In this document: piece after piece, positions 1 to 64,000 of the stretch | How positions within the stretch are numbered: position 1 is the stretch's first letter | Layout: each line of letters begins with the position of its first letter | Assembly (NCBI RefSeq): GCF_015732185.1 | Contig: NZ_WIQM01000016.1 | Location: forward strand, 465,001-529,000 | Direction: 5' to 3' | DNA: 64,000 nt | Origin: Pectinatus haikarae | GTDB lineage: Bacteria; Bacillota; Negativicutes; Selenomonadales; Selenomonadaceae | Position numbers and translations under genes: made by a program | Notes under the pieces: model-generated | Seen by the model: the letters and a program-made list of their open reading frames with translations, nothing else | What the model was told of the DNA's origin: nothing | Databases searched by the model: none

Positions 1-989
1 GAAATTTTATGAACCCCGCTGCTTACTTCCATATAATTTTCCGGTGTGAGAGACTGCTGTCCGTCAGACAAGGCTTTGGAGGGATCAGGATGAACTTCCA
101 TCATTAATCCGTCAGCTCCGGCGGCTGTCGCTGCGAAAGCCATCGGTCTGACCATTCTCCATTTCCCCGTTCCGTGGCTTGGATCTACAATTATCGGCAG
201 ATGACTTAAATGTTTTACCGCAGCTACTGCACTCATATCCAAAGTATTCCGAGTATATGTTTCATATGTGCGTATACCACGTTCACACAAAACAACGTCG
301 TTATTTCCCTCTTTCATAATATACTCGGCCGCATTGAGCCATTCTTCCAGTGTGGCTGCCAGTCCTCTTTTAAGCAATACAGGTTTTTTAGCTTGACCCA
401 CTTCTTTAAGCAGCCGGAAATTCTGCATGTTCCTGGCTCCCACCTGCAGCATATCCGCATAACGTGACACTGTTTCTACCGCTTCTACTTCAGTAACCTC
501 AGTAACTACTTTCAATCCTGTTTGACTGCGTGCTTCTGCCAAATACTTCAGGCCCTCATCTTTCAACCCCTGGAAAGAATACGGTGATGTGCGCGGTTTA
601 TATGCTCCGCCCCGCAGAAATTGTGCACCGCCTGCCTTAACAATTTTTGCTGATTCCAACAGCTGCTCCAATGATTCTACGGCACAAGGTCCGGCCATTA
701 TAACAATATTTCCATCGCCAATTTTTACACCATCCACATTTACAATACTGGATTGAGGATGAAATTCTCTGCTGGCCAGCTTATAGCTTTTTGAAATGGC
801 TACTGTATGATCTACACCTGGCAATGCTTCCAGTGAGGATGAATCTATATTCCTTTTATCCCCTATCAATCCTACTATTTTTTGTGCGGAGCCTTCCATA
901 ATCTTAGCTTTAAGGCCCACATGCTCAATTGCCTTTACCACATTTTGTACTTCTGTATCAGTTGCATCAGGATTCATAATTACTATCAT
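1..989 (-). CDS. aroF: DAHP synthase (3-deoxy-7-phosphoheptulonate synthase), 3' end outside window
   Basis: Condenses phosphoenolpyruvate and erythrose-4-phosphate in the first step of the shikimate pathway. I translated this frame by hand because it runs off the left edge. It opens [14 protein letters not shown] and has an N-terminal ferredoxin-like regulatory domain of about 70 residues, as in Thermotoga-type class I-beta enzymes. The barrel follows, with [22 protein letters not shown], the VTEV strand, LLKRG and IVDPSHGTG, all hallmark active-site segments. The start is an ATG preceded by GGAGG, which overlaps the pheA stop; pheA ends 5 bp upstream. The gene is therefore the second in the T-box-controlled pheA-aroF operon, consistent with phenylalanine-responsive supply of the common aromatic precursor. 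The C-terminus is missing, so a fused chorismate mutase cannot be excluded. Confidence 0.95.
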
Positions 990-994
990 ATAAT

Positions 995-1852
995 TTACCT
1001 CCATTTTTTATTTTCTGCTTTTATTACCGGAAACAGGCCCATATCTTTAAGCCAAAAACATTTCTTTTTTACAGCCGCAATAGCTTTTATCAATCTTTCC
1101 CTGCCATCAAGCGGCACTTCCACTTCAAAAAAGAACATATATCTGCCCAGCTGCATTCTAGTCGGTCTTGATTCTATATGAGTCATGTTTATGTTATATT
1201 TGGCAAATTCTGCCAAAACATCGCACAAACTTCCTGCTTTTGAGCCGTCCATCTGACATATGAGCATCGTTTTTTCCGGATCGGTTTTATTGATGTTGCT
1301 TGTTGTTTTGCTCAAAAGAATGAAACGCGTAACGTTATCACAATTATCCTGTATGTCCTTATCCAATACAGTCAAATTATATATGTCGGCAGATCTTTTT
1401 GACGCTATCGCCGCGGCATTTTTCATTCCCGCTGCCACAACCTCCGCCGCATGTGCTGTACTGGAAACTTCCACCAGTTCCGCCGCAGAATAATTCATTT
1501 TTATGTATTTGCGGCATTGCGCCAAAGCCTGAGGATGAGAAATCAATTTAGTTATTTTTTCCCGACTGTCCTTTACCAGCAATTGATTGTGAACGGCCCA
1601 AACAAGTTCCATATTTATCTTCAAATCTACATCATGTGCCAAAGTATCAAGTGTTATCCGCACAGAACCTTCTATTGAATTCTCCACAGGGACAAAGCAG
1701 CAATCTGCTTCTCCTTCATCGGCAGCAGCTATTGCCTCATATATACTGCGATAAGGCTTCAATACCCAGTTATTGCCCAATAAAGTATTCATATATATCG
1801 CGGCCTCTTCACTATGTGTACCATTCGGTCCTAAAAACCCCAATACAGACAT
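995..1852 (-). CDS. pheA: Prephenate dehydratase with C-terminal ACT domain
   Basis: Converts prephenate to phenylpyruvate in phenylalanine synthesis. The protein of 285 residues opens MSVLGFLGPNGTHSEEA, the typical start of monofunctional PheA. It carries the catalytic-domain segments CCFVPVENSIEGSV and CDNVTRFILLS (the TRF active-site motif). A C-terminal ACT domain with THIESRPTR, the ESRP phenylalanine-binding motif, implies feedback inhibition. A longer frame reaches further upstream but runs back through the leader terminator; the ATG at 1852 is chosen because GGAGG lies about 11 bases before it. The gene is first in the operon with aroF and follows a T-box leader. There is no N-terminal chorismate mutase, unlike the enterobacterial fusion. 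Confidence 0.95.
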   Translation of the reverse strand: MSVLGFLGPNGTHSEEAAIYMNTLLGNNWVLKPYRSIYEAIAAADEGEADCCFVPVENSIEGSVRITLDTLAHDVDLKINMELVWAVHNQLLVKDSREKITKLISHPQALAQCRKYIKMNYSAAELVEVSSTAHAAEVVAAGMKNAAAIASKRSADIYNLTVLDKDIQDNCDNVTRFILLSKTTSNINKTDPEKTMLICQMDGSKAGSLCDVLAEFAKYNINMTHIESRPTRMQLGRYMFFFEVEVPLDGRERLIKAIAAVKKKCFWLKDMGLFPVIKAENKKWR

Positions 1853-1877
1853 TATTCTGCCAACACCTCCTAAAAAC

Positions 1878-2125
1878 AAAAAAGCCCCCACCCGTAAAGG
1901 GCGAGGACTACTCACGTTACCACCTTAATTTAGCTAAAAGCTATCTCATGTCAAGTACGGGCCTGCTGACGACCGATACTCCCCCATCATATAACGGCTG
2001 GGCTCCGGCATCGCCTACATAAAATTTCAGCGAGCAACTCCCGGGTGAACTTCAGCAACAATCCCTATGCCATGATCCCAGCAGCCATGACTCTCTGTAA
2101 TAACAATTACTGCTTACTTTTCCCG
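1878..2125 (-). promoter_or_regulatory. T-box leader, probably phenylalanine-specific
   Basis: On the minus strand the leader has an AGAGAG element, then CTGAAGTTCACCCGGGAG, a typical specifier-loop context. The codon there is UUC (Phe), at 2047-2049. Further on comes the T-box sequence AAGGTGGTAACGTG (about 1912-1926), which pairs with the 3' end of uncharged tRNA. It is followed by a GC-rich terminator hairpin, CCTCGCCC/GGGTGGGG, with a T-run at about 1879-1906. Uncharged tRNA-Phe would stabilise the antiterminator and allow transcription of pheA-aroF. The specifier was assigned by eye from context. Confidence 0.9.
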
Positions 2126-2268
2126 TTCTTCATTTTTACACATATACAACTGAAAGTGTTATTATCATAGCATAGATAATTATTTATTGCAAGTATAGGA
2201 TTGATTTTTCTTACAGGAAAAACATTTGTTTGCATACTGCTGTTTATTCTTCCTTAAGCAAAATAAAA

Positions 2269-2291
2269 ACCCTTTCCTTAAAGGAAAGGGT
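2269..2291 (-). terminator. Terminator of tRNA-Leu
   Basis: ACCCTTTCCTT / AAGGAAAGGGT is an 11-bp perfect stem with a 1-nt gap. On the minus strand it is followed by TTTTTATTTT. It lies just downstream of the tRNA-Leu 3' end. Confidence 0.85.
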
Positions 2292-2304
2292 AAAAAATTT
2301 CTAT

Positions 2305-2390
2305 GGTGCCGTTGGTGGGAGTTGAACCCACACACCCGTAAAGGCGGCAGATTTTGAGTCTGCTGCGTCTGCCAATTCCGCCACAACGGC
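2305..2390 (-). tRNA. tRNA-Leu, anticodon CAA
   Basis: An 86-nt cloverleaf with encoded CCA. The acceptor is GCCGTTG/CAACGGC with discriminator A. The anticodon stem is GCAGA/TCTGC with loop CTCAAAA, giving anticodon CAA. A long variable arm marks class II, and the T-arm contains GGTTCAACTCC. It reads UUG codons. It has its own consensus promoter and terminator, so it is a single-gene transcription unit. Confidence 0.97.
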
Positions 2391-2418
2391 ACAGCTATTG
2401 TCTTGTGAAACATGTAAT

Positions 2419-2447
2419 ATTATATTATTAATATGATGTCCTGTCAA
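2419..2447 (-). promoter_or_regulatory. Promoter of tRNA-Leu
   Basis: Minus strand TTGACA (2447-2442), 17 bp, TATAAT (2424-2419): a perfect sigma-70/sigma-A type promoter about 30 bp before the mature tRNA 5' end. The -35 box overlaps the last codons of the xth gene upstream. Confidence 0.85.
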
Positions 2448-3205
2448 GACATTTTTTTCAATTCTAAACCGACCGGGCAATGATCGCTCCCCAGTATATC
2501 GTCATATATATATGCTTCTTTCAGATTATTTTTTAAGAAATCAGATATGAGAAAATAATCTATACGCCATCCGGCATTACGATCACGGGACTTTCGCATA
2601 TATGACCACCAGCTGTAAATATCTTTTTTATCAGGATACAAATACCTAAAGGTGTCAATAAAACCTGTTTCTAAAAGTTTGCTGAATTTTTCTCGCTCTT
2701 CATCTGTAAAACCGGCATTTTTATGATTTGTCCCCGGATTTTTCAAATCGATATCATTATGGGCAACATTCAAATCTCCGCAGACTACGACAGGTTTCTT
2801 TTTATTCAAGGCCAGCAGATAGCTGCGGAAATCATCCTCCCATTCCATACGATAAGGCAACCGGGCCAATTCATTTTTAGAATTTGGTGTATATACCGTT
2901 ACCAGATAAAACTCCTGCATTTCGAGAGTTATTACTCTTCCTTCCTGATCATGCTTTTCCATATTGATACCATAATAAACATTCAACGGCTTCACCCTGC
3001 TGAATACAGCGGTTCCTGAATATCCTTTTTTCTGGGCACTGTTCCAGTACTGCTCATAGCCTTCAAGCTGCAAAGATAATTGTTCTGGCTGCATTTTTGT
3101 TTCCTGCAGACAAAAAAAATCAGCATCCAATTTTTTGAATGATTCAATAAATCCCTTATTGACACATGCTCTGAGTCCATTGACGTTCCACGAAACAAAT
3201 CTCAT
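2444..3205 (-). CDS. xth: Exodeoxyribonuclease III (AP endonuclease)
   Basis: Base-excision-repair nuclease of the exonuclease/endonuclease/phosphatase fold, cutting at abasic sites and trimming 3' ends. The 253-residue protein opens MRFVSWNVNGLRACV with the metal-ligand Asn. It continues with FFCLQETKMQ (catalytic Glu), VVCGDLNVAHNDIDL (Asp/Asn pair), GWRIDYFLIS and the terminal GSDHCPVGL motif (Asp-His dyad). The ATG at 3205 is chosen over an upstream extension because the protein family begins exactly there; the ribosome site (AAGCGGGTG) is modest. It follows ksgA by 22 bp, so it is probably co-transcribed with the housekeeping block. Confidence 0.95.
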   Translation of the reverse strand: MRFVSWNVNGLRACVNKGFIESFKKLDADFFCLQETKMQPEQLSLQLEGYEQYWNSAQKKGYSGTAVFSRVKPLNVYYGINMEKHDQEGRVITLEMQEFYLVTVYTPNSKNELARLPYRMEWEDDFRSYLLALNKKKPVVVCGDLNVAHNDIDLKNPGTNHKNAGFTDEEREKFSKLLETGFIDTFRYLYPDKKDIYSWWSYMRKSRDRNAGWRIDYFLISDFLKNNLKEAYIYDDILGSDHCPVGLELKKMS

Positions 3206-3227
3206 TTTATAGCACCCGCTTCCCTTA

Positions 3228-4079
3228 TTACCTCTTGCTGAAATTATCCGCAATAGCTGCAAATTCCTGCAAAGACAAAGTTTCACCCCGTCTTTTATCA
3301 TCAATTTCTGATTCCAATAAGATTTCCCGTATCAATTCCTTCGTCACACCGAGATTGCCAAGAGAATTACTCAGTGTTTTTCTTCTTTGCCCAAAAGCAG
3401 CCTTTACCACGCGAAAAAACATTTTTTCATCCACCGGTCTGACAGGACGTTCTTGATAAACATCACACAATATAACAGAAGATTCCACTTCCGGCTTTGG
3501 CATAAAGGACTGCGGATCTACATCAAAGCAAATATGCGCACAGCTATAATACTGCACTGCTACAGACAGTGCTCCGTAAATTTTGCTTCCCGGGGCTGCC
3601 GTCATACGTTCCGCGACTTCCTTCTGCACCATAGTCACAAGTTTTGTTATCGGCAGCTGTTCCTCCAGCAGATACATAATTATGGGTGTAGTTATATAAT
3701 ACGGCAAATTTGCCGCCACTTTAAATGATCTTCCGCCGGTAAGCGTTCTTATATCCGTCTTCAAAATATCCGCATTTATAACATGAAAATTTTCATAGCC
3801 TTCCAATGTATGTTCTAAAATAGTAGGAAGCCTTTTATCAAGTTCTACGGCAAAAACTTCCGCACCTGCTTCGAGAAGGCCTTGTGTTAAGGTACCTATT
3901 CCAGGCCCTATTTCAAGAACTACATCATCAGAATTTATTTCAGCTGCATCGACGATCCCGCTGACAACTGCCGGATCTATTAAAAAATTTTGTCCCAATC
4001 TTTTATTCATATGCAGCCCAAATCTTTTTAAGATATATTGCGTAACTTCCCGCTTCGCGATTATCGGTTGTTCCATCAA
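3228..4079 (-). CDS. rsmA: 16S rRNA adenine(1518/1519)-N6-dimethyltransferase
   Basis: KsgA/RsmA dimethylates two adjacent adenosines in helix 45 of 16S rRNA late in 30S assembly. The 283-residue protein shows RLGQNFLIDP near the N-terminus and VLEIGPGIGTLTQGLL for SAM binding. NLPYYITTPI is the NLPY catalytic motif. A C-terminal helical domain contains FGQRRKTLSNSL. The start codon overlaps the rnmV stop by 4 bases (ATGA), so the two are translationally coupled, in the same order as rnmV-ksgA in Bacillus. Confidence 0.97.
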   Translation of the reverse strand: MMEQPIIAKREVTQYILKRFGLHMNKRLGQNFLIDPAVVSGIVDAAEINSDDVVLEIGPGIGTLTQGLLEAGAEVFAVELDKRLPTILEHTLEGYENFHVINADILKTDIRTLTGGRSFKVAANLPYYITTPIIMYLLEEQLPITKLVTMVQKEVAERMTAAPGSKIYGALSVAVQYYSCAHICFDVDPQSFMPKPEVESSVILCDVYQERPVRPVDEKMFFRVVKAAFGQRRKTLSNSLGNLGVTKELIREILLESEIDDKRRGETLSLQEFAAIADNFSKR

Positions 4080-4636
4080 TCCACCTCATTATTTTCTATT
4101 TTTTTACTGATATCTGTAATTGTATCCATAAATTCTTTTCTCGTTACACCATATGTATTAAGCCTCTGCAAAAATATTTTTGCGTTGGCATATCCCAAGC
4201 CCAACACCGCTCCGACTTCCGCTCTTTTCATCGAAGAATTTTTGCCGCCGCTTAACCCATTCTGCAACAAATCCGCTGCCGTAAAAAGAGCTTCTGTCTT
4301 AACGCTTTCCGTACGCACCTTTTTCAAAGCATTTCTTATGGATTCCGGTGAAGCCTGTTCCACACCGATATCATTATGGGCCGATGCCTCTTCAACCGGT
4401 ATAAACGCATGCTTTGCTTTTGGAAATCTTCTGGTCAGCCACTTTCTTATCCGCTCTCCCGCCGAATCAGGATCTGTCAAAATAATTATCCCCCGTTTTT
4501 TATATGCGTGGCGAATATTATCGACAGTTCCTCTATTAAGGCCAAAACCGCCCGTAATGATACAATCCGCTTCTACAGCTTTATTTACAGCGACAACATC
4601 CATCTTACCTTCGACTATCAATACTTCTTTTATCAT
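4076..4636 (-). CDS. rnmV: Ribonuclease M5 (5S rRNA maturation)
   Basis: A Toprim-domain endonuclease that trims precursor 5S rRNA in low-GC Gram-positive lineages. The 186-residue protein opens MIKEVLIVEGKMDVVAVN, where the VEGKxD glutamate is the Toprim acidic residue. Then come ITGGFGLNRGTVDNIRHA and IIILTDPDSAGERIRKWL, the DPDxAGE Toprim motif. The C-terminal part, with GLGYANAKIFLQRLNTYGVTR by eye, matches the family's RNA-binding extension. It is coupled to rsmA by a 4-bp overlap, the arrangement known from Bacillus. Confidence 0.95.
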   Translation of the reverse strand: MIKEVLIVEGKMDVVAVNKAVEADCIITGGFGLNRGTVDNIRHAYKKRGIIILTDPDSAGERIRKWLTRRFPKAKHAFIPVEEASAHNDIGVEQASPESIRNALKKVRTESVKTEALFTAADLLQNGLSGGKNSSMKRAEVGAVLGLGYANAKIFLQRLNTYGVTRKEFMDTITDISKKIENNEVD

Positions 4637-4746
4637 TATTCTCTCCTGTCTATTAGATTATAATATATTTTCCGATAATATCCTAAAAAAAGCAATTATT
4701 AAATGAAAATAAAAAGAAAAGCCGTGCCAGCGGCACAGCCCTTTAC

Positions 4747-5739
4747 TCAATTTGGCAATATATATACATTTATATTTCGTCGTCCCCAGTTTATAGCTTC
4801 CGTGTATGATTCCATGCAAATATCAATCATGTTTCCAGAAAATCCACCCGTATCGGCAGCGACTGCTTCTCCGTATCCCGGAATGTATAATCTGGTCCCC
4901 AGCGGTATAACATTGGGATCCACCGCTACCACACCACGTCGTGCCGGCATCCCCGTGGCTGTGTAACCGCTGCCGCTGCCGTCGGTCGGCAGATATGCAC
5001 TGGCCTGAACGTGTATCATTGCCACATATGGCGGTATCTGTCCATTACTTGCTGCATCTGCAGGAGAATATGTCCCCTTGGCTACTACTTCAGGAACAGA
5101 TTGCTTTATAACCGACTTCTGTAAAATTTGTTCATCTACCTTTTTTCCACCGTTGTAATATTCCTTAACCATAAACCGATCAATCCCTGAATCACCTTTT
5201 TGAATGACTTTCACAGTTCCCACAGGAAGTGTACTATCATCCTGATATACGGTATTGAAGGGTTCGTCTTCATCCCTGAAAACTATTTTATTTGTCAATG
5301 GTTCAAGTCGGATAAGCATATTGGGTGTTATTGCCGCATTTTCATTTGGCAAAGTATAAAAGTCCAATAAATTATACCCCATATTTTTCAGCAATGCCTG
5401 TACATCAATGGCAGTCGTTTTCATTTTACGGGTATTATCATCAACTTTTATAATCACCGGAACAGCGCGTTGAATTGTTATTGTTGTGCCATCATTAATA
5501 TTCTTCGTTGACAGCGAATATTCATCAGCCGGATCAAGCTTTATGCCCGCCTGAGATATTATACTGGCAGGATTGTCATTCATGGTATTGACCACAGTTG
5601 TTTGTCCGTCAGCAACGATGCGAATATTTTTATTTATCTTAGAAAATCCGGCCACAACCGACATTATTACAACCAATGTCAGACATGCTGCTATTCTGGC
5701 GAATTTGGTATGATGTGAAAAAATTTCTTTTACAGTCAT
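4747..5739 (-). CDS. yabE: YabE-like cell-wall protein: DUF348 repeats, G5 and 3D domain
   Basis: A secreted or membrane-anchored protein of the resuscitation-promoting-factor/YabE type. A signal-anchor helix (about residues 14-31) is followed by ubiquitin-like DUF348 units (about 37-170), where FSKINKNIRIVADGQTTVV is typical. A G5-like segment comes next (about 165-215), and a C-terminal 3D domain contains ASAYLPTDGSGSGYTATG, VAVDPNVIPLGTRLYIPGYG and AADTGGFSGNMIDI, with the three conserved aspartates. The 3D domain is the lytic-transglycosylase-like barrel of the MltA/Sps family, so a role in peptidoglycan cleavage is inferred. The start has AGGAGG upstream and a strong promoter directly before it, so it begins a new transcript in front of rnmV-rsmA. 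Confidence 0.9.
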   Translation of the reverse strand: MTVKEIFSHHTKFARIAACLTLVVIMSVVAGFSKINKNIRIVADGQTTVVNTMNDNPASIISQAGIKLDPADEYSLSTKNINDGTTITIQRAVPVIIKVDDNTRKMKTTAIDVQALLKNMGYNLLDFYTLPNENAAITPNMLIRLEPLTNKIVFRDEDEPFNTVYQDDSTLPVGTVKVIQKGDSGIDRFMVKEYYNGGKKVDEQILQKSVIKQSVPEVVAKGTYSPADAASNGQIPPYVAMIHVQASAYLPTDGSGSGYTATGMPARRGVVAVDPNVIPLGTRLYIPGYGEAVAADTGGFSGNMIDICMESYTEAINWGRRNINVYILPN

Positions 5740-5759
5740 TAGTTACCTCCTTTTTTGGG

Positions 5760-5789
5760 ATTATAACATAATATTTACAATTATGTCAA
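5760..5789 (-). promoter_or_regulatory. Promoter of the yabE-rnmV-rsmA unit
   Basis: Minus strand TTGACA (5789-5784), 18 bp, TATAAT (5765-5760), only about 20 bp before the yabE start codon. The transcript would have almost no leader beyond the ribosome site AGGAGG. Confidence 0.75.
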
Positions 5790-5903
5790 ACAAGGAGGTT
5801 TTTTTGTAAAATACAGCATTGTTTGTGAACATTTATCTCTTTTTTTTAATATAAAACGCTAATGTGCGCATTATAAGCGCAACTAAGACAATAATGTGGT
5901 GTT

Positions 5904-6674
5904 TTATCGTTCTAAAAACAATGTTTTTGCATTTGCCGTTGTTATTTGTGCAATATGAGAAAACTCTTCATTTCTAAGCTCTGCCACCTTTTGAGCTGTA
6001 TATTTCACATATGAAGGTTCATTCCGCTTTCCTCTTTTAGGAACAGGCGCCAAATAAGGTGAATCAGTTTCCAGAAGCAATCTTTCCAGCGGTACAGTTT
6101 TTATTATTTCTGGCAATTTGGCTGCATTCTTAAAGGTCAACGGGCCGTCAACACCCAGATACCAGCCCATTTTCAAAAGTTCTTTTGCCATTTCACCGCT
6201 GCCTGAATAACAATGAATAACGCCGCTTATACCACGGCCTTCCTTTTTCAGTATATCCATCAGGTCACCGTGTGCATCCCTGTCGTGTATACTGACCGGC
6301 AGTCCCAGCTGCCGCGCCAAATCCAGCTGCCTCACAAAAATATTTTTTTGTCTGTCTTTATTATCCGTGCGGAAGTGATAATCGAGACCGATCTCACCAA
6401 TTGCCAATACTTTTTTATTCTTATCAGCCAGTTCCGCTAATATATAATCATCATTCTTCAGTACTGTATCAGCTTCTTCGGGATGTATGCCGACTGCCGC
6501 ATAAACAATTTCATACGCAGCCGCCAGAAATACAGCTTTATGGGATGATGCCATATCAGCGCCCATATTTATTATTATTTCAATTTGTTCATCAACGGCG
6601 CGTTTGACAACGTCATCTCTGTCGCCGTTGTATTGCTCATCATCAAGATGTGCATGTGTATCGGCTAGCATCAT
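5904..6674 (-). CDS. tatD: TatD-family metal-dependent hydrolase/DNase
   Basis: A TIM-barrel metallohydrolase. The 256-residue protein opens MMLADTHAHLDDEQY, with the HxH metal site. VGIHPEEAD, AIGEIGLDYHF (metal Glu), PVSIHDRDAHGDLMDIL, GVIHCYSGSGEMAKEL and LLLETDSPYLAPVP (terminal Asp) follow in the order expected for TatD/YabD. The start overlaps the metG stop by 4 bp. The gene holds the Bacillus yabD position. Activity is nuclease-like by family knowledge only. Confidence 0.95.
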   Translation of the reverse strand: MMLADTHAHLDDEQYNGDRDDVVKRAVDEQIEIIINMGADMASSHKAVFLAAAYEIVYAAVGIHPEEADTVLKNDDYILAELADKNKKVLAIGEIGLDYHFRTDNKDRQKNIFVRQLDLARQLGLPVSIHDRDAHGDLMDILKKEGRGISGVIHCYSGSGEMAKELLKMGWYLGVDGPLTFKNAAKLPEIIKTVPLERLLLETDSPYLAPVPKRGKRNEPSYVKYTAQKVAELRNEEFSHIAQITTANAKTLFLER

Positions 6675-8599
6675 TTTACCTTGCTTCCTGTCGGCATATC
6701 GACTTCAACAATCTTTAATTCATTGCCCTTTGATGCAGCCAGAAGCATACCATGTGAAAGCACCCCGCGCAATTTTACAGGTTTGAGATTTGCCACCAGA
6801 ACAACATGCCTGCCGACAAGATCCTCTGGTGTATAAAACTTAGCGATACCTGAAACAATGGTTCTTTTCTCTCCCTCAAGTTCAACTGTAAGCTGCAGCA
6901 GTTTTTCTGTTTTGGGCACCGGCTTTGCTTCAATCACCTCTGCTACTCGCAATTCCACTTTTGAAAAATCGTCTATGGTGATCATTCCCTCACCATCTTG
7001 ATCTTCATTTTGCACAGTTACATTTTTTTTATTTTCTTTTTTTGTGTCAGCTTCTTTTTCTTCTTCATTTATCTCTATACGGGGGAAAAGCTGTTCAGGT
7101 TTATTTACTTTCATACCTTCCTGCAATTTACCCCAATCTGTATCAGAAATAGCACTATCAGCGACCTTTTTCTGCATGTTAAGCTGTTCCCATATTTTTT
7201 CGGCTGTATCAGGCATAAAAGGAAAAATAAGGATAGCAGAAATTCGCAGACTTTCCGCCAAATCATACAGTACTCTATTGAGCTCTGCTTTTTTATTCTG
7301 ATCTTTTGCCAATGCCCACGGCATTGTTTCATCAACATATTTATTTGAACGGCTGATGAACGACCATACTAATTTTATAGCATCCGACAAATGCATGTTG
7401 TCCATAAGTTGTTTATACTCGGTAACAGTAGATTTTGCTTCTTGGATCAAATTTTCATCCACCGGGCGTATTGGTGCCGGTGCAGCTATAACTCCATCGT
7501 TGAATTTACCGATCATATTCAGTGTACGATGCAGCAGATTGCCCAAATCATTGGCCAAATCCGAGTTGATGCGCCCTATGAGAGCATCACGCGAAAAATT
7601 ACCGTCCTGTCCCAAATTTATTTCCCGCAGCAGAAAATATCTTATGGCATCCGCCCCAAACTCTTCAATCAAGCCTACCGGATCAACCACATTTCCTTTA
7701 GACTTGCTCATCTTATCTCCGTCGACAATAAGCCAGCCGTGTCCATAAACCTTCTTCGGCAGAGGCAGGTCAAGAGCCATCAAAATGATCGGCCATATTA
7801 TTGTATGAAACCGCACGATTTCTTTCCCGACAAGATGCAGGTCTGCCGGCCAAAACTTATCGAATTTTTCTTTATCATCCAGGAAACCGATCGGCGTCAG
7901 ATAGTTGGACAACGCATCAAACCAAACATATATAACATGCTTATTATCGATCGGCACAGGGATACCCCAGCTGAAAGAAGTACGTGAAATACAAAGATCT
8001 TCCAATCCTTGTTTTATAAAATTGATCATTTCATTACGTCGTGATATGGGCTGAATAAAATCTGGATTATCTTCTATATACTTCAATAAACGATCTGCGT
8101 ATTTTGATATTTTAAAGAAATAGGCTTCCTCGCTGACTTCCTTAACAGGGCGTCCGCAATCAGGACATTTTCCGTCCACCAGCTGGCGCTCCAGCCAAAA
8201 GGATTCACACGGTGTACAATAAAGGCCCTTATATTCTCCTTTATAAATATCTCCCTTTTCATAAATGCGTTTAAATATTTCCTGAACGACCTTATGATGA
8301 CGTTCCTCAGTTGTCCGGATAAAATCATCATTTGATATATTCAAATGCCGCCAGAGATCTTGAAAATCTGCAACGATTTTATTTACATATTCTATCGGCT
8401 CCACTCCGGCTTCTTCAGCTTTCTGCTGTATTTTCTGTCCATGCTCATCTGACCCTGTGAGAAAAAAAACATCAAAACCGCTAAGCCTTTTATAACGGGC
8501 AATAGAATCTGCAATAGTCGTACAGTATGCATGGCCAATATGCAGTTTTGCACTGGGATAATAAATAGGTGTCGTTATGTAAAATGATTTTTTTTCCAA
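6671..8599 (-). CDS. metG: Methionine--tRNA ligase
   Basis: Charges tRNA-Met. The 642-residue protein has the class I signature YYPSAKLHIGHAY (HIGH) and a zinc knuckle of CTPCES and CPDCGRP. KMSKS appears in GDKMSKSKGNVVDP. A C-terminal tRNA-binding (Trbp111-like) domain from about residue 535 contains IDDFSKVELRVAEVIEAKPV. This is the long form that carries its own dimerisation/tRNA domain. The reading frame opens with an ATG at 8614, but no ribosome site precedes that codon. GGAGG sits 8 bases before an in-frame TTG at 8599, giving MEKKSFYITTP, so TTG is the preferred start. Confidence 0.95.
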   Translation of the reverse strand: MEKKSFYITTPIYYPSAKLHIGHAYCTTIADSIARYKRLSGFDVFFLTGSDEHGQKIQQKAEEAGVEPIEYVNKIVADFQDLWRHLNISNDDFIRTTEERHHKVVQEIFKRIYEKGDIYKGEYKGLYCTPCESFWLERQLVDGKCPDCGRPVKEVSEEAYFFKISKYADRLLKYIEDNPDFIQPISRRNEMINFIKQGLEDLCISRTSFSWGIPVPIDNKHVIYVWFDALSNYLTPIGFLDDKEKFDKFWPADLHLVGKEIVRFHTIIWPIILMALDLPLPKKVYGHGWLIVDGDKMSKSKGNVVDPVGLIEEFGADAIRYFLLREINLGQDGNFSRDALIGRINSDLANDLGNLLHRTLNMIGKFNDGVIAAPAPIRPVDENLIQEAKSTVTEYKQLMDNMHLSDAIKLVWSFISRSNKYVDETMPWALAKDQNKKAELNRVLYDLAESLRISAILIFPFMPDTAEKIWEQLNMQKKVADSAISDTDWGKLQEGMKVNKPEQLFPRIEINEEEKEADTKKENKKNVTVQNEDQDGEGMITIDDFSKVELRVAEVIEAKPVPKTEKLLQLTVELEGEKRTIVSGIAKFYTPEDLVGRHVVLVANLKPVKLRGVLSHGMLLAASKGNELKIVEVDMPTGSKVK

Positions 8600-8696
8600 A
8601 GAAATTACCTCCATATTGTTTTAGTATATTATTAAAAATTCAGCTGAATTTAAATTATACTTTATATTAAAAGAAAATACCACCTCTGCCAAAGCT

Positions 8697-9548
8697 TCAT
8701 GCTTCTCCGGCTTTTACCACAGCACTATAAACATCTCTGCGGTTCAAATGGAGATCATCGGCCGTTTTTTTTATCGCCGCTTTTTTTGTCAAGCCTTTAT
8801 TTATCAGCACCGCAACATATTCGGCAGGAGGAATATCATTTATAAGCAGGCTTTCCGATTCACCTGCTCCCTCCACGATCAAAACAAATTCTCCGCGCGG
8901 TTCAACAGACAAAAAATATTCGTTTATTTCTTCCAAAGTGCCTCGGATAAACTGCTCAAACTTTTTTGTAAGTTCACGTCCGATCGCAATTTTTCTTTTG
9001 CTGCCTAAAACTTCTGCCATTTCCCGCAGAATAGACATCAAACGATGCGGAGTTTCATAAAAAATCAGCGTATCTTTTCGTTCCCTCACCTCTTCCAAAA
9101 GCACTCGGCGCCTGGAAGTTTTTTTTGGCAGAAAACCGATAAAAGAAAATTGGACAGTACTGATCCCTGAAGAAATAAGTGCCGACAATCCCGCATTTGC
9201 TCCCGGAATCGGCGAGACAATTATTTCTTTTTTTAGTGCAAGTACAACCAAATCACTCCCCGGATCTGCAATGCCGGGCAGCCCCGCATCACTGACCACA
9301 GCCATATCGCTGCCTGCGAGAAGTTTTTCTATAAGTTCCGGTCCTTTTATTGCCTTATTATGTTCATGATAGCTAGTCAAAGGCACATGTATATCAAAAT
9401 GAGCTAACAGTTTGCGGGTATGCCTCGTATCTTCGGCAGCTATCAAATCAACATTTTTTAATATTTTTACCGCCCTGAAAGTCATATCGTCCAGATTGCC
9501 GATAGGCGTCCCCACTAAGTATAATGTTCCCTTTTTATTGTCCTCCAT
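8697..9548 (-). CDS. rsmI: 16S rRNA (cytidine(1402)-2'-O)-methyltransferase
   Basis: A tetrapyrrole-methylase-fold enzyme that 2'-O-methylates C1402 in the decoding centre. The 283-residue protein shows LYLVGTPIGNLDDMTFRA, AAEDTRHTRKLL, VSDAGLPGIADPG (SAM loop), PIPGANAGLSALISSG and FYETPHRL, all standard RsmI motifs. It ends with a short C-terminal helix-turn-helix-like tail (LTKKAAIKKTADDL). AAGGAG sits 5 bases before the ATG. A terminator separates it from trmN6 upstream, so it may have its own promoter. Confidence 0.96.
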   Translation of the reverse strand: MEDNKKGTLYLVGTPIGNLDDMTFRAVKILKNVDLIAAEDTRHTRKLLAHFDIHVPLTSYHEHNKAIKGPELIEKLLAGSDMAVVSDAGLPGIADPGSDLVVLALKKEIIVSPIPGANAGLSALISSGISTVQFSFIGFLPKKTSRRRVLLEEVRERKDTLIFYETPHRLMSILREMAEVLGSKRKIAIGRELTKKFEQFIRGTLEEINEYFLSVEPRGEFVLIVEGAGESESLLINDIPPAEYVAVLINKGLTKKAAIKKTADDLHLNRRDVYSAVVKAGEA

Positions 9549-9565
9549 ATACTCTCCTTATAATA

Positions 9566-9592
9566 AAAACCACTCGGTAATCGAGTGGTTTT
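9566..9592 (-). terminator. Hairpin terminator between trmN6 and rsmI
   Basis: AAAACCACTCG / CGAGTGGTTTT with a 5-nt loop. On the minus strand the stem is preceded by A-rich sequence and followed by TTTTTATTATA. It lies between the trmN6 stop (9600) and the rsmI start (9548) and would end or attenuate the holB-ricT-trmN6 transcript. Confidence 0.7.
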
Positions 9593-9599
9593 CAGCTTT

Positions 9600-10376
9600 T
9601 TAATTTGATGCATTATCCGATTTCTGCCAGTGTGTGCCGCCTGCAGCATCAGGATAATAATAGCGCAGCAATTCATCTTTATAGCTGCCGTCGTCATTAT
9701 GCACGACCAAAGGAGTATCTACTTTCAATCCCCCTTTAGCCCCGCCGGCTATACCTTCAATAAGCACCATATTAGGCTTCTTCTCTCTCTTAGGCTGAAC
9801 AAAACGCAGTTTTTTGGGAATAATACTATTCTTATCCATTTCGACCATTATCTCTGCAAGGCGTTCCGGCAGATGCACCATAGCAAATCTGCCATGAAAT
9901 TTCAAAGCATATCGTGCAGCCATAACAACATCTTCAAGTGATGCGGTTATTTCGTGTCGGGCCATCGCCACTCCGTCTATTTTATTCACGTCACCATGTG
10001 CAATAGGCCTATAGGGTGGATTTGCCACCACAAAATCCGCAGACTGCGCCGGATAAAATTCATGCAGATGCCGATAATCCGCCTGCCTCACCACGATCTT
10101 TTTCGCCAAACCATTCATTTCTGCATTGCGTCTGGCAAGATCAGCTGTAACAGCATTGATTTCTATAGCATGCATTTCCCGTACATGTTTTGCCAGCAGC
10201 AGAGGAATGACTCCCGTACCTGTACCCAGATCCAGACCGCTGTCATTTCTCCTCACATGGACAAAATGAGCCAGCAGCACAGCATCCAACGAAAAACAAA
10301 ATTCTTTTTTATTTTGGATTATTTTCAATCCGTCTGTTAATAAATCATCAATTCGCTCAAAAGGATTCAGTTTCAT
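9600..10376 (-). CDS. trmN6: tRNA1(Val) adenine(37)-N6-methyltransferase family (YabB/YfiC)
   Basis: A SAM-dependent N6-adenine methyltransferase of the YfiC/TrmN6 group. The 258-residue protein has FSLDAVLLAHFVHV, SGLDLGTGTGVIPLLLA (SAM-binding glycine loop) and ADFVVANPPYRP (NPPY target-adenine motif). GRFAMVHLPERLAEI follows. It occupies the Bacillus yabB position between ricT and rsmI. Its ATG overlaps the ricT stop by 4 bases. The exact substrate tRNA in this lineage is inferred from the E. coli member. Confidence 0.92.
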   Translation of the reverse strand: MKLNPFERIDDLLTDGLKIIQNKKEFCFSLDAVLLAHFVHVRRNDSGLDLGTGTGVIPLLLAKHVREMHAIEINAVTADLARRNAEMNGLAKKIVVRQADYRHLHEFYPAQSADFVVANPPYRPIAHGDVNKIDGVAMARHEITASLEDVVMAARYALKFHGRFAMVHLPERLAEIMVEMDKNSIIPKKLRFVQPKREKKPNMVLIEGIAGGAKGGLKVDTPLVVHNDDGSYKDELLRYYYPDAAGGTHWQKSDNASN

Positions 10377-11206
10377 GTATCTTCTTCATCTTTTTCAATA
10401 ACATCATCCCACGAAGCAACAATGGTGCGTTTGTTATCAAGCAAAATAGTAGCCACGCGTTTTTGTTCGTTGACGGAAATTACTTTTCCTTCTCCGTCAA
10501 CAGACACTACGCGGCTTCCTCTTTTAGGCGGAGCGATTATATTATTTCTGCAGCATTTTGATTTGCAGCAATACATATCATTTTCGTATTTCAGACAGCA
10601 CATGAGCCTTCCGCAAATTCCTGATATTTTAGTGGGGTTCAATGACAAATTTTGATCTTTGGCCATACGTATAGAAACCGGTTCAAAATCGCCGAGAAAA
10701 GTCGCGCAGCATAGAGGTCTGCCACAATACCCGATACCTCCCGTGATTTTTGCTTCATCCCGTACGCCGATCTGACGAAGCTCAATGCGCGTATGAAAAA
10801 TAGCGGCCAGATCTTTAACCAGTTCCCTGAAATCGACACGCCCGTCAGCCGTAAAGTAAAAAATAATTTTATTGACATCAAATGTATATTCCACACCTAT
10901 AAGCTTCATAGGCAGTTCATGTATTTTTATCTTTTCTTCACATAAAACGAATGCTTCTTTTTCTTTTTCTCTGTTTTCCTTTACTTTTTCCAGATCTTCC
11001 TTTGTGGCTTTACGCAAAATAGTTTTCAACGGCTGAACTATCTCACTTTCCGGAACATCCCGCGCCGGAATTACTAATGTTCCATATTCAACCCCGCGGG
11101 CCGTTTCAACGATCACACCATCATCCGCAATCAACTGATTGCCTCCCGGAGCGAAATAATATATTTTACCCGCTTTTTTGAAGCGAATGCCAACTACTGT
11201 TTGCAC
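10373..11206 (-). CDS. ricT: PSP1-domain protein RicT (YaaT), RNase Y specificity complex
   Basis: In Bacillus, YaaT/RicT forms an iron-sulfur complex with RicA and RicF that modulates RNase Y processing. It was first named for stage 0 sporulation, which need not apply here. The 277-residue protein shows the PSP1 core with GVEYGTLVIPARDVPESEIV, FYFTADGRVDFRELVKDLA and RTRIELRQIGVRDEAKITGG-like sequence. A cysteine-rich stretch, GYCGRPLCCATFL and ICGRLMCCLKYE, provides the cluster ligands. The start is GTG, preceded by GAGGAG 8 bases away; the holB stop is 12 bp upstream. No yabA follows it, unlike Bacillus. Confidence 0.93.
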   Translation of the reverse strand: MQTVVGIRFKKAGKIYYFAPGGNQLIADDGVIVETARGVEYGTLVIPARDVPESEIVQPLKTILRKATKEDLEKVKENREKEKEAFVLCEEKIKIHELPMKLIGVEYTFDVNKIIFYFTADGRVDFRELVKDLAAIFHTRIELRQIGVRDEAKITGGIGYCGRPLCCATFLGDFEPVSIRMAKDQNLSLNPTKISGICGRLMCCLKYENDMYCCKSKCCRNNIIAPPKRGSRVVSVDGEGKVISVNEQKRVATILLDNKRTIVASWDDVIEKDEEDT

Positions 11207-11218
11207 TAAATAAACTCC

Positions 11219-12211
11219 TCATTTCAAATAACGTAAATCTATAATAAATTTTTCCGCAATAAGTCTCACATCTGCATTGGTCAATAATCTACGCTGCATT
11301 TCCTGGACATATTTGCATGCAGCAAACACAGCTGTTATACCCCAATCTGCCTTTACCTGCATAAGCTCTGCCTTCATATCATTATTATACAGCTTCATAC
11401 ATTCTGCATCGCCGTCAAGAGCTGCCATATCACGCCAGAACAATTGAAGATATAACAGCCATTCTCCAAACTTTTCTCTGCCTGATGCTGCCAGCTTGTC
11501 TGCGAGTGTCCAGATGTCTTCATCAGTAAAGGAAAAAATTGTTTTAAGAAAATCAAATGCTGCCAAACGATTTTCCATGCCGCCATTTTCATAGAGGGCC
11601 AATGCCTGTTCCGCACTTCCCCCGGCCAGCTTTGCCAATGCCTCGCTCTTGTCCCGTTTTATATTCTGATCAGCCATTATATCACTGATCAATGTATCAG
11701 ATAACGGGGAAAAATATATTTTCATACAGCGTGACAAAACAGTAGGTAATATCTTTTTCTCATTATCAGCAATTAATATAAAGAAAATATTGCCCACAGG
11801 TTCTTCTAATGTTTTTAGAAGACAGTTAGCAGCATTCTCGTTCATTCTATCCGCATTTCTGATCAAAACTACGCGTTTATCCGCCAAATAGGCGGACAGA
11901 GAAATTTCTTTCTGCAATTGGCGGATTTGCTCAATTTTTATCATCTGTACTGTTTTGCCTTCAGGCTCCAAAACAAAAAAATCAGGATGCACATTATTTT
12001 GTAAAGCCATGCAGGAGGGACAATGTCTGCATGGACCATCTTTTTTTTCGCACAGCAATGCCGAAGCAAAAGCCATCCCCATGAGAAACTTTCCCACTCC
12101 AGCCATGCCGGAAAATAACATGGCATGGGGCAGTCTGTCCTCAGCAACCATTATTTTGAGACTGTCCGCTATCTGACTATGCCCTTTTATATCCTGCCAA
12201 TGAACTATCAT
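11219..12211 (-). CDS. holB: DNA polymerase III delta' subunit
   Basis: A clamp-loader AAA+ subunit. The 330-residue protein has LPHAMLFSGMAGVGKFLMGMA (a Walker A variant, by-eye GxxGVGK). A zinc module contains CEKKDGPCRHCPSCMA. LSAYLADKRVVLIRNADRMNENAANCLLKTLEEP (read in pieces) contains the Walker B-like and sensor regions. A longer frame starts 45 bp earlier inside yaaR; the ATG at 12211, 4 bp after the yaaR stop, fits the family N-terminus (HWQDIKGH) although its ribosome site is weak, suggesting translational coupling to yaaR. Confidence 0.93.
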   Translation of the reverse strand: MIVHWQDIKGHSQIADSLKIMVAEDRLPHAMLFSGMAGVGKFLMGMAFASALLCEKKDGPCRHCPSCMALQNNVHPDFFVLEPEGKTVQMIKIEQIRQLQKEISLSAYLADKRVVLIRNADRMNENAANCLLKTLEEPVGNIFFILIADNEKKILPTVLSRCMKIYFSPLSDTLISDIMADQNIKRDKSEALAKLAGGSAEQALALYENGGMENRLAAFDFLKTIFSFTDEDIWTLADKLAASGREKFGEWLLYLQLFWRDMAALDGDAECMKLYNNDMKAELMQVKADWGITAVFAACKYVQEMQRRLLTNADVRLIAEKFIIDLRYLK

Positions 12212-12215
12212 AAAT

Positions 12216-12671
12216 CTACATATAAAGGTCAACAAGCATCCCGCGTATAGCATCATGTTTTGAAGCTATACTGAGCGCACTGGCCTGCCCCAATCGTATT
12301 TCCTCTGCCATTGCTTCCAGATTACTGTCAATTTTGCGCACAGTAGTATAGACCTTCTGCCTGCCCATCCTGTCCCATCCGGCCTGGGACTGCCTCGAGT
12401 ACATATGTGTCACAGCTTCACCTATAAACTGCTTGACCAGATCACGATAAGAGCTGAGTTCTTCAAACGTTGGGGTCTGCGTCAGCTTGGCTCCCTGTTC
12501 CGAAACCTGTTCCAAAAGTTTTTTGAGCTGTTCCATTGATAAATCCTGCTGATTCTGGTCAAGTTCCGCAGAAAAATCATTTACCTGCCCTTTTACTTGG
12601 ACGTCACGGCTATTCCCGGTGCTATGAAAAAGCTGCTGTTGCTTGGTGTTGAGTGATTCTATTTTCATCAT
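12216..12671 (-). CDS. yaaR: YaaR family protein (DUF327)
   Basis: A small protein found just upstream of holB across Firmicutes; its role is not established. The protein of about 151 residues is largely helical, with SYRDLVKQFIGEAVTHMY and a DRMGRQKVYTTVRKIDSNLEA-like tail typical of DUF327. Two adjacent ATGs (12671 and 12668) follow AGCAGGGTG; an earlier ATG at 12692 lacks a ribosome site. The usual upstream neighbour yaaQ (c-di-AMP receptor DarA) is missing here; a sugar operon and other catabolic genes stand in its place. Confidence 0.88.
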   Translation of the reverse strand: MMKIESLNTKQQQLFHSTGNSRDVQVKGQVNDFSAELDQNQQDLSMEQLKKLLEQVSEQGAKLTQTPTFEELSSYRDLVKQFIGEAVTHMYSRQSQAGWDRMGRQKVYTTVRKIDSNLEAMAEEIRLGQASALSIASKHDAIRGMLVDLYM

Positions 12672-12817
12672 GTTATACACCCTGCTTCTCATTACATTAA
12701 CATTAACTCAATCGGTATCGTCCAACAGACAACACCGCTAATCTATTTTATGCTTATTATTATAAATTATAATTGTTTTTATAACATTTGGCAATTCATA
12801 CCGGACATAAAAAAATA

Positions 12818-12853
12818 ATGTTGAAATAAGTTATATTTTACTTATTTCAACAT
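12818..12853 (-). terminator. Terminator of the sorbose operon
   Basis: ATGTTGAAATAAG / CTTATTTCAACAT is a 13-bp perfect stem with a 10-nt loop, followed on the minus strand by TATTTTTTTATG. It lies 75 bp after the last gene of the PTS operon and before yaaR. Confidence 0.88.
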
Positions 12854-12927
12854 CTGCCAGTCAATACAATAAGTTTTAACAAATCCTTTATTTCCGAATA
12901 AAATATTAGTCAAATTCCTTGATTGAT

Positions 12928-13752
12928 TCAGCCGCGTGTCTTTCCTCCAGCAATATTATAAGTAACCCCGTGAATATAACTTGCCCGTTCACTGCTCAAA
13001 TAACATACCAAATCAGCCACTTCATCTAATCGACCGCATCTGCCCATGGGAGTTGTTGATGCTCGGTTATATCCATCACGTAACTGTGCAACTGTGATGC
13101 CACGGGTATATGCCAGGGCAGTTTCGTATTCCAATGTTCTAAGACCAGTAGCCTCTAAAATACCCGGAGCAACAGCAGCTACCCGAATTCCTATATGCCC
13201 CAACTCCTTTGCCCATGAACGTGTAAGAGAATTTACAGCATTTTTAGTTGCAGCATAGACACTTTGACCTTCTGAGCCTTCCAGTCCGCTTTCAGATGAA
13301 AGATTAATAATTGTTCCTTTTCTGTTTTTGACAAACTCTCGTCCGACTATTTGCGAACAGAAAAAAAGTCCTTTTAAATTTATATTAACAATCTTATCAA
13401 ATATATTTTCGGTAATTTCGTATATGGAAGAATTTTTTCCTGAATGATAATCAATTAATAATCCAGGAATATTAATACCTGCATTATTGACTAAAATATC
13501 AATGGAGCCAAATATTTTTTTTGTTGAAAAAACCATCTCCTCTACGCTTTTTTTATTTGTAATATCCATAGTAAAATAGATAAATTGACCGCTATTTTTC
13601 TTTATATCAAATTCAGGTTTATTTTTGTTTATATCACACACAACAGTATTAACACCATTGTCTAAATAAGCTTGAGCTATAGCTTTACCAATTCCAGAAG
13701 CTCCGCCAGTTATAATGGCAGTCTTGCCTTCTAATTCTAACCATGAAGTCAA
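12928..13752 (-). CDS. SDR oxidoreductase, probable sorbitol-6-phosphate 2-dehydrogenase
   Basis: Classical short-chain dehydrogenase of 274 residues. It has TGGASGIGKAIA (NAD(P)-binding TGxxxGxG), ILVNNAGINI (NNAG), INLSSESG with the catalytic Ser, and VYAATKNAVNSLTRSWA containing YxxxK. In context it fits the SorD step, D-sorbitol-6-phosphate to fructose-6-phosphate, after the SorE-like reductase in the same operon; this substrate is inferred. The start codon is TTG at 13752, preceded by AAGGGTG. It is the last gene of the PTS operon, 15 bp after the RpiR gene, with a terminator behind it. Confidence 0.85.
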   Translation of the reverse strand: MTSWLELEGKTAIITGGASGIGKAIAQAYLDNGVNTVVCDINKNKPEFDIKKNSGQFIYFTMDITNKKSVEEMVFSTKKIFGSIDILVNNAGINIPGLLIDYHSGKNSSIYEITENIFDKIVNINLKGLFFCSQIVGREFVKNRKGTIINLSSESGLEGSEGQSVYAATKNAVNSLTRSWAKELGHIGIRVAAVAPGILEATGLRTLEYETALAYTRGITVAQLRDGYNRASTTPMGRCGRLDEVADLVCYLSSERASYIHGVTYNIAGGKTRG

Positions 13753-13767
13753 CGAATCACCCTTTTT

Positions 13768-14628
13768 CTAAATTTTATCATCAGCCATGGATTGTTCATG
13801 TACGTCAATATAATTATGTGAGTCGGCCTTGCTTCCTGCCAGCAGAAAAAATAAGATCTCAATCACTGCCATAGCTGCAAGGCGTGTAAGCGCAAAACTA
13901 AACTCAGGGAAAAACAACCGTTCTCGTGAAATAGTATTAATATGATAATCTGCCTTTGATGCCAGAGAAGATGTCGCCGAATTAGTTATGGCAACAACAG
14001 TCGCTTTTTGCTTAGCAGCAACATCAATAATACTAAGAAGATTTTTAGATTCACCTGATGCGGATATGGCGATTACTACATCTGTTTTTTTCAACCTGTG
14101 TGCGATTACTAATTGATGTTCCCAAATTGTCGAGGAAAAAGAAGTTATACCCAGTTCGGTAAATTTATAGGCACCATCTAAGGCAATAGGAATAGTATTT
14201 CCCTGTGCTGCAAACAAAATCATATTGGCATTTTTAATACAATTGATAATATTATCCAGATCCTTGACTTTAATATTTAATATTGTCTGCTTTAGTTCTT
14301 CATATTTATTAGCCAAAATATTTTGCAGTGATTGTTCTAAATTATTAATATCAATATTGTTTGATACTTTAACATCATCATGATTGACCATTTCCTTGGC
14401 CATTTTTATTTTTAGATGGTAAAAACCCTCACAGCCGCATTTTTTGCATACTCTTACAACTGTTGCTTTGCTTGATGCACTTACTTCTGCCAATTCTGCG
14501 ACAGTCATATTTATAACAGTGTCTGAATGGGCCATTATATAATCAGCTACTCTCTTTTCTGCATCAAAAAAATCACTGTAACAAGAGGTTATTTTGTCTA
14601 TTACATTAAAGTCTTTTTTCTCCGACAT
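13768..14628 (-). CDS. RpiR/MurR-family transcriptional regulator with SIS domain
   Basis: A 286-residue regulator. The N-terminal HTH_6 domain (about 1-80) contains EKRVADYIMAHSDTVINMTVAELA and SKATVVRVCKKCG. A linker leads to a C-terminal SIS sugar-phosphate-binding domain (about 125-260) with ILFAAQGNTIPIA and VVIAISASGESKNLL. It likely senses a phosphorylated intermediate of the pathway it sits in. The gene lies inside the operon between sorE and the SDR gene. In enterobacteria the sorbose genes are controlled by SorC, so the RpiR type is a different solution. A candidate operator precedes the operon at 18596-18621. Confidence 0.9.
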   Translation of the reverse strand: MSEKKDFNVIDKITSCYSDFFDAEKRVADYIMAHSDTVINMTVAELAEVSASSKATVVRVCKKCGCEGFYHLKIKMAKEMVNHDDVKVSNNIDINNLEQSLQNILANKYEELKQTILNIKVKDLDNIINCIKNANMILFAAQGNTIPIALDGAYKFTELGITSFSSTIWEHQLVIAHRLKKTDVVIAISASGESKNLLSIIDVAAKQKATVVAITNSATSSLASKADYHINTISRERLFFPEFSFALTRLAAMAVIEILFFLLAGSKADSHNYIDVHEQSMADDKI

Positions 14629-14676
14629 ACTATGAACACTTCCCTTTGTAATATTTAACTTTTAACTGTTCTTATA

Positions 14677-15936
14677 TTATATCTCAGGTGCGTGTTCGAT
14701 AAAATATCGTTCGGCTTCAAAACTCCAAAAACCATTATTCTTTTTGATGATCTGCGATAAAGTTTTTTCAAAATTGTTATGTGCAATATGAAAATCTGAT
14801 AATTGTGTTAAAGGAAACTTTTTATTGGTATATACTATTTTTTTACCACCGCCTAGATCTGAAAGATTTATTGTTGCTTTTGCTGCATCATTTAATCCTA
14901 AAATATGGGATACTATTTTAGCTGCATTGATATTTTGCGATTCGATCAGAGATACGGCTTCTTTCATATCATTTGTATTGCCGCCGCTGGTTCCAACAAT
15001 ATGCGTAGCCTTATAATGCACATTATAAAAGTTGATGTTGGGACTGAATTCATGATCAGTAGGCCCGGCAAAAAAATTCAAACAACCGTCATAAGAAAGC
15101 AGTGTTTCTGCCTGTTGAACTAATTTTTCATCAGGTGCAAATACAAATACATCATTGAATTCAATAAATTCTCCCATTATTTTTTTCATGGTATCTTTAA
15201 AATTTATTGAATCTCTTGTATTAATGTAATATAGTTCCACGCCCTGCTTTTTGGCCTCATCTTTCGGATATAATTTTTCAACCAGATTTAGTTTTTCCTG
15301 TGTTCTTCCGGTGACAACCAACAGTTTTGGTTTTTTGGGGCCATGCAGTGCCAGATCAATTGCCAGATATCCCATGGGACCGGTCGCTCCCAAGATGGCC
15401 ATACTGCCATTTTCCTTTATACCCATAACATGTTTATGACTGTACATCCTCTCTAAATGATAGTTAGCATTAAATGCCCCTATAACACAAGATAAAGGTT
15501 CTACTAAAGATCCTTCAAAATATGTTTTGCCATTATAATGAAGAAGACTGCCATTTTCCATTACTTGATTCTGAATAATAATTTTTGTAGCATCACCACC
15601 TATTAACGGATATGAATAACCAGGTGCATAACAATTTTCTGCACCAATGTTAGGCTGTATTACAAATTTATCTCCCGGATGAAAAGCAGCAATCCATTTC
15701 TTGCCTACAGCTAAAATATTTCCACAAAATTCATGGCCGACAATAATAGGATTTTTACTTATATCATCCGGTACTTTATTATGCTGGATGCCTTGCTTAA
15801 CCGCTTTTAAAGTTGACATGCATAAACTGTCAGTAATGACTTCCGCCAATATTTCATTATCTTTTATTTCTGGTAAATCAAATTCTTCTAATCGCAAATC
15901 ATTTTTGTTATATAACCTGACTGCTTTTGTTTTCAT
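14677..15936 (-). CDS. sorE: L-sorbose-1-phosphate reductase (SorE-like zinc dehydrogenase)
   Basis: A medium-chain, zinc-dependent dehydrogenase of 419 residues, longer than usual alcohol dehydrogenases, as in SorE. It shows LRLEEFDLPEIKDNEILAEV, IIVGHEFCGNILAVGKKW (zinc-site GHE), a nucleotide-binding stretch SMAILGATGPMGYLAIDLAL, and an extended C-terminus. SorE reduces L-sorbose-1-phosphate, formed by the PTS, to D-sorbitol-6-phosphate. The combination with a mannose-family PTS and a sorbitol-6-phosphate-type SDR supports this. AAGGG lies 8 bases before the ATG. Another ketose-1-phosphate substrate remains possible. Confidence 0.85.
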   Translation of the reverse strand: MKTKAVRLYNKNDLRLEEFDLPEIKDNEILAEVITDSLCMSTLKAVKQGIQHNKVPDDISKNPIIVGHEFCGNILAVGKKWIAAFHPGDKFVIQPNIGAENCYAPGYSYPLIGGDATKIIIQNQVMENGSLLHYNGKTYFEGSLVEPLSCVIGAFNANYHLERMYSHKHVMGIKENGSMAILGATGPMGYLAIDLALHGPKKPKLLVVTGRTQEKLNLVEKLYPKDEAKKQGVELYYINTRDSINFKDTMKKIMGEFIEFNDVFVFAPDEKLVQQAETLLSYDGCLNFFAGPTDHEFSPNINFYNVHYKATHIVGTSGGNTNDMKEAVSLIESQNINAAKIVSHILGLNDAAKATINLSDLGGGKKIVYTNKKFPLTQLSDFHIAHNNFEKTLSQIIKKNNGFWSFEAERYFIEHAPEI

Positions 15937-15968
15937 TATTATAACCCTTCATAAATATAGTAATTATT

Positions 15969-16799
15969 TTATGCCAATATTCCCAGTGCAGAACCTATTA
16001 TCCCAACTGCAAACAACATAAATATAAGCATAATGGGACTGATCCGCATCTTTAATAGCTTACATACCAAAAGAGTCAAGCCTAATCCTAATAACCCCGG
16101 CATGAGCTGGTCAAAAATATTTTGCAACGTTGTTGTAATTATGGAACCATCGGGTGATGCTATTTGTGAGATAACAACAGGAACATTGATTACCGTCCAC
16201 TTTGAAACCAACGCTCCCATAACAAAAAATCCCAAAATAGAAGCACCTTCTGTGATTTTCTGCAGTTTATTTCCCTTCAGTTCATTTAAGACCAGATCTA
16301 ACCCTTTCTTGTAACCATAAAATAAACCCAGCCACAATGCAGCCAATCTGGCTAAATTAAATAATGTAAAAAAAAGAATTGGTCCCAGAACACTTCCCGT
16401 TAATGCAATAGAAGCACCCAATGCAGCAGTTATTGGTCTGAGCGTTCCCCAGAAAATTGGATCACCAACACCGCAAAACGGCCCCATCATACCAATCTTA
16501 ATGCTATTGATAGCACTTTCCTCAATCTGAGCACCATTAGCTTTTGCTTCTTCCATAGCTGCCGTAACACCAAGTACGGGTCCAACACACGCAGGCGTAA
16601 CATTGAAAAATGATAAATGCCTTTTTAAAGCAGAAGTTTGATCCTCAGGCAAACTGTATAATCTTTTTATTGCGGGAATCATATTAAAGCAAAACCCCAG
16701 CGCATGAATTCTCTCAAAATTAAAAGAAGCTTGTTGGAAATTTGTTCTTATAAACATGTTGATTAAATCGCCTTTTGTTAAACTTTTTTTAATATCCAT
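15969..16799 (-). CDS. PTS mannose/fructose/sorbose family IID component
   Basis: The membrane EIID subunit, 276 residues, that with EIIC forms the sugar channel. It has NFERIHALGFCFNMIPAIKRLY near the N-terminus (read in pieces) and FFNVTPACVGPVLGVTAAMEEA. GMMGPFCGVGDPIFWGTLRPI is the highly conserved GPxAGxGD-type region of the family. Several hydrophobic helices and a C-terminal transmembrane segment follow. AAGGAG precedes the ATG, and it begins 15 bp after the EIIC gene. Together with EIIC, EIIB and EIIA it forms a complete permease; the sorbose assignment comes from the adjacent sorE. Confidence 0.93.
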   Translation of the reverse strand: MDIKKSLTKGDLINMFIRTNFQQASFNFERIHALGFCFNMIPAIKRLYSLPEDQTSALKRHLSFFNVTPACVGPVLGVTAAMEEAKANGAQIEESAINSIKIGMMGPFCGVGDPIFWGTLRPITAALGASIALTGSVLGPILFFTLFNLARLAALWLGLFYGYKKGLDLVLNELKGNKLQKITEGASILGFFVMGALVSKWTVINVPVVISQIASPDGSIITTTLQNIFDQLMPGLLGLGLTLLVCKLLKMRISPIMLIFMLFAVGIIGSALGILA

Positions 16800-16814
16800 A
16801 TGAATTCTCCTTAC

Positions 16815-17621
16815 CTAATTATCTAATTCATCATCAATACTGTTGGACGCGGAAGAAATATCAGCTACTGCCGTTTGGTTCATCTGAAACTTAGGGTTAA
16901 GCTGTACGTAAACAATAGAGCAGAAAAGGCCTAAAACGCCGAAAGCAACCAAATTAAACGTAGTAAAACCGGCAATCACAAAACCAAGGAAAAAAAATGG
17001 CAGCAGATATTTTGCTCCCATCATATTTATGACCATGGCATATCCTACAACCACAATAAATCCACTGGCTACTTTAAGACCTGTAGTTATAAAAGCAGGA
17101 ATTAATGCTAATAAATTTTGTACACCTGCCGGACTAACAAATAATGCAATCAACAAAACAGGAATGGAAACACGCAATGCCTGTATGACCAATGCACCGA
17201 TATGGCAGAAATCAATTGCTCTGAAATTACCACTTTCGGCATACTTATCGGCAGCATGTTGAAACATGACCGTAATTGTCCTGGCAATAACTGTCAAAAC
17301 CTGTCCGGCAGCAGCAACAGGGAGGGCAATCGCTATTCCCGTTGCAATTGGCTGGTTACCGATGATAACAAGCATCGCGGAAATAATGCTGGCCAATGCT
17401 GAATCCGGTGACTGTGCAGCACCGATATTCATCCATCCCAGAGCAATCAACTCTAAAGTTCCTCCCAAAATAATTCCCGTAGTAATATCTCCCAAAACCA
17501 GCCCCACCAAAGTACATGCAACCAGAGGCCGGTGTGTTTGAAAAGAATCCAAAACACTTCCCATTCCTGCGACAGCAGCAACTAAAAAAAGTAAAATAAT
17601 TTGAAATGTACTCAGCACCAT
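16815..17621 (-). CDS. PTS mannose/fructose/sorbose family IIC component
   Basis: The integral-membrane EIIC subunit of 268 residues, with about seven hydrophobic segments. Hallmarks are FQTHRPLVACTLVGLVLGDI, GIILGGTLELIALGWMNIGAA and IISAMLVIIGNQPIATGIAIAL-type stretches, as in ManY/SorA. It translocates the sugar while EIIB donates phosphate. GAAGG precedes the ATG. It is 51 bp downstream of EIIB in the same operon. Confidence 0.93.
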   Translation of the reverse strand: MVLSTFQIILLFLVAAVAGMGSVLDSFQTHRPLVACTLVGLVLGDITTGIILGGTLELIALGWMNIGAAQSPDSALASIISAMLVIIGNQPIATGIAIALPVAAAGQVLTVIARTITVMFQHAADKYAESGNFRAIDFCHIGALVIQALRVSIPVLLIALFVSPAGVQNLLALIPAFITTGLKVASGFIVVVGYAMVINMMGAKYLLPFFFLGFVIAGFTTFNLVAFGVLGLFCSIVYVQLNPKFQMNQTAVADISSASNSIDDELDN

Positions 17622-17672
17622 AACTTAAACCTTCTTTCAAAAATGATATTTACCGTCGGATTAATAATTTTT

Positions 17673-18146
17673 TTAAATTTTGGTCATAATATCTATTTTT
17701 ATATCATTTACAACCGGACGTATTTCAAGTTCTATTCCTAATTTATGCAATTTTTTAAATGTTTCCTTATCACAATCATCTACTGATACAGCTTTGGTAA
17801 TCTGCTTTTTCCCATTTTTAAAAGACATACCTCCAATATTAACACTTTTTATGGGTACTCCCTCCTCAACCATCCGCAAGACATCCTGTGGGCAGATAAA
17901 TAAAAAAAATACTGTATCTTCTTTATATTTTGGATTTTTATAAACGCGAACTGCTTTCTCAACATCTACTACACTGACCTTAATACCAGGAGGTGCAACC
18001 TGTAATATAAGAGTTTTACGAATAGTATCATTCATTACTTCATCACTGCAAACTATTATTCTTTCAGCATTTGCAGTTTTTGCCCACACCGTAGCTACCT
18101 GTCCATGAATTAAACGATCGTCAATTCGACACAATTTTATTATCAT
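17673..18146 (-). CDS. PTS mannose/fructose/sorbose family IIB component
   Basis: A cytoplasmic phosphocarrier of 157 residues. The phosphorylation loop RIDDRLIHGQVATVWAK contains the conserved His of the family (His14). ADRIIVCSDEV-like and VNIGGMSFKNGKKQITKAV segments match ManX-IIB/SorB. It passes phosphate from EIIA to the incoming sugar. The start codon overlaps the EIIA stop by one base (TAATG), so the two are translated as a coupled pair; in ManX they are fused. Confidence 0.94.
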   Translation of the reverse strand: MIIKLCRIDDRLIHGQVATVWAKTANAERIIVCSDEVMNDTIRKTLILQVAPPGIKVSVVDVEKAVRVYKNPKYKEDTVFFLFICPQDVLRMVEEGVPIKSVNIGGMSFKNGKKQITKAVSVDDCDKETFKKLHKLGIELEIRPVVNDIKIDIMTKI

Positions 18147-18559
18147 TATAGTTCCTCCAATTCTGATAAATGCGATAATTTCTCACAAAAACGAACATAA
18201 TTGATCTTATTCGATAAAATAATTTCTGTTAATTTTTTTGCAGAAATATTTTCTCCACTGCAAAGTGTTAGAACGTCAAGAAGCATTGGCAGGCTCCCAC
18301 CGGCAATAACCATACAGAGTTTGTTTTGCAATGCAAATCCAGCTGCAATATTATATGGTGTACCGCCAAATATATCAGTTATAATTAATATTTCTACGGA
18401 ATCATCCATACATTCTGAAAATTTTCTTTTTAATTTATCTAAATCATCTCCTGGTATAAATTCTATAACACCGATATTTTGTTGTTTTCCACATATCATT
18501 TCTGCAGAATTAAGAAGTTCTCTGGCTAAATGACCATGTGATGCTAATATTATTTTCAT
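18146..18559 (-). CDS. PTS mannose/fructose/sorbose family IIA component
   Basis: A cytoplasmic phosphocarrier of 137 residues that takes phosphate from HPr. MKIILASHGHLARELLNS contains the conserved SHG histidine (His8), and ILIITDIFGGTPYNIAAGFA is the DxxGGTPxN motif of the mannose-type IIA fold. It is the first gene of the operon and has a ribosome site AAGGAG. It is preceded by an 85-nt leader with a candidate RpiR operator and a perfect promoter. Confidence 0.94.
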   Translation of the reverse strand: MKIILASHGHLARELLNSAEMICGKQQNIGVIEFIPGDDLDKLKRKFSECMDDSVEILIITDIFGGTPYNIAAGFALQNKLCMVIAGGSLPMLLDVLTLCSGENISAKKLTEIILSNKINYVRFCEKLSHLSELEEL

Positions 18560-18595
18560 ATACTCTCCTTAATAATAAAATATTGTTTTTTATAT

Positions 18596-18621
18596 TTGAA
18601 ATTTTATTTCTCTTATTTCAA
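18596..18621 (-). promoter_or_regulatory. Candidate RpiR operator before the sorbose PTS operon
   Basis: TTGAAAT, 12 nt, ATTTCAA: a 7-bp inverted repeat placed about 25-50 bases downstream of the predicted transcription start. TGAAA/TTTCA half-sites are common for RpiR-family proteins. Binding by the regulator in this operon is inferred from position only. Confidence 0.45.
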
Positions 18622-18651
18622 TGACATGAAAAATAGTTTTGATTTACTTAT

Positions 18652-18680
18652 ATTATATTTAGAGAATAAAGTTTTGTCAA
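18652..18680 (-). promoter_or_regulatory. Promoter of the sorbose PTS operon
   Basis: Minus strand TTGACA (18680-18675), 17 bp, TATAAT (18657-18652): both boxes match consensus. The leader to the EIIA start is about 85 nt. A promoter this strong would need repression when sugar is absent. Confidence 0.85.
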
Positions 18681-19130
18681 TAAATAATTAAAAGAATTTT
18701 TTTTTGTAGTTAGCATCAATAGTAGTTTACCAAATTCAAGGCAACTTTGAATTTGAAAGAATTGTCATACTCTCTGGCACTGTCATAATCAGGCTGCGAC
18801 CAAATCTTTACACGTTTTCTAGCCATTGTCATTTGAGTTTTTCAAATACAGCCAGTGCCCCTGAATTTTTCTTGCATGGATTCACCGGATAATACATCAC
18901 GATTTTGCTTTTCATCCAGCCTGATAAGGACAAATCCAAAACACAGCAAATATTTTATCATTTTTTATATAAATTTATACAGACATTAAATATTACTAAA
19001 AAGTTATAATAATGTATATATAATATTATCCCGCCGTATAATATAAAAGCAAAATCAGTTTTATATTTACAATACATAGATGTTTTAAAATAGAACAAAA
19101 TATTTTATAAATTATTTTAATATTGTATAG
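18681..19130. other. Intergenic stretch between the two catabolic operons
   Basis: About 450 bp of AT-rich sequence between divergent promoters. The central part (about 18720-18960) is less AT-rich and holds a 39-codon minus-strand frame at 18842-18961 (MIKYLLCFGFVLIRLDEK, ending RGTGCI). Open sequence continues downstream of its stop in another phase. I do not recognise it; it may be a decayed gene end rather than a live small gene, since no clear ribosome site precedes it. Confidence 0.3.
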
Positions 19131-19160
19131 TTGACAATTCAAACATAGTGAATATATAAT
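19131..19160 (+). promoter_or_regulatory. Promoter of the 2-oxoacid fermentation operon
   Basis: TTGACA (19131-19136), 18 bp, TATAAT (19155-19160). A transcript would start near 19167 and run straight into the attenuator-like hairpin. The binding-protein gene starts about 140 nt downstream. Confidence 0.8.
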
Positions 19161-19166
19161 GGGCAC

Positions 19167-19212
19167 ATATAAGCAATGGTGCTTACCCATATCGGGTAAG
19201 TGCCATTTTTTA
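19167..19212 (+). promoter_or_regulatory. Attenuator-like leader with two exclusive hairpins
   Basis: Immediately after the predicted start, TAAGC/GCTTA (19170-19174 with 19181-19185, 6-nt loop) can form a small hairpin. A much stronger 13-bp stem, ATGGTGCTTACCC / GGGTAAGTGCCAT (19176-19188 with 19194-19206), uses the same bases and is followed by TTTTTT, a textbook intrinsic terminator. The two structures cannot coexist. I do not recognise a known riboswitch class; a very short sRNA is the alternative reading. Confidence 0.6.
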
Positions 19213-19304
19213 TGTCGCTGTATAAATGAAATTATTATTAATGCAGCGATATGATTTATATAAATCTTAATAATAATTAAAAAGAGATGAAGGGATGGGA
19301 TAAC

Positions 19305-20342
19305 ATGAAATATTCAAAAGTTAAAGCGGTAATTATGTTTATGGCTGTTGGCATGTCAATATTTTTTTCTGGATGTGGTGATACAAAAACAGCAAAAAAC
19401 AACTCATCAGAAGAAAATGCAGCAGCTGCAGGAATTTATAATGGTAAAGTAACACTGGGGGCTACAACCTGGATTGGTTATGCACCTTTGCATTTAGCTC
19501 TGGAAAAGGGATTCTTTAAAGACGAAGGCATTGATATGGATATTCGTGTGATTGAATCGGCAGGTGACTTAAAGATGGCTGCTAAAGCCGGGCAGATACA
19601 GGGAATGGCACAGACCATAGATACAGAGGTCATGGCAAAATCTTCCGGTTTAGACATCAATTCTGTGCTGCCCTTATGCAACTCCAACGGTGGCGACGGA
19701 ATAGTGGCAAAAAAAGGCTATAATACCTTAGCCGATCTAAAGGGAAAATCTATAGCACTTGATACCACCGGCGGAGCATCTTTATTTTGGTTCAATACAA
19801 TGCTTGATGAACAGGGACTCAGCATGAAAGATTTTGATATTAAAAACATGACTGCCGGCGATGCTGGTTCTGCTTTTGTTGGCGGTAATGTTGAGGCCGC
19901 CGTTACATGGGAACCTTGGCTTTCAAAAGCTAATGCCACCACCTTCGGTAAAACTCTGGTCAGCAGCAAACAATATCCGGGTGTAATTGTCGACGCATTA
20001 GCGATCAATAGTGACTTTGCAAAACAATACCCTAAAACTATTCAAGGGATAATAAGAGCTTGGCTCCGCGCTGTTCAATATGCCAAGGATAATCCTGACG
20101 ATGCCATACCGATTATGGCTAAAAGTCAGAATCTGACACCCGAAGAATTCAAAGCTCAATTGCCTAATATTGAATACTTCGATAAAGATATGACCAACAA
20201 TTATCTGTTAAACGGTAAAATGGCTGAAGTAGCCCAGAAGGCATCCGATTTATGGATAAAAATGAAGCTTACTACTAATCCAATAAAAGGTACAGATTTG
20301 GTATCTGACAGCTACTATAAAGCCGCAGTTTCCAATGAATAG
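19305..20342 (+). CDS. NitT/TauT-type ABC transporter substrate-binding lipoprotein (orphan)
   Basis: A periplasmic solute receptor of 345 residues. A lipoprotein signal peptide ends in SIFFSGCG (lipobox Cys about residue 22). The mature part begins VTLGATTWIGYAPLHLALEKG and has DEGIDMDIRVIESAGD, GKSIALDTTGGASLF and VEAAVTWEPWLSKA, the typical fold of nitrate/taurine/sulfonate/aromatic-acid binding proteins. The first ATG (19287) lies inside the ribosome site; the ATG at 19305 follows GAAGGGATGGG. No permease or ATPase gene is adjacent, so it must use a transporter encoded elsewhere or act as a sensor. Its ligand is presumably the feedstock of the downstream enzymes. Confidence 0.88.
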   Translation: MKYSKVKAVIMFMAVGMSIFFSGCGDTKTAKNNSSEENAAAAGIYNGKVTLGATTWIGYAPLHLALEKGFFKDEGIDMDIRVIESAGDLKMAAKAGQIQGMAQTIDTEVMAKSSGLDINSVLPLCNSNGGDGIVAKKGYNTLADLKGKSIALDTTGGASLFWFNTMLDEQGLSMKDFDIKNMTAGDAGSAFVGGNVEAAVTWEPWLSKANATTFGKTLVSSKQYPGVIVDALAINSDFAKQYPKTIQGIIRAWLRAVQYAKDNPDDAIPIMAKSQNLTPEEFKAQLPNIEYFDKDMTNNYLLNGKMAEVAQKASDLWIKMKLTTNPIKGTDLVSDSYYKAAVSNE

Positions 20343-20464
20343 CAATTTATAAAATACTTTAAATTGCAAAAAATGTTTATCATTATAATTTTTAATAATT
20401 TAAATTATATTCAGGGGCAAATATTTTGGGGATGAATATTGGAAACACAGGGAGATGGGTTGAG

Positions 20465-21439
20465 ATGCATCCATTATTATGGATAATTGATGATGAATGG
20501 ACCAACTATAATATTGAAAACAGTATATTCAAAAAATATTTAAAAACCTATGACATACGTTATTCAACATATAAGACATTCCGTGAGGATGCAGAAGTTT
20601 TTGCTCCGCTGGCCGATGCGGTACTCAGTCAGATCAACATACCGATGGATCGCGACCTGATAGGAAAATTGAAAAGATGCAGGATCATTTCCAATTATGG
20701 AACCGGTTATAATAATGTAGATTTAAAGGCAGCCGGAGAGAATAATATAGCCGTGGGATATATCCCCGGCTATTGTGATGAGGATATTGCCGATTATATA
20801 ATATCTGCCGTATGCAGCATAAAGAAGCCGGTCATGGGATTCAAGTCAAAGGTCATTGACGGACAGTGGGGCATGCCGACTCTGAATATGCGTGTGCATC
20901 GCCTCAGTGCAGTCAGATTTTTTATCATAGGGCTGGGACGCATAGGGCAGAAGGTAGCCCTAAAAGCTGCTGCATTGGGAATGAAAGTGCTGGCATACAG
21001 TCCTTCCCTGACTCCCGCAAAGGCCGCCGAATGCGGTGCAGAATATATTTCCATGGCGGAAGGACTGCAAACAGCTGATTTTGTCAGTATTCATATGCCG
21101 TATACAAAAAAGACGGAAAATTTTTTCGGAACGGAGCACTTCGCTCAAATGAACAGCAACAGTTATTTGATCAATACAGCCCGAGGCAGAATAGTCGATC
21201 AGGCGGCACTGCTGCAGGCCGTCCGTACCAAGCAGATCAAGGGCGCCTTTTTGGATGTTCTGGCGAACGAGCCTCCGGCGGCAGATGAGGATATTCTTAA
21301 GTACGATGATATTCATATAACACCGCATATATCCTATTATTCAGAAGAGGCTCTGGAAGAACTGCAGCGCCGTGCCGCAGTTAATGCGGTGAAAGTTTTG
21401 CTGCATCAGGATGGTGCCGATTTGGTAATAGATAAATAG
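20465..21439 (+). CDS. D-isomer-specific 2-hydroxyacid dehydrogenase
   Basis: An NAD(P)H-dependent reductase of 2-oxoacids to D-2-hydroxyacids. The 324-residue protein has IIGLGRIGQKVALKA for the Rossmann fold, the substrate Arg region LINTARGRIVD, GAFLDVLANEPP with the conserved Asp/Glu, and ITPHISYYSEEA with the catalytic His. An upstream ATG (20426) is poorly supported; the ATG at 20465 follows GGGAGATGGG. It is 120 bp upstream of iorA, so it can drain the same 2-oxoacid reductively and re-oxidise NADH while IorAB oxidises it. Substrate unknown. Confidence 0.9.
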   Translation: MHPLLWIIDDEWTNYNIENSIFKKYLKTYDIRYSTYKTFREDAEVFAPLADAVLSQINIPMDRDLIGKLKRCRIISNYGTGYNNVDLKAAGENNIAVGYIPGYCDEDIADYIISAVCSIKKPVMGFKSKVIDGQWGMPTLNMRVHRLSAVRFFIIGLGRIGQKVALKAAALGMKVLAYSPSLTPAKAAECGAEYISMAEGLQTADFVSIHMPYTKKTENFFGTEHFAQMNSNSYLINTARGRIVDQAALLQAVRTKQIKGAFLDVLANEPPAADEDILKYDDIHITPHISYYSEEALEELQRRAAVNAVKVLLHQDGADLVIDK

Positions 21440-21561
21440 AGAATCAGTCATTGAAAAGCCGCTGCATCGCATGGCCCTTTGCTGATGCAAAATACTGGAA
21501 AGATTAATTATCAAACGATATTCATTAACAAGCTTTATTGGGTGAAAGGAATAATACAAAA

Positions 21562-23421
21562 ATGACTAAAAAACTTATCAGTGGCAACGAAGCCGTGGCG
21601 TACGGTGCTTTGGCCGCCGGAGTCAAAACAGTGGCCGGTTATCCCGGAACGCCATCTACGGAAATGATCGACAGTCTTTTAAAAATGGATATAGAGGGAA
21701 CCCATGTAGAATGGAGCACAAACGAGAAAGTTGCTTTTGAAGTGGCTGCCGGCGGTGCTCTGCTAGGGTATCGTACAATGTGCGCTATGAAAATGACCGG
21801 TGTCAACGTGGCCTATGACAGCCTTATCAGCATTGCATATTCCGGCTGTACCGGCGGTTTGGTGGTTTATGTGGTCGACGATCCGGGTGTGAGTGCGGGA
21901 ATGTCTGAGCAGGACAGCAGAGGATTTGCCCTGCTGTCCGATATGCCGGTGCTGGAACCGTCTAATCTGCAGGAATCGTATGATATGGCAAAATACGCCT
22001 TTGAGCTGGCCGAAGCGATACAAGGTCCGGTATTTCTGCGTTCGGTCACAAGCATATCGCAATCGCACGGTCTGGTGGAAATCGAAGAACGTATTTTACC
22101 GGAAACGGATCATCCGCTATTCGAACACAATATGGAAAAGTATACCAAGGCCGGTGCGGTGATCTGTATGAATCAGCACAAGGCGCTGATAGAAAGGCTG
22201 GATGCGGCAGGGAAATATATTGCCGAGAGCAGCCTGAACAGTCTTTGTCTGAAAACTTCTAAAGGAGTCGGCGTTATTTCCGTGGGTGTGGGCAACAGCT
22301 ATATCGATGAAGCTTTTGATATATTAGAGGAAAATCAGATAAAAACGGACGATATTTCCGTTTTGAAACTGCATAATACACTGCCATATCCGGATGATGA
22401 AATCAATGCTGTTTTGAAGCACTGCACCAGAGTATTGGTGGCTGAAGAGCTGGAGCCTTATCTGGAAAACCGAGTATATCTTAACGCATACAAGCTTGGC
22501 GTCAAAGTGGATATATTGGGTAAAAATGACGGCACATATTCACGCATCGGCTATTATGATGCCGATAATCTGGTAAACGGCATATGCAAACTATTAAATA
22601 CAGCACTGCCCGCTCTACCGGAGAATACGGATACGGCACCGGAAAAGAAATGTGCGGCACGGCCTATAACCGTCTGCGCCGGCTGTCCGCACCGCGGCAC
22701 ATATATATCGATACAGAATGCCATAAGCAAATTGAAAATGAAAAAGAGCGAGGTCGTTGTCACCGGCGACATAGGCTGTACGATTTTGGGTACGACGCCG
22801 CCTTTCAACGCGCTGTGGACAGAGGTTTCCATGGGAGCAAGCATTCCGCTGGCTCAGGGACTGGTATACGGCGGTACCAAAAATCCGGTGCTGGCGACGA
22901 TCGGCGACTCAACCTTCTTCCATGCCGGTATGGCAGGGCTGGTGAATGCTCTGCAGCATAATGCAAATTTGACCGTTATTATAATGGACAACGGCTGGAC
23001 CTCCATGACCGGCATGCAGATAAATCCCGGAACGGCTCAGGATTTCCAGCTTGGCAGCTGGAAACAGCTTGATTTGAAAAAAGTAGTAGAAGGATTAGGT
23101 GTAGAAGATTTTCATGTTATCGATCCGTATGACTTGGATACAACGGCACGGGCTATAGCGGAATCGATGCAATACCAGGGTGTGAGCGTTATTCTGGCAA
23201 GGCGCGAGTGTGCGATTCAATCAAACAGGAGAAAAATTAAATATTCGGCAATTAAGCTTGATCTGGAAAAATGCGTTAACTGCAAGCAATGCATAAATAT
23301 TACGGGCTGTCCGGCCATTGCTTTTGCTGACAACACTATTTCGATCGATTATGCTCAGTGCAACGGCTGCGGTATCTGCACTCAGGTTTGCAAGTTTGAT
23401 GCATTAGTAAAGGAGCAGTAA
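21562..23421 (+). CDS. iorA: Indolepyruvate:ferredoxin oxidoreductase alpha subunit
   Basis: The thiamine-diphosphate-dependent, iron-sulfur subunit of an arylpyruvate ferredoxin oxidoreductase that makes acyl-CoA, CO2 and reduced ferredoxin. The 619-residue protein has the N-terminal pyrimidine-binding domain (GNEAVAYGALAAGVKTVAGY, by-eye in pieces). CAGCPHRGTY is followed by the ThDP domain GDIGCTILGTTPP with IIMDNGWTSMTG. A C-terminal two-cluster ferredoxin contains CVNCKQCINITGCPA and CNGCGICTQVCKF. The start at 21562 gives the family N-terminus MTKKLISGNEA after GAAAGGA. It pairs with iorB 5 bp downstream. Other 2-oxoacids are possible. Confidence 0.93.
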   Translation: MTKKLISGNEAVAYGALAAGVKTVAGYPGTPSTEMIDSLLKMDIEGTHVEWSTNEKVAFEVAAGGALLGYRTMCAMKMTGVNVAYDSLISIAYSGCTGGLVVYVVDDPGVSAGMSEQDSRGFALLSDMPVLEPSNLQESYDMAKYAFELAEAIQGPVFLRSVTSISQSHGLVEIEERILPETDHPLFEHNMEKYTKAGAVICMNQHKALIERLDAAGKYIAESSLNSLCLKTSKGVGVISVGVGNSYIDEAFDILEENQIKTDDISVLKLHNTLPYPDDEINAVLKHCTRVLVAEELEPYLENRVYLNAYKLGVKVDILGKNDGTYSRIGYYDADNLVNGICKLLNTALPALPENTDTAPEKKCAARPITVCAGCPHRGTYISIQNAISKLKMKKSEVVVTGDIGCTILGTTPPFNALWTEVSMGASIPLAQGLVYGGTKNPVLATIGDSTFFHAGMAGLVNALQHNANLTVIIMDNGWTSMTGMQINPGTAQDFQLGSWKQLDLKKVVEGLGVEDFHVIDPYDLDTTARAIAESMQYQGVSVILARRECAIQSNRRKIKYSAIKLDLEKCVNCKQCINITGCPAIAFADNTISIDYAQCNGCGICTQVCKFDALVKEQ

Positions 23422-23426
23422 TAATT

Positions 23427-24038
23427 ATGTCAATAAAAAAATATGATATCTACATTGTAGGGGTAGGCGGACAGGGCGTATTGACTATAGCTGATATTTT
23501 AACCAGTGTCGCCTTTACCAGGGAGATGCCCGTCAATTATTACCCGACTAAAGGTATGGCACAGCGGGGCGGTTTTGTAAAGGTACAGCTGCGGTTCGGA
23601 CGGAGCAACGTTGGGCCGGATATCCCTCAGAACAGTGCTGATCTGGTTATTTCAATGGAACGTTCCGAATCACTTAAGGCCGTGAAATACTTGAAAAAAG
23701 GCGGAGAATTTTTCCTCTATGACAATTGCTGGGAGCCGACGGCCGTTATGCTGGGCAAGGCACCGTATCCGACTTTGAAAGAAGTATGGCAGGAAGTAAC
23801 GCAGGCCGGCGGAGCGGTCAAATGCCTTTCCAATACCGATCTGCCGCTTTATCAAGGCAAGCGGATAAGGGATAATATATATATACTGGGTGGTATTTTG
23901 CAAAGCACGCGGTTAAAAGAAATAATTTCTAAGGACGATGTCGTGAAGGCAGTAACGGAAAAATGGCCGAAGGTAGCTGAGAGCAACGTTTTTGCCATTG
24001 AAAAGGGAATGCATTCGGAAATAAAAACAGCATTATAA
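23427..24038 (+). CDS. iorB: Indolepyruvate:ferredoxin oxidoreductase beta subunit
   Basis: The gamma-domain-like subunit of the 2-oxoacid oxidoreductase. The 203-residue protein shows YIVGVGGQGVLTIADIL near the N-terminus (the GxGGQG CoA-side motif). NYYPTKGMAQRGGFVKVQLRFG (in pieces) and PQNSADLVISMERSESLKA follow. The length is normal for IorB. It follows iorA by 5 bp and precedes the ADP-forming acyl-CoA synthetase by 17 bp, so the acyl-CoA it makes can be cashed in for ATP at once. Confidence 0.93.
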   Translation: MSIKKYDIYIVGVGGQGVLTIADILTSVAFTREMPVNYYPTKGMAQRGGFVKVQLRFGRSNVGPDIPQNSADLVISMERSESLKAVKYLKKGGEFFLYDNCWEPTAVMLGKAPYPTLKEVWQEVTQAGGAVKCLSNTDLPLYQGKRIRDNIYILGGILQSTRLKEIISKDDVVKAVTEKWPKVAESNVFAIEKGMHSEIKTAL

Positions 24039-24055
24039 TATTGGAGGCATTGCAT

Positions 24056-26089
24056 ATGATTTATCAGGATTTATTTTATCCTGCGGGAGTTGCCGTGTTT
24101 GGCTCCGTAAAACCGGGAAAGCTGGCGGCAGTCATCATAAACAGACTCAAAGAAGGCAATATGCCCAATGTCTATGCCGTTAATCCCAAAGCTCAGGGGA
24201 TGGAGAATGTGCCCGGCTGTGACTCCGTACTTAAATTAAAAGGACAGGTACAGCTGGCGGTGATTGCCGCACCTGCTGCGATAGTCAAGGATATTCTTGA
24301 AGAATGCGGTCAAGCCGGCATCAAGGCCGCGGCAATTATAACATCAGGTTTTTCCGAAGCCGGAAATGTTCAGGGGGAGCAGGAACTCTTAGAAATTGCC
24401 AGCAGGTACGGCATGCGTTTTGTGGGACCGAATTGTGCAGGTGTCGTCAATACTCACAGCAATCTTTTGGCGACTTTGGAAACACGTCCTCCAAAGGGGA
24501 ATATAGCAATAATTTCTCAAAGCGGCGCCGTCGGCGGTATATTGATGTCCATGGCCAAAGCTCAGAAAATCGGCATCTCCAAATTTGTCAGCTTCGGCAA
24601 CGGACTTGATCTCAACATGATGGAATTTCTGGAATGGATGAAAACCGATGACGAAACTAAGGTTGTTGCCATCTATATGGAAGCGGTAAAAAACGGACGT
24701 GCTTTTATGAAGGTATTGTCGGAATTGACCGAAATCAAGCCTGTGGTTATAGTAAAAGCCGGGCACAGCAGCGCCGGTCAGCGTGCAGCACTATCCCATA
24801 CCGGCTCCATGGCAGGTGTGGATGCGGTATTTGATGCCGCACTGGGACAGTGCGGTGCTGTCCGTGCGGAAAGTCTGGAAGATTTATTTGATATATGCAG
24901 AGGCTTTTCGGCACTGCCGGAAATAAAAGGAGAACGTGTACTCATAGTCACTAATTCCGGCGGACCGGGAGTGATGACTACCGATAAATCAGAGGAGGTC
25001 AGGCTGAGTCTGCCCGAACCGAGTCAAAATATGAAGGAGACATTGGGAAAATTCCTGCCGTCCTTTGCCAGTATCAAAAATCCGGTGGATCTGACGGTAG
25101 AGGGCACCGGTGAACAGTACCGGGATGCTCTTGCGAACGCACTGGAGGAATACGATGCAGCTGTCGCACTCTATATCGGAACACCGTATTTGAAATCAGC
25201 TCCGATAGCGGAAGGCATTATACAGGCGGGTAAGAGTACGGGTAAGCCCATTGCGGTTTCTTTAAGCGTAGGTACAGATATGAATGAATCGCTTGACCGA
25301 TTGGAACAGGAGGGAATTCCAGCCTTTATATCGGGAGAGCGCGCTGTCAAGGTGTTTGCCAAGATGGCCCAATATTATAAGTGTAAAAAGCTTGGGAAAA
25401 CTTTTGAAGCTTCCAGTATACCGACGGTCGGTACAGTGCTTCCGAATAATTTATTGGAGCCGGATGTCAAGGAACTGCTGCAAAAAAATAATATTTCTGT
25501 CCCGCCGTATTCATTTGTACATACGGCTGAGGAAGCGGCTCAGTCCGGTGAAGAATTGGGCTGGCCGGTGGTTATGAAGGTGGTTTCTCCGCAGATCATA
25601 CATAAATCTGATGTGGGAGGAGTGCTGCTGGGCATAGACAGTCCTAACAAAGCCAGGGAAGCGTTTAAGACTCTGGAAAAAATCGCTGAGGGACGTGATT
25701 TTCGCGGCGCAATCATGTACCATATGCTTGATTTAGGACGAGAAGTGATAATCGGACTGACCAATGATGCTTCTTTCGGCCCCGTAGTCGTGTTCGGTTT
25801 GGGCGGAATTTACACGGAGGTGCTGAAGGATGTTGTGTTCAAGGTCGCTCCCGTCGATGAAAAAACAGCCCTGACAATGATCAAAAGTATAAAATCATAT
25901 AAATTGCTTGAGGGAATACGCGGCGGTAAAAGCATTGATATGCAGTTTCTGGCAAAAACCATTTCCGAATTATCTTATTTTCCGTTTAAATATACTAATA
26001 TACGGGAAATGGATCTGAATCCTGTTTTTGCCTATGAAGATGGAGTAATAGCAGTCGATGCGCGTATTGTAACCGATAATGAAGCTTGA
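24056..26089 (+). CDS. acdA: Acetate/acyl--CoA ligase (ADP-forming), alpha-beta fusion
   Basis: Converts acyl-CoA + ADP + Pi to acid + ATP. The 677-residue protein has the N-terminal CoA-binding domain (VAVFGSVKPGKLAAVIINRL), AIITSGFSEAG, and FVGPNCAGVVNT. SQSGAVGGI and SHTGSMAGVDA, the phosphohistidine region, follow. A C-terminal ATP-grasp domain has GWPVVMKVVSPQIIHKSDVGG and REMDLNPVF. Thus both subunits are fused, as in many bacteria. The start at 24056 follows GGAGG. In Thermococcales, ADP-forming synthetases with IorAB yield arylacetates and ATP; the same logic applies to this operon by inference. Confidence 0.92.
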   Translation: MIYQDLFYPAGVAVFGSVKPGKLAAVIINRLKEGNMPNVYAVNPKAQGMENVPGCDSVLKLKGQVQLAVIAAPAAIVKDILEECGQAGIKAAAIITSGFSEAGNVQGEQELLEIASRYGMRFVGPNCAGVVNTHSNLLATLETRPPKGNIAIISQSGAVGGILMSMAKAQKIGISKFVSFGNGLDLNMMEFLEWMKTDDETKVVAIYMEAVKNGRAFMKVLSELTEIKPVVIVKAGHSSAGQRAALSHTGSMAGVDAVFDAALGQCGAVRAESLEDLFDICRGFSALPEIKGERVLIVTNSGGPGVMTTDKSEEVRLSLPEPSQNMKETLGKFLPSFASIKNPVDLTVEGTGEQYRDALANALEEYDAAVALYIGTPYLKSAPIAEGIIQAGKSTGKPIAVSLSVGTDMNESLDRLEQEGIPAFISGERAVKVFAKMAQYYKCKKLGKTFEASSIPTVGTVLPNNLLEPDVKELLQKNNISVPPYSFVHTAEEAAQSGEELGWPVVMKVVSPQIIHKSDVGGVLLGIDSPNKAREAFKTLEKIAEGRDFRGAIMYHMLDLGREVIIGLTNDASFGPVVVFGLGGIYTEVLKDVVFKVAPVDEKTALTMIKSIKSYKLLEGIRGGKSIDMQFLAKTISELSYFPFKYTNIREMDLNPVFAYEDGVIAVDARIVTDNEA

Positions 26090-26099
26090 GGTGGAGAAA

Positions 26100-27584
26100 A
26101 TGCCGGAAATAAAAAAGATGTATATAGACGGAGAATGGGTACCGTCATCTTCGGGTGATACTACCGCGATCATCAATCCCGCGACGGGAGAACAGATAGC
26201 GGTTGTTGCCAAGGGAACTCGTGCTGATGCCCGATCAGCCGTGAAAGCGGCGAAAAGAGCTTTCTATGAGGACGGCTGGTGGGACAGCACAGCCGGTGAA
26301 CGTGCTGAACTGCTTAATAAATTTGCTGATGAAATGGAAGCAAACGTCGATGAATTAGCCCGTGTAGAAACAATGAACAATGGAAAAACTCTGACCGAGT
26401 CAAGTTATGACGTTTACGACAGTGCAGCCTGTCTGCGTTATTATGCAGGACTTTGCACAAAACCTTCAGGACAGACCTATGCCGTTCCCAATCCCAATGT
26501 TCAGTCAATGACCGTACGCGAACCTATCGGCGTGGTGGGAATGATCGTGGCATGGAATTTTCCGATATCGCTGGCAATGTGGAAACTGGCGCCTGCGCTG
26601 GCAGCGGGTAATACCGTCGTTTTAAAACCGGCGAGCTATACGCCGCTGTCGGCAGTAATGCTTTTTGAAATGATGGAGAGAGCAGGCTTTCCCAAAGGCG
26701 TGGTCAATCTGGTATTGGGCAGCGGCGCAGATGTGGGTGACGAATTGGCGGCAAATACAGATGTGGAAAAAATAGCATTCACAGGCAGCATTGAAGCGGG
26801 CAGCAGTGTTATGCGCGCTGCGGCAAACAACGTAAAGGGCATCTGCCTTGAACTCGGCGGCAAATCGCCGGTAGTGGTATTTGACGACGCCGATATTGCC
26901 ACGGCAGTTGATTATGCGGCTTTCGGAATTTTTTACAACCAGGGTGAAGTATGTTCGGCCGGTTCCCGCATTTTGGTACAGGATACTATATATGACAGCT
27001 TTACCGCGACCTTGGTTGAATATACCGGGCAGATAAAATTAGGCAACGGACTGGCAGAGAATACCACGATGGGTCCTCTTATCAGTAAAAGCCATATGGA
27101 AAAAGTGATCGGCTATATTGAAACAGGTAAAAAAGAGGGCGCGACACTGCTGTGCGGCGGGCGCAGAGCCATGGAGGGAGAACTGAGCAGAGGCTGGTTT
27201 GTCGAACCGACTATTTTTGGTGACTGCACACCGGATATGACTATCGTGAAAGAAGAAATATTCGGACCTGTCTTGTGTCTGCAAAAATTCCATACGATAA
27301 ATGATGCTATAGAGCTGGCAAATGATACCGCTTATGGTCTGGCCGCCGGTGTATTTACCAAAGACGGCGCCAAAGCACTGAAGGTAATAAAAAAAATACG
27401 TGCGGGCATTACTTGGATCAATGAATTCAGTCCTGTCTACAATGAAGCTCCATGGGGCGGCTATAAGCAAAGCGGTATCGGCCGTGAACTTGGCACCTAT
27501 GGATTGGACGAATTTACCGAGGTCAAGCAGATCAATATCAATTTGGAACCGGCGCCTACTGGCTGGTTTACACCTAAATTATAA
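26100..27584 (+). CDS. NAD(P)-dependent aldehyde dehydrogenase
   Basis: Oxidises an aldehyde to the acid. The 494-residue protein has VGMIVAWNFPISLAMWKLAP, LKPASYTPLSA, IAFTGSIEAGSSVMRAA, LELGGKSPVVVFDDAD with the general-base Glu, and FYNQGEVCSAGSRILV with the catalytic Cys. PWGGYKQSGIGRELG closes the subunit. It resembles betaine/phenylacetaldehyde-type enzymes rather than CoA-acylating ones. GAGGTGGAG precedes the ATG, 10 bp after the acd gene. Its aldehyde may arise from side decarboxylation of the 2-oxoacid or from the adjacent alcohol dehydrogenase. Confidence 0.92.
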   Translation: MPEIKKMYIDGEWVPSSSGDTTAIINPATGEQIAVVAKGTRADARSAVKAAKRAFYEDGWWDSTAGERAELLNKFADEMEANVDELARVETMNNGKTLTESSYDVYDSAACLRYYAGLCTKPSGQTYAVPNPNVQSMTVREPIGVVGMIVAWNFPISLAMWKLAPALAAGNTVVLKPASYTPLSAVMLFEMMERAGFPKGVVNLVLGSGADVGDELAANTDVEKIAFTGSIEAGSSVMRAAANNVKGICLELGGKSPVVVFDDADIATAVDYAAFGIFYNQGEVCSAGSRILVQDTIYDSFTATLVEYTGQIKLGNGLAENTTMGPLISKSHMEKVIGYIETGKKEGATLLCGGRRAMEGELSRGWFVEPTIFGDCTPDMTIVKEEIFGPVLCLQKFHTINDAIELANDTAYGLAAGVFTKDGAKALKVIKKIRAGITWINEFSPVYNEAPWGGYKQSGIGRELGTYGLDEFTEVKQININLEPAPTGWFTPKL

Positions 27585-27602
27585 GCGCGGGAGGTTTTCG
27601 TT

Positions 27603-28772
27603 GTGTTTATGCCATTTACTTACAAGCATGATGTGCAGATAGAATTCGGTCCGGGAAAAACAAAGGATATTGCCGAAAGTGTCAAGGCAGAAAATGCCGG
27701 AAAAGCGATGCTGGTGATAGACAAAGATCTCAGAAAGCTGCATATTGCCGATGAGATATGCGCGGCTTTGACAGAAAATAATATAGCTTACTGCATTTTC
27801 GATGATTTTACACCCAATCCCAGTGTTCTGAGTGTAGACAGCTGTGCAAAACAGATACGCGCAGAGCATTGCGAAATAATTATTGCCATCGGCGGAGGAA
27901 GCTCCATGGATGTAGGCAAGGGTGCCGCGGTAATTGCCACCAACGAAGGCGGCATCATGGATTATATGTATCTGCGAAAGGACAATGCCAAAGTGCCGGA
28001 GCATCCGCTGCTACCGGTTATAGCTGTACCGACGACATCGGGCACCGGCTCAGAGGTCTCCGAGTGCATCGTATTGATAGATACCGATAATATAAAGGAT
28101 GTCATGTATTCTTCAATACTGCTTCCCAAATATGCCTATGTAGATCCGGAGCTGACATATAAAATGCCTGCTTCTATATGCGCCAATACAGGTCTGGATG
28201 TTCTGGGACATGCTTTGGAGGCATATATCGCGACCCTGGAAAACATCATGGCGGATCTTTTTGCCAAGGAAGCCATTAAACTGACCTTCCAATATCTTCC
28301 CAAGGCAGTGAGCGGTGACAAAGAAGCACGTATATATATGGCGCTGGCTTCAATGTATGCCGGGATCGCACAGTCAAAAAACGGCTGTGTACTACCGCAT
28401 GCGGTCTCGTGTCCGCTGTCGGCTTCATATGGTGTTCCTCACGGGCTTGGCGTAGGAGTGGCACAAATCCCCAACATCGAATACACGCGTGATGTCTGCG
28501 CCGAACAGTATAAGCAGATTTTGGATTATATTGACCCGCTCGCACATGAAGTACCGGCGGACGAAGCTGCCGACGGATTGATCGAAAAGATCAAAACATT
28601 ATTTACCGCTGTGGGTGTGGATATGAAGCTGGATATCGGCGCTGTCGACAAAGCCGTAATTACTAAAATGAGCAGGGAGGCGCTTTTGGAAATAGATATA
28701 GAGGGATCGCCCCGCCAGCCAGTGACGCAGGAAGATGTCGAAGCGTTTTACTATAAAATGCTGAAGTTATAA
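27603..28772 (+). CDS. Iron-containing (group III) alcohol dehydrogenase
   Basis: An NAD(P)-dependent alcohol dehydrogenase of 389 residues. It has IAIGGGSSMDVGKGAAV (the GGGSxxDxxK nucleotide motif), PTTSGTGSEVSECIVL, GLDVLGHALEAYI and HAVSCPLSASYGVPHGLG, the metal-binding His/Asp segments. The start is probably GTG at 27603, 8 bases after GGGAGG; the ATG at 27609 is the alternative. It closes the operon and is followed by a long hairpin. With the aldehyde dehydrogenase it can balance redox by making or consuming an alcohol. Some members reduce sulfoacetaldehyde. Confidence 0.92.
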   Translation: MFMPFTYKHDVQIEFGPGKTKDIAESVKAENAGKAMLVIDKDLRKLHIADEICAALTENNIAYCIFDDFTPNPSVLSVDSCAKQIRAEHCEIIIAIGGGSSMDVGKGAAVIATNEGGIMDYMYLRKDNAKVPEHPLLPVIAVPTTSGTGSEVSECIVLIDTDNIKDVMYSSILLPKYAYVDPELTYKMPASICANTGLDVLGHALEAYIATLENIMADLFAKEAIKLTFQYLPKAVSGDKEARIYMALASMYAGIAQSKNGCVLPHAVSCPLSASYGVPHGLGVGVAQIPNIEYTRDVCAEQYKQILDYIDPLAHEVPADEAADGLIEKIKTLFTAVGVDMKLDIGAVDKAVITKMSREALLEIDIEGSPRQPVTQEDVEAFYYKMLKL

Positions 28773-28827
28773 TTTCGGCTATCCTCTCCCAGAGGAACAG
28801 ATACTAATAAAAAACAGAAACCTTCAA

Positions 28828-28884
28828 ACTAAACAGCGGGACTGTTGCACACGATAAGTATGGTGCACAGTCCCGCTGTTTAGT
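28828..28884. terminator. Bidirectional hairpin between convergent Fe-ADH and tmk genes
   Basis: CTAAACAGCGGGACTGTTGCAC pairs with GTGCACAGTCCCGCTGTTTAG with one bulged T and a 12-nt loop. It lies 56 bp after the plus-strand stop and 35 bp after the minus-strand stop of tmk. No long T-run follows, so it depends on stem strength. Confidence 0.65.
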
Positions 28885-28918
28885 CTGCATTATATTTTCT
28901 CAGATCGAATCTATCAAA

Positions 28919-29590
28919 TTAAAAATTCACACAACTTTTTATCATGGCATATATATCTTCATGTATTGATTCTACAGATCTGATTTTCCCGTTCTTAACA
29001 CAATCGACTTTTTTCCAATCATACTTTGCTGAGATATCTTTATACACACGATAACAGTGATGCAGATAGTCTCTGTCCGCTTCATGTATATCATTTCCGC
29101 CCGATGAAGCTCCCCGTACTTTCAAAAGTTCATCACTAAACTGCGGCGGCATATCCAAAAAAATGACCATATCAGGCTGCGGCAATCCCATCTTACCGAA
29201 TTCTAAATCAAAAAGCCAGTCCAGAAAGTTACTGCGTTCCTTCATTTCTTTTATTTTCACTGCCTGATGCACCATGTTGGAGGTTGTATACCTGTCCGCG
29301 ATTACCACGGCTCCATTTTCATATTGCTCTTTCCATTTTGTTTTATAGGACGCATATCTGTCCACGGCAAAAAATGTTGATGCGGCATAAGCATTCACCG
29401 CTTCTGCCGTTTTGCCGAAATCTCCCCGCAGATACATTTTTACTAAAGCGGAAGACTCACTTTTATAATCGGGGTATTCTACTTTGCAAACCTTTTTTTT
29501 CTCACTTACAAGACGCTTATAAAGTAAGGATGTCTGCGTTGCTTTGCCCGAACCATCGCCCGCTTCTATTATGATTAATTTACCTTTCAT
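28919..29590 (-). CDS. tmk: Thymidylate kinase (dTMP kinase)
   Basis: Phosphorylates dTMP to dTDP. The 223-residue protein begins MKGKLIIIEAGDGSGKATQT, with the P-loop GDGSGKAT. It has YPDYKSESSALVKMYLRG in place of the usual YPR segment, VVIADRYTTSNMVHQ (DRY motif with substrate Arg) and MVIFLDMPP. It belongs to a variant tmk group whose P-loop has AGDGSGK rather than EGPDGSGK. The start overlaps the yaaO stop by 4 bp. In Bacillus, tmk is followed directly by yaaQ-yaaR-holB; here 16 kb of catabolic genes intervene. Confidence 0.9.
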   Translation of the reverse strand: MKGKLIIIEAGDGSGKATQTSLLYKRLVSEKKKVCKVEYPDYKSESSALVKMYLRGDFGKTAEAVNAYAASTFFAVDRYASYKTKWKEQYENGAVVIADRYTTSNMVHQAVKIKEMKERSNFLDWLFDLEFGKMGLPQPDMVIFLDMPPQFSDELLKVRGASSGGNDIHEADRDYLHHCYRVYKDISAKYDWKKVDCVKNGKIRSVESIHEDIYAMIKSCVNF

Positions 29591-31038
29591 CTGATCACCC
29601 TTATCGTATGCAGTTTGGTATCAGCAGGACCAACTATTTTTGCGCCTGCCTGCTGCCTTTTTTTTATATATTCTATAAGCTTGTCGGAAATTATCTCTCC
29701 CGGATAAATAAGCGGAATCCCCGGCGGATAAAAGGTTATAGTCTCGCCGCAAATACGATTTTCACTCATTATGAAATCAATATTTTCATGAGCGGCAAAC
29801 ATAGCCCGGCGCGGTGTCATTCTTACTATCGGCAATGGTATATCCACCTCATCCGCAACAGCTTCCTTTATTTTCCCGCTATGATCATCTGCTAACTCAG
29901 CCAACGCGGAATATAAAATTTCTGTTTCTCTTTCACTGTCAGCCAGGGATATAATAAATAAAACATTATACATGTCGGCAAGCTCACATTGAATTTTGTA
30001 TTTGTGACGCAGTATTTTTTCCGCCTCATAACCTGTAATTCCCAGTTTTTTTACAGTTACCGTTATTTTAGTCCGATCGATGGAAAAACACCCTTCACTG
30101 CCAGCCACTTCTGTTCCAAAGCAATATAAACCTGCTATTGTATTTATCCGTTCACGCAGTTTTTCGGCCAGACGCACTGCGTTGTCTATAAGCATTTTTC
30201 CTTTTTGTGACATTTGTCTGCGGGCCGCATCAAGCGATGCCAGCAAAAGATAATTAGGACTTGTGGACTGCAGTAATGAATTTGCCATATGTACACGCTC
30301 TATATCTACCCGTTTATATTTTATATGCAGCATTGAAGTTTGCGTCAAAGACGCCAATATTTTATGCGTACTTTGTGCTGCCATATCTGCTCCCGCATCC
30401 ATTGCCTGCACAGGAAGTTTTTCAGAAAATTTCAAATGGGGGCCGTGCGCCTCATCCACCAATAGGAGCATCCCGTTCTTGTGGACGATTTCCGCTATTT
30501 CTCTTATATCACAGGCAACACCATAATAAGTTGGATATACCAAAAAAACAGCCTTTGCATCTTTATTGGCTGCTATTGCCTTTTCCACACACTCAGTCTG
30601 TACAGCCATCGCTATACCTAAATCTGTATTGATTGCAGGTTCGATAAAAATTGGTTCAGCTCCACAAAGGATAATTGCTCCCAAAACACTTTTATGTACA
30701 TTTCTTGGTATGATTATCTTATCGCCAGGAGCAAGTGCGGAAAAAAGCATGATATGAATAGCTCCGGTCGTACCGTTCACCATAAAAAGACTCTCATCGG
30801 CCTCATAAAGTTTAGCAGCTAAGTCCTGAGCCTGTTTTATGCATGTTTCCGGTGCAAATAAATCGTCCAATTCTTCCATGAGAGAAACATCCATTTTCAA
30901 TCCCATAGGTGTCACTATTTTTTTTAATATCTCATTTGCACCTTTTCCCTGTTTATGCCCTGGTGTGTGAAAAGCAACAGCCTTATCATTCACATATTTC
31001 TGCATAGCCGCAAAAAGCGGCGCGTCTTCCTGCATCAT
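29587..31038 (-). CDS. yaaO: Fold-I PLP decarboxylase, Orn/Lys/Arg type (YaaO/SpeA-like)
   Basis: An aspartate-aminotransferase-fold PLP enzyme of 483 residues, the short cytosolic form of the arginine/lysine/ornithine decarboxylase family. It shows AFHTPGHKQGKGA at the N-terminus, FMVNGTTGAIHIMLFSALAPGD, IIPRNVHKSVLGAIILCG and LLVDEAHGPHLKFSEKLPV. The PLP lysine lies in DMAAQSTHKILASLTQTSML. GIPLIYPGEIISDKLIEYI is near the C-terminus. It lies in the Bacillus yaaO-tmk order and overlaps tmk by 4 bp. Substrate cannot be read from the sequence. A second, unrelated decarboxylase lies just upstream. Confidence 0.92.
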   Translation of the reverse strand: MMQEDAPLFAAMQKYVNDKAVAFHTPGHKQGKGANEILKKIVTPMGLKMDVSLMEELDDLFAPETCIKQAQDLAAKLYEADESLFMVNGTTGAIHIMLFSALAPGDKIIIPRNVHKSVLGAIILCGAEPIFIEPAINTDLGIAMAVQTECVEKAIAANKDAKAVFLVYPTYYGVACDIREIAEIVHKNGMLLLVDEAHGPHLKFSEKLPVQAMDAGADMAAQSTHKILASLTQTSMLHIKYKRVDIERVHMANSLLQSTSPNYLLLASLDAARRQMSQKGKMLIDNAVRLAEKLRERINTIAGLYCFGTEVAGSEGCFSIDRTKITVTVKKLGITGYEAEKILRHKYKIQCELADMYNVLFIISLADSERETEILYSALAELADDHSGKIKEAVADEVDIPLPIVRMTPRRAMFAAHENIDFIMSENRICGETITFYPPGIPLIYPGEIISDKLIEYIKKRQQAGAKIVGPADTKLHTIRVIR

Positions 31039-31211
31039 AAGCTTTACCTCACTTTCTTTCTACAACAATAAAATTCAGGCTGCCCGGATTCTTATTCCAA
31101 TTATCGCAATATAAAAAGACCGCCATAAAATCATTTATTAATTTTAAGCGGCCTTCTGTCAAATTTACCGACAATACTCTTCTTTCAGGAAGACACTGCG
31201 GGAATGCACCA

Positions 31212-31367
31212 TTATTTTTTTCTGCGTTTTGCCAAAAATATTTTTACTGCAGCAATCAAAACAGCCACACCTACAGCTCCCAATACAAAAACATTGTTCA
31301 AACCTGACGCCCCAGTGCCATGCATCATATCATAATAGACAAATACCAGCACCGCAGCTATTATCAA
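31212..31367 (-). CDS. Small membrane protein with two predicted helices
   Basis: A 51-residue frame absent from standard gene-length cut-offs. It reads LIIAAVLVFVYYDMMHG, then a short loop (TGASGLNN), then VFVLGAVGVAVLIAAVKIF, ending in the basic tail LAKRRKK: two transmembrane helices with a positive cytosolic end. No ATG is available at the N-terminus. I place the start at a TTG (31367), but a strong GGGGGTGGGG tract 22-31 bases upstream leaves an earlier non-AUG start possible. The frame is the same as that of the decarboxylase upstream, separated by its TGA. I do not recognise a family. Confidence 0.6.
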   Translation of the reverse strand: MIIAAVLVFVYYDMMHGTGASGLNNVFVLGAVGVAVLIAAVKIFLAKRRKK

Positions 31368-31409
31368 TGCGTTTATTATGCTTGATATATGACCCCACCC
31401 CCATAACTT

Positions 31410-32585
31410 TCAAACAACAGCCTCACAATCACTTTTCTGTTCTGCTGCAGTACCTAATCGCTCTTTTTCCTTCTCCCAATGAATTACACGCGCTTTGGCG
31501 AAACCATTGAAATTAGTCGCAGATGCAACCGTATAGGCACCGCAATCGCTGGCCACCACAATATCGTCTATTTGCAGATCTGGACACGGATAATCTTTGG
31601 TCAATACATCAAGAGAATCACAGCTCGGTCCAAAAAAAGTCGACGGCAGCATCTTTCCCTGTTTAAAGCTGTTCAGTTCATACTCCCAATGATCAAAAAA
31701 TACCCCGGAGAATATTCCATACACTCCGTCATCCAAATAATAACAGATCTTCCCATCACGTATCTGTTTACCGATCACGCGTGTGATCGCATTCATTACT
31801 GTTCCGCAGATGTATCGTCCTGGTTCCGCCCATATTTCAATATCGGGAAAAAATTTATCCAATCCCGCGTTTATCTCCCTGACCATATTCTCCAGATTAA
31901 CACAGGTGTCCGGCGCCGGTACCGGCAGCCCGCCGCCTATGTCCAATATATTTAAAGAAAATCCTAACTGCCTAGCTTCATCAATAATCCCGCGGCAGAG
32001 AGAAAAAGCCTCATAATAAGGTTCGGTAGACAAAGTCTGACTGCCCACATGAACGGCCAGCCCTACCGGATCTAATCCTTGTTCTCTGGCCAGATTCAGC
32101 AACGAAATAGCATTCTCAGGCTCAGCGCCAAATTTTTCATTCAAATTAACAAGTGCTTTAGCATTCTTTATGCGAACTCTCAGAAGCACTTCCGCATCAG
32201 GAACATATTCAGCCATCTTGTAGACTTCCCTCTCACTGTCAAAGGTAAATCTATTGACACCGGCCTCAGCTGCAGCCATCAGGCCCTGCACTGTCTTTAT
32301 AGGATTTGCATATATCATATTTTCTCCGCGCACTCCCATAGACTGCAGCATTCGGATCTCTCCGTCAGAGGCAACATCAAAGCTGGATCCCATATCAATC
32401 ATTTTTTCAATGATTATAGGGGAAGGATTTGCCTTCATGGCATAAAACACACGTACACGCGGCATATTATCCAATAAAAATCGATAATTTTTCTCTACCT
32501 GATCGGTAGAAATGACCGCCAAAGGCGTAGGGTACTTATTTACTAAAATTTCCGCCTGTTCTTTTGTTAATTTGAAACTTTTCAT
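31410..32585 (-). CDS. ldc: Lysine/ornithine decarboxylase, alanine-racemase fold (Selenomonas type)
   Basis: A PLP enzyme of 391 residues in the eukaryotic ODC-like fold III. It has VRVFYAMKANPSPIIIEKM with the PLP lysine, GSSFDVASDGEIRML, GLAVHVGSQTLS, LDIGGGLPVPAP (glycine-rich PLP phosphate loop), WAEPGRYICGTV and FFGPSCDSLDVL with the catalytic Cys of the partner subunit. It closely resembles, by memory, the Selenomonas ruminantium lysine/ornithine decarboxylase, whose cadaverine or putrescine is linked to peptidoglycan in Negativicutes. The ATG at 32585 follows GGGGAG; a longer frame to 32612 is not supported. A structured leader precedes it. Confidence 0.9.
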   Translation of the reverse strand: MKSFKLTKEQAEILVNKYPTPLAVISTDQVEKNYRFLLDNMPRVRVFYAMKANPSPIIIEKMIDMGSSFDVASDGEIRMLQSMGVRGENMIYANPIKTVQGLMAAAEAGVNRFTFDSEREVYKMAEYVPDAEVLLRVRIKNAKALVNLNEKFGAEPENAISLLNLAREQGLDPVGLAVHVGSQTLSTEPYYEAFSLCRGIIDEARQLGFSLNILDIGGGLPVPAPDTCVNLENMVREINAGLDKFFPDIEIWAEPGRYICGTVMNAITRVIGKQIRDGKICYYLDDGVYGIFSGVFFDHWEYELNSFKQGKMLPSTFFGPSCDSLDVLTKDYPCPDLQIDDIVVASDCGAYTVASATNFNGFAKARVIHWEKEKERLGTAAEQKSDCEAVV

Positions 32586-32630
32586 AACACTCCCCTTATT
32601 CTCTGCATACAATTATTGTATTTATTCTTT

Positions 32631-32744
32631 GCGGACAGGCACTGGCTCCATCTTTCCACAGAGCTACCTTTTGCACATCGGGTTTCACCCTTCAATACAA
32701 AAGACGCCTCACTCGCTATTTATAAACCATGGCAATACCGCCAT
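32631..32744 (-). promoter_or_regulatory. Structured leader and possible leader peptide of ldc
   Basis: Minus strand: an AAAGGA site 8 bases before an ATG (32744) opens an 11-codon frame, MAVLPWFINSE, ending at TGA (32711-32709). Directly after it the RNA can fold. An outer stem has GCG..AGGC with GCCT..CGC (32716-32706 with 32640-32631). One arm is CTTTTG/CAAAAG enclosing GGG-TGAAA-CCC, and the other is GCTC/GAGC. The frame's stop codon overlaps the outer stem. The class is unknown to me. Upstream, 32745-33037 is AT-rich and I see nothing else in it. Confidence 0.4.
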
Positions 32745-33037
32745 AAATTTATTCCTTTGTTATTTTGTCATTTACAAAGAAAATCCTTCATAAAATACAA
32801 AAATTTTACGAAATTTTCCTATTTACTGCCGACACGTTTTTAATCAATGCCAAACAAAAAATCTGTATGAAATATGCAGACTGTTCTTCGCAATAACTGT
32901 TAATAAATATATAACGACAGCAGCAAAAAATCAATCAAAATTTACTGCAAATCGTATCTTTTCCAAAAAAAATAATGCAGTTCACATTATTTCAATTTTG
33001 CCAGAGCGAATAAACAGAAAATTTCCAAAAAAAAATA

Positions 33038-33074
33038 ATGCCGGAATAAGTTTTTATTGCCCTTATTCCAGCAT
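33038..33074 (-). terminator. Terminator of the enolase-ABC operon
   Basis: ATGCCGGAATAAG / CTTATTCCAGCAT (one G-T pair) with an 11-nt loop. On the minus strand it is followed by TTATTTTTTTTT. It lies 21 bp after the stop of the last gene of the operon. Confidence 0.88.
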
Positions 33075-33094
33075 ATAATGACATAATTTTTATA

Positions 33095-34273
33095 TTATGC
33101 CTTGATTACTGTATAATCGGATTTTTTGTATACTGTCTCCGTTATATCCTGACCTATCCCCGGTAATTCTGGTACAATAAAATATCCATTGACAGGCTGA
33201 TAATTATATTTGCAAAGTTCCTGGTATTCTGGCAGTAAAGTTTTTTGATGATGCTCATGAATGCAAAAATTTGGTATGCTTGTTTCAGCATGAAGCGCTG
33301 CCGCTTCTGCCACTCCAGTCCCCGCCACATGAGCTTGTACGGATATTTCATAAGTATGAGCCGTATCTGCGATTTTTTTAAATTCTGAAAAACCGCCGCA
33401 GGAACCTAAATCCGGCTGGATAACATCAATAGATCTATCTTTGAAATAGGGAGTATAACCCCAGCGTGAATATATTCTCTCACCAGAGGCAATGGGAATA
33501 TTGATTTTTTGCTTTGCATGTCTTAGAAGTTCGGTATTCAAAGGTGTATTGATCTCTTCATAGAAAAAAATATTATACTCTTCAATAGATTTAGCAAATT
33601 GGATTGCGCTCACCAAATCTGTATTAGCATGGTTTTCAATAATTATATCTACATATGGTCCGACAGTTTTTCGTATTATCTCTACTCTTTCTTTTCCCAG
33701 TTCGATCAGTGCATACGGCAGCGGCCCTTCCAATTTATCAATATTTTTGCCATTTCTGTCATGAGCAAGAACATCTATTTTAATTGCATCATATCCATCT
33801 TTCAACGCATTTTCGGCTTCAGCGGCATATTCTTCTTTTGGTCCTCTGGCACCTCTGACTGGTCCCCAGCCGAATTGCAGCTGTGATGCATATGTACGCA
33901 ATTTCTTATTTGTTTTACCTCCCAGCAATTTATAAACAGGAACGTTTAAAAATTTCCCCTTGATATCCCATAAGGCTATATCCAACGCAGAAATTGCTGA
34001 AAATATGGCGGTTCCTCCGCCTTGACCCCAAAAAGTCTTCTTAAACAGATGCTCCCATATAGCTTCCGTATCAAACGGATCTCTGCCAAGAATCAATTCA
34101 CCAAAATCTTTGATCGCCCCTACAGCAGCGCTTCCACCCGCCCCATAGGCCATACCTGCTTCTCCTATGCCGTAAAGACCTTCCTCGTCAGTAGAAATTT
34201 TTACTAAAATTGGTCTTTGCCCTGATTTTGGACGTCTGTGAACATGAAATATTTCTATCTGTGTTATTTTCAT
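33095..34273 (-). CDS. Enolase-superfamily enzyme (mandelate racemase/muconate lactonizing type)
   Basis: A 392-residue TIM-barrel enzyme that abstracts a proton alpha to a carboxylate. The N-terminal capping domain (1-120) ends in FSAISALDIALWDIKGK. Barrel residues are AIKIDVL on beta-2, IIIENHANTD, FFYEEIN and IASGERIYSRW (three acidic metal ligands, with Glu rather than Asp first). VIQPDLGSCGG and VQAHVAGTGVAEAAAL supply an Asp/His dyad. This resembles sugar-acid dehydratases, but the KID instead of KxK and the ENH site prevent naming a substrate. It is the last gene of an operon with an SsuABC-like transporter, so its substrate is probably what the transporter imports. Confidence 0.85.
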   Translation of the reverse strand: MKITQIEIFHVHRRPKSGQRPILVKISTDEEGLYGIGEAGMAYGAGGSAAVGAIKDFGELILGRDPFDTEAIWEHLFKKTFWGQGGGTAIFSAISALDIALWDIKGKFLNVPVYKLLGGKTNKKLRTYASQLQFGWGPVRGARGPKEEYAAEAENALKDGYDAIKIDVLAHDRNGKNIDKLEGPLPYALIELGKERVEIIRKTVGPYVDIIIENHANTDLVSAIQFAKSIEEYNIFFYEEINTPLNTELLRHAKQKINIPIASGERIYSRWGYTPYFKDRSIDVIQPDLGSCGGFSEFKKIADTAHTYEISVQAHVAGTGVAEAAALHAETSIPNFCIHEHHQKTLLPEYQELCKYNYQPVNGYFIVPELPGIGQDITETVYKKSDYTVIKA

Positions 34274-34297
34274 AAATTAATGATCCCCATTTCTTTT

Positions 34298-35029
34298 TTA
34301 TACTGCACTTGCTTCTGCTGGTTTTAAAATATAATTAAGTATAAGATTTTCATAATATGCCGAATCCTTATCTTTTATTCTGGGACGTGAAAGTTCTATT
34401 TTTTTATCAAGCCCGATCCGACCGTCTTCAAGCAGAACAACACGATCAGCCAGATATACTGCTTCACTTACGTCATGTGTAACTAAAACCACTGTAAAAT
34501 TTTCTTTCTGCCAAAGGGCTTCTATAAGTTTCTGCATATTGATGCGTGTAAGTGCATCCAATGCACTTAGCGGTTCATCCAGAAGCAGTATCTTAGGAGT
34601 TCCTACAAGCGCTCTTGCCAAAGCAGCTCTTTGCCTTTGTCCCCCTGAAAGATCTGACGGCCAAAAATTGGCTTTCATTTCCAAGTCAACCGACTGTAAA
34701 GCTGCAACAGCAGCTTCGCGGCTCCGTGTCGGTGAACCGAGCACTACATTCTGCAAAACAGTTTTCCACGGCAAAAGTCTGGCATCCTGAAAAAGGAATC
34801 TTACTTCCGGATTGATAGCCGTGACACTCTTTCCATTTATTTTTATTATTCCTCCTGTGATGGTTGTCAATGCTGAAACAGCACGCAGCAATGTACTTTT
34901 GCCACAACCGCTTTTACCTATCAGTGCCACAAATTCCCCCTGCTTTATTGTCAGATCAATGTCTTTTAATACCTCTGTATCACCGTATTTTTTTGTAAGA
35001 TGCCGTATCTCAAGCGAATATCCTGACAT
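34298..35029 (-). CDS. ABC transporter ATP-binding protein (SsuB/TauB type)
   Basis: The cytoplasmic ATPase of a NitT/TauT-family importer, 243 residues. It has LIGKSGCGKSTLLRAVSAL (Walker A) and FQDARLLPWKTVLQNV, the Q-loop with the LLPW typical of this subfamily. LSGGQRQRAALARALV is the signature, ILLLDEPLSALDALTR is Walker B with D-loop, and VLVTHDVSEAVYLAD is the switch His. GGAGG overlaps the end of the permease gene one base upstream, so the two are coupled. Confidence 0.94.
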   Translation of the reverse strand: MSGYSLEIRHLTKKYGDTEVLKDIDLTIKQGEFVALIGKSGCGKSTLLRAVSALTTITGGIIKINGKSVTAINPEVRFLFQDARLLPWKTVLQNVVLGSPTRSREAAVAALQSVDLEMKANFWPSDLSGGQRQRAALARALVGTPKILLLDEPLSALDALTRINMQKLIEALWQKENFTVVLVTHDVSEAVYLADRVVLLEDGRIGLDKKIELSRPRIKDKDSAYYENLILNYILKPAEASAV

Positions 35030-35030
35030 T

Positions 35031-35879
35031 TCAAGTCCTCCTGTAAGCTGGATTCCATCGCATCATTTTTTTTGTGGCAGTGACCGCAATCAGGTCAGAC
35101 AACGATCCTAATAACGCATAAATTACCATGCTCAATACAATTACGTCCATCATCATATATTCTCTGGCGTTCGTTGCCATATAGCCGATCCCTGATTTTG
35201 CCGCAATCGTCTCAGCTACGATCAAGATCAGCCATGTATCACCAAGTGACTGCCGAAAACCTATCATTATAGAAGATATCGCTCCTGGGAAAATAATATT
35301 TTTAAACATTTCCCAGGATGAAAGGCCATATATTTTCCCCATTTCCAATAAGTCTCTGTCAATAGATCTGATGCCATGAAAGGTATTAAGGTATATGGGA
35401 AAAAATGTACTCAGCGCTATCAAAATCAACTTTGAAGTTTCTCCAATACCGAACCAAATCAACACCAATGGCAGTATAGCAAGCCGTGGTACACTTTTAA
35501 TCATCTGAATAGGTGTATTTAATATTTTATTAACCAAGCTGAACTGCCCTGTCAATATTCCCAGAATAAAACCTGTACTCCCGCCGATCGCAAGTCCTGT
35601 GAATGCTCTTATCAAACTGACTTCCAAGTTCAAGGCCAATGTACCGTCTTCTATCAGACGCACCGTTGTTCTTAACAGTTCATCAGGTGTGGGAAAAAGT
35701 CGATTAAGATACCCCGTTAACGATAGCCATGTCCAAAACAAAAAAAGAATAATAGGTATGCTCCATATTAACAACAGATTACCAGTGCCTTTTAATAAAA
35801 TTTCCCTTGACTTTCCCTTGCTGCCTAATATTTTTTTTCTTGAAACAAGAGCAGTTGCTGAATCAACACTATTTCCCAT
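35031..35879 (-). CDS. ABC transporter permease (SsuC/TauC type)
   Basis: An integral-membrane subunit of 282 residues with about six helices. The EAA loop reads GIRSIDRDLLEMGKIYGLSS and contacts the ATPase. IPMIKSVPRLAILPLVLIWFGIGETSK-like sequence (by eye, in pieces) is highly typical of SsuC. The N-terminus (about 35 residues) is longer than usual and basic. The gene lies 15 bp after the binding-protein gene. Confidence 0.93.
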   Translation of the reverse strand: MGNSVDSATALVSRKKILGSKGKSREILLKGTGNLLLIWSIPIILFLFWTWLSLTGYLNRLFPTPDELLRTTVRLIEDGTLALNLEVSLIRAFTGLAIGGSTGFILGILTGQFSLVNKILNTPIQMIKSVPRLAILPLVLIWFGIGETSKLILIALSTFFPIYLNTFHGIRSIDRDLLEMGKIYGLSSWEMFKNIIFPGAISSIMIGFRQSLGDTWLILIVAETIAAKSGIGYMATNAREYMMMDVIVLSMVIYALLGSLSDLIAVTATKKMMRWNPAYRRT

Positions 35880-35894
35880 TTACAATCCTCCCAA

Positions 35895-36956
35895 TCAATA
35901 CACCTTGAAGTTAGAAATTTCTTTATCGAAGGATCTGTCAAATAAACTTGCTGCATCAATGTTCTGCTTTAATGCTCCCAGCTTATAAAAACTATCAATA
36001 ATATCCTGTTCTGATGCTATTGTTGCACTGTCTACAGGGGCTATTCTTCCTTTTCGCTGCTTTTCCCCCGCTTCAAAAATTCTTTTATAATCTTCCACTT
36101 TTTGATTTGTTTCCTTCGCATAAGCCTGAGCCCACTCATCGGGATGCTGGCGGGCCCATTCATCCGCCTCATTTATCCGCTCCAGATAATCTACCAGCGC
36201 CGCATGCTTCGCCGGATCATTGATAGTATTAAATGCCGCATACCAATAAAAATCTCCTGAAAGTACATCTTCCGCTGATCTGAGAGTTACTGCGCCATTT
36301 TCCTTCGCTTGTATGATGGACTGATCGTAGCTTGCCAATGCATCAACATCACCTGTCACTACAGCCGATAAACCATCAGATGTAGTCATTGGCAGAGAAT
36401 CTATATCCTCCCATTTCAGCCCTGCATCTGTCAGCATTTTATATAGAAAATATTGTGCCGTAGTATTTTTGACATAAGCAACCTTTTTACCTTTTAAATC
36501 AGCCACCGTTTTTATGCTGTCCTTTGCTTGAGGGCTTACTATCAACTCCTGATTCAATGTATTGCCCTTTCTGATGGCAATTATTTTAAAGTTTCCTCCA
36601 TTTTTACTCAGGGATGCAAAAATAGGCGGTATCTGGCTTCCTGAACCTGCATCTATCTGTCCTGCAGCAATCGCTTCCAGGACCAAATTGCCCCCTCTAA
36701 GCTGATGATAATCTACTTTATATGGCGTATTATCCAATCCGGCGGCTACAAGTATCGACTGCGCAAGATCCGATGATGCCGTACCGATGCTTAGCGTGAC
36801 ACCTGTCAATTCATTATTGTATTTATTTGAAGGAGTAAATACAGTCTCCTTAGTCGGTGAGGATGATTGCTTTTCGCCCATGTCCTGATCGCTGCATGCA
36901 GTTAAAATAATTGATAATATAGTAATCAGTACAAATATTAATGCATTTTTTTTCAT
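35895..36956 (-). CDS. NitT/TauT-type ABC substrate-binding lipoprotein
   Basis: A 353-residue solute receptor with a lipoprotein signal (SIILTACSDQ, Cys at about 21). The mature part has LSIGTASSDLAQSILVAAGL, YHQLRGGNLVLEAIAAGQIDAG and VADLKGKKVAYVKNTTAQYFLY. DVDALASYDQSIIQA and a C-terminal helical lobe (INEADEWARQHPDEWAQAYA) follow, as in aliphatic-sulfonate receptors SsuA. It is the first gene of the operon with permease, ATPase and the enolase-family enzyme. AAGGGGAAA lies before the ATG. The ligand is not readable; an organic acid fits the downstream enzyme better than a sulfonate. Confidence 0.9.
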   Translation of the reverse strand: MKKNALIFVLITILSIILTACSDQDMGEKQSSSPTKETVFTPSNKYNNELTGVTLSIGTASSDLAQSILVAAGLDNTPYKVDYHQLRGGNLVLEAIAAGQIDAGSGSQIPPIFASLSKNGGNFKIIAIRKGNTLNQELIVSPQAKDSIKTVADLKGKKVAYVKNTTAQYFLYKMLTDAGLKWEDIDSLPMTTSDGLSAVVTGDVDALASYDQSIIQAKENGAVTLRSAEDVLSGDFYWYAAFNTINDPAKHAALVDYLERINEADEWARQHPDEWAQAYAKETNQKVEDYKRIFEAGEKQRKGRIAPVDSATIASEQDIIDSFYKLGALKQNIDAASLFDRSFDKEISNFKVY

Positions 36957-37020
36957 TTGCTAAATTTCCCCTTGTCTTTTATTGTAAAGTAATTTATTTT
37001 GATAATGCTCCTTATTATAT

Positions 37021-37070
37021 AAACTAAAGGCCGGAATAAACACACCTGCGTTTATTCCGGCCTTTAGTTT
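37021..37070. terminator. 21-bp perfect hairpin between iolE-like gene and SsuA-like gene
   Basis: AAACTAAAGGCCGGAATAAAC and its exact reverse complement with an 8-nt loop (37042-37049). On the minus strand it ends transcripts from the iolE-like gene (stop 37203) and lies just upstream of the transporter promoter region. The following T-run is short. The rest of the 36957-37202 gap is AT-rich, without other features. Confidence 0.7.
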
Positions 37071-37202
37071 TCTAATTAGCCCAGATTATAATAAAAAGAT
37101 TGAAGTCAATATATAATTAACTGTAATATTTGAAAATCGTATCACAAAATCCTCAGTAAGTAAGTCGTGCAGGCGACATTAAAAAATAATTATAGGAATA
37201 TT

Positions 37203-38123
37203 TTATTCTTCCGTTCTATTATTAGTAAATCGAAAACCGAGCAGTGCCTGCATATAATGATATATTTTCAATAAATATTCAAAAGAATCAGCTGCATTTG
37301 ATTGCCGTCCTGCATCTACCGTCACCCAGCCTGAATAACCAATCTTGTCAAGGGCCAGGAAAAGTTCGACAAAATCTATTTCTCCGTCGCCCGGAATTGT
37401 AAAACATCCCGCTGATACAGCTTCGGAAAAGCTGGCATTTCTTTTACTGCATCCTTTCAGCTCCTTCAATCTCATATCCTGCAACCTCACGTACGCTATG
37501 CGGCTGCCAAATTTTTTGATTGTTTGCACAACTGCGTTCTGCAAAAACAAATTGCCTGTATCCAGACAAAGCTTTACATATCGCTCATCTGTTGTATCCA
37601 TTAACTGATCGATTTCTTCAAGTGTTCGTATAACCGTACAGATGTGCGGCTGAAAACACATTTTTATTCCATAAGAGGAAGCAATTTTTCCAAGCTCATT
37701 AAGATTATTGCTAAGATGCAGCCAATCATCTCTCTTTAAAAAAGCTCTGTAACCAAGCAGAGCTTCTCCGGTGAAAAATATGTTATGACTCATTTCTCTC
37801 ACAACCAAATACTTCATTCCCAAAGAAACCATTTTTTTCAGCATTACATGAAAGTCAGACACAATACCTTTACAATTATCCGCCGCGGCAGCTATTCCCG
37901 TCACCCGTCCTGCAGCTGATAGATTTCTTAATGACAGATGATAATTCAGCATATCAGTATCCAAAAATCGACCGTTATCATCTATTTCCACCCCTTCAAA
38001 TCCCGTCAAAGCTGCTTCACTGAGTATTTGCTGTGAAATATTTACGCCAGCCGATCCTGCAAAACCATCATATTTCCACAGATCCGGAGAAATACCCAGA
38101 AACAGAGGATTTTGATAAGACAT
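37203..38123 (-). CDS. Sugar isomerase/dehydratase-like TIM barrel, IolE type
   Basis: A xylose-isomerase-like TIM-barrel protein of 306 residues, most like myo-inosose-2 dehydratase. It has LTGFEGVEIDDNGRFLD, KMCFQPHICTVIRTLEEID, VKLCLDTGNLFLQNA (metal Asp) and AYVRLQDMRLKELKG. The IolE-like end ASFSEAVSAGCFTIPGDGE is followed by YSGWVTVDAGRQ. A longer frame begins at 38177, but GGAAGGGAAGCGG precedes the ATG at 38123. It is divergent from the AraC gene and belongs with the MFS and IolG-like genes beyond it. The exact inositol isomer is unknown. Confidence 0.8.
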   Translation of the reverse strand: MSYQNPLFLGISPDLWKYDGFAGSAGVNISQQILSEAALTGFEGVEIDDNGRFLDTDMLNYHLSLRNLSAAGRVTGIAAAADNCKGIVSDFHVMLKKMVSLGMKYLVVREMSHNIFFTGEALLGYRAFLKRDDWLHLSNNLNELGKIASSYGIKMCFQPHICTVIRTLEEIDQLMDTTDERYVKLCLDTGNLFLQNAVVQTIKKFGSRIAYVRLQDMRLKELKGCSKRNASFSEAVSAGCFTIPGDGEIDFVELFLALDKIGYSGWVTVDAGRQSNAADSFEYLLKIYHYMQALLGFRFTNNRTEE

Positions 38124-38262
38124 CCGCTTCCCTTCCTTTCGCAAAATATATTTATATTCAAAATGCACTTTTTCCAATATTATTTTGTTTTTATGTTTTA
38201 CTAATAAATTGAATATATTGTTTATTATATCAATTTATATTATAATAGCAATAATAACGCTA

Positions 38263-38301
38263 ATATGTATTTTTTGCCTTTTAATATACATTTTTTGCTT
38301 A
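38263..38301. promoter_or_regulatory. Tandem direct repeats, likely AraC-family operator
   Basis: Two copies of an ATTTTTTGC-centred unit, in ATATGTATTTTTTGCCTT and ATATACATTTTTTGCTTA, with a 21-bp period (two helical turns). They sit between the divergent iolE-like and AraC genes, directly before the AraC start. Dimeric AraC proteins bind such direct repeats. A related pair lies before the MFS gene. Confidence 0.6.
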
Positions 38302-38312
38302 GGATGGTGTAA

Positions 38313-39173
38313 TTGATGATTCATACTGAACCAGGCATAATAAAACGTGACGGAGTGTATTTTTGTTCTTCAGATTCTTTTACACAGGATAATCTTTTTT
38401 ATATTTTATGGGGTGCCGTGTATTCTCTGGACAGCCCTTATCGTGTCAGCCGAAGCTATATGGATGCTTTTATGCTCCAGTATATTGTAAGCGGTGAACT
38501 GAATTTTGTTCTGCGCGGCAAAACTTTTACCGCTAAAGCCAATGAAGCAGTATTGCTGAATTGCCGTGAAAAAAATCTTTATTGGGCAGACAGGCAAGCT
38601 GTAGTAAAATGGTTTCATTTCAATGGTAAAAATACGCTGCCCCTGCTTAACTATATATATGAAAGAAATGGAGGCACCGGCCTTTTCAAGAAAAATTACA
38701 CGAAGAAAATAAAACCCTATATTGACAGCATACTAAATGAAATACACAAAAAAGATTCCAATGTTTTTTCTATTTCCCACAACATTTACAGTATCCTGTG
38801 CGAACTTTCGGCTCCTCCCGCTGTGCTTGAATCGCCGGCGGAAAAAACGATCCGGGAAGCCCTCAGTTTCATTCAGAATAATTACAGCAAATCCATATCC
38901 GTCAATGACATCGCTGCTCATGTAAGCCTCAGCACCTACTATTTCACCCGCCTTTTCAGCAAATACATGCATTTATCCCCTCATACCTATCTTTTAAGCA
39001 CTCGTCTTGAAGCCGCTAAAAAAATCCTCATATATACATTTGAGGACATAGAAACTATATCCCTGCGTACCGGATTTCAAAGTTCCTCACATTTTATCCG
39101 AGCCTTTAAAAAAGCTAATAATATTACACCAAACAATTTTCGGAAAGTATTTTATCAAAAAAGTATCGATTGA
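38313..39173 (+). CDS. AraC-family transcriptional regulator
   Basis: A 286-residue regulator. The N-terminal cupin-like sensor domain (about 30-120) contains YIVSGELNFVLRGKTFTAKA and the metal-free AraC-arm type LLNCREKNLYWADR. The C-terminal double HTH (about 185-283) has YSKSISVNDIAAHVSLSTYY, FTRLFSKYMHLSPHTYLLST and ETISLRTGFQSSSHFIRAFK. It probably responds to an inositol-type ligand and regulates the divergent iolE-like gene and the downstream MFS and iolG-like genes, as supported by the repeated motif in both control regions. A strong terminator follows. Confidence 0.92.
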   Translation: MMIHTEPGIIKRDGVYFCSSDSFTQDNLFYILWGAVYSLDSPYRVSRSYMDAFMLQYIVSGELNFVLRGKTFTAKANEAVLLNCREKNLYWADRQAVVKWFHFNGKNTLPLLNYIYERNGGTGLFKKNYTKKIKPYIDSILNEIHKKDSNVFSISHNIYSILCELSAPPAVLESPAEKTIREALSFIQNNYSKSISVNDIAAHVSLSTYYFTRLFSKYMHLSPHTYLLSTRLEAAKKILIYTFEDIETISLRTGFQSSSHFIRAFKKANNITPNNFRKVFYQKSID

Positions 39174-39210
39174 CTCTGCCGCATACTTTAACTTATCAGC
39201 CTATTCCCTC

Positions 39211-39249
39211 AAATACACACAAAGAAATCAAATTTCTTTGTGTGTATTT
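39211..39249 (+). terminator. Terminator of the AraC gene
   Basis: AAATACACACAAAGAAAT and its exact reverse complement with a 3-nt loop, followed by TTTATTTT. It is 38 bp after the AraC stop codon. Confidence 0.88.
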
Positions 39250-39313
39250 TTTATTTTAAACAAATAAACTAAAATTGCTTAATTCAAATTTAAATAAAAC
39301 ACAGCAAGAAATG

Positions 39314-39353
39314 TATATTTTTTAGCAAAATGCATCAATGACATTTTTTTATC
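39314..39353. promoter_or_regulatory. Second pair of AraC-type half-sites before the MFS gene
   Basis: TATATTTTTTAGC (39314-39326) and ACATTTTTTTATC (39341-39353) resemble the ATTTTTTGC repeats at 38263-38301, with a 26-bp offset. They lie about 130 bp before the sugar-transporter start, in a 310-bp gap that otherwise holds only the AraC terminator and AT-rich sequence. Less regular than the first pair. Confidence 0.4.
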
Positions 39354-39483
39354 ATAATGTTATCATGAACTTATCAAAAAAATATCAGTAGTGTACGTAC
39401 CTTACTCATATTATTTTCAAAATTTTAGATTGAATAATCTTTATTTTAAGATATTTTTGTTTAATGCAAAAGGGAGAGGAACT

Positions 39484-40917
39484 ATGCATCCACTAAATTA
39501 TAAGAAAAATTTATCAACAATGATATTTGTTTCCACCTTCGGAGGCTTGTTATTTGGATATGACACAGGTGTAGTAAATGGCGCGCTTCCGTTTATGTCA
39601 GCAGCGGATCAGCTGAATCTGGACGCTTTTCATCAAGGTTTAGTTGTGGCCGTTCTGCAATTGGGAGCCGCTGTTGGTGCTATCGGCATCGGTAAAGTGA
39701 CAGATCTGTACGGCAGAAAAAAAACCTTGTTATTTTTATCAGTACTTTTTTTTGCCGCAACACTATTTTGCTCAATGTCCCCCAATGTCGCCTCTATGGT
39801 AACAGCCCGTTTTGTTCTGGGGCTTGCCGTTGGTGGTGCCTCTGTCAATGTTCCCACCTATTTGGCTGAAATAGCCCCGGCTGACAGGCGCGGCAAAATC
39901 GTCACCCGTAATGAAGTAATGATCGTTTCCGGTCAATTGCTGGCATTCTTCTTCAATGCAGTTATAGGTATCAATTTTGGAGAGAGCGGCGGCATATGGA
40001 GGTATATGCTGGCATTAGCCGCCATACCTGCTGTCATACTGGGTGTTGGCATGCTGCGTATGCCGGAAAGCCCTCGCTGGCTCATCAGTAAAAATAAAAT
40101 GACTAAAGGCATTGAAGTACTCAATCTGATAAGATCTGCCGAACAGGCAGAAAAAGAAATAGCAGACATAAAAAATACACTTGACCAGGAAGCGGCTATT
40201 AAGCAAATGACTGTCAAGGACCTTGGTATTACCTGGGTGAGACATCTGATCTTCATTGGTATTGGAATGGCCCTGGTCAATCAATTCACCGGTATCAACT
40301 CCATTATGTATTACGGTACAGAGATACTAAAAACCTCAGGTTTCAGCACAGAAGCCGCTCTTATCGGCAATATAGGCAATGGCGCCATTTCGCTCATAGC
40401 GATGTGCTGCGGCATAGCGATGATGGATCGCTTCGGACGTCGCCCCATGATATTGACCGGCTTGGTCGGAGTAGCCGTCATGCTGGCTGTCATTGGCATG
40501 ACTTCACTTTTTATGCAGGGCAGCAGCCTGCTTCCCTTCGTCACACTCGGTTCAATAATCATCTATCTTGCCTTCTTCCAAGGTCTCATCGGTCCTGTAA
40601 ACTGGTTGATTATTTCTGAGATTTTTCCATTGCGTTTGCGCGGTCTGGGCATGGGTATAGCCGTAATGGTCTTGTGGATAGCAAATTTTTGCGTAGGACT
40701 CATATTTCCTATGCTGCTCGTAGGCGTTGGCCTGGCCAACACCTTTTTCACCTTTGCTGCCATGAGCGTTGTTTCTATTATTTTTGTAATAAAATATGTT
40801 CCCGAAACACGAGGGCATTCGTTGGAAGAACTTGAACGTTTCTTTGTAAAGGAATATGGCGGTAAAAACACTTCCGGCGACAGTATTGCCGGTGCTGCCA
40901 AAAGCAATATCAGCTGA
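39484..40917 (+). CDS. Sugar-porter MFS transporter, probable inositol/pentose:H+ symporter
   Basis: A 12-helix major-facilitator sugar porter of 477 residues. It has LFGYDTGVVNGALPFM, DLYGRKKTLLFLS (RxGRR-type loop), VPTYLAEIAPADRRGKIV (PExSPR region follows as MPESPRWL) and NQFTGINSIMYYGTEIL. The terminal PETRGHSLEELERFF is the family signature. This matches IolT/XylE/AraE-type carriers. An upstream frame to 39391 lacks a ribosome site; GGGAGAGGA precedes the ATG at 39484. Context (IolE- and IolG-like neighbours) points to inositol. Confidence 0.92.
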   Translation: MHPLNYKKNLSTMIFVSTFGGLLFGYDTGVVNGALPFMSAADQLNLDAFHQGLVVAVLQLGAAVGAIGIGKVTDLYGRKKTLLFLSVLFFAATLFCSMSPNVASMVTARFVLGLAVGGASVNVPTYLAEIAPADRRGKIVTRNEVMIVSGQLLAFFFNAVIGINFGESGGIWRYMLALAAIPAVILGVGMLRMPESPRWLISKNKMTKGIEVLNLIRSAEQAEKEIADIKNTLDQEAAIKQMTVKDLGITWVRHLIFIGIGMALVNQFTGINSIMYYGTEILKTSGFSTEAALIGNIGNGAISLIAMCCGIAMMDRFGRRPMILTGLVGVAVMLAVIGMTSLFMQGSSLLPFVTLGSIIIYLAFFQGLIGPVNWLIISEIFPLRLRGLGMGIAVMVLWIANFCVGLIFPMLLVGVGLANTFFTFAAMSVVSIIFVIKYVPETRGHSLEELERFFVKEYGGKNTSGDSIAGAAKSNIS

Positions 40918-41030
40918 CGTCCTTACCGACAGTTTATTATCAATAGTAATCAGACATTATAATGACATTTCTCACTGATGTTTTTATTTGTCAAAATTCA
41001 CATATTATTTATTCTAAGGAGACCGTCATC

Positions 41031-42050
41031 ATGAAAAAAATTAAATTTGGAATTGCCGGACTGGGCCGTCTCGGCAAAGTGCATGCACAAAACATTGCCA
41101 GCAAGATTGAAAATGCAGAATTAACCGCAGCGTGTTCCATTGTGCCTAACGAGCTGGACTTTGCCCGTGACAAGCTTGGTGTAAAAAACGTATACAGTGA
41201 CTACAAGGAAATGTTGTCCAAAGCTGATATTGATGCCGTTGCCATAATTACGACCAGCAGCGAACACTGCTGGCAGATAGCGGCCGCATTGGATGCGGGC
41301 AAACATGTATTCAGTGATAAACCGCTTGGTACAACAATAGATGAATGCAGGCTGGCAGAGGAGGCCGTGCTGCGACATCCTGATTTAATATTTTTTCTTG
41401 GCTTTATGCGCCGTTTTGACCCTTCCTACACTTACGCCATGGATCAGATAAAAGCTGGAAAAATTGGCAAGCCCTATATGGTAAAAGCCACAGGTATTGA
41501 TCCTGAAGCATTGGTTCAAAGTGCAATAAAATTTTCCCCGACCTCCGGAGGCATTTTCATTGATATGGCTATACACGACATTGATCTTATGCGTTGGTTT
41601 TTGGGCAGTGATCCTGTCGAGGTATATGCCGGCGGCTCGACATTCAAGCATCCGGAATTCAAAAAAAGCAATGATGATGAAACAGGCATTGCCATGTATA
41701 AATGTGCCAACGGATCTATGGGATTCATCCACGTGGGACGCACAGCTTCTTATGGTTATCATGTTGAAACAGAAGTTATTGGTACAGAAGGGACTCTCCG
41801 CATAAGCCCTGTACCGGAAAAAAATCTCTGTTTTATTTACGATCAATATGGTGTACGTCAGGAATGTGTTGGCAGTTTTCCTGAAAGATTCGCTGAAGCA
41901 TATCTTTTGGAAATGGAAAACTTCGTCAACTGCATCCAAAAAAATAAAAAACCCGATGTAAATGTATATGATGGTACCAAATCTACACAGATCGCTTTTG
42001 CCACCGCAGAATCATATAAAAAAAATTCTCTTATTTCTATCACATATTAA
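41031..42050 (+). CDS. iolG: Gfo/Idh/MocA oxidoreductase, probable inositol 2-dehydrogenase
   Basis: An NAD(P)-dependent sugar/inositol dehydrogenase of 339 residues. The Rossmann domain starts KIKFGIAGLGRLGKVHAQNI, and the active-site Lys lies in FSDKPLGTTIDECRLAE (KP motif). FLGFMRRFDPSYTYAMDQI and FIDMAIHDIDLMRWFLGSDP hold the catalytic Asp and His. These match IolG-type enzymes that oxidise myo-inositol to scyllo-inosose, which an IolE-type dehydratase would use. The ATG at 41031 follows AAGGAG; the upstream extension to 40962 is not supported. It lies 113 bp after the MFS stop. Confidence 0.88.
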   Translation: MKKIKFGIAGLGRLGKVHAQNIASKIENAELTAACSIVPNELDFARDKLGVKNVYSDYKEMLSKADIDAVAIITTSSEHCWQIAAALDAGKHVFSDKPLGTTIDECRLAEEAVLRHPDLIFFLGFMRRFDPSYTYAMDQIKAGKIGKPYMVKATGIDPEALVQSAIKFSPTSGGIFIDMAIHDIDLMRWFLGSDPVEVYAGGSTFKHPEFKKSNDDETGIAMYKCANGSMGFIHVGRTASYGYHVETEVIGTEGTLRISPVPEKNLCFIYDQYGVRQECVGSFPERFAEAYLLEMENFVNCIQKNKKPDVNVYDGTKSTQIAFATAESYKKNSLISITY

Positions 42051-42091
42051 TTTTACTGTACATTTTTTTACAAAATATCTATTCAGGACAA

Positions 42092-42135
42092 CCAAAAAAC
42101 AGTTTTCCATGCTGCAGCGGAAAACTGTTTTCTGG
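42092..42135. terminator. Hairpin between convergent iolG-like and DUF1638 genes
   Basis: CCAAAAAACAGTTTTCC against GGAAAACTGTTTTCTGG with one mismatch and a 10-nt loop. It lies 42 bp after the plus-strand stop and 54 bp beyond the minus-strand stop; T-rich sequence follows on the plus side. Confidence 0.7.
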
Positions 42136-42188
42136 TTTTACATACTACAGTTGTCAGCAAGCAGTAAATTGGGGACTTCCCCGTCATC

Positions 42189-42782
42189 TCATACCGGCAG
42201 TGCCTGCTTAACAGCTTTTATGATATTACTCTTGAAAACGCTTAGCCCAACCTTTTTTACACTTTTCGGCAGACCTGTATATAAGGAAATTTCCTCTATC
42301 TTTTTATTTGGCACCTCACATACGCCGGTATCAATAAACAGTAATTGTCCAAAATCGGCAAAACTTTGCTTTATAGCAGCCTGATCTGTATTTTTTGCCG
42401 CATTAAAGAACTGATCCCAATTTGTCACCCATCCTGCCGTCAAATAGATTGTTTTAGCGGCATCATCTATTTTTTTCTTGCAGTCTCCAAGGATCAATTC
42501 AATACAATTAGACTGTTTGAATCTGACCAGCTGCCAGTCTCGCAGGAAATCGTTAAATTCAGGATGGCATTTGGCTCCATACAGTAAAATTATCTTATCT
42601 GCCGCAATATGCCGAAGCGCCTGTAAGACGCCTTTTTTTAAAAGATCAAAATCAATATGAAGCTTAGCCTGCAGATAGGTCACTGTCAATTCACAGTCAA
42701 ATATTTTATCCTCCTTTATTTCAGACAGTACTGCATCCAGCTCAGGCTGATAAATACCGCAGGACAAAAAACATATCCTCAT
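42189..42782 (-). CDS. DUF1638 domain protein
   Basis: A 197-residue cytosolic protein starting MRICFLSCGIYQPEL, with ADKIILLYGAKCHPEFNDFL and IYLTAGWVTNWDQFF; these fit DUF1638. Members are often found near corrinoid methyltransferase genes of anaerobes, but none is adjacent here, so function is not inferred. Two Cys (in SCG and AKC) could bind a metal. GAAGGGAATA lies about 10 bases before the ATG at 42782. It stands alone between convergent and co-directional neighbours. Confidence 0.75.
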   Translation of the reverse strand: MRICFLSCGIYQPELDAVLSEIKEDKIFDCELTVTYLQAKLHIDFDLLKKGVLQALRHIAADKIILLYGAKCHPEFNDFLRDWQLVRFKQSNCIELILGDCKKKIDDAAKTIYLTAGWVTNWDQFFNAAKNTDQAAIKQSFADFGQLLFIDTGVCEVPNKKIEEISLYTGLPKSVKKVGLSVFKSNIIKAVKQALPV

Positions 42783-42872
42783 ATCACAAATATTCCCTTC
42801 AACACACATCTATTGCGGCCACTCCAATATCACCGATTTGCCGATTAAGCCAGCGGCTTTAAATTGTATAAT

Positions 42873-43916
42873 CTATTTTGCTGCCGCATAGCGACGCTGA
42901 TGTGACAACCATTCAGGTGCCCAACCGCGTTCTAAGTCATCTAATGTTTTTCCAGGAGCTACAATACTGTCAATTTTATCCAAGATATCAAAATTTAAAC
43001 GGATATTACTCCCCTTTAATATCTCATGAAGCTGCGCCGGTGTGCGCGGACCGATGATCGATGCCGTGACAGAAGGATGTTCCTGCGTAAAAGCCATCGC
43101 CATATGGGCAAGTGTCATACCGACCTGATCAGCTATCTCTTTCAATTGATTAATTACTTCAAATTTAACACGGTTTTCTTGACGCTCTGGATTAACTCTA
43201 TCTGCCAATGGGCTTCCCTTAATGCGAACAGCACGGGAATCTGCCGAAGCCTGTTGCCCCATAATATATTTGCCCGTCAATAACCCTCCCGACAAAGGAC
43301 TCCAGACAAGAACACCCAATCCGTATTTATCGGCAGCAGCTAAGACATCAAGTTCTACACTCCGATTAATTATTGAATACGGAGGCTGCTCACTCACAAA
43401 GCGTACCAGATTTCGTCGCTCACTGACCCACTGTGCCTCAACAATTTGCCATGCCTGAAAACTTGAGGTTCCGATGTAACGTATTTTCCCCTCCTTGACA
43501 AGATCTGTTAAAACTTCGAGTGTTTCTTCTATATCAGTATACGGATCAGGCACATGCAATTGATATAAATCTACATAATCAGTCTGCAGTCTTCGCAAAC
43601 TGCCCTCAACAGCACGTCTGATCCATATTTTAGAACTGCCCTTTTGATTCTGCCCATTTCCCATAGGCAATCCACCCTTGGTCCCCAATATGACCTCTGT
43701 GCGCTGTCCTTTTAAAGCTTTCCCCAGTATTTTTTCAGTTTCTCCGCCAGAATACACATCCGCTGTATCAATAAAATTGATGCCATTAGCAATAGCCTCA
43801 TTCACAATCCGAATGCATTCCTCTTCATTTTTATTTCCCCAATTTCCAAGTGCCCCAGTTCCCAGACAGAAACTGCTCACTTTTATTCCTGTACGTCCAA
43901 AAAACCGATATTCCAC
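42873..43916 (-). CDS. Aldo/keto reductase
   Basis: A TIM-barrel NADPH-dependent reductase of about 347 residues. It has YRFFGRTGIKVSSFCLGTG, NFIDTADVYSGGETEKILGKAL (catalytic Asp/Tyr), YVDLYQLHVPDPYTDIEETL (His) and YIGTSSFQAWQIVEAQ, then ASIIGPRTPAQLHEIL for cofactor binding. The frame runs to 43961, but AAGGAGG sits 8 bases before an in-frame GTG at 43916, giving the family N-terminus (V/M)EYRFFGRTG. That GTG is the preferred start. Substrate unknown. A nitroreductase gene is 56 bp upstream in the same direction. Confidence 0.93.
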   Translation of the reverse strand: MEYRFFGRTGIKVSSFCLGTGALGNWGNKNEEECIRIVNEAIANGINFIDTADVYSGGETEKILGKALKGQRTEVILGTKGGLPMGNGQNQKGSSKIWIRRAVEGSLRRLQTDYVDLYQLHVPDPYTDIEETLEVLTDLVKEGKIRYIGTSSFQAWQIVEAQWVSERRNLVRFVSEQPPYSIINRSVELDVLAAADKYGLGVLVWSPLSGGLLTGKYIMGQQASADSRAVRIKGSPLADRVNPERQENRVKFEVINQLKEIADQVGMTLAHMAMAFTQEHPSVTASIIGPRTPAQLHEILKGSNIRLNFDILDKIDSIVAPGKTLDDLERGWAPEWLSHQRRYAAAK

Positions 43917-43972
43917 CGATGGCACCTCCTTCATTTTATAAACATTATATACAAAAAACATTCTTGCTTATT

Positions 43973-44584
43973 TTAAAATTCCTCTATAATAAGCTCTTCT
44001 TTATTTAAACGCGGTCTGGCACTTGGTGCCTGATCCGGATGTCCAACGAGCAGCACGTTTACAACATGGTAACGATCATCGATGTCCAGTAATTCTTTTA
44101 AAACAGCACCGTCATATAACCCGATCCAGCATGTACCCAATCCTAAATCCACAGCACGCAAGTCCATATGCGTTATAGATATGGCTGCATTGAACATCAA
44201 GCTCGCCCTTAATACCAATTCTTCATCAAGCTTCTTCTTTTTCAAGAGTTCTTCCACCTCTTTAGCAGGCATACTGACACCCAAAAAAGCGCCTGCTTCT
44301 TGAAGTTCCCTATATCGTGCTCCCTGCGAATGCATTACCTCCTGATCAATGCAGCATATAATAATCACCGGTGCTGTGCTAAAAAAAGAAACTGGTGATG
44401 CCTTAGCCAATTTGGCACGAACCTCTGCATCCTTAACAACAATGTAACGCCAAGCCTGTAAATTGCTGGCAGATGGTGCCAGCCTGCCGGCTTCTAAAAT
44501 ACTTTCAACGGCATCTTGAGAAACAGGCTCCGATTTAAATTTGCGTATACTGTGTCTTTTCTTTATAACATCCATAAATTCCAT
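43973..44584 (-). CDS. Nitroreductase-family flavoprotein
   Basis: An FMN-dependent oxidoreductase of 203 residues. It begins MEFMDVIKKRHSIRKFKSEP (the RxSxRxF flavin-phosphate motif), then ILEAGRLAPSASNLQAWRYIVV, and DLGLGTCWIGLYDGAVLKELL near the C-terminus. Such enzymes reduce quinones, nitro groups or enones. AAAAGGGG precedes the ATG. It is probably co-transcribed with the aldo/keto reductase downstream. Confidence 0.93.
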   Translation of the reverse strand: MEFMDVIKKRHSIRKFKSEPVSQDAVESILEAGRLAPSASNLQAWRYIVVKDAEVRAKLAKASPVSFFSTAPVIIICCIDQEVMHSQGARYRELQEAGAFLGVSMPAKEVEELLKKKKLDEELVLRASLMFNAAISITHMDLRAVDLGLGTCWIGLYDGAVLKELLDIDDRYHVVNVLLVGHPDQAPSARPRLNKEELIIEEF

Positions 44585-44938
44585 AATAAAATCCCCTTTT
44601 TCTTTTCCGTCTGCCTATTATGCAAAAATGCAGATCAATCTACCTGTGCCATAGTGAACAGCATCAGATTCTCAAATTTCCTTGATAAATAAACTCTCAC
44701 TCCATGCTGAATTTTTTGATATCCTGCATCACCACCTCTCCGGCCTTTTACTAAACTTGTTGCTTAAATAGGTCACTTAGGCTTTCGACCATGCAATCAA
44801 ATCATTGCTATTTTCAATAAATGCCGTATAAAAGAACAGTTGATCACCTCCTTTGATACTCCTGTACATATCAGTTTATACTTTTAATTTTTAAATATTT
44901 TTGCAATGTATTCTCTTTTCTACACTGCTTTCCCATTT
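44585..44938 (-). other. Gene-free stretch with strong ribosome sites and coding-like remnants
   Basis: On the minus strand an extended Shine-Dalgarno AAAGGAGGTGATC (about 44845-44857) precedes no long frame. What follows reads LFFYTAFIENSNDLIAWSKA, a stop, then VTYLSNKFSKRPERW, a stop, then CRISKNSAWSESLFIKEI in one frame. This looks like a gene decayed by nonsense mutations. A second site GAGAGGTGGTG precedes a 9-codon frame. I cannot name the ancestor. No terminator or promoter stands out. Confidence 0.35.
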
Positions 44939-45580
44939 TTAAAAGCCTAAAGATTCTCCCAAAATAATCACATAAATCTCCGTCAACGGCGGTCTTCTGC
45001 TTAAAATTGTCGTAATATTGCAAGCTCGTGCAGGACTATTACAATCTATGCATTCACCAGTCGTCAAACATGGATTGTTCATTTCATACCTCTTGACATT
45101 TAAAGGAGCAGCATGCATCTTGATCCGTTCATCAGCTTCTTTAAAATCCCTGACTACTTTATTGATTCCTGCGACAATAATCACTTTTTTAGGGCCGAAT
45201 ATCATTGCTGCTACTCGATTTCCAAAAGCATCACGATTTACTATTTTTCCAGTCAGTGTAATAGCATTTGATCCGGTCAAGAACACATCGCAAGTAAGCT
45301 GTTTATAGCGTTGTTTATTTCTTTCTTCTGCGGTCAATCCTTCTTTATTATGATTAAATAATTCATGACCGCGTTCTTCCAAAAGTTTCCATAACTCCAA
45401 TTCCATTACTGTGCTAGATCCACCCATACCAACGGTTGCCTTCCGTGGGATAAGTCGTAAAATGTACTCGACTGCAGTTTGCCGATCAGTAAAATATTTA
45501 GCGCTAAAATTATTTCTATTTAAAGCCTCTGCTGCTCTCTGTCCAATAGTATTATTGTGCCAGTGTATCAAATCATTCAT
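44939..45580 (-). CDS. LUD-domain protein (lactate utilization LutC/YkgG-like, DUF162)
   Basis: A 213-residue LUD protein. It has ATVGMGGSSTVMELELWKLL, DVFLTGSNAITLTGKIVNRD (the hallmark SxAxxAxxG/TGxxxxxD stretch), GPKKVIIVAGINKVVRDF and a C-terminal CLTTGECIDCNSPARACN with four Cys. This single-gene anaerobe type is usually annotated as lactate utilization protein, but no LutA/LutB partner is present, so a lactate role is not supported here. GGAGG lies near the ATG. It is 33 bp downstream of the QueG-like gene. Confidence 0.88.
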   Translation of the reverse strand: MNDLIHWHNNTIGQRAAEALNRNNFSAKYFTDRQTAVEYILRLIPRKATVGMGGSSTVMELELWKLLEERGHELFNHNKEGLTAEERNKQRYKQLTCDVFLTGSNAITLTGKIVNRDAFGNRVAAMIFGPKKVIIVAGINKVVRDFKEADERIKMHAAPLNVKRYEMNNPCLTTGECIDCNSPARACNITTILSRRPPLTEIYVIILGESLGF

Positions 45581-45613
45581 TTTCTCACTCCTCCTCTCAG
45601 CGGTTTTATATCA

Positions 45614-46744
45614 TTACGCTTCAAACAGAGTTGTTTTAATTTCTTTTTTTACAGAATCAGCTGTTTCCTGAGCATATTTATTTTCTAAAACTTGTTTGGC
45701 CAAACGTCCGCCGATCTTACCTATAGCCCAAGCTGCATATTCTCGTACTAATGCTTCAGGATCATTCATTGCAATTTCCAAATCAGAAAGGTAATCCCGA
45801 TTCCCCAGATTACCGATAGCTATAGCCGCATTTCTCTGAAAATACTTTTTTTCTTTTATGTAACTATACATCAGCGGTCTCATTTTTATCATATATTCAT
45901 CTGTCATGTTAAGCATTTTAGCCAAACTAAAATCTTGAGATTTTTTAATCAAAAATTCATCTTCCAACAGTTTAGCTTTTAGCCTCGCCTGATTGCGCGG
46001 ACATACTTCCTGACATACATCACATCCATAAACATTTGTTCCCATTTTATCCCTAATGTCAGCAGGAATATGACTTGTAATAAACTCTGAGTTGCCATCC
46101 TGTGCAAACAGCGTATTAAATGCTATACAGCGGCGGGGATTCAGTTTATTTGGTTCATAAATTGCCTGAGTTGGACAAGCTTTCATGCAAGCGGTACATC
46201 CCTTTGGGCACCCTATTTCCATGGTCGGTTCATCATATTCCAGTTCCTCATCAATAACAATAGAACTAAGAACTATAAAGGAACCTATTCCTTCAACGTA
46301 GGCAAAGTTATTTCTGCCAAAGGTTGTAATGCCGGCCCTAGCTGCTGCCCATCGTTCAGGAATAAATATGCCATGTCCAATTTGACAGCCGCGCTGTTTT
46401 AAAAAATTAACCATAAGCTGATACCGCATCCCATTTATCCGATCTGGAGGAACGTTATAGCATCTTGCCTGATAAATCCTCCCGATTTTACCAATAAGCG
46501 ATCTTGGGAATGATTTTTGTGAATAATCCCAAGCCATAGAAATAATAGATTTTGCAGAAGGTCTCAGCTGCTTTACTTCGGAACCATTTAATGGATTCCC
46601 CGGATTTTTAACAAAAAAATCATACATCACGCCTCTGCTTTTCACTTCTTCTATATGTCTGGAAAAACTTTCAGCAGTTGTTATGCCGACCCTGCTATAC
46701 CCCAAATCAAGAGCAAATTCCTTGATCTCCTCAGTCAATGACAC
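45614..46744 (-). CDS. queG: Epoxyqueuosine reductase-like iron-sulfur protein (QueG family)
   Basis: A 376-residue protein of the QueG family, which reduces epoxyqueuosine in tRNA using cobalamin and two 4Fe-4S clusters. It shows WDYSQKSFPRSL-type cobalamin-domain sequence, GIFIPERWAAARAGITTFGR, and the cluster ligands CPKGCTACMKACPTQ and CDVCQEVCPRN. A C-terminal HEAT-like repeat contains DLEIAMNDPEALVREYAAWA. Start is GTG after GGAGAAGATG. It could be a paralogue (some carry HEAT repeats) rather than the tRNA enzyme; no other queuosine genes are nearby. Confidence 0.8.
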   Translation of the reverse strand: MSLTEEIKEFALDLGYSRVGITTAESFSRHIEEVKSRGVMYDFFVKNPGNPLNGSEVKQLRPSAKSIISMAWDYSQKSFPRSLIGKIGRIYQARCYNVPPDRINGMRYQLMVNFLKQRGCQIGHGIFIPERWAAARAGITTFGRNNFAYVEGIGSFIVLSSIVIDEELEYDEPTMEIGCPKGCTACMKACPTQAIYEPNKLNPRRCIAFNTLFAQDGNSEFITSHIPADIRDKMGTNVYGCDVCQEVCPRNQARLKAKLLEDEFLIKKSQDFSLAKMLNMTDEYMIKMRPLMYSYIKEKKYFQRNAAIAIGNLGNRDYLSDLEIAMNDPEALVREYAAWAIGKIGGRLAKQVLENKYAQETADSVKKEIKTTLFEA

Positions 46745-46897
46745 TTTTCATCTTCTCCTTTATTTATTACAATAAAATTCCTTATTCTAAACAGTATTTT
46801 TCCCTCATAATTAAAAAATATTAGTTATTAGTGTATATACACTTTTTTTGTAAGCAAAACCGCAAGACAAGATAAGCCGACTAACAGTATCCGATTT

Positions 46898-47899
46898 CTA
46901 TATCATTTTTATGATGACTTTACCCTTTGCACGCCCATTTTCGACATAGGCTAAAGCTTCTTTTGTTGATTCAAAAGGAAATACCTTATCCACAACCGGA
47001 TGGATAATTCCTAAATTGATAAGAGAGCTGATCTCGCGTAATTGATCTCCGCTTGGTCGCATGAAAAAAAATGAATAGTCGACTTGATGTTTTTTTGCTT
47101 TTCGCCTGACTTGATAACTCAAAAAACGCAGTCCCAATTTCAGGCCCCAAGACAATTTCATATTCTCCGCAAAATGCTGATCAGGCGGGCCGGCTACTGA
47201 AATGAGTTTTCCCCCAGGTTTAAGCACCTGCAGAGATTTTTCCAGTATTTCCCCGCCCAGAGTATCAAATACCACATCATAATCATGCAGAACCGTTCTA
47301 AAATCCTCATTTTTATAATCAATAACCATATCTGCACCAAGGCGCTTCACCCAAGCTATATTCGCGGTACTTGTTGTAGTTGCTACAATAGCTCCCATAT
47401 GCTTCGCCAGCTGAATTGCGAATGACCCTACCCCGCCGGACCCTGCGTGAATAAGAATTTTTTGCTTCTTCTGTATATTGGCGTTCTCATTCAGTACCTG
47501 CCATGCAGTCAGCCCCACAAGCGGTAAAGACGCTGCTTCCTCCATGGTAACTTTCTCAGGTTTTTTCGCGACAGCACTTTCTCTTATGGAAATAAACTCC
47601 GCAAAAGCGCCTATCCGTTCTTTATCAGTACGTGCATAGACCTCATCCCCCGGTTTAAATTGCCTCACCTTAGCACCAATCTTCACAACGACTCCCGCTA
47701 AATCATTTCCCAATATGAGTGGCAGCTGATAAGGCAAAATGAGTTTCAGCTTCCCGCTCCTGATTCTTAGGTCCAAAGGATTTACACTGGCAGCATGAAT
47801 TTTTACCAACAGATCGTCATCTTGCAGTTCCGGTTCCGGCATTTCACCGAGCCGAACCATTGCCTTAGTCCCATAACGATCAATAATAAATGCTTTCAT
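46898..47899 (-). CDS. NADP-dependent quinone oxidoreductase-type MDR enzyme
   Basis: A zinc-free medium-chain reductase of 333 residues. It has MPEPELQDDDLLVKIHAASVN, GNDLAGVVVKIGAKVRQFKPGDEVYAR (in pieces), KILIHAGSGGVGSFAIQLAK (the AxxGGVG NADPH motif) and GADMVIDYKNEDF. Related enzymes reduce quinones or enones and are often induced under electrophile stress. AAGGGG precedes the ATG. The gene lies 114 bp after a TetR gene in the same direction, with a perfect palindrome between, so TetR control is likely. Confidence 0.92.
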   Translation of the reverse strand: MKAFIIDRYGTKAMVRLGEMPEPELQDDDLLVKIHAASVNPLDLRIRSGKLKLILPYQLPLILGNDLAGVVVKIGAKVRQFKPGDEVYARTDKERIGAFAEFISIRESAVAKKPEKVTMEEAASLPLVGLTAWQVLNENANIQKKQKILIHAGSGGVGSFAIQLAKHMGAIVATTTSTANIAWVKRLGADMVIDYKNEDFRTVLHDYDVVFDTLGGEILEKSLQVLKPGGKLISVAGPPDQHFAENMKLSWGLKLGLRFLSYQVRRKAKKHQVDYSFFFMRPSGDQLREISSLINLGIIHPVVDKVFPFESTKEALAYVENGRAKGKVIIKMI

Positions 47900-47982
47900 C
47901 TTGCATTACACCCCTTCCACAAAATTGAGACATTAAACCGTATCATGCCAATCCGAATTTTCATGCCTGACTCATTTATTTT

Positions 47983-48000
47983 TTAGAACGATCGTTCTAA
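47983..48000. promoter_or_regulatory. TetR operator palindrome
   Basis: TTAGAACGATCGTTCTAA is an exact 18-bp palindrome between the TetR stop (48014) and the reductase start (47899). A related AGAACGATC core recurs at about 48626-48634, upstream of the TetR gene itself. The TetR protein probably represses both units. Confidence 0.8.
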
Positions 48001-48013
48001 TTTATGTAAAAAT

Positions 48014-48589
48014 TTACTTACTCAATATTGCGAGAGAAAAATCTACTATGCGGTGTAATTTTTCTTGACTGACAGAGGTTTTCGCAAGTACCCTGATGCC
48101 GATCAAGGTATTATGCAAACTTTCTGCCAGGATTTCTGAATCATATTTGCAAGAAAACTCACCTGTTGCTTGTCCCTTGCGGATAAGTGCCCTAAGAAGA
48201 TACTCTGTCTGCATGAATGCTTTTTTCGTTTTTTCTTCCACTTCTTTATCCCGGGAAGCCAGCTCGGTTGCCGAATTTACAAACAGGCACCCCAGTCTAT
48301 CATTATTTCCTGCAATCGCAAAATCAAAGATACATTCTATAGCTTTTTTTGCCGTCCCTGTTCCTGCAATTTTTGCCGTCAATCTATTTTTTATAACTTC
48401 ACCGTAAAAATCTACTGCCCTTAAAAATAAAGTATGTTTATCACCAAAGGTATCATACAGGCTTCTGCGATGAATCCCCATATGCCTTACCAAATCATTT
48501 AACGAAGTTTTTTCGTAGCCCTGTTCCCAAAATAGTTCCATGGCCTTTTTGAGAACTGCACTTTCTTCAAATTCTTTACTGCGTCCCAT
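48014..48589 (-). CDS. TetR-family repressor
   Basis: A 191-residue regulator. The N-terminal HTH has MGRSKEFEESAVLKKAMELF and YEKTSLNDLVRHMGIHRRSLYDTFGDK (in pieces), and a helical ligand domain follows. It is close to the YxaF/AcuR-like group in which small-molecule electrophiles relieve repression. Start at 48589 follows GGAGGG; the frame to 48616 is not needed. Operator-like sequences lie on both sides of the gene, consistent with autoregulation and control of the oxidoreductase downstream. Confidence 0.92.
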   Translation of the reverse strand: MGRSKEFEESAVLKKAMELFWEQGYEKTSLNDLVRHMGIHRRSLYDTFGDKHTLFLRAVDFYGEVIKNRLTAKIAGTGTAKKAIECIFDFAIAGNNDRLGCLFVNSATELASRDKEVEEKTKKAFMQTEYLLRALIRKGQATGEFSCKYDSEILAESLHNTLIGIRVLAKTSVSQEKLHRIVDFSLAILSK

Positions 48590-48674
48590 AAATCCCTCCA
48601 AGATGATATTAATCATAACATTTTAAGAACGATCAGTAAAGAATTTTTAAATAAAATTTTTTATCAAAGTATTT

Positions 48675-49265
48675 TTATAATACCAAATTTACAGCACTGT
48701 ATAAAAGCGAAAGCCCCATGATAATATTTGCGGAGCGCCAATATTTTTTTAAGAGGCTTCCCAATCCCACTCCCGCAACAGCCCATATATGTGTTGAGCC
48801 ATTACCTATGAATGAAAGCAGGAATATAAAACCGACTATAATAATCGGCGAATCATAATATGGCAAAACAAAACCTGTAAAAGCTGTAAGTCCCCAAATA
48901 ATAATTTTTACATTCACGAATTGAAGGAGAAAGCCTCTGTTAAACGAACTTTTTTCTGTTTCTGTATTATTTTCTTTCAATGGCCTGCCTGTCGCAACGT
49001 GATATGCCAGCCACGTGATATAAACAGCACCGGCATATTTCATATAGTCGGTTATCTCCGGCAAAATAACTGCCAATACTGTACTAAAAACACCACAAAT
49101 GATCATTATGCAAAAAAAGCCAAGATATATTCCAGACAACAGCCTTCTTTGCATCTTAATTCCGGACTTTCCGGCAGCATTAAGTGCCAGAATATTATTA
49201 GGACCCGGTGAAATTGCCGAAATAATCGTATACGAAAAAAAAGACAGCCAAACACTATAAGTCAT
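48675..49265 (-). CDS. LysE/RhtB-family amino-acid exporter
   Basis: A 196-residue inner-membrane exporter with about six helices. AISPGPNNILALNAAGKSG is the LysE signature near the N-terminus, and GFLLQFVNVKIIIWGLTAF the internal NPK-type position (here VNVK). IGNGSTHIWAVAGVGLGSL follows. GGGAGGA precedes the ATG. It is divergent from a LysR gene, the usual arrangement in which the regulator senses the exported amino acid. The substrate is unknown. Confidence 0.92.
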   Translation of the reverse strand: MTYSVWLSFFSYTIISAISPGPNNILALNAAGKSGIKMQRRLLSGIYLGFFCIMIICGVFSTVLAVILPEITDYMKYAGAVYITWLAYHVATGRPLKENNTETEKSSFNRGFLLQFVNVKIIIWGLTAFTGFVLPYYDSPIIIVGFIFLLSFIGNGSTHIWAVAGVGLGSLLKKYWRSANIIMGLSLLYSAVNLVL

Positions 49266-49340
49266 TTACAGTTCCTCCCTTGGTATTTAAAGTACCAACT
49301 CATAATGATACTTAATTTACTGCCAAAACAATTTTTATGT

Positions 49341-49390
49341 CTAATACCAATAAGGTGCAATCTTATGGGATTGCACCTTATTGGTATTAG
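49341..49390. repeat. 22-bp perfect inverted repeat in a divergent control region
   Basis: CTAATACCAATAAGGTGCAA plus TC, and its exact reverse complement, with a 6-nt loop (49363-49368). It lies between the divergent lysE and lysR starts, where a terminator would not be expected. It may be an operator or a leader structure on either transcript. Confidence 0.75.
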
Positions 49391-49479
49391 AGCTATACTA
49401 TCACACAAAAACATATTGGTAAAATTGAAATATTTGAATAGTCAATTCGATATATTTGAATTATCAGGAGGACATGCTA

Positions 49480-50382
49480 TTGGATTTAAGAAATTTGATT
49501 ACAGTAAAAACTATTTTAGAAATGGGCACTTTTCAAAATGCTGCAAAGAGGCTGAACTATACACAATCCACTGTAACATTTCAAGTACAACAGCTGGAAC
49601 AGGAATTAAGCATCAAGCTGTTTGAAAAGATTGGCCGGAAAATGATTCTGACACAGGCTGGTAAAGATATTCTGCCATATATTGATACCATTATCCAATC
49701 AACCGAGCAAATCAGCAATTATGGAAAAGGAACACTTGACTTAACAGGCAGTTTGCGAATAGCACTTCCTGAAACTCTCCTGGTGTACAAAATGCAGCCT
49801 GTACTGAAAGCATTTCGGAAACAAGCGCCTAATGTGCGCATTCATCTGCAAACACTTAATTGTTATACTATCAGAGATAAAATAATGAACAATGGTGCAG
49901 ATATAGGCATCCACTATGATGTTGGGGGATATACGCCCGCCATCAGGACAGAATTTCTCGCAAATTTTTCTTTGTCACTTATCGCATCTCCTGCTATTGC
50001 AGCTGATCAAACAGATTTTTTGACTGAAAATCAGCGAAAAACAACTGTACTTATCAGTAACGACAGCAATAGTATCTTTCAAAAATTATTTGATCACTAT
50101 TTAGAAGAAAAAAATATTAGTATAGAGCAGCCCATAGAATTATGGAGCATCGAGGCAATTAAAAAATGCGTAATAAGTGATATGGGGATCGCCTTTCTTC
50201 CCACATTTACCGTAGAAAATGAGCTGAACAAACGGGCTTTGCAGGCATTGGCTACCGATCTCAATGATCAGAGAATAACCGCAGTCTGCGCTTATCACAA
50301 AAACAAGTGGCTGAGCCCTGCTATGGAATTATTTATTTGCCTGCTGAAAAAATATTTGCTTCTCAAAGAACCATCAGTATGA
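49480..50382 (+). CDS. LysR-family regulator of the divergent exporter
   Basis: A 300-residue LysR-type regulator. The winged HTH reads ILEMGTFQNAAKRLNYTQST and VTFQVQQLEQELSIKLFEKIG, and the periplasmic-binding-like effector domain contains LRIALPETLLVYKMQPVL. Frame analysis shows that the ATG just upstream is too close to AGGAGG; the TTG at 49480, 8 bases after AGGAGG, gives the usual MDLRNLITVK N-terminus. It probably activates lysE on amino-acid excess. Confidence 0.9.
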   Translation: MDLRNLITVKTILEMGTFQNAAKRLNYTQSTVTFQVQQLEQELSIKLFEKIGRKMILTQAGKDILPYIDTIIQSTEQISNYGKGTLDLTGSLRIALPETLLVYKMQPVLKAFRKQAPNVRIHLQTLNCYTIRDKIMNNGADIGIHYDVGGYTPAIRTEFLANFSLSLIASPAIAADQTDFLTENQRKTTVLISNDSNSIFQKLFDHYLEEKNISIEQPIELWSIEAIKKCVISDMGIAFLPTFTVENELNKRALQALATDLNDQRITAVCAYHKNKWLSPAMELFICLLKKYLLLKEPSV

Positions 50383-50402
50383 ATTATAATAATGTAAATC
50401 TT

Positions 50403-51779
50403 TTATTCTTTTACTTTTACATTCCATACTAAGAGAGCCAATAAACATGAAAGCACCGCAGCACTCACCCAGAATAGGGAAGCTTCCTGACAGTTATAGA
50501 CAGCCTGTCCATCTATAACTGTCTTACCGGCATTTATAAAGCCGCTAACCTTTTCCTGCAGTGATGCTCCTATATAGCTGAATAAGCCTATCATTCCCAT
50601 GGCAGCCCCTGTCGCACGTTTAGGACAGATTCCACAGCCATAAGCCCGCCCAGATAACATACGAGCGATCCCATGGTAAAGCCGTATACGCACATGCTCA
50701 CCCAATTTATCCAATCGTATTCTTTAGGTCCCCATACAAAAGCCGCAACGGATAATGCACAGAATATACCAAATATAAGGCACGGAACATTTCTTTTATG
50801 GTTGAAAAATTTATCAGAAATAAAACCACAAAGGCACGTGCCGAAAATACCGGCGAATTGCATGGTGGTGAGAAGTGAACTTGCACCTATCATACTGTAG
50901 CCCTTCTCAGCAGTCAGAAAAACTACTCCCCAGCTTTCAATCGCATATCGTGTGACATAACATGCTGCGCTGGACAATCCAAGTATCCATACTGCCGGAC
51001 GTTTTATTACTTCCCATTGGAGAGAGCCCACGCTTTTTTCTTTAGTTTCTACTGTCGTATCTTTTTCCCCATTTATCTCATAAGGAGTGGGAAGACCGCA
51101 TGCTCTCGGCCTGTCTGCCATAAATTTGAACATAAGGAGGGAAGCTACGATACATAATGCGCCCGGCAGCCAAAACCCTGCGCACCAGCCATACTGCATA
51201 ACGACAACGGAAGTTACAAGATACGTAAGTCCCGCGCCAATATTATGGCTTGCAAACCAAATGCCATAATAAGTACCGCGTTTTTCGCCGGAGCCCCATT
51301 GATTAAGTGAGATTATGCTTGGACCTGCTCCATATGACTGAAACCCAACCTATGATGCCCCAAAACAGCACCATCAAAATATACGGCAGCCCTATTCCCA
51401 TGATCATTGAAAGTGCTGCTACCATAAACAGTCCAAACGGCATAAAATGTTTTATATTGCATCTATCGCCGATAAAGCTATTGATGAATTTACCTATCGC
51501 ATAGGTGAAAAAGAAAACCATCCCCATAGTTCCTATCTGGTTAGCGTCAAGTACATTGCCGTCCAGCAGGGGTTTCTTTACTACAGAAAAATTCAATCGA
51601 CATACGTAGAAAAAAGCATATCCCAAAGTTATGGATATAAAAACAGAACGCTGCTGTGAATTGAACAAAGCCTTTGCTTTTTCCATATTATTGGTAATTG
51701 GTGCTCTGTCGGGCCCTGCCTTAAAAAAATTTAATATTGCTGAAAACCAAATATCCACCTCATATTCTATTGCTGTCAT
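50403..51779 (-). pseudogene. OPA-family organophosphate antiporter, two frameshifts (GlpT/UhpT/PgtP type)
   Basis: Three frames together make one antiporter of about 455 residues. The first has NFFKAGPDRAP and YAFFYVCRLNFSVVKKPLL, the OPA start. The second carries MADRPRACGLPTPYEING and the middle helices, and the third begins in PKRATGAAMGMIGLFSYIG. The first shift is an extra G in the GGG at 51344-51346; removing it restores GWFQSYGAGPS. The second is a lost base near 50629-50633, whose restoration gives AVEICPKRATGAA. The gene is divergent from an intact sensor trio of the Pgt/Uhp kind, so the transporter is presumably its former target. Sequencing error is the alternative. Confidence 0.85.
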
Positions 51780-52000
51780 AACGGAGACGTCATCCTCTTT
51801 CTATGATTATTTCATATACCTCATTTTTTTATATCAGATATTTTCTGAAATAATGTAAGAATTTTTAGAAGTACCAATAAAATCCTCTTTATTGAAAAAG
51901 TCCTTAATGGACTCATCCTCTGAGGCTGTGCTATAATGTTTGCAGATTGCGGCTTTGTATAAGCCGTACACAGGCATCATCATTTGCAAAGGTTGATATT

Positions 52001-52969
52001 ATGTTTATACTTCATCATTTAAAAGACAAATACTATATTGCGGTCCTGCTTATACTGGTTCTTTTTTTTATTGCTTTTAATTACTCTAATCCCAATACTT
52101 ACGATTCATACATAGATTTTTCCAAAGGTTCACCGCTCATACATCAAAAATACAGCACGTCAGACGACGATAATGAAGAACGTCCTCTGCGTATTGTCAT
52201 ATCCACTGTTATATCACCAAACGTTACCATTGAAGATTGGCGTGCTTTTGCTGATTATATAAGCCAAAAATTGGGCAGACCTACTATCCTCCTGCAACGG
52301 CGCGGCTATAAAGAAATAAATCAACTTCTTTCCAACGGAGACGCCGATATTTCATTTATGTCTACCGGAGCCTATTGCTCCTATCACGGTATTCAGAACC
52401 TGGATATTTTAGCTATGGTCTTTTATCAGGGAAGCTTAAATTACCAAAGCTATTTGATAACACTCGCATCACACAATGATATAACTTCCATTGACGATTT
52501 GCGCGGCAGGACAATAGCATTCTCTGATCCGTTAAGCTATTCCGGTCATATGAGCATTGTCAATGAACTCTATACCGCCTATACAGCCAGTCCCGGTCAT
52601 TATTTCAGCAATTATATTTACACAGGAAGCCATGACCGATCCATCTGGGCCGTGAAAAATAAACTGATCGATGCAGCGTGTGTTGACAGCCTTGTCTATG
52701 ACTTGATCTTGAAAAGTCATCCTGAAGATATAAACGGTATCAAAATTTTTCAAACCATAGACAACATTCCTATCGGTCCGATCGTTGTGCGCAGTGATCT
52801 TCCCGCCGAGCAAAAAGAACATCTGCAGCAGATTCTGTTCAACATGCACAGTGACCCCAAAATGGCTGACTCTCTCCAAAATATAATGATCGATAAATTT
52901 GTGGCACCTCAACCGGAATTGTATGCTCCATATAAAAAGATATATGACAAGGTGATGACAGACTTATGA
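52001..52969 (+). CDS. PhnD-like periplasmic sensor protein of a two-component system
   Basis: A 322-residue protein with an N-terminal membrane anchor (YIAVLLILVLFFIAFNY). It then has a phosphonate/phosphate-type binding domain: RPLRIVISTVISPNVTIEDW, GRPTILLQRRGYKEINQLL, DADISFMSTGAYCSYH and LRGRTIAFSDPLSYSGHMSI. Such domains serve ABC importers (PhnD), but here the gene overlaps a histidine kinase by 4 bp and no ABC genes are near. A sensory role analogous to PgtC is inferred. The start at 52001 follows AAAGG; the frame from 51947 includes sequence without a ribosome site. Confidence 0.85.
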   Translation: MFILHHLKDKYYIAVLLILVLFFIAFNYSNPNTYDSYIDFSKGSPLIHQKYSTSDDDNEERPLRIVISTVISPNVTIEDWRAFADYISQKLGRPTILLQRRGYKEINQLLSNGDADISFMSTGAYCSYHGIQNLDILAMVFYQGSLNYQSYLITLASHNDITSIDDLRGRTIAFSDPLSYSGHMSIVNELYTAYTASPGHYFSNYIYTGSHDRSIWAVKNKLIDAACVDSLVYDLILKSHPEDINGIKIFQTIDNIPIGPIVVRSDLPAEQKEHLQQILFNMHSDPKMADSLQNIMIDKFVAPQPELYAPYKKIYDKVMTDL

Positions 52970-54393
52970 AACAGCAAACAGGCCTGTATACAAAAATACT
53001 GACCATTGTAATAATAAGTCTTTTAATGGTAATATCACTTTTGCTTTTTTTTGTATATACCGGGCTGAAAAACACACTGCATGATCAATTATCCGGCCGC
53101 GGAAATGAAATAGCATCATATATTGCTACACTTGGCAGTGAAGATATCCTTCTGGAAAACAGTTACTTGCTTTTACAGCTTATAAACAAGGTAAAATCAA
53201 GCAATGACGATGTACGTTACATTATCATTGCTGATTATAAAGGCCGCATATTGGCGCATACCTTCGGCACTCAATATCCGGCCGGCATGCCCAAACAAAT
53301 AACCCCGTTCGATTATGCCTCGCAAACAAAGCTTTTTAAAAGCAATGAGGGTGATATTCATCAGGTAACATCATCTATCGACGAAGGAAAAATCGGCTTC
53401 ATTTGCATAGGATTATCAGGAAAATCAATGCAGCAGCTTCTTACTTCAATAATAACCCATTTCACACTTACCGGTTTAATAATAACCATTCTGGCAGTGC
53501 TTGCCATAGGTCTTCTGTTGGCAAAAATACTCGCACCGATCAGATTTCTTTCATTGGCAGCCGAAAAAATTAAACACAATGATTATAAAGTCCGTGTTTA
53601 TTATCGGGGCAGAGATGAACTGGGCACTTTGACGCAGACCTTCAATGAGATGGTATGTGAATTAGCTGCCAAAGATAAATATAATCAAAAACTATTGGCT
53701 GAACTGCAGGAAAAAGATCATAGCCGTGACATACTTATCCATAAACTTTTTTCTGCACAGGAAGATGAACGCAAACGTATTTCCCGTGAACTTCATGACG
53801 GCGTGGGGCAATCAGTAACTTCTATTCTTGCTTATCTGCGCATTCTGCTGAATAATGAAGCTGATGTCGATCAGCAAAAACTGATAAAATCAACACGCAC
53901 GATTATTGCATCTGTTTTGGAAGAACTTCGTGAAATGGCTGTTAATCTGCGCCCGCCCAGCTTGGATGACATGGATATAACCGCCATTTTTCGGCAGCAT
54001 GTTTTCGATACAGCCAAACATAATGGTTTGATAGCAGATTTTTCGGCCGATGAAAACATAAAAAATATAAAGGTATCCGATAATGTTCGCTTGGCTTTAT
54101 ACCGTATATTGCAGGAAGCAACAACCAACATTGTCCATCATGCGCATGCAATCAATCTGACGGTATCCTTAACTATGCATAACGGTAATATTATGCTGGC
54201 AATAATCGATGACGGCTGCGGCTTTTCTGCTGATGTACTGCATACTGCAAAGGAAAAAAGACATTTAGGTTTATATGGCATGCGAGAACGTGTTGAGCTT
54301 TTAAATGGTCAACTGGAAATAAAATCGTATCCCGATAAAGGAACCTCCATCATTGCATCTATACCTGTCGGAAAGAGGTCCACTGATGAATAA
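52966..54393 (+). CDS. Sensor histidine kinase, NarX/UhpB-like (HisKA_3)
   Basis: A 475-residue membrane kinase. Helix 1 (about 10-32) and helix 2 (about 166-190) flank a periplasmic sensor of about 130 residues. HAMP runs from about 190 to 240, where RDELGTLTQTFNEMV is typical. HisKA_3 contains DERKRISRELHDGVGQSV with phosphorylated His277. The ATPase has NLRPPSLDDM, LYRILQEATTNIVHHAHA, DDGCGFSADVL and GLYGMRERVELLNGQ. The gene overlaps both the PhnD-like sensor before it (4 bp) and the response regulator after it (8 bp), so the three form one module. Confidence 0.95.
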   Translation: MKQQTGLYTKILTIVIISLLMVISLLLFFVYTGLKNTLHDQLSGRGNEIASYIATLGSEDILLENSYLLLQLINKVKSSNDDVRYIIIADYKGRILAHTFGTQYPAGMPKQITPFDYASQTKLFKSNEGDIHQVTSSIDEGKIGFICIGLSGKSMQQLLTSIITHFTLTGLIITILAVLAIGLLLAKILAPIRFLSLAAEKIKHNDYKVRVYYRGRDELGTLTQTFNEMVCELAAKDKYNQKLLAELQEKDHSRDILIHKLFSAQEDERKRISRELHDGVGQSVTSILAYLRILLNNEADVDQQKLIKSTRTIIASVLEELREMAVNLRPPSLDDMDITAIFRQHVFDTAKHNGLIADFSADENIKNIKVSDNVRLALYRILQEATTNIVHHAHAINLTVSLTMHNGNIMLAIIDDGCGFSADVLHTAKEKRHLGLYGMRERVELLNGQLEIKSYPDKGTSIIASIPVGKRSTDE

Positions 54394-55042
54394 AATAAAA
54401 ATCATACTTGCTGATGATCATGCTATTTTAAGAGCCGGATTAAAACTTTTGCTTGAGGCAGAGGAAGATATAGAAATCGTCGGCGAGGCATGTGACGGAA
54501 AAGATCTGATGCAAAAGCTGCTCCTTATCAAGGCAGATTTAATCATCCTTGATTTATCCATGCCTAAAATAAATGGCATAGATATTTTAAAATGGTTAAA
54601 AACCGAAAAAAATTATGAGCACATACACATACTTGTACTCACCATGCATACAGAGGAAGAGTATATCAGAGAAGCACTCGCCGCAGGTGCTGATGGTTAT
54701 GTAGAAAAAAGCGCCTTTGATACAGAGCTTTTGACGGCGTTGCACACTGTTATGAACGGCAATGTCTATCTCAGCAACAAAAATGCTATTTCCATTCTTA
54801 ATACAATGATAAAAAAAGACAATGACGATCCTTATTCACTGCTGAGCAAACGAGAACTCGAAGTTCTGCGTTATCTTGCGCGCGGTTATTCGCTTGCTGA
54901 AATCGGCGAACAGCTGTATCTCAGTCTTAAAACTATCGATACTTACAAAACACGTATTTTTACTAAACTCGATATAAATAAAAAAAGCGAACTGGTAGAT
55001 TATGCATTACGTTACAATCTTTTTGATTTACCGGATCAATAA
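54386..55042 (+). CDS. NarL/UhpA-type response regulator
   Basis: A 218-residue regulator. The receiver domain opens MNKIKIILADDHAILRAGLK with the acidic pair at 10-11. The phosphoacceptor is Asp56 in DLIILDLSMPKINGIDIL, followed by ILVLTMHTEE and the conserved Lys in GYVEKSAFD. The LuxR HTH reads LSKRELEVLRYLARGYSLAE and YLSLKTIDTYKTRIF. AAAGAGG precedes the ATG within the kinase gene. It likely activated the divergent antiporter; no operator could be recognised by eye. Confidence 0.95.
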   Translation: MNKIKIILADDHAILRAGLKLLLEAEEDIEIVGEACDGKDLMQKLLLIKADLIILDLSMPKINGIDILKWLKTEKNYEHIHILVLTMHTEEEYIREALAAGADGYVEKSAFDTELLTALHTVMNGNVYLSNKNAISILNTMIKKDNDDPYSLLSKRELEVLRYLARGYSLAEIGEQLYLSLKTIDTYKTRIFTKLDINKKSELVDYALRYNLFDLPDQ

Positions 55043-55046
55043 ACAG

Positions 55047-55103
55047 CTTCAGACAAAACGGCTCCCATTTTTCCATAAAAAATGGGAGCCGTTTTGTCTG
55101 AAG
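55047..55103. terminator. 26-bp perfect hairpin after the response regulator
   Basis: The arm 55047-55072 (CTTCAGACAAAACGGCTCCC then ATTTTT) and its exact reverse complement (55078-55103) enclose a 5-nt loop. It starts 5 bp after the response regulator's stop and lies 35 bp beyond the stop of the convergent emrB gene. The A/T-rich core next to the loop can give a U-tract either way. Confidence 0.8.
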
Positions 55104-55137
55104 TTATATACAACCTATGTTTTACTGCTGTTTCGTG

Positions 55138-56673
55138 TTATTTAGTCCCATGAATCTTATTGCCCGGCATAAAAAGAGCACTTACAGCCAATATCAGCAA
55201 AACTGCCGCAACAAAATCATATACATCTCTAAACGCCAATATACTGGCCTGATGTATAAGTTCCTGATATATATGACCTAACGCACTTGTTGCCGCCTGC
55301 GGCAGCGGAACCCCCATATCCGCAATAGTTCGAATGGACTGGGCCAGTGCTTCACGATAACCGGGATTATCTGTTGTCAGATGCCTCACCAGATTGGCTT
55401 GTTCTATCTGTTCGCTGTGAATGAGTTTATTTGTTACAATTGCTATGCCTATACTGCCGCCAAGATTGCGCATCAGTGAAACAATAGCCGACGCATTGCT
55501 GCTGTCTTCCGGTGAAATCTTAGAAAAAGCCAGTGTACTTGCAGGAATAAATAAAAAGGGCAATCCTAATGTCTGAAAAATTCTCATTATTACAAAGGTA
55601 CTGTAATCTGTCTGAGGTGTTGCCAAACCGGTAAACCACATGCCAAATGCATTAAGCAGCATACCAATCGCTATCAAATACTTAGCCTGCACTCTGTTTA
55701 CCAGCCTGCCCACCACAGGCATCATCACCATCACGGATATACCTGCGGGAGAAAGTACCAATCCTGATAATGTTGCATTATAGCCAAAATTTTCCTGCAC
55801 CATCATTGGCAGTAATGCTGAACTTGAATAAAGAGCAAATCCTACAAAGAACAACATAATACAAGGCATTGTAAAGCTGGGATTTTTAAACAGGCTTAGC
55901 TTTACAATGGGATTTTTTTGCTTTGTGAGCCAATATATCGCAGCAATAAGCCCCGCAGCAGCTATACTGGCAAAAATTATTATGAAGGAGCTGTCAAACC
56001 AATCTTCCTGCTGCCCTTTATCAAGAACTATTTGAAGCGCGCCCAACCCCACCGCTATCAAGCCTAATCCTATGCAATCTATACCGACAGTCTTTTTTTT
56101 CTGTGCACTTGGCGGATCACTTACCAAAAGGTTTACTAAAAATACTGCTAAAAATCCTACTGGAACATTCATAAAAAAAATCCAGCGCCAATTAAAATTA
56201 TCAGTGATATATCCTCCCAGGGAAGGTCCCAGTATTGGCGCCAAAACAGTGGTAAGCCCCGTAATGGCAAAAGCCATTCCCAGTTTTGCTGGTGGAAAGC
56301 TGTCCTTTATTATAGCCTGCTGGCTTGGCTGCAGACCGCCGCCGGCTAATCCCTGCAAGAGTCTGCAAATTATCAGCATTGGCAGCGATGTTGATATGCC
56401 GCATAGAAACGATGTCATAGTAAACCCCAGTATGCATGAAATGAAAAATTTCTTTCTGCCGACAAGTGATGACAACCATCCGGAAAGAGGCAGCACTATA
56501 CCATTTGATACAAGATATGAGGTTAATACCCATGTACTTTCATCAGTTCCCGCCCCCAATGATCCAGCGATGCTTGACAATGCTACATTTACTATTGTAG
56601 TGTCCAAAATTTCCATAAAGGTTGCCAGGCTTACAGCCATTGACACCAGCATGGGATTTACCTGCTTTGCCAT
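55138..56673 (-). CDS. emrB: DHA2-family multidrug efflux MFS transporter (EmrB type)
   Basis: A 511-residue drug:H+ antiporter with about 14 helices. MEILDTTIVNVALSSIAG (the DHA2 motif D1) and LSGWLSSLVGRKKFF (motif A) are present. LQGLAGGGLQPSQQAIIKDS and TGLTTVLAPILGPSLGGYIT (motif C) and NWRWIFFMNVPVG also fit. It exports toxic compounds across the inner membrane and pairs with the EmrA-type fusion protein encoded 2 bp upstream. An outer-membrane channel would be needed in a diderm cell; none is encoded here. Confidence 0.94.
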   Translation of the reverse strand: MAKQVNPMLVSMAVSLATFMEILDTTIVNVALSSIAGSLGAGTDESTWVLTSYLVSNGIVLPLSGWLSSLVGRKKFFISCILGFTMTSFLCGISTSLPMLIICRLLQGLAGGGLQPSQQAIIKDSFPPAKLGMAFAITGLTTVLAPILGPSLGGYITDNFNWRWIFFMNVPVGFLAVFLVNLLVSDPPSAQKKKTVGIDCIGLGLIAVGLGALQIVLDKGQQEDWFDSSFIIIFASIAAAGLIAAIYWLTKQKNPIVKLSLFKNPSFTMPCIMLFFVGFALYSSSALLPMMVQENFGYNATLSGLVLSPAGISVMVMMPVVGRLVNRVQAKYLIAIGMLLNAFGMWFTGLATPQTDYSTFVIMRIFQTLGLPFLFIPASTLAFSKISPEDSSNASAIVSLMRNLGGSIGIAIVTNKLIHSEQIEQANLVRHLTTDNPGYREALAQSIRTIADMGVPLPQAATSALGHIYQELIHQASILAFRDVYDFVAAVLLILAVSALFMPGNKIHGTK

Positions 56674-56675
56674 AA

Positions 56676-57722
56676 TTATTCCCCACCAATATGTACTACT
56701 GGTATCACTGACATTCCCGGGCCGAGCAAAGCAGCCTGATCCTGACTAAGATTATTTAAAACGATCTTTACAGGAATTCGCTGCACAGTTTTGACAAAAT
56801 TTCCTGTTGCATTTTCTGCGGGAAACAAAGAAAAATATGCTCCTGTCCCCGCTTGAAAACTATCTACGACACCCGTAAGCCGCAGATTCGGAAAAGCATC
56901 CACAGATATATCCACTTTATCTCCTGTCCGCATCCCCTTAAGCTGATTTTCCTTAAAGTTTGCGGTAACCCACATCTCAAAGCTTACTAAAGAGCAAAGT
57001 TGTGTGCCGGATTGAACATAAGCTCCTGGATTGACACTTTTTTTAGTTATCCGGCCATCAGCCGGCGCTGTTATCTTTGTATATTGCAAATTGGTTTCTG
57101 CCTGTTCAAGTTCCGCTTTTGCTTTTTCCGCCTGTGCCGCCAGCTGCTCCACTGTACTTTGCGCCCCTGCTATAACTTCAGGTGCAGAATTAGCCGAATT
57201 TAAATCGGCTTTCATTTCATCTAAGGCTGCCCGTGTAGACTTTTCTGAAGCAACAGCCTGGTCATATTGTTCCTGTGAACAAGCCCCGCTGACTATAAGC
57301 ATATTCATTCTTTTTTCATCAGCTGCCGCTTTTTCCCACGCAGCTTGTGCCGAATTAACCTTTTCCTGTGCAGCGGCCACACCTGCCGGAGCTGTTATAT
57401 TAGCTGCCAAAGCATTATTTTGCGCAGCTGCCAGAGCTGCCTGCGCAGCAGCCAAAGCCGCCTGTGCATTCTTTGCCTGCAATTCATAATCCTTTGTGTC
57501 GATCTGCATTATTATGTCACCGGCCTTGACGACCTGATTATCCTTGACATAGATTTCCTTTATATACCCGGCTACCTTAGGACTTATATCAACGGTTCTA
57601 CCGTCGATAGAGGCATCATCTGTCTCAACTTCATTGCGATGAGTAAAGAAATAGCCGCTTATACCAGCCGCTAATATCAGGCATACTGCTCCGGCTTTCA
57701 TTAATTTGGGAGTCAATTTCAT
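56676..57722 (-). CDS. emrA: HlyD/EmrA-family membrane fusion protein
   Basis: A 348-residue periplasmic adaptor. One N-terminal membrane helix (about 9-25) is followed by the lipoyl-like half-motif DDASIDGRTVDISPKVAGYI and DNQVVKAGDIIMQIDTKDYE (both 20 or fewer). An alanine-rich coiled coil (about 75-205) comes next, then the barrel with QYTKITAPADGRITKKSV-type sequence. Start at the ATG 57722 after AAAAGGTG; the frame opens with GTG 9 bases earlier. It is translationally close to emrB and downstream of the TetR gene. Confidence 0.93.
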   Translation of the reverse strand: MKLTPKLMKAGAVCLILAAGISGYFFTHRNEVETDDASIDGRTVDISPKVAGYIKEIYVKDNQVVKAGDIIMQIDTKDYELQAKNAQAALAAAQAALAAAQNNALAANITAPAGVAAAQEKVNSAQAAWEKAAADEKRMNMLIVSGACSQEQYDQAVASEKSTRAALDEMKADLNSANSAPEVIAGAQSTVEQLAAQAEKAKAELEQAETNLQYTKITAPADGRITKKSVNPGAYVQSGTQLCSLVSFEMWVTANFKENQLKGMRTGDKVDISVDAFPNLRLTGVVDSFQAGTGAYFSLFPAENATGNFVKTVQRIPVKIVLNNLSQDQAALLGPGMSVIPVVHIGGE

Positions 57723-57826
57723 ATTTATCACCTTTTAATTCAAATATTCTTTATAGCTATAATTCACTTATCACAATACCTGCCGCGCTCCGCATAAAAT
57801 CACTTTCTTCTGTATTTTTCTGATCA

Positions 57827-58411
57827 TTATGAAGTCAGCCCTTTTACAAATAAACCAACTGATGTATCTATGTATTCTTTCGTCGAAACAGTTATAAACT
57901 GATTCTTCAATGTTGCCTTTGCATAGAAAAAACCAAAATTCATAGCAATAAAAGAAAGAACAACTGCATCAATATTTATCCCATGAATTTTTCCCATAGA
58001 CTCCATTTTCTTCAAATACGCTGTCATAAACTGCTTAAAATGATACGGCGGTAATTTTTCCCAGTCTCCCGCTGATAAAAATGTTTTCTCTCTTGTCAGC
58101 ACCAGGATCGCTGTCTTATTTTTCGCCATCACCTGTTGATAAGTATTGCCTATCAACAGTAAATCTGTTTCCAAATCCCATGTTAATCTATTATTAAAAA
58201 TATCCTGCATTGACGGTATAAACGAACACTTTTGTATTACTGCTTCAAATACACCTTTCTTATTGGAAAAATGACGAAAGACCGTCATTTCACTGACATT
58301 TGCAGCAATGGCTATGTCTTTCATCGTTGTTTCATTGAACCCCTTTTTATGTATCAAATCAATAGCAGCCTGCACAATTTTATCGGCTGTATCAATATCA
58401 TTTTCGGACAT
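57827..58411 (-). CDS. TetR-family repressor of the emrAB operon
   Basis: A 194-residue regulator. The HTH has IHKKGFNETTMKDIAIAANV and SEMTVFRHFSNKKGVFEAVI, and the C-terminal ligand domain is followed by the efflux genes. The reading frame is open to 58552 but includes the operator and promoter. GGAGAG precedes the ATG at 58411, chosen as start, giving MSENDIDTADKIVQAAIDLI. It lies 104 bp upstream of emrA in the same direction, and the 43-nt palindrome directly before it is its likely site. Confidence 0.92.
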   Translation of the reverse strand: MSENDIDTADKIVQAAIDLIHKKGFNETTMKDIAIAANVSEMTVFRHFSNKKGVFEAVIQKCSFIPSMQDIFNNRLTWDLETDLLLIGNTYQQVMAKNKTAILVLTREKTFLSAGDWEKLPPYHFKQFMTAYLKKMESMGKIHGINIDAVVLSFIAMNFGFFYAKATLKNQFITVSTKEYIDTSVGLFVKGLTS

Positions 58412-58438
58412 GCGAATCTCTCCATTCATGCTATTATT

Positions 58439-58504
58439 CATACTGTTTATGTTAGTTAGACTAACTAACATAAACAGTATGCCACTATCATTTATCTTTG
58501 TCAA
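58439..58504 (-). promoter_or_regulatory. emr operon promoter with embedded 43-nt palindrome
   Basis: Minus strand TTGACA (58504-58499), 17 bp, CATACT (58481-58476). The -10 box lies in a palindrome, 58439-58481, with 21-bp perfect arms (CATACTGTTTATGTTAGTTAG) around one central base. A TetR dimer pair binding here would block the -10 region directly; the arms contain the nested GTTAGTTAG/CTAACTAAC. Confidence 0.85.
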
Positions 58505-59015
58505 TTTATATAAATTATTTTCCAAAGCTGAGCCCTGGCGCACACACGGCATCCACCAAAAGCCCGTCTTTTAAGGCCTGTCCCGCCAAATACTCTATAA
58601 ATTCACAGGTTTCATGTAACTCATAAAGCTTACAGAAATTTTCTTAATGCCGCTTACAGCATTACTGCCCCGTGTCAATAAAATATGACTGATAAGCTTT
58701 TAAATTTATATCTATTTGCGTGTTACTATACCGCATTTTAATTTCCCATACAGTGTAGAACGAGCTCTACCAACTATTCAGCAGTTTTTACTTTCGGGCT
58801 CTTTTGCTCCAGTAATGCCATTTTCTTCAAAAGCATTAAGGTGTTTGAATCTTTTTCTTTTTATGATAAAATATTTTTAAGTTATATCACACTCTTTCGG
58901 TTATTTTTTTCTCTTAAAAAGTATTTTACCCCATGTTCGCTATGACTTTTTTACTGTTCTATTTCATTATACAATCAACCTATAATTAATTTTTTTTACA
59001 AATTCAAAAAAATGC
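58505..59015. other. Gene-free stretch with a possible gene remnant
   Basis: About 510 bp before the tRNA-Lys promoter. On the minus strand 58515-58630 reads ENFCKLYELHETCEFIEYLA then GQALKDGLLVDAVCAPGLSF, GK and stop; it is preceded by a stop in the same frame and has no start codon. It looks like the end of a decayed gene that I cannot name. The remainder is AT-rich with no recognisable site. Confidence 0.3.
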
Positions 59016-59044
59016 TTGCATATTATAAAATTACACTTTATAAT
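59016..59044 (+). promoter_or_regulatory. Promoter of tRNA-Lys
   Basis: TTGCAT (59016-59021), 17 bp, TATAAT (59039-59044), about 21 bp before the mature tRNA 5' end. Confidence 0.85.
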
Positions 59045-59065
59045 AGATAAAGTGCTTAAGGAATT

Positions 59066-59141
59066 GACTCACTAGCTCAATTGGTAGAGCATCTGACTCT
59101 TAATCAGCAGGTTCGGGGTTCGATTCCCCGGTGGGTCACCA
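59066..59141 (+). tRNA. tRNA-Lys, anticodon CTT
   Basis: A 76-nt cloverleaf with encoded CCA. The acceptor is GACTCAC/GTGGGTC with discriminator A. The anticodon loop is CTCTTAA, giving CTT (AAG codons). The T-arm is GGTTCGGGGTTCGATTCCCCG. It has its own promoter and terminator. Its 3' half is repeated in decayed form 4.5 kb downstream, marking it as a site of past integration. Confidence 0.97.
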
Positions 59142-59151
59142 GTAAATTCAA

Positions 59152-59180
59152 GGCTTCTCGAATCCGAGAAGCCTTTTTTT
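59152..59180 (+). terminator. Terminator of tRNA-Lys
   Basis: GGCTTCTCG / CGAGAAGCC with a 4-nt loop, followed by TTTTTTT. Half of this terminator also appears in the downstream copy at 63659-63674. Confidence 0.9.
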
Positions 59181-59256
59181 GTTGCCTTGCACCTTGTTTT
59201 TGCACCTTATACATTCTTAAAGATTAATTAGATACGTTCAGTTTTGATAAAAAAAT

Positions 59257-59284
59257 AAATGCCAGCAAGTTAAGACTGGCATTT
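59257..59284 (-). terminator. Terminator of the integrase remnant
   Basis: AAATGCCAG / CTGGCATTT with a 10-nt loop, followed on the minus strand by TATTTTTTTATC. It lies directly after the integrase stop codon. Confidence 0.8.
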
Positions 59285-59289
59285 CAGCT

Positions 59290-59773
59290 CTATTTTTTTT
59301 TATCAGTTCCTAGCATTTGATCAAATACGTCAGAACAGCTTTTATCGCTGTTTTTTATTAAATGACTGTATATTACCTGTGTTATAACCGTATTGGTATG
59401 TCCTAAACGACTGGAAACTGTTTGCAGAGGTATATTATTTTTTATCCATATACTTGTAGCTATATGTCTCAACTCATGAGGATGTAATGCCTCGATGTTA
59501 TTTTTTTTGCAATACTTAGTCAACCAGTGATTAAAACTTCCCGGTTCCATTGGTTGTCCGTTATAGTTGCTGAAAATAAATATATCATTACTATCGGGGG
59601 AACCTTGCCACATACTGCCCAACTCTTTGGAAAGCAAAATAAGGTCCTGTCGATATTCTACTAACAGATTGCATAAGTATCTGGGCAGGCTTATCTTTCT
59701 CATGCTGGCGGCATTCTTAGTCGCCCTTACTATTTTAGTACCTTCGCCACGAATATATTGATTTGGATTGTCA
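59290..59773 (-). pseudogene. Tyrosine-recombinase integrase, C-terminal part only
   Basis: The catalytic half of a phage/island integrase. The open frame runs in phase from the IS3 edge: QYIRGEGTKIVRATKNAASM, RKISLP, then NIEALHPHELRHIATSIW (HxLRH, with Arg and His) and VSSRLGHTNTVITQVIYSHL (LGH and the nucleophile Tyr). The first catalytic Arg and the DNA-binding half are missing, removed at the IS3 junction. It faces tRNA-Lys, as integrases do beside an attachment site. It cannot be functional. Confidence 0.9.
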
Positions 59774-59781
59774 ACAGTAAA

Positions 59782-60613
59782 CTAAACAACTTTTTTAAAG
59801 GTATTCATTCGGTATGCAACTGGTGTTAAATAATCAAGAGAGGAATGAATTCTGTGGTTGTTGAACCAATTCACATAATCAGCAAATTCCAGTTTTAAAG
59901 TCTTGAGATCAGCAAATGTTTGATTCTTCACAAATTCTGTCTTGATAATTTTAAAAGTTGCCTCTGCCACAGCATTGTCGTATGGACAGCCCTTATGACT
60001 TAGAGATCTGGTTATATCGAATGCAGTTAGTTTTTCGTCTATCAACTTGTTCTTGAATTCGTTTCCACGATCTGTATGGAAGATATGAATATTTTTCAAG
60101 TTCCCATTTACGGTCATAAATGCTTCTTTTACAAGTCCTGCCGTTTTATGAACCAGCACTGTAAGCGATGATTTCACGATTAAAAAGATCCACAAGTACA
60201 CAGATGTAATTCCATTTCATTCCAACGCGGACATATGTCAGATCACTTACTACTACGTTTCGATATGGCTGTTCATTAAATTCGCGATTAACGATATTTG
60301 CGATTTTAGATTCATTGCATGTATCCTTTTGTGGATGGAACTGTGCAGTTGTATATGTTGATACAAGTCCTTCCTGCTTCATTATGCGACCGATACGACG
60401 ACGTGAAGCAATCAGATTAATCTTTAAAAGGTCCTTCTTTATTTTTCGGGTTCCATAGTTATTACGGCTTGCTTTAAATATATCAATTATGGCAGTGGTA
60501 AGTTCGGATTTATCCGGTTTTTACCTGGCTTCATAATAGTAAGTGCTTCTTGATATTTTTAGGACTTTACACATTGCTGATACAGAGTATTTGTGAACAT
60601 TCGCCTTTATCAC
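59782..60613 (-). pseudogene. IS3 transposase orfB, nonsense and frameshift
   Basis: The DDE transposase of the element. It begins, probably at a GTG, VIKANVHKYSVSAMCKVLKI and SRSTYYYEAR, then meets a TAA at 60531-60533 where the family continues with KPDKSEL. Further on RNVVVSDLTYVRVGMKWNYI (first Asp) and LVDLFNREIIAYSAG run into an extra T near 60150-60152. The phase then changes to HKTAGLVKEAF, IFHTDRGNEF (second Asp) and AVAEATFKIIKTEF (Glu). Two independent lesions make it inactive. Confidence 0.88.
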
Positions 60614-60615
60614 AT

Positions 60616-60912
60616 TTACTTTCGTCCTAAAATCAGCGCTGCTTGTTTTAAAATATCGTTCTCCATTTTAAGCTGCTGATTTTGCTTACGAAGCTTAATG
60701 AGTTCTTCTTGTTCTGGAGTTCGATTATCGTTTTCTTTGAATGGTCCTGAATTATCTGCTTGTGCAATCCATTTGTCAAGCAGGGAGTTGGCAATATCAT
60801 ATTCGCGAATAATATCACATTTGCGTTTGCCATTATGATATAAATCAACAAGTTGCTGTTTGAATTCTGGCGTATAAGTACGCCGCTGTCTAGGCTGCTT
60901 TTTTTCAGGCAT
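60616..60912 (-). CDS. IS3 transposase orfA
   Basis: A 98-residue HTH protein, MPEKKQPRQRRTYTPEFKQQ, VDLYHNGKRKCDIIREYDIA, ending in a leucine-zipper-like helix (EELIKLRKQNQQLKMENDIL). It is intact, with AAAGGA upstream of the ATG at 60912. In active IS3 elements it is joined to orfB by frameshifting; the orfB lesions mean it can only act as an inhibitor-like fragment, if expressed. Confidence 0.88.
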   Translation of the reverse strand: MPEKKQPRQRRTYTPEFKQQLVDLYHNGKRKCDIIREYDIANSLLDKWIAQADNSGPFKENDNRTPEQEELIKLRKQNQQLKMENDILKQAALILGRK

Positions 60913-60981
60913 AATAAAAATTCCTTTCTTCATATGAATTTATTGTATATGCCCTTAAAAAATCTGTCCAGTTTATTGTAG

Positions 60982-61230
60982 CCTATTCAGAGCTTTAAGG
61001 ACGATATTAGCAACAATCTTATCGAAGCTTTTAACAACCGTTTCAAGGCTTGGTATAAAACCAAACGTGGCTTTCATTCTTTTCACTCTGCTAATGCTAC
61101 TATTTCTGTTTTTGTCTTCTTTTTCAACTTCATGCGCCCTCATACTGGTCTTAATCATTTAACTCCTGCTCAAGTTGCCGGAGCTAACTATAATCCCAAT
61201 ATGAAAAACTTGTTTTCTTTAGCAAGTTGA
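60982..61230 (+). pseudogene. IS6-like transposase, C-terminal fragment
   Basis: The last 80 codons of a transposase closely related to the intact copy at 62361-63401: QSFKDDISNNLIEAFNNRFK, AWYKTKRGFHSFHSANATIS, PHTGLNHLTPAQVAGANY. The right end of that element can be followed to about 61292 (TTAACAGAGCCGATTA, matching the end of the intact copy). The 5' part is lost at the IS3 edge. The adjoining 61293-61465 gap holds only a small stem (GGTGTATAT/ATATACACACC) before the RadC chimera. Confidence 0.88.
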
Positions 61231-61465
61231 TAAAATTTAGTGCTTTTCTACAGAAACATTAGCTATCTTTTCATTTTTACTTAACAGAGCCGATTATTAT
61301 ATACTATTCATTGTTTTTTTTACAGATAAAGTACAATTTTATTTGGCTGTTATGTCCTGTCTGTCCAAGAATTTTATGGTGTATATCGTACTTAAAAGTG
61401 TTATATACACACCTTTTTTTGACCGGACATGCCGGACATAAAGCAGGAAGTATTGAGATTTCTCC

Positions 61466-62236
61466 TTAACCGGTACTTTCTTTTCGCTGCTTCATACTGA
61501 GTGAACCATATCTGCCGATGATTATATGATCCAGCAGAGGAATACCAATTATTTTGCCAACAACGGTCAGTCTTTTTGTGACGGCCTTATCTTCTTCACT
61601 GGGTGCGCTGTCACCTGACGGATGATTATGGGCAAGAGCAATATAAACATCTCGTTTTACAATATGCCCATCACAACGAACATGGTAATGAATGGCATCC
61701 ATAAAAACAACGGCATATACCTCTGCTAATGGTCTTTCCTGCCATTCTTTAACTAAGGGCATTATCTTGTCTGTTATACGACTGATAGTGCTGTCAGATA
61801 TTTCCAGGCCATATAAATTTTGCATATGCGATTCTATATCACTGGTAGTCATTCCTTTGGCATACATAGAAATAATTTTTTCTTCCATATCCTGAGTGAC
61901 AGTGTTCTGATATTTCTTTACAATCTGTGGTTCATATTCGCCATTACGATCTCGTGGAACAGCAAGATTCATATCTCCATAACTCGTATGCATTGTTTTA
62001 TTGGAATGTCCATTTCTGGAATTGCCAGTTTCTTTATTTTTATAGTCATATTTACTGTAGCCAAGAGATTCATCCAATTCACCATCAAGAGCACCTTCCA
62101 ATAAAACAGACATCATATCCCTCATGACATTTTTAACATCTGCACCATCACGAACATTGGTATTAGTATCCTTTAAATAATTTTTCATCATTTCCCGCAT
62201 TGCTGCTTTTTGGGTACTTTCATTTTTCCTGCTCAT
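61466..62236 (-). CDS. Chimera: IS256 transposase N-terminus fused in frame to RadC JAMM domain
   Basis: A 256-residue open frame. Residues 1 to about 199 are an IS256 (mutator) transposase: [80 protein letters not shown] (first catalytic Asp). At [10 protein letters not shown] the sequence becomes the C-terminal RadC domain: [20 protein letters not shown] with the JAMM His-x-His and Asp, then [20 protein letters not shown]. The rest of the transposase (second Asp, Glu) is absent. GGAGG precedes the ATG at 62236. No stop interrupts the junction. Confidence 0.88.
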
Positions 62237-62262
62237 AAATAAAACCTCCAAACTGATTTTAT

Positions 62263-63452
62263 CGTATTGTAAAGTTAAATGAAAGTTGAGGACTCGTCAG
62301 CCCTTCTGGTACAATAGTTTTATCACAAACACTGTACCTCCCGAAAGGAGACGAGTCCTCATGACAAAATCATATCAGATTTGCTGTCCAAAATGCAACA
62401 ACCATCAAAACTTTTATCGTTATGGCAAAGATAAAGATGCAAACCAAAAATATCTTTGCCGTGTATGCGGGCATCAATTTGTACCATATGCCAATACAAC
62501 CGGCAAATCAGGAAGGCCACGCATACGTTCTTACCCAATTTGCCCTATCTGCGGGAAGGCCATGTTTCTTCATCATGAACACAAATATTATTCAAACTAC
62601 CAATGTGGTGACAAGAAATGCGGTCATTCCCTTTTTGTCCCAAAACAAGCTGCTATTACAGCACCTTCTATGTCGAAATTGTCAGGAAAAACCAATTTCA
62701 AGCGAATGCGTTATCCTATGCATGTTATTCTGACAGCATTGTCAATGTTTTATTTAGGCAAGAATTCTTTCCGCAATATTGCTCTTATTATGCGTACGGT
62801 CATGAATATTCAGCTTTCTCACACCACCATCAGCAACTGGTGTACGAAATTTGCCCCTTTGTTTCACAACATTGCACTTGAATTGATACCAACGCTCAAT
62901 TTCGACTCCGATGAATGGCACGCGGACGAAACCGTGGTGAAAATCCGTGGCATGAAATATTATCTTTGGTTAATTGTGGACAGCGAAACACGTTTTGTCC
63001 TCGGCTTTCATCTTTCCAAACACCGGGATAGTCCTCAGGCTTTTTCCTTGCTTAATTCCGTTAAGCACCTTGGCAAACCCAGAGCCATTGTAACCGACCG
63101 TTACAGTGCCTACAAAGTTCCTGTAAAAGCAGTGCTGAACATCAAACATATCCGTGTCCACAGCTTCAGTGACGATATCACCAACAACCTGATCGAATGC
63201 TTTAACAAGCAGTTCAAAGCATGGTATAAAACCAAACAGGGATTTTCTTCTTTCAATTCCGCCAACAACCCTATCGCCGTTTTTCTCTTTTTTTACAATT
63301 TTGTCCGGCCTCATTCCGCTCTTAACAGTTTGACTCCGGCACAAGTTGCAGGGCTCAATCTTTCTGCCAGAAGTAAACACAAGCTTTTGTTCGTTGCTTG
63401 AAGTATTTGGCTGTTTCTGTTTGTTAATCTTTCATGTTTACTTTACAAAGCC
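62263..63452 (+). mobile_element. Complete IS6-like insertion sequence with 8-bp target duplication
   Basis: A 1190-bp element flanked by GATTTTAT on both sides (62255-62262 and 63453-63460), the 8-bp duplication typical of IS6 insertions. The ends match as inverted repeats: CGTATTGTAAAGTTAA and GGCTTTGTAAAGTAAA. It is inserted in the 5' flank of the IS256/RadC chimera. Intact transposase and clean duplication suggest a recent insertion. Confidence 0.88.
62361..63401 (+). CDS. IS6/IS240-type DDE transposase with zinc-finger N-terminus
   Basis: A 346-residue transposase. The N-terminal part has paired zinc-finger-like knuckles (CCPKCNNHQNFYRYG, CRVCGHQF, CPICGK, CGDKKCGHSLF), longer than the usual IS26-type enzyme. 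An HTH region follows, then the DDE core: DSDEWHADETVVKIRGMKYY (first Asp), AIVTDRYSAY (second Asp) and SDDITNNLIECFNKQFKAWY (Glu). HSALNSLTPAQVAG closes it. AAAGGAG precedes the ATG at 62361; the frame from 62286 is longer but starts in the element's leader. Confidence 0.92.
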   Translation: MTKSYQICCPKCNNHQNFYRYGKDKDANQKYLCRVCGHQFVPYANTTGKSGRPRIRSYPICPICGKAMFLHHEHKYYSNYQCGDKKCGHSLFVPKQAAITAPSMSKLSGKTNFKRMRYPMHVILTALSMFYLGKNSFRNIALIMRTVMNIQLSHTTISNWCTKFAPLFHNIALELIPTLNFDSDEWHADETVVKIRGMKYYLWLIVDSETRFVLGFHLSKHRDSPQAFSLLNSVKHLGKPRAIVTDRYSAYKVPVKAVLNIKHIRVHSFSDDITNNLIECFNKQFKAWYKTKQGFSSFNSANNPIAVFLFFYNFVRPHSALNSLTPAQVAGLNLSARSKHKLLFVA

Positions 63453-63460
63453 GATTTTAT

Positions 63461-63593
63461 ATTACATCAGCTTGAAGGTTTACACAATCTATGAAGAAGT
63501 CCCAGAGATTTTTCACACACCCCCAAAACACCAAACTCTATATGAATTAAGGCTTCTTAAAATAATTAATATTATAAAAACTATAGGGTACAC
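63461..63593. other. Displaced IS256 flank and spacer
   Basis: When the IS6-like element and one duplication are removed, this sequence joins the 5' flank of the IS256 chimera: on the minus strand a GGGACTTCTTCATAGATTGTG stretch by eye near 63490-63510, plausible as IS256 end and promoter region. The ORF on the plus strand here is not gene-like. Confidence 0.4.
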
Positions 63594-63760
63594 ACTCTTA
63601 ATCAACCATTCTGGATTCTTATTTTCGGTGGATCACCAATAAAAAAGGCATCTCAAATCCGAGAAGCCTTTTTTATTGCCCTGTATTTTATTTTTGTACC
63701 TTATCAAGTTCTCAACGATCGATTAAAGCCGTTCCGTTTTGATAAAAATAAGGCATTTAT
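63594..63760 (+). repeat. Decayed second copy of tRNA-Lys 3' end, terminator and flank
   Basis: ACTCTTAATCA (63594-63604), then GGTGGATCACCA ending at 63638, match the tRNA-Lys anticodon loop to 3' end with the T-arm mutated. ATCCGAGAAGCCTTTTTT follows as after the real tRNA. TTTTTGTACCTTATCA and CCGTTTTGATAAAAATAA then parallel the sequence between the tRNA terminator and the integrase stop. It is a degenerate direct repeat of 59094-59255, the mark of an old attachment site. Confidence 0.8.
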
Positions 63761-63891
63761 AATTCTTTTTGCGTTCTTAAAAATACGAAGCGAAAATTCA
63801 TCCAAATTATCCTAAATATGGCAATTATCACATATTTCTCAGCAGTTAAGCAATTATGCCAGTGTTTTTTGTTATATTTAAATATAAAAAT

Positions 63892-64000
63892 CTATCTATT
63901 TATAAGGGAAATATTCGGTGCAATAGCTGAATATCCCACTCCTTCACGCGGCCGTTCCATCCAAACCACAACTGTATCTCTCCATTTCAGATAATGTGCT
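63892..64000 (-). CDS. C-terminal end of an unidentified gene, runs off the right edge
   Basis: An open minus-strand frame of 35 codons with no start in the window. It reads AHYLKWRDTVVVWMERPREG then VGYSAIAPNISLINR and ends at TAG (63894-63892). Its codon use looks coding, but it is too short to name. The gap 63761-63891 before it is AT-rich and shows nothing else. Confidence 0.45.
   Translation of the reverse strand, partial: AHYLKWRDTVVVWMERPREGVGYSAIAPNISLINR

Follow-up and report, generated by a model that had tools for sequence, protein, structure and literature searches.

Chimeric pseudogenes form by illegitimate recombination in IS-rich regions. The reading frame described here lies in a 64,000-nucleotide stretch of Pectinatus haikarae DNA (hereafter the window), part of a 3.11-Mb draft genome in 17 contigs. 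Like those pseudogenes, it has a short microhomology junction, both of its parents are present and IS remnants surround it, whereas it differs from them in that it happens to remain in frame. Two protein families meet in it. The first is the IS256/Mutator transposase family (PF00872), whose relative ISCth4 (PDB 6xg8) carries its dimerisation, NDB and HTH domains within residues 1-165 and has D175, D241 and E348 as its DDE residues (PMC7780238); in IS256 itself, transposase residues 1-130 are enough for end binding (PMC7780238). The second comprises short RadC-like JAB-domain proteins (PF04002), with a relative in PDB 2qlc. The features of the locus are as follows.

61466..62236, minus strand: fusion ORF, 256 codons plus stop, starting at the ATG at 62236
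61633..62262, minus strand: 5' portion of an IS256-family element, reaching from 26 bp ahead of the ATG as far as codon 201
61292..61635, minus strand: 3' part of a RadC-like gene with 174 bp of downstream DNA
61633..61635, minus strand: junction, a 3-bp overlap (TTG on the coding strand) common to both parents
62263..63452, plus strand: complete 1190-bp IS with a DDE_Tnp_IS240-type transposase (Pfam; full-length copies with the same ends)
63453..63503, minus strand: the 51 bp at the left end of the same IS256 copy, a 100% match to the intact copies (L002/L003)
60989..61291, plus strand: 3'-end fragment of another IS, 99.0% identical over 303 bp to a copy on contig C4 (locus L031)

The initial annotation had described a frame passing from a transposase into RadC without a stop, and this description is borne out: the frame is uninterrupted from the ATG to the stop at 61466, an alternative TTG start at 62251 would add five codons, and the product carries two Pfam domains. 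Residues 1-201 are IS256/Mutator transposase (Transposase_mut, PF00872, on residues 29-202, 2e-52) and residues 202-256 are the end of a RadC JAB domain (PF04002 on residues 198-251, 5e-19, covering profile positions 66-119 of 121 only). The good ribosome site that had also been pointed out is present as a GGAGG ahead of the ATG and is the native one of IS256. A structure prediction for the whole fusion, based on an alignment of 15 sequences, had low confidence (mean pLDDT 53.5, pTM 0.32) and is uninformative about folding.

Both parents are found in the same genome. By BLAST, window positions 61633-62262 match the intact IS256 copies at C6:320880 and C14:114345 (99.4% identity across 630 bp), which encode 417 residues and are identical to each other across 1415 bp, and positions 61292-61635 match C11:6369-6712 (97.1% identity across 344 bp), where the RadC donor is a stand-alone RadC-like ORF of 116 residues (these own-genome comparisons covered selected loci plus a genome search). 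The RadC-side homology runs 174 bp past the fusion stop into non-coding DNA. On either side of the TTG overlap the two parents are unrelated, and this 3-bp overlap, read from the alignments, is what illegitimate recombination at a microhomology leaves behind. Relative to its IS256 parent the fusion has only four substitutions, two synonymous and two changing an amino acid (A196D and D71G); relative to the RadC donor it has four changed codons, two synonymous and two conservative (K to R and I to M).

The transposase half is incomplete. It aligns to residues 14-201 of ISCth4, and both this alignment and the PF00872 match place the N-terminal dimerisation, NDB and HTH region within the fusion. 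When the DDE positions are assigned by analogy to D175/D241/E348 of ISCth4 (PMC7780238), the triad is incomplete: the junction falls between D180, the first catalytic aspartate, which is kept, and D246 and E353 of the intact parent, which are lost. The fusion thus shares the DNA-binding and dimerisation part of a family member; the C-terminal half that carries D246, E353 and the helical insertion domain has been replaced. Nor does the gene stand between intact terminal repeats, since the left end has been split off and the right part of the IS256 copy is absent from the window.

The RadC half is likewise partial. It consists of the last 55 residues of the donor, and the native RadC end that had been recognised from the sequence is indeed retained. 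The accompanying statement that the JAMM set is kept holds in part: the HxH...S...D metal cluster (HNHPSGD...S..D) is present, but residue Glu46 of the donor (in PREVF), which we take to be the JAMM catalytic glutamate upstream of HxH, is gone together with about the first half of the JAB domain. Because the glutamate and this first half are missing, metalloprotease-like activity would not be expected of the fusion.

The surroundings of the fusion consist of mobile-element debris, and the region from 59.3 to 63.5 kb is an IS graveyard. The complete 1190-bp IS interrupts the 5' end of the IS256 remnant; it lies 26 bp ahead of the fusion ATG and separates the fusion frame from the IS256 left end. 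It is one of four full-length copies in the genome (the other three at 99% identity and with the same ends), and it is flanked by an 8-bp target duplication, GATTTTAT here, with CAGCCTAA and GAAATTTA at two other copies; it is complete and was probably active recently. The same IS also gives a sub-threshold Zn-ribbon match (Pfam). On the other side, the IS fragment at 60989-61291 abuts the RadC segment exactly where the homology to C11 stops, and the IS256 remnant in the window is without its 3' half. Other IS256 copies of this genome, on C4 and C15, are also internally deleted or interrupted. Beside the fusion, at 59290-60933, lie broken pieces of an IS3-type transposase and a C-terminal fragment of a phage-type integrase (tyrosine recombinase).

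Second examples of this domain order were sought broadly. Among 5 genus, 189 family, 380 class and 398 phylum genomes (overlapping sets, about 760 distinct), both halves were covered only at the window's own locus; for the family and the phylum the query was a short peptide across the junction, so that fusions with other junctions, or lower in the lists, could escape. The other genome matches listed end near residue 207 or earlier, or are RadC alone. In a scan of public genome contigs with the full protein, none of the best 80 loci held a fusion, and all ended at residues 171-205. No fusion appeared among the matches listed from a scan of viral contigs, nor among those listed from tblastn against plasmids and phages, where the longest plasmid match listed covered residues 3-216 and came from a Cetobacterium sequence annotated as an IS256 transposase. 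Neither genome nor viral contigs matched a degenerate DNA pattern of the exact junction peptide; these scans possibly do not include the genome studied here. A literature search on RadC with JAMM and transposase returned no paper on such fusions. The comparison that the initial annotation had proposed, a search for proteins with the same domain order, therefore yielded no second example in the phylum genomes or among the contig, viral, phage and plasmid matches listed.

Since both parents occur in the same genome, the junction lies at a 3-bp microhomology, the searches brought up no second example and nested IS debris flanks the frame, we regard it as very likely that the fusion is a chimeric pseudogene, the chance product of an illegitimate deletion or an equivalent end joining. 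The early suggestion of a chance deletion product is in this way strongly supported. An IS256-family copy would once have lain upstream of a copy of the short RadC-like gene in the same orientation, and an illegitimate deletion or end joining would have run from transposase codon 201 to the middle of the RadC domain at the 3-bp microhomology, the frame being retained by a chance of roughly one in three. The 1190-bp IS would also have landed 26 bp before the ATG, with its 8-bp duplication, either before or after the fusion. That the frame is still open after the fusion counts against a pseudogene. The keeping of the frame at the junction, however, is no evidence of selection, because by our computation, if the two parent genes are joined wherever they share 3 bp or more, 38% of the products are in frame anyway, and the few substitutions on both sides are also expected of a young event without selection. 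The fusion is a true sequence and most likely a recent pseudogene; both parents, the junction, the target duplication and the missing catalytic residues are directly observed, and we infer the ancestral arrangement, the deletion itself and the probable lack of function. If a protein is made at all, it would at most bind IS256 ends passively through its N-terminal domains.

Other explanations have to be set against the pseudogene. The truncated transposase could bind IS256 ends and dampen the intact copies as a dominant-negative regulator, with the RadC tail passive or only stabilising. In its favour, the fusion still has the counterparts of the dimerisation, N-terminal DNA-binding and HTH domains of ISCth4 (residues 1-165), the stretch 1-130 of the IS256 transposase is by itself able to bind the ends (PMC7780238), and the same genome holds intact, near-identical IS256 copies. 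Such a regulator is nonetheless improbable: the fusion is known from one genome only, another IS cuts it off from the IS256 left end, promoter-like patterns for it are no commoner than expected by chance, and it carries the A196D and D71G changes relative to its parent. A still less probable version is a new chimeric gene with a remodelled RadC tail, whose N-terminal part would bind the ends of IS256 and keep the intact copies repressed.

An artefact of assembly or binning, joining two unrelated sequences, might be suspected in a draft of 17 contigs when both parents are multi-copy or mobile sequences. We judge this very improbable, as the contig is 856 kb long and the join is far from its ends, substitutions set both sides apart from their parents and the 3 bp common at the join are too short for an assembler overlap. 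Hardly credible at all is a functional chimera directing a metalloprotease-like RadC domain to DNA, akin to the pairing suggested initially. The open frame, the native RadC C-terminus and the retained HxHPSGD speak for it; against it, the fusion lacks the JAMM glutamate and the first half of the JAB domain, the IS256 left end has been cut off and the searches described above brought up no second example.

As a pseudogene, the fusion is a clear example of IS-rich regions generating in-frame chimeric ORFs by chance, and it cautions against taking domain fusions found beside transposases as new architectures. Expression of the fusion together with an effect on IS256 activity would be needed to give it greater weight.

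The locus may also bear traces of a more complex history. Insertion of IS256 inside the RadC gene was considered and is not supported, as the DNA from 63504 onward does not match the donor's 5' part. About 117 bp at 63759-63874 are 81% identical to C11:7293-7409, which adjoins the donor RadC on C11; its order with respect to the RadC segment is wrong, which suggests more than one rearrangement. The donor ORF (L017 6188-6538, on C11) is a stand-alone JAB domain of 116 amino acids, and an in-frame TGA just upstream of its ATG indicates that the donor itself is possibly 5'-truncated. Its neighbours are an HTH regulator and a zeta-toxin-like P-loop ORF.
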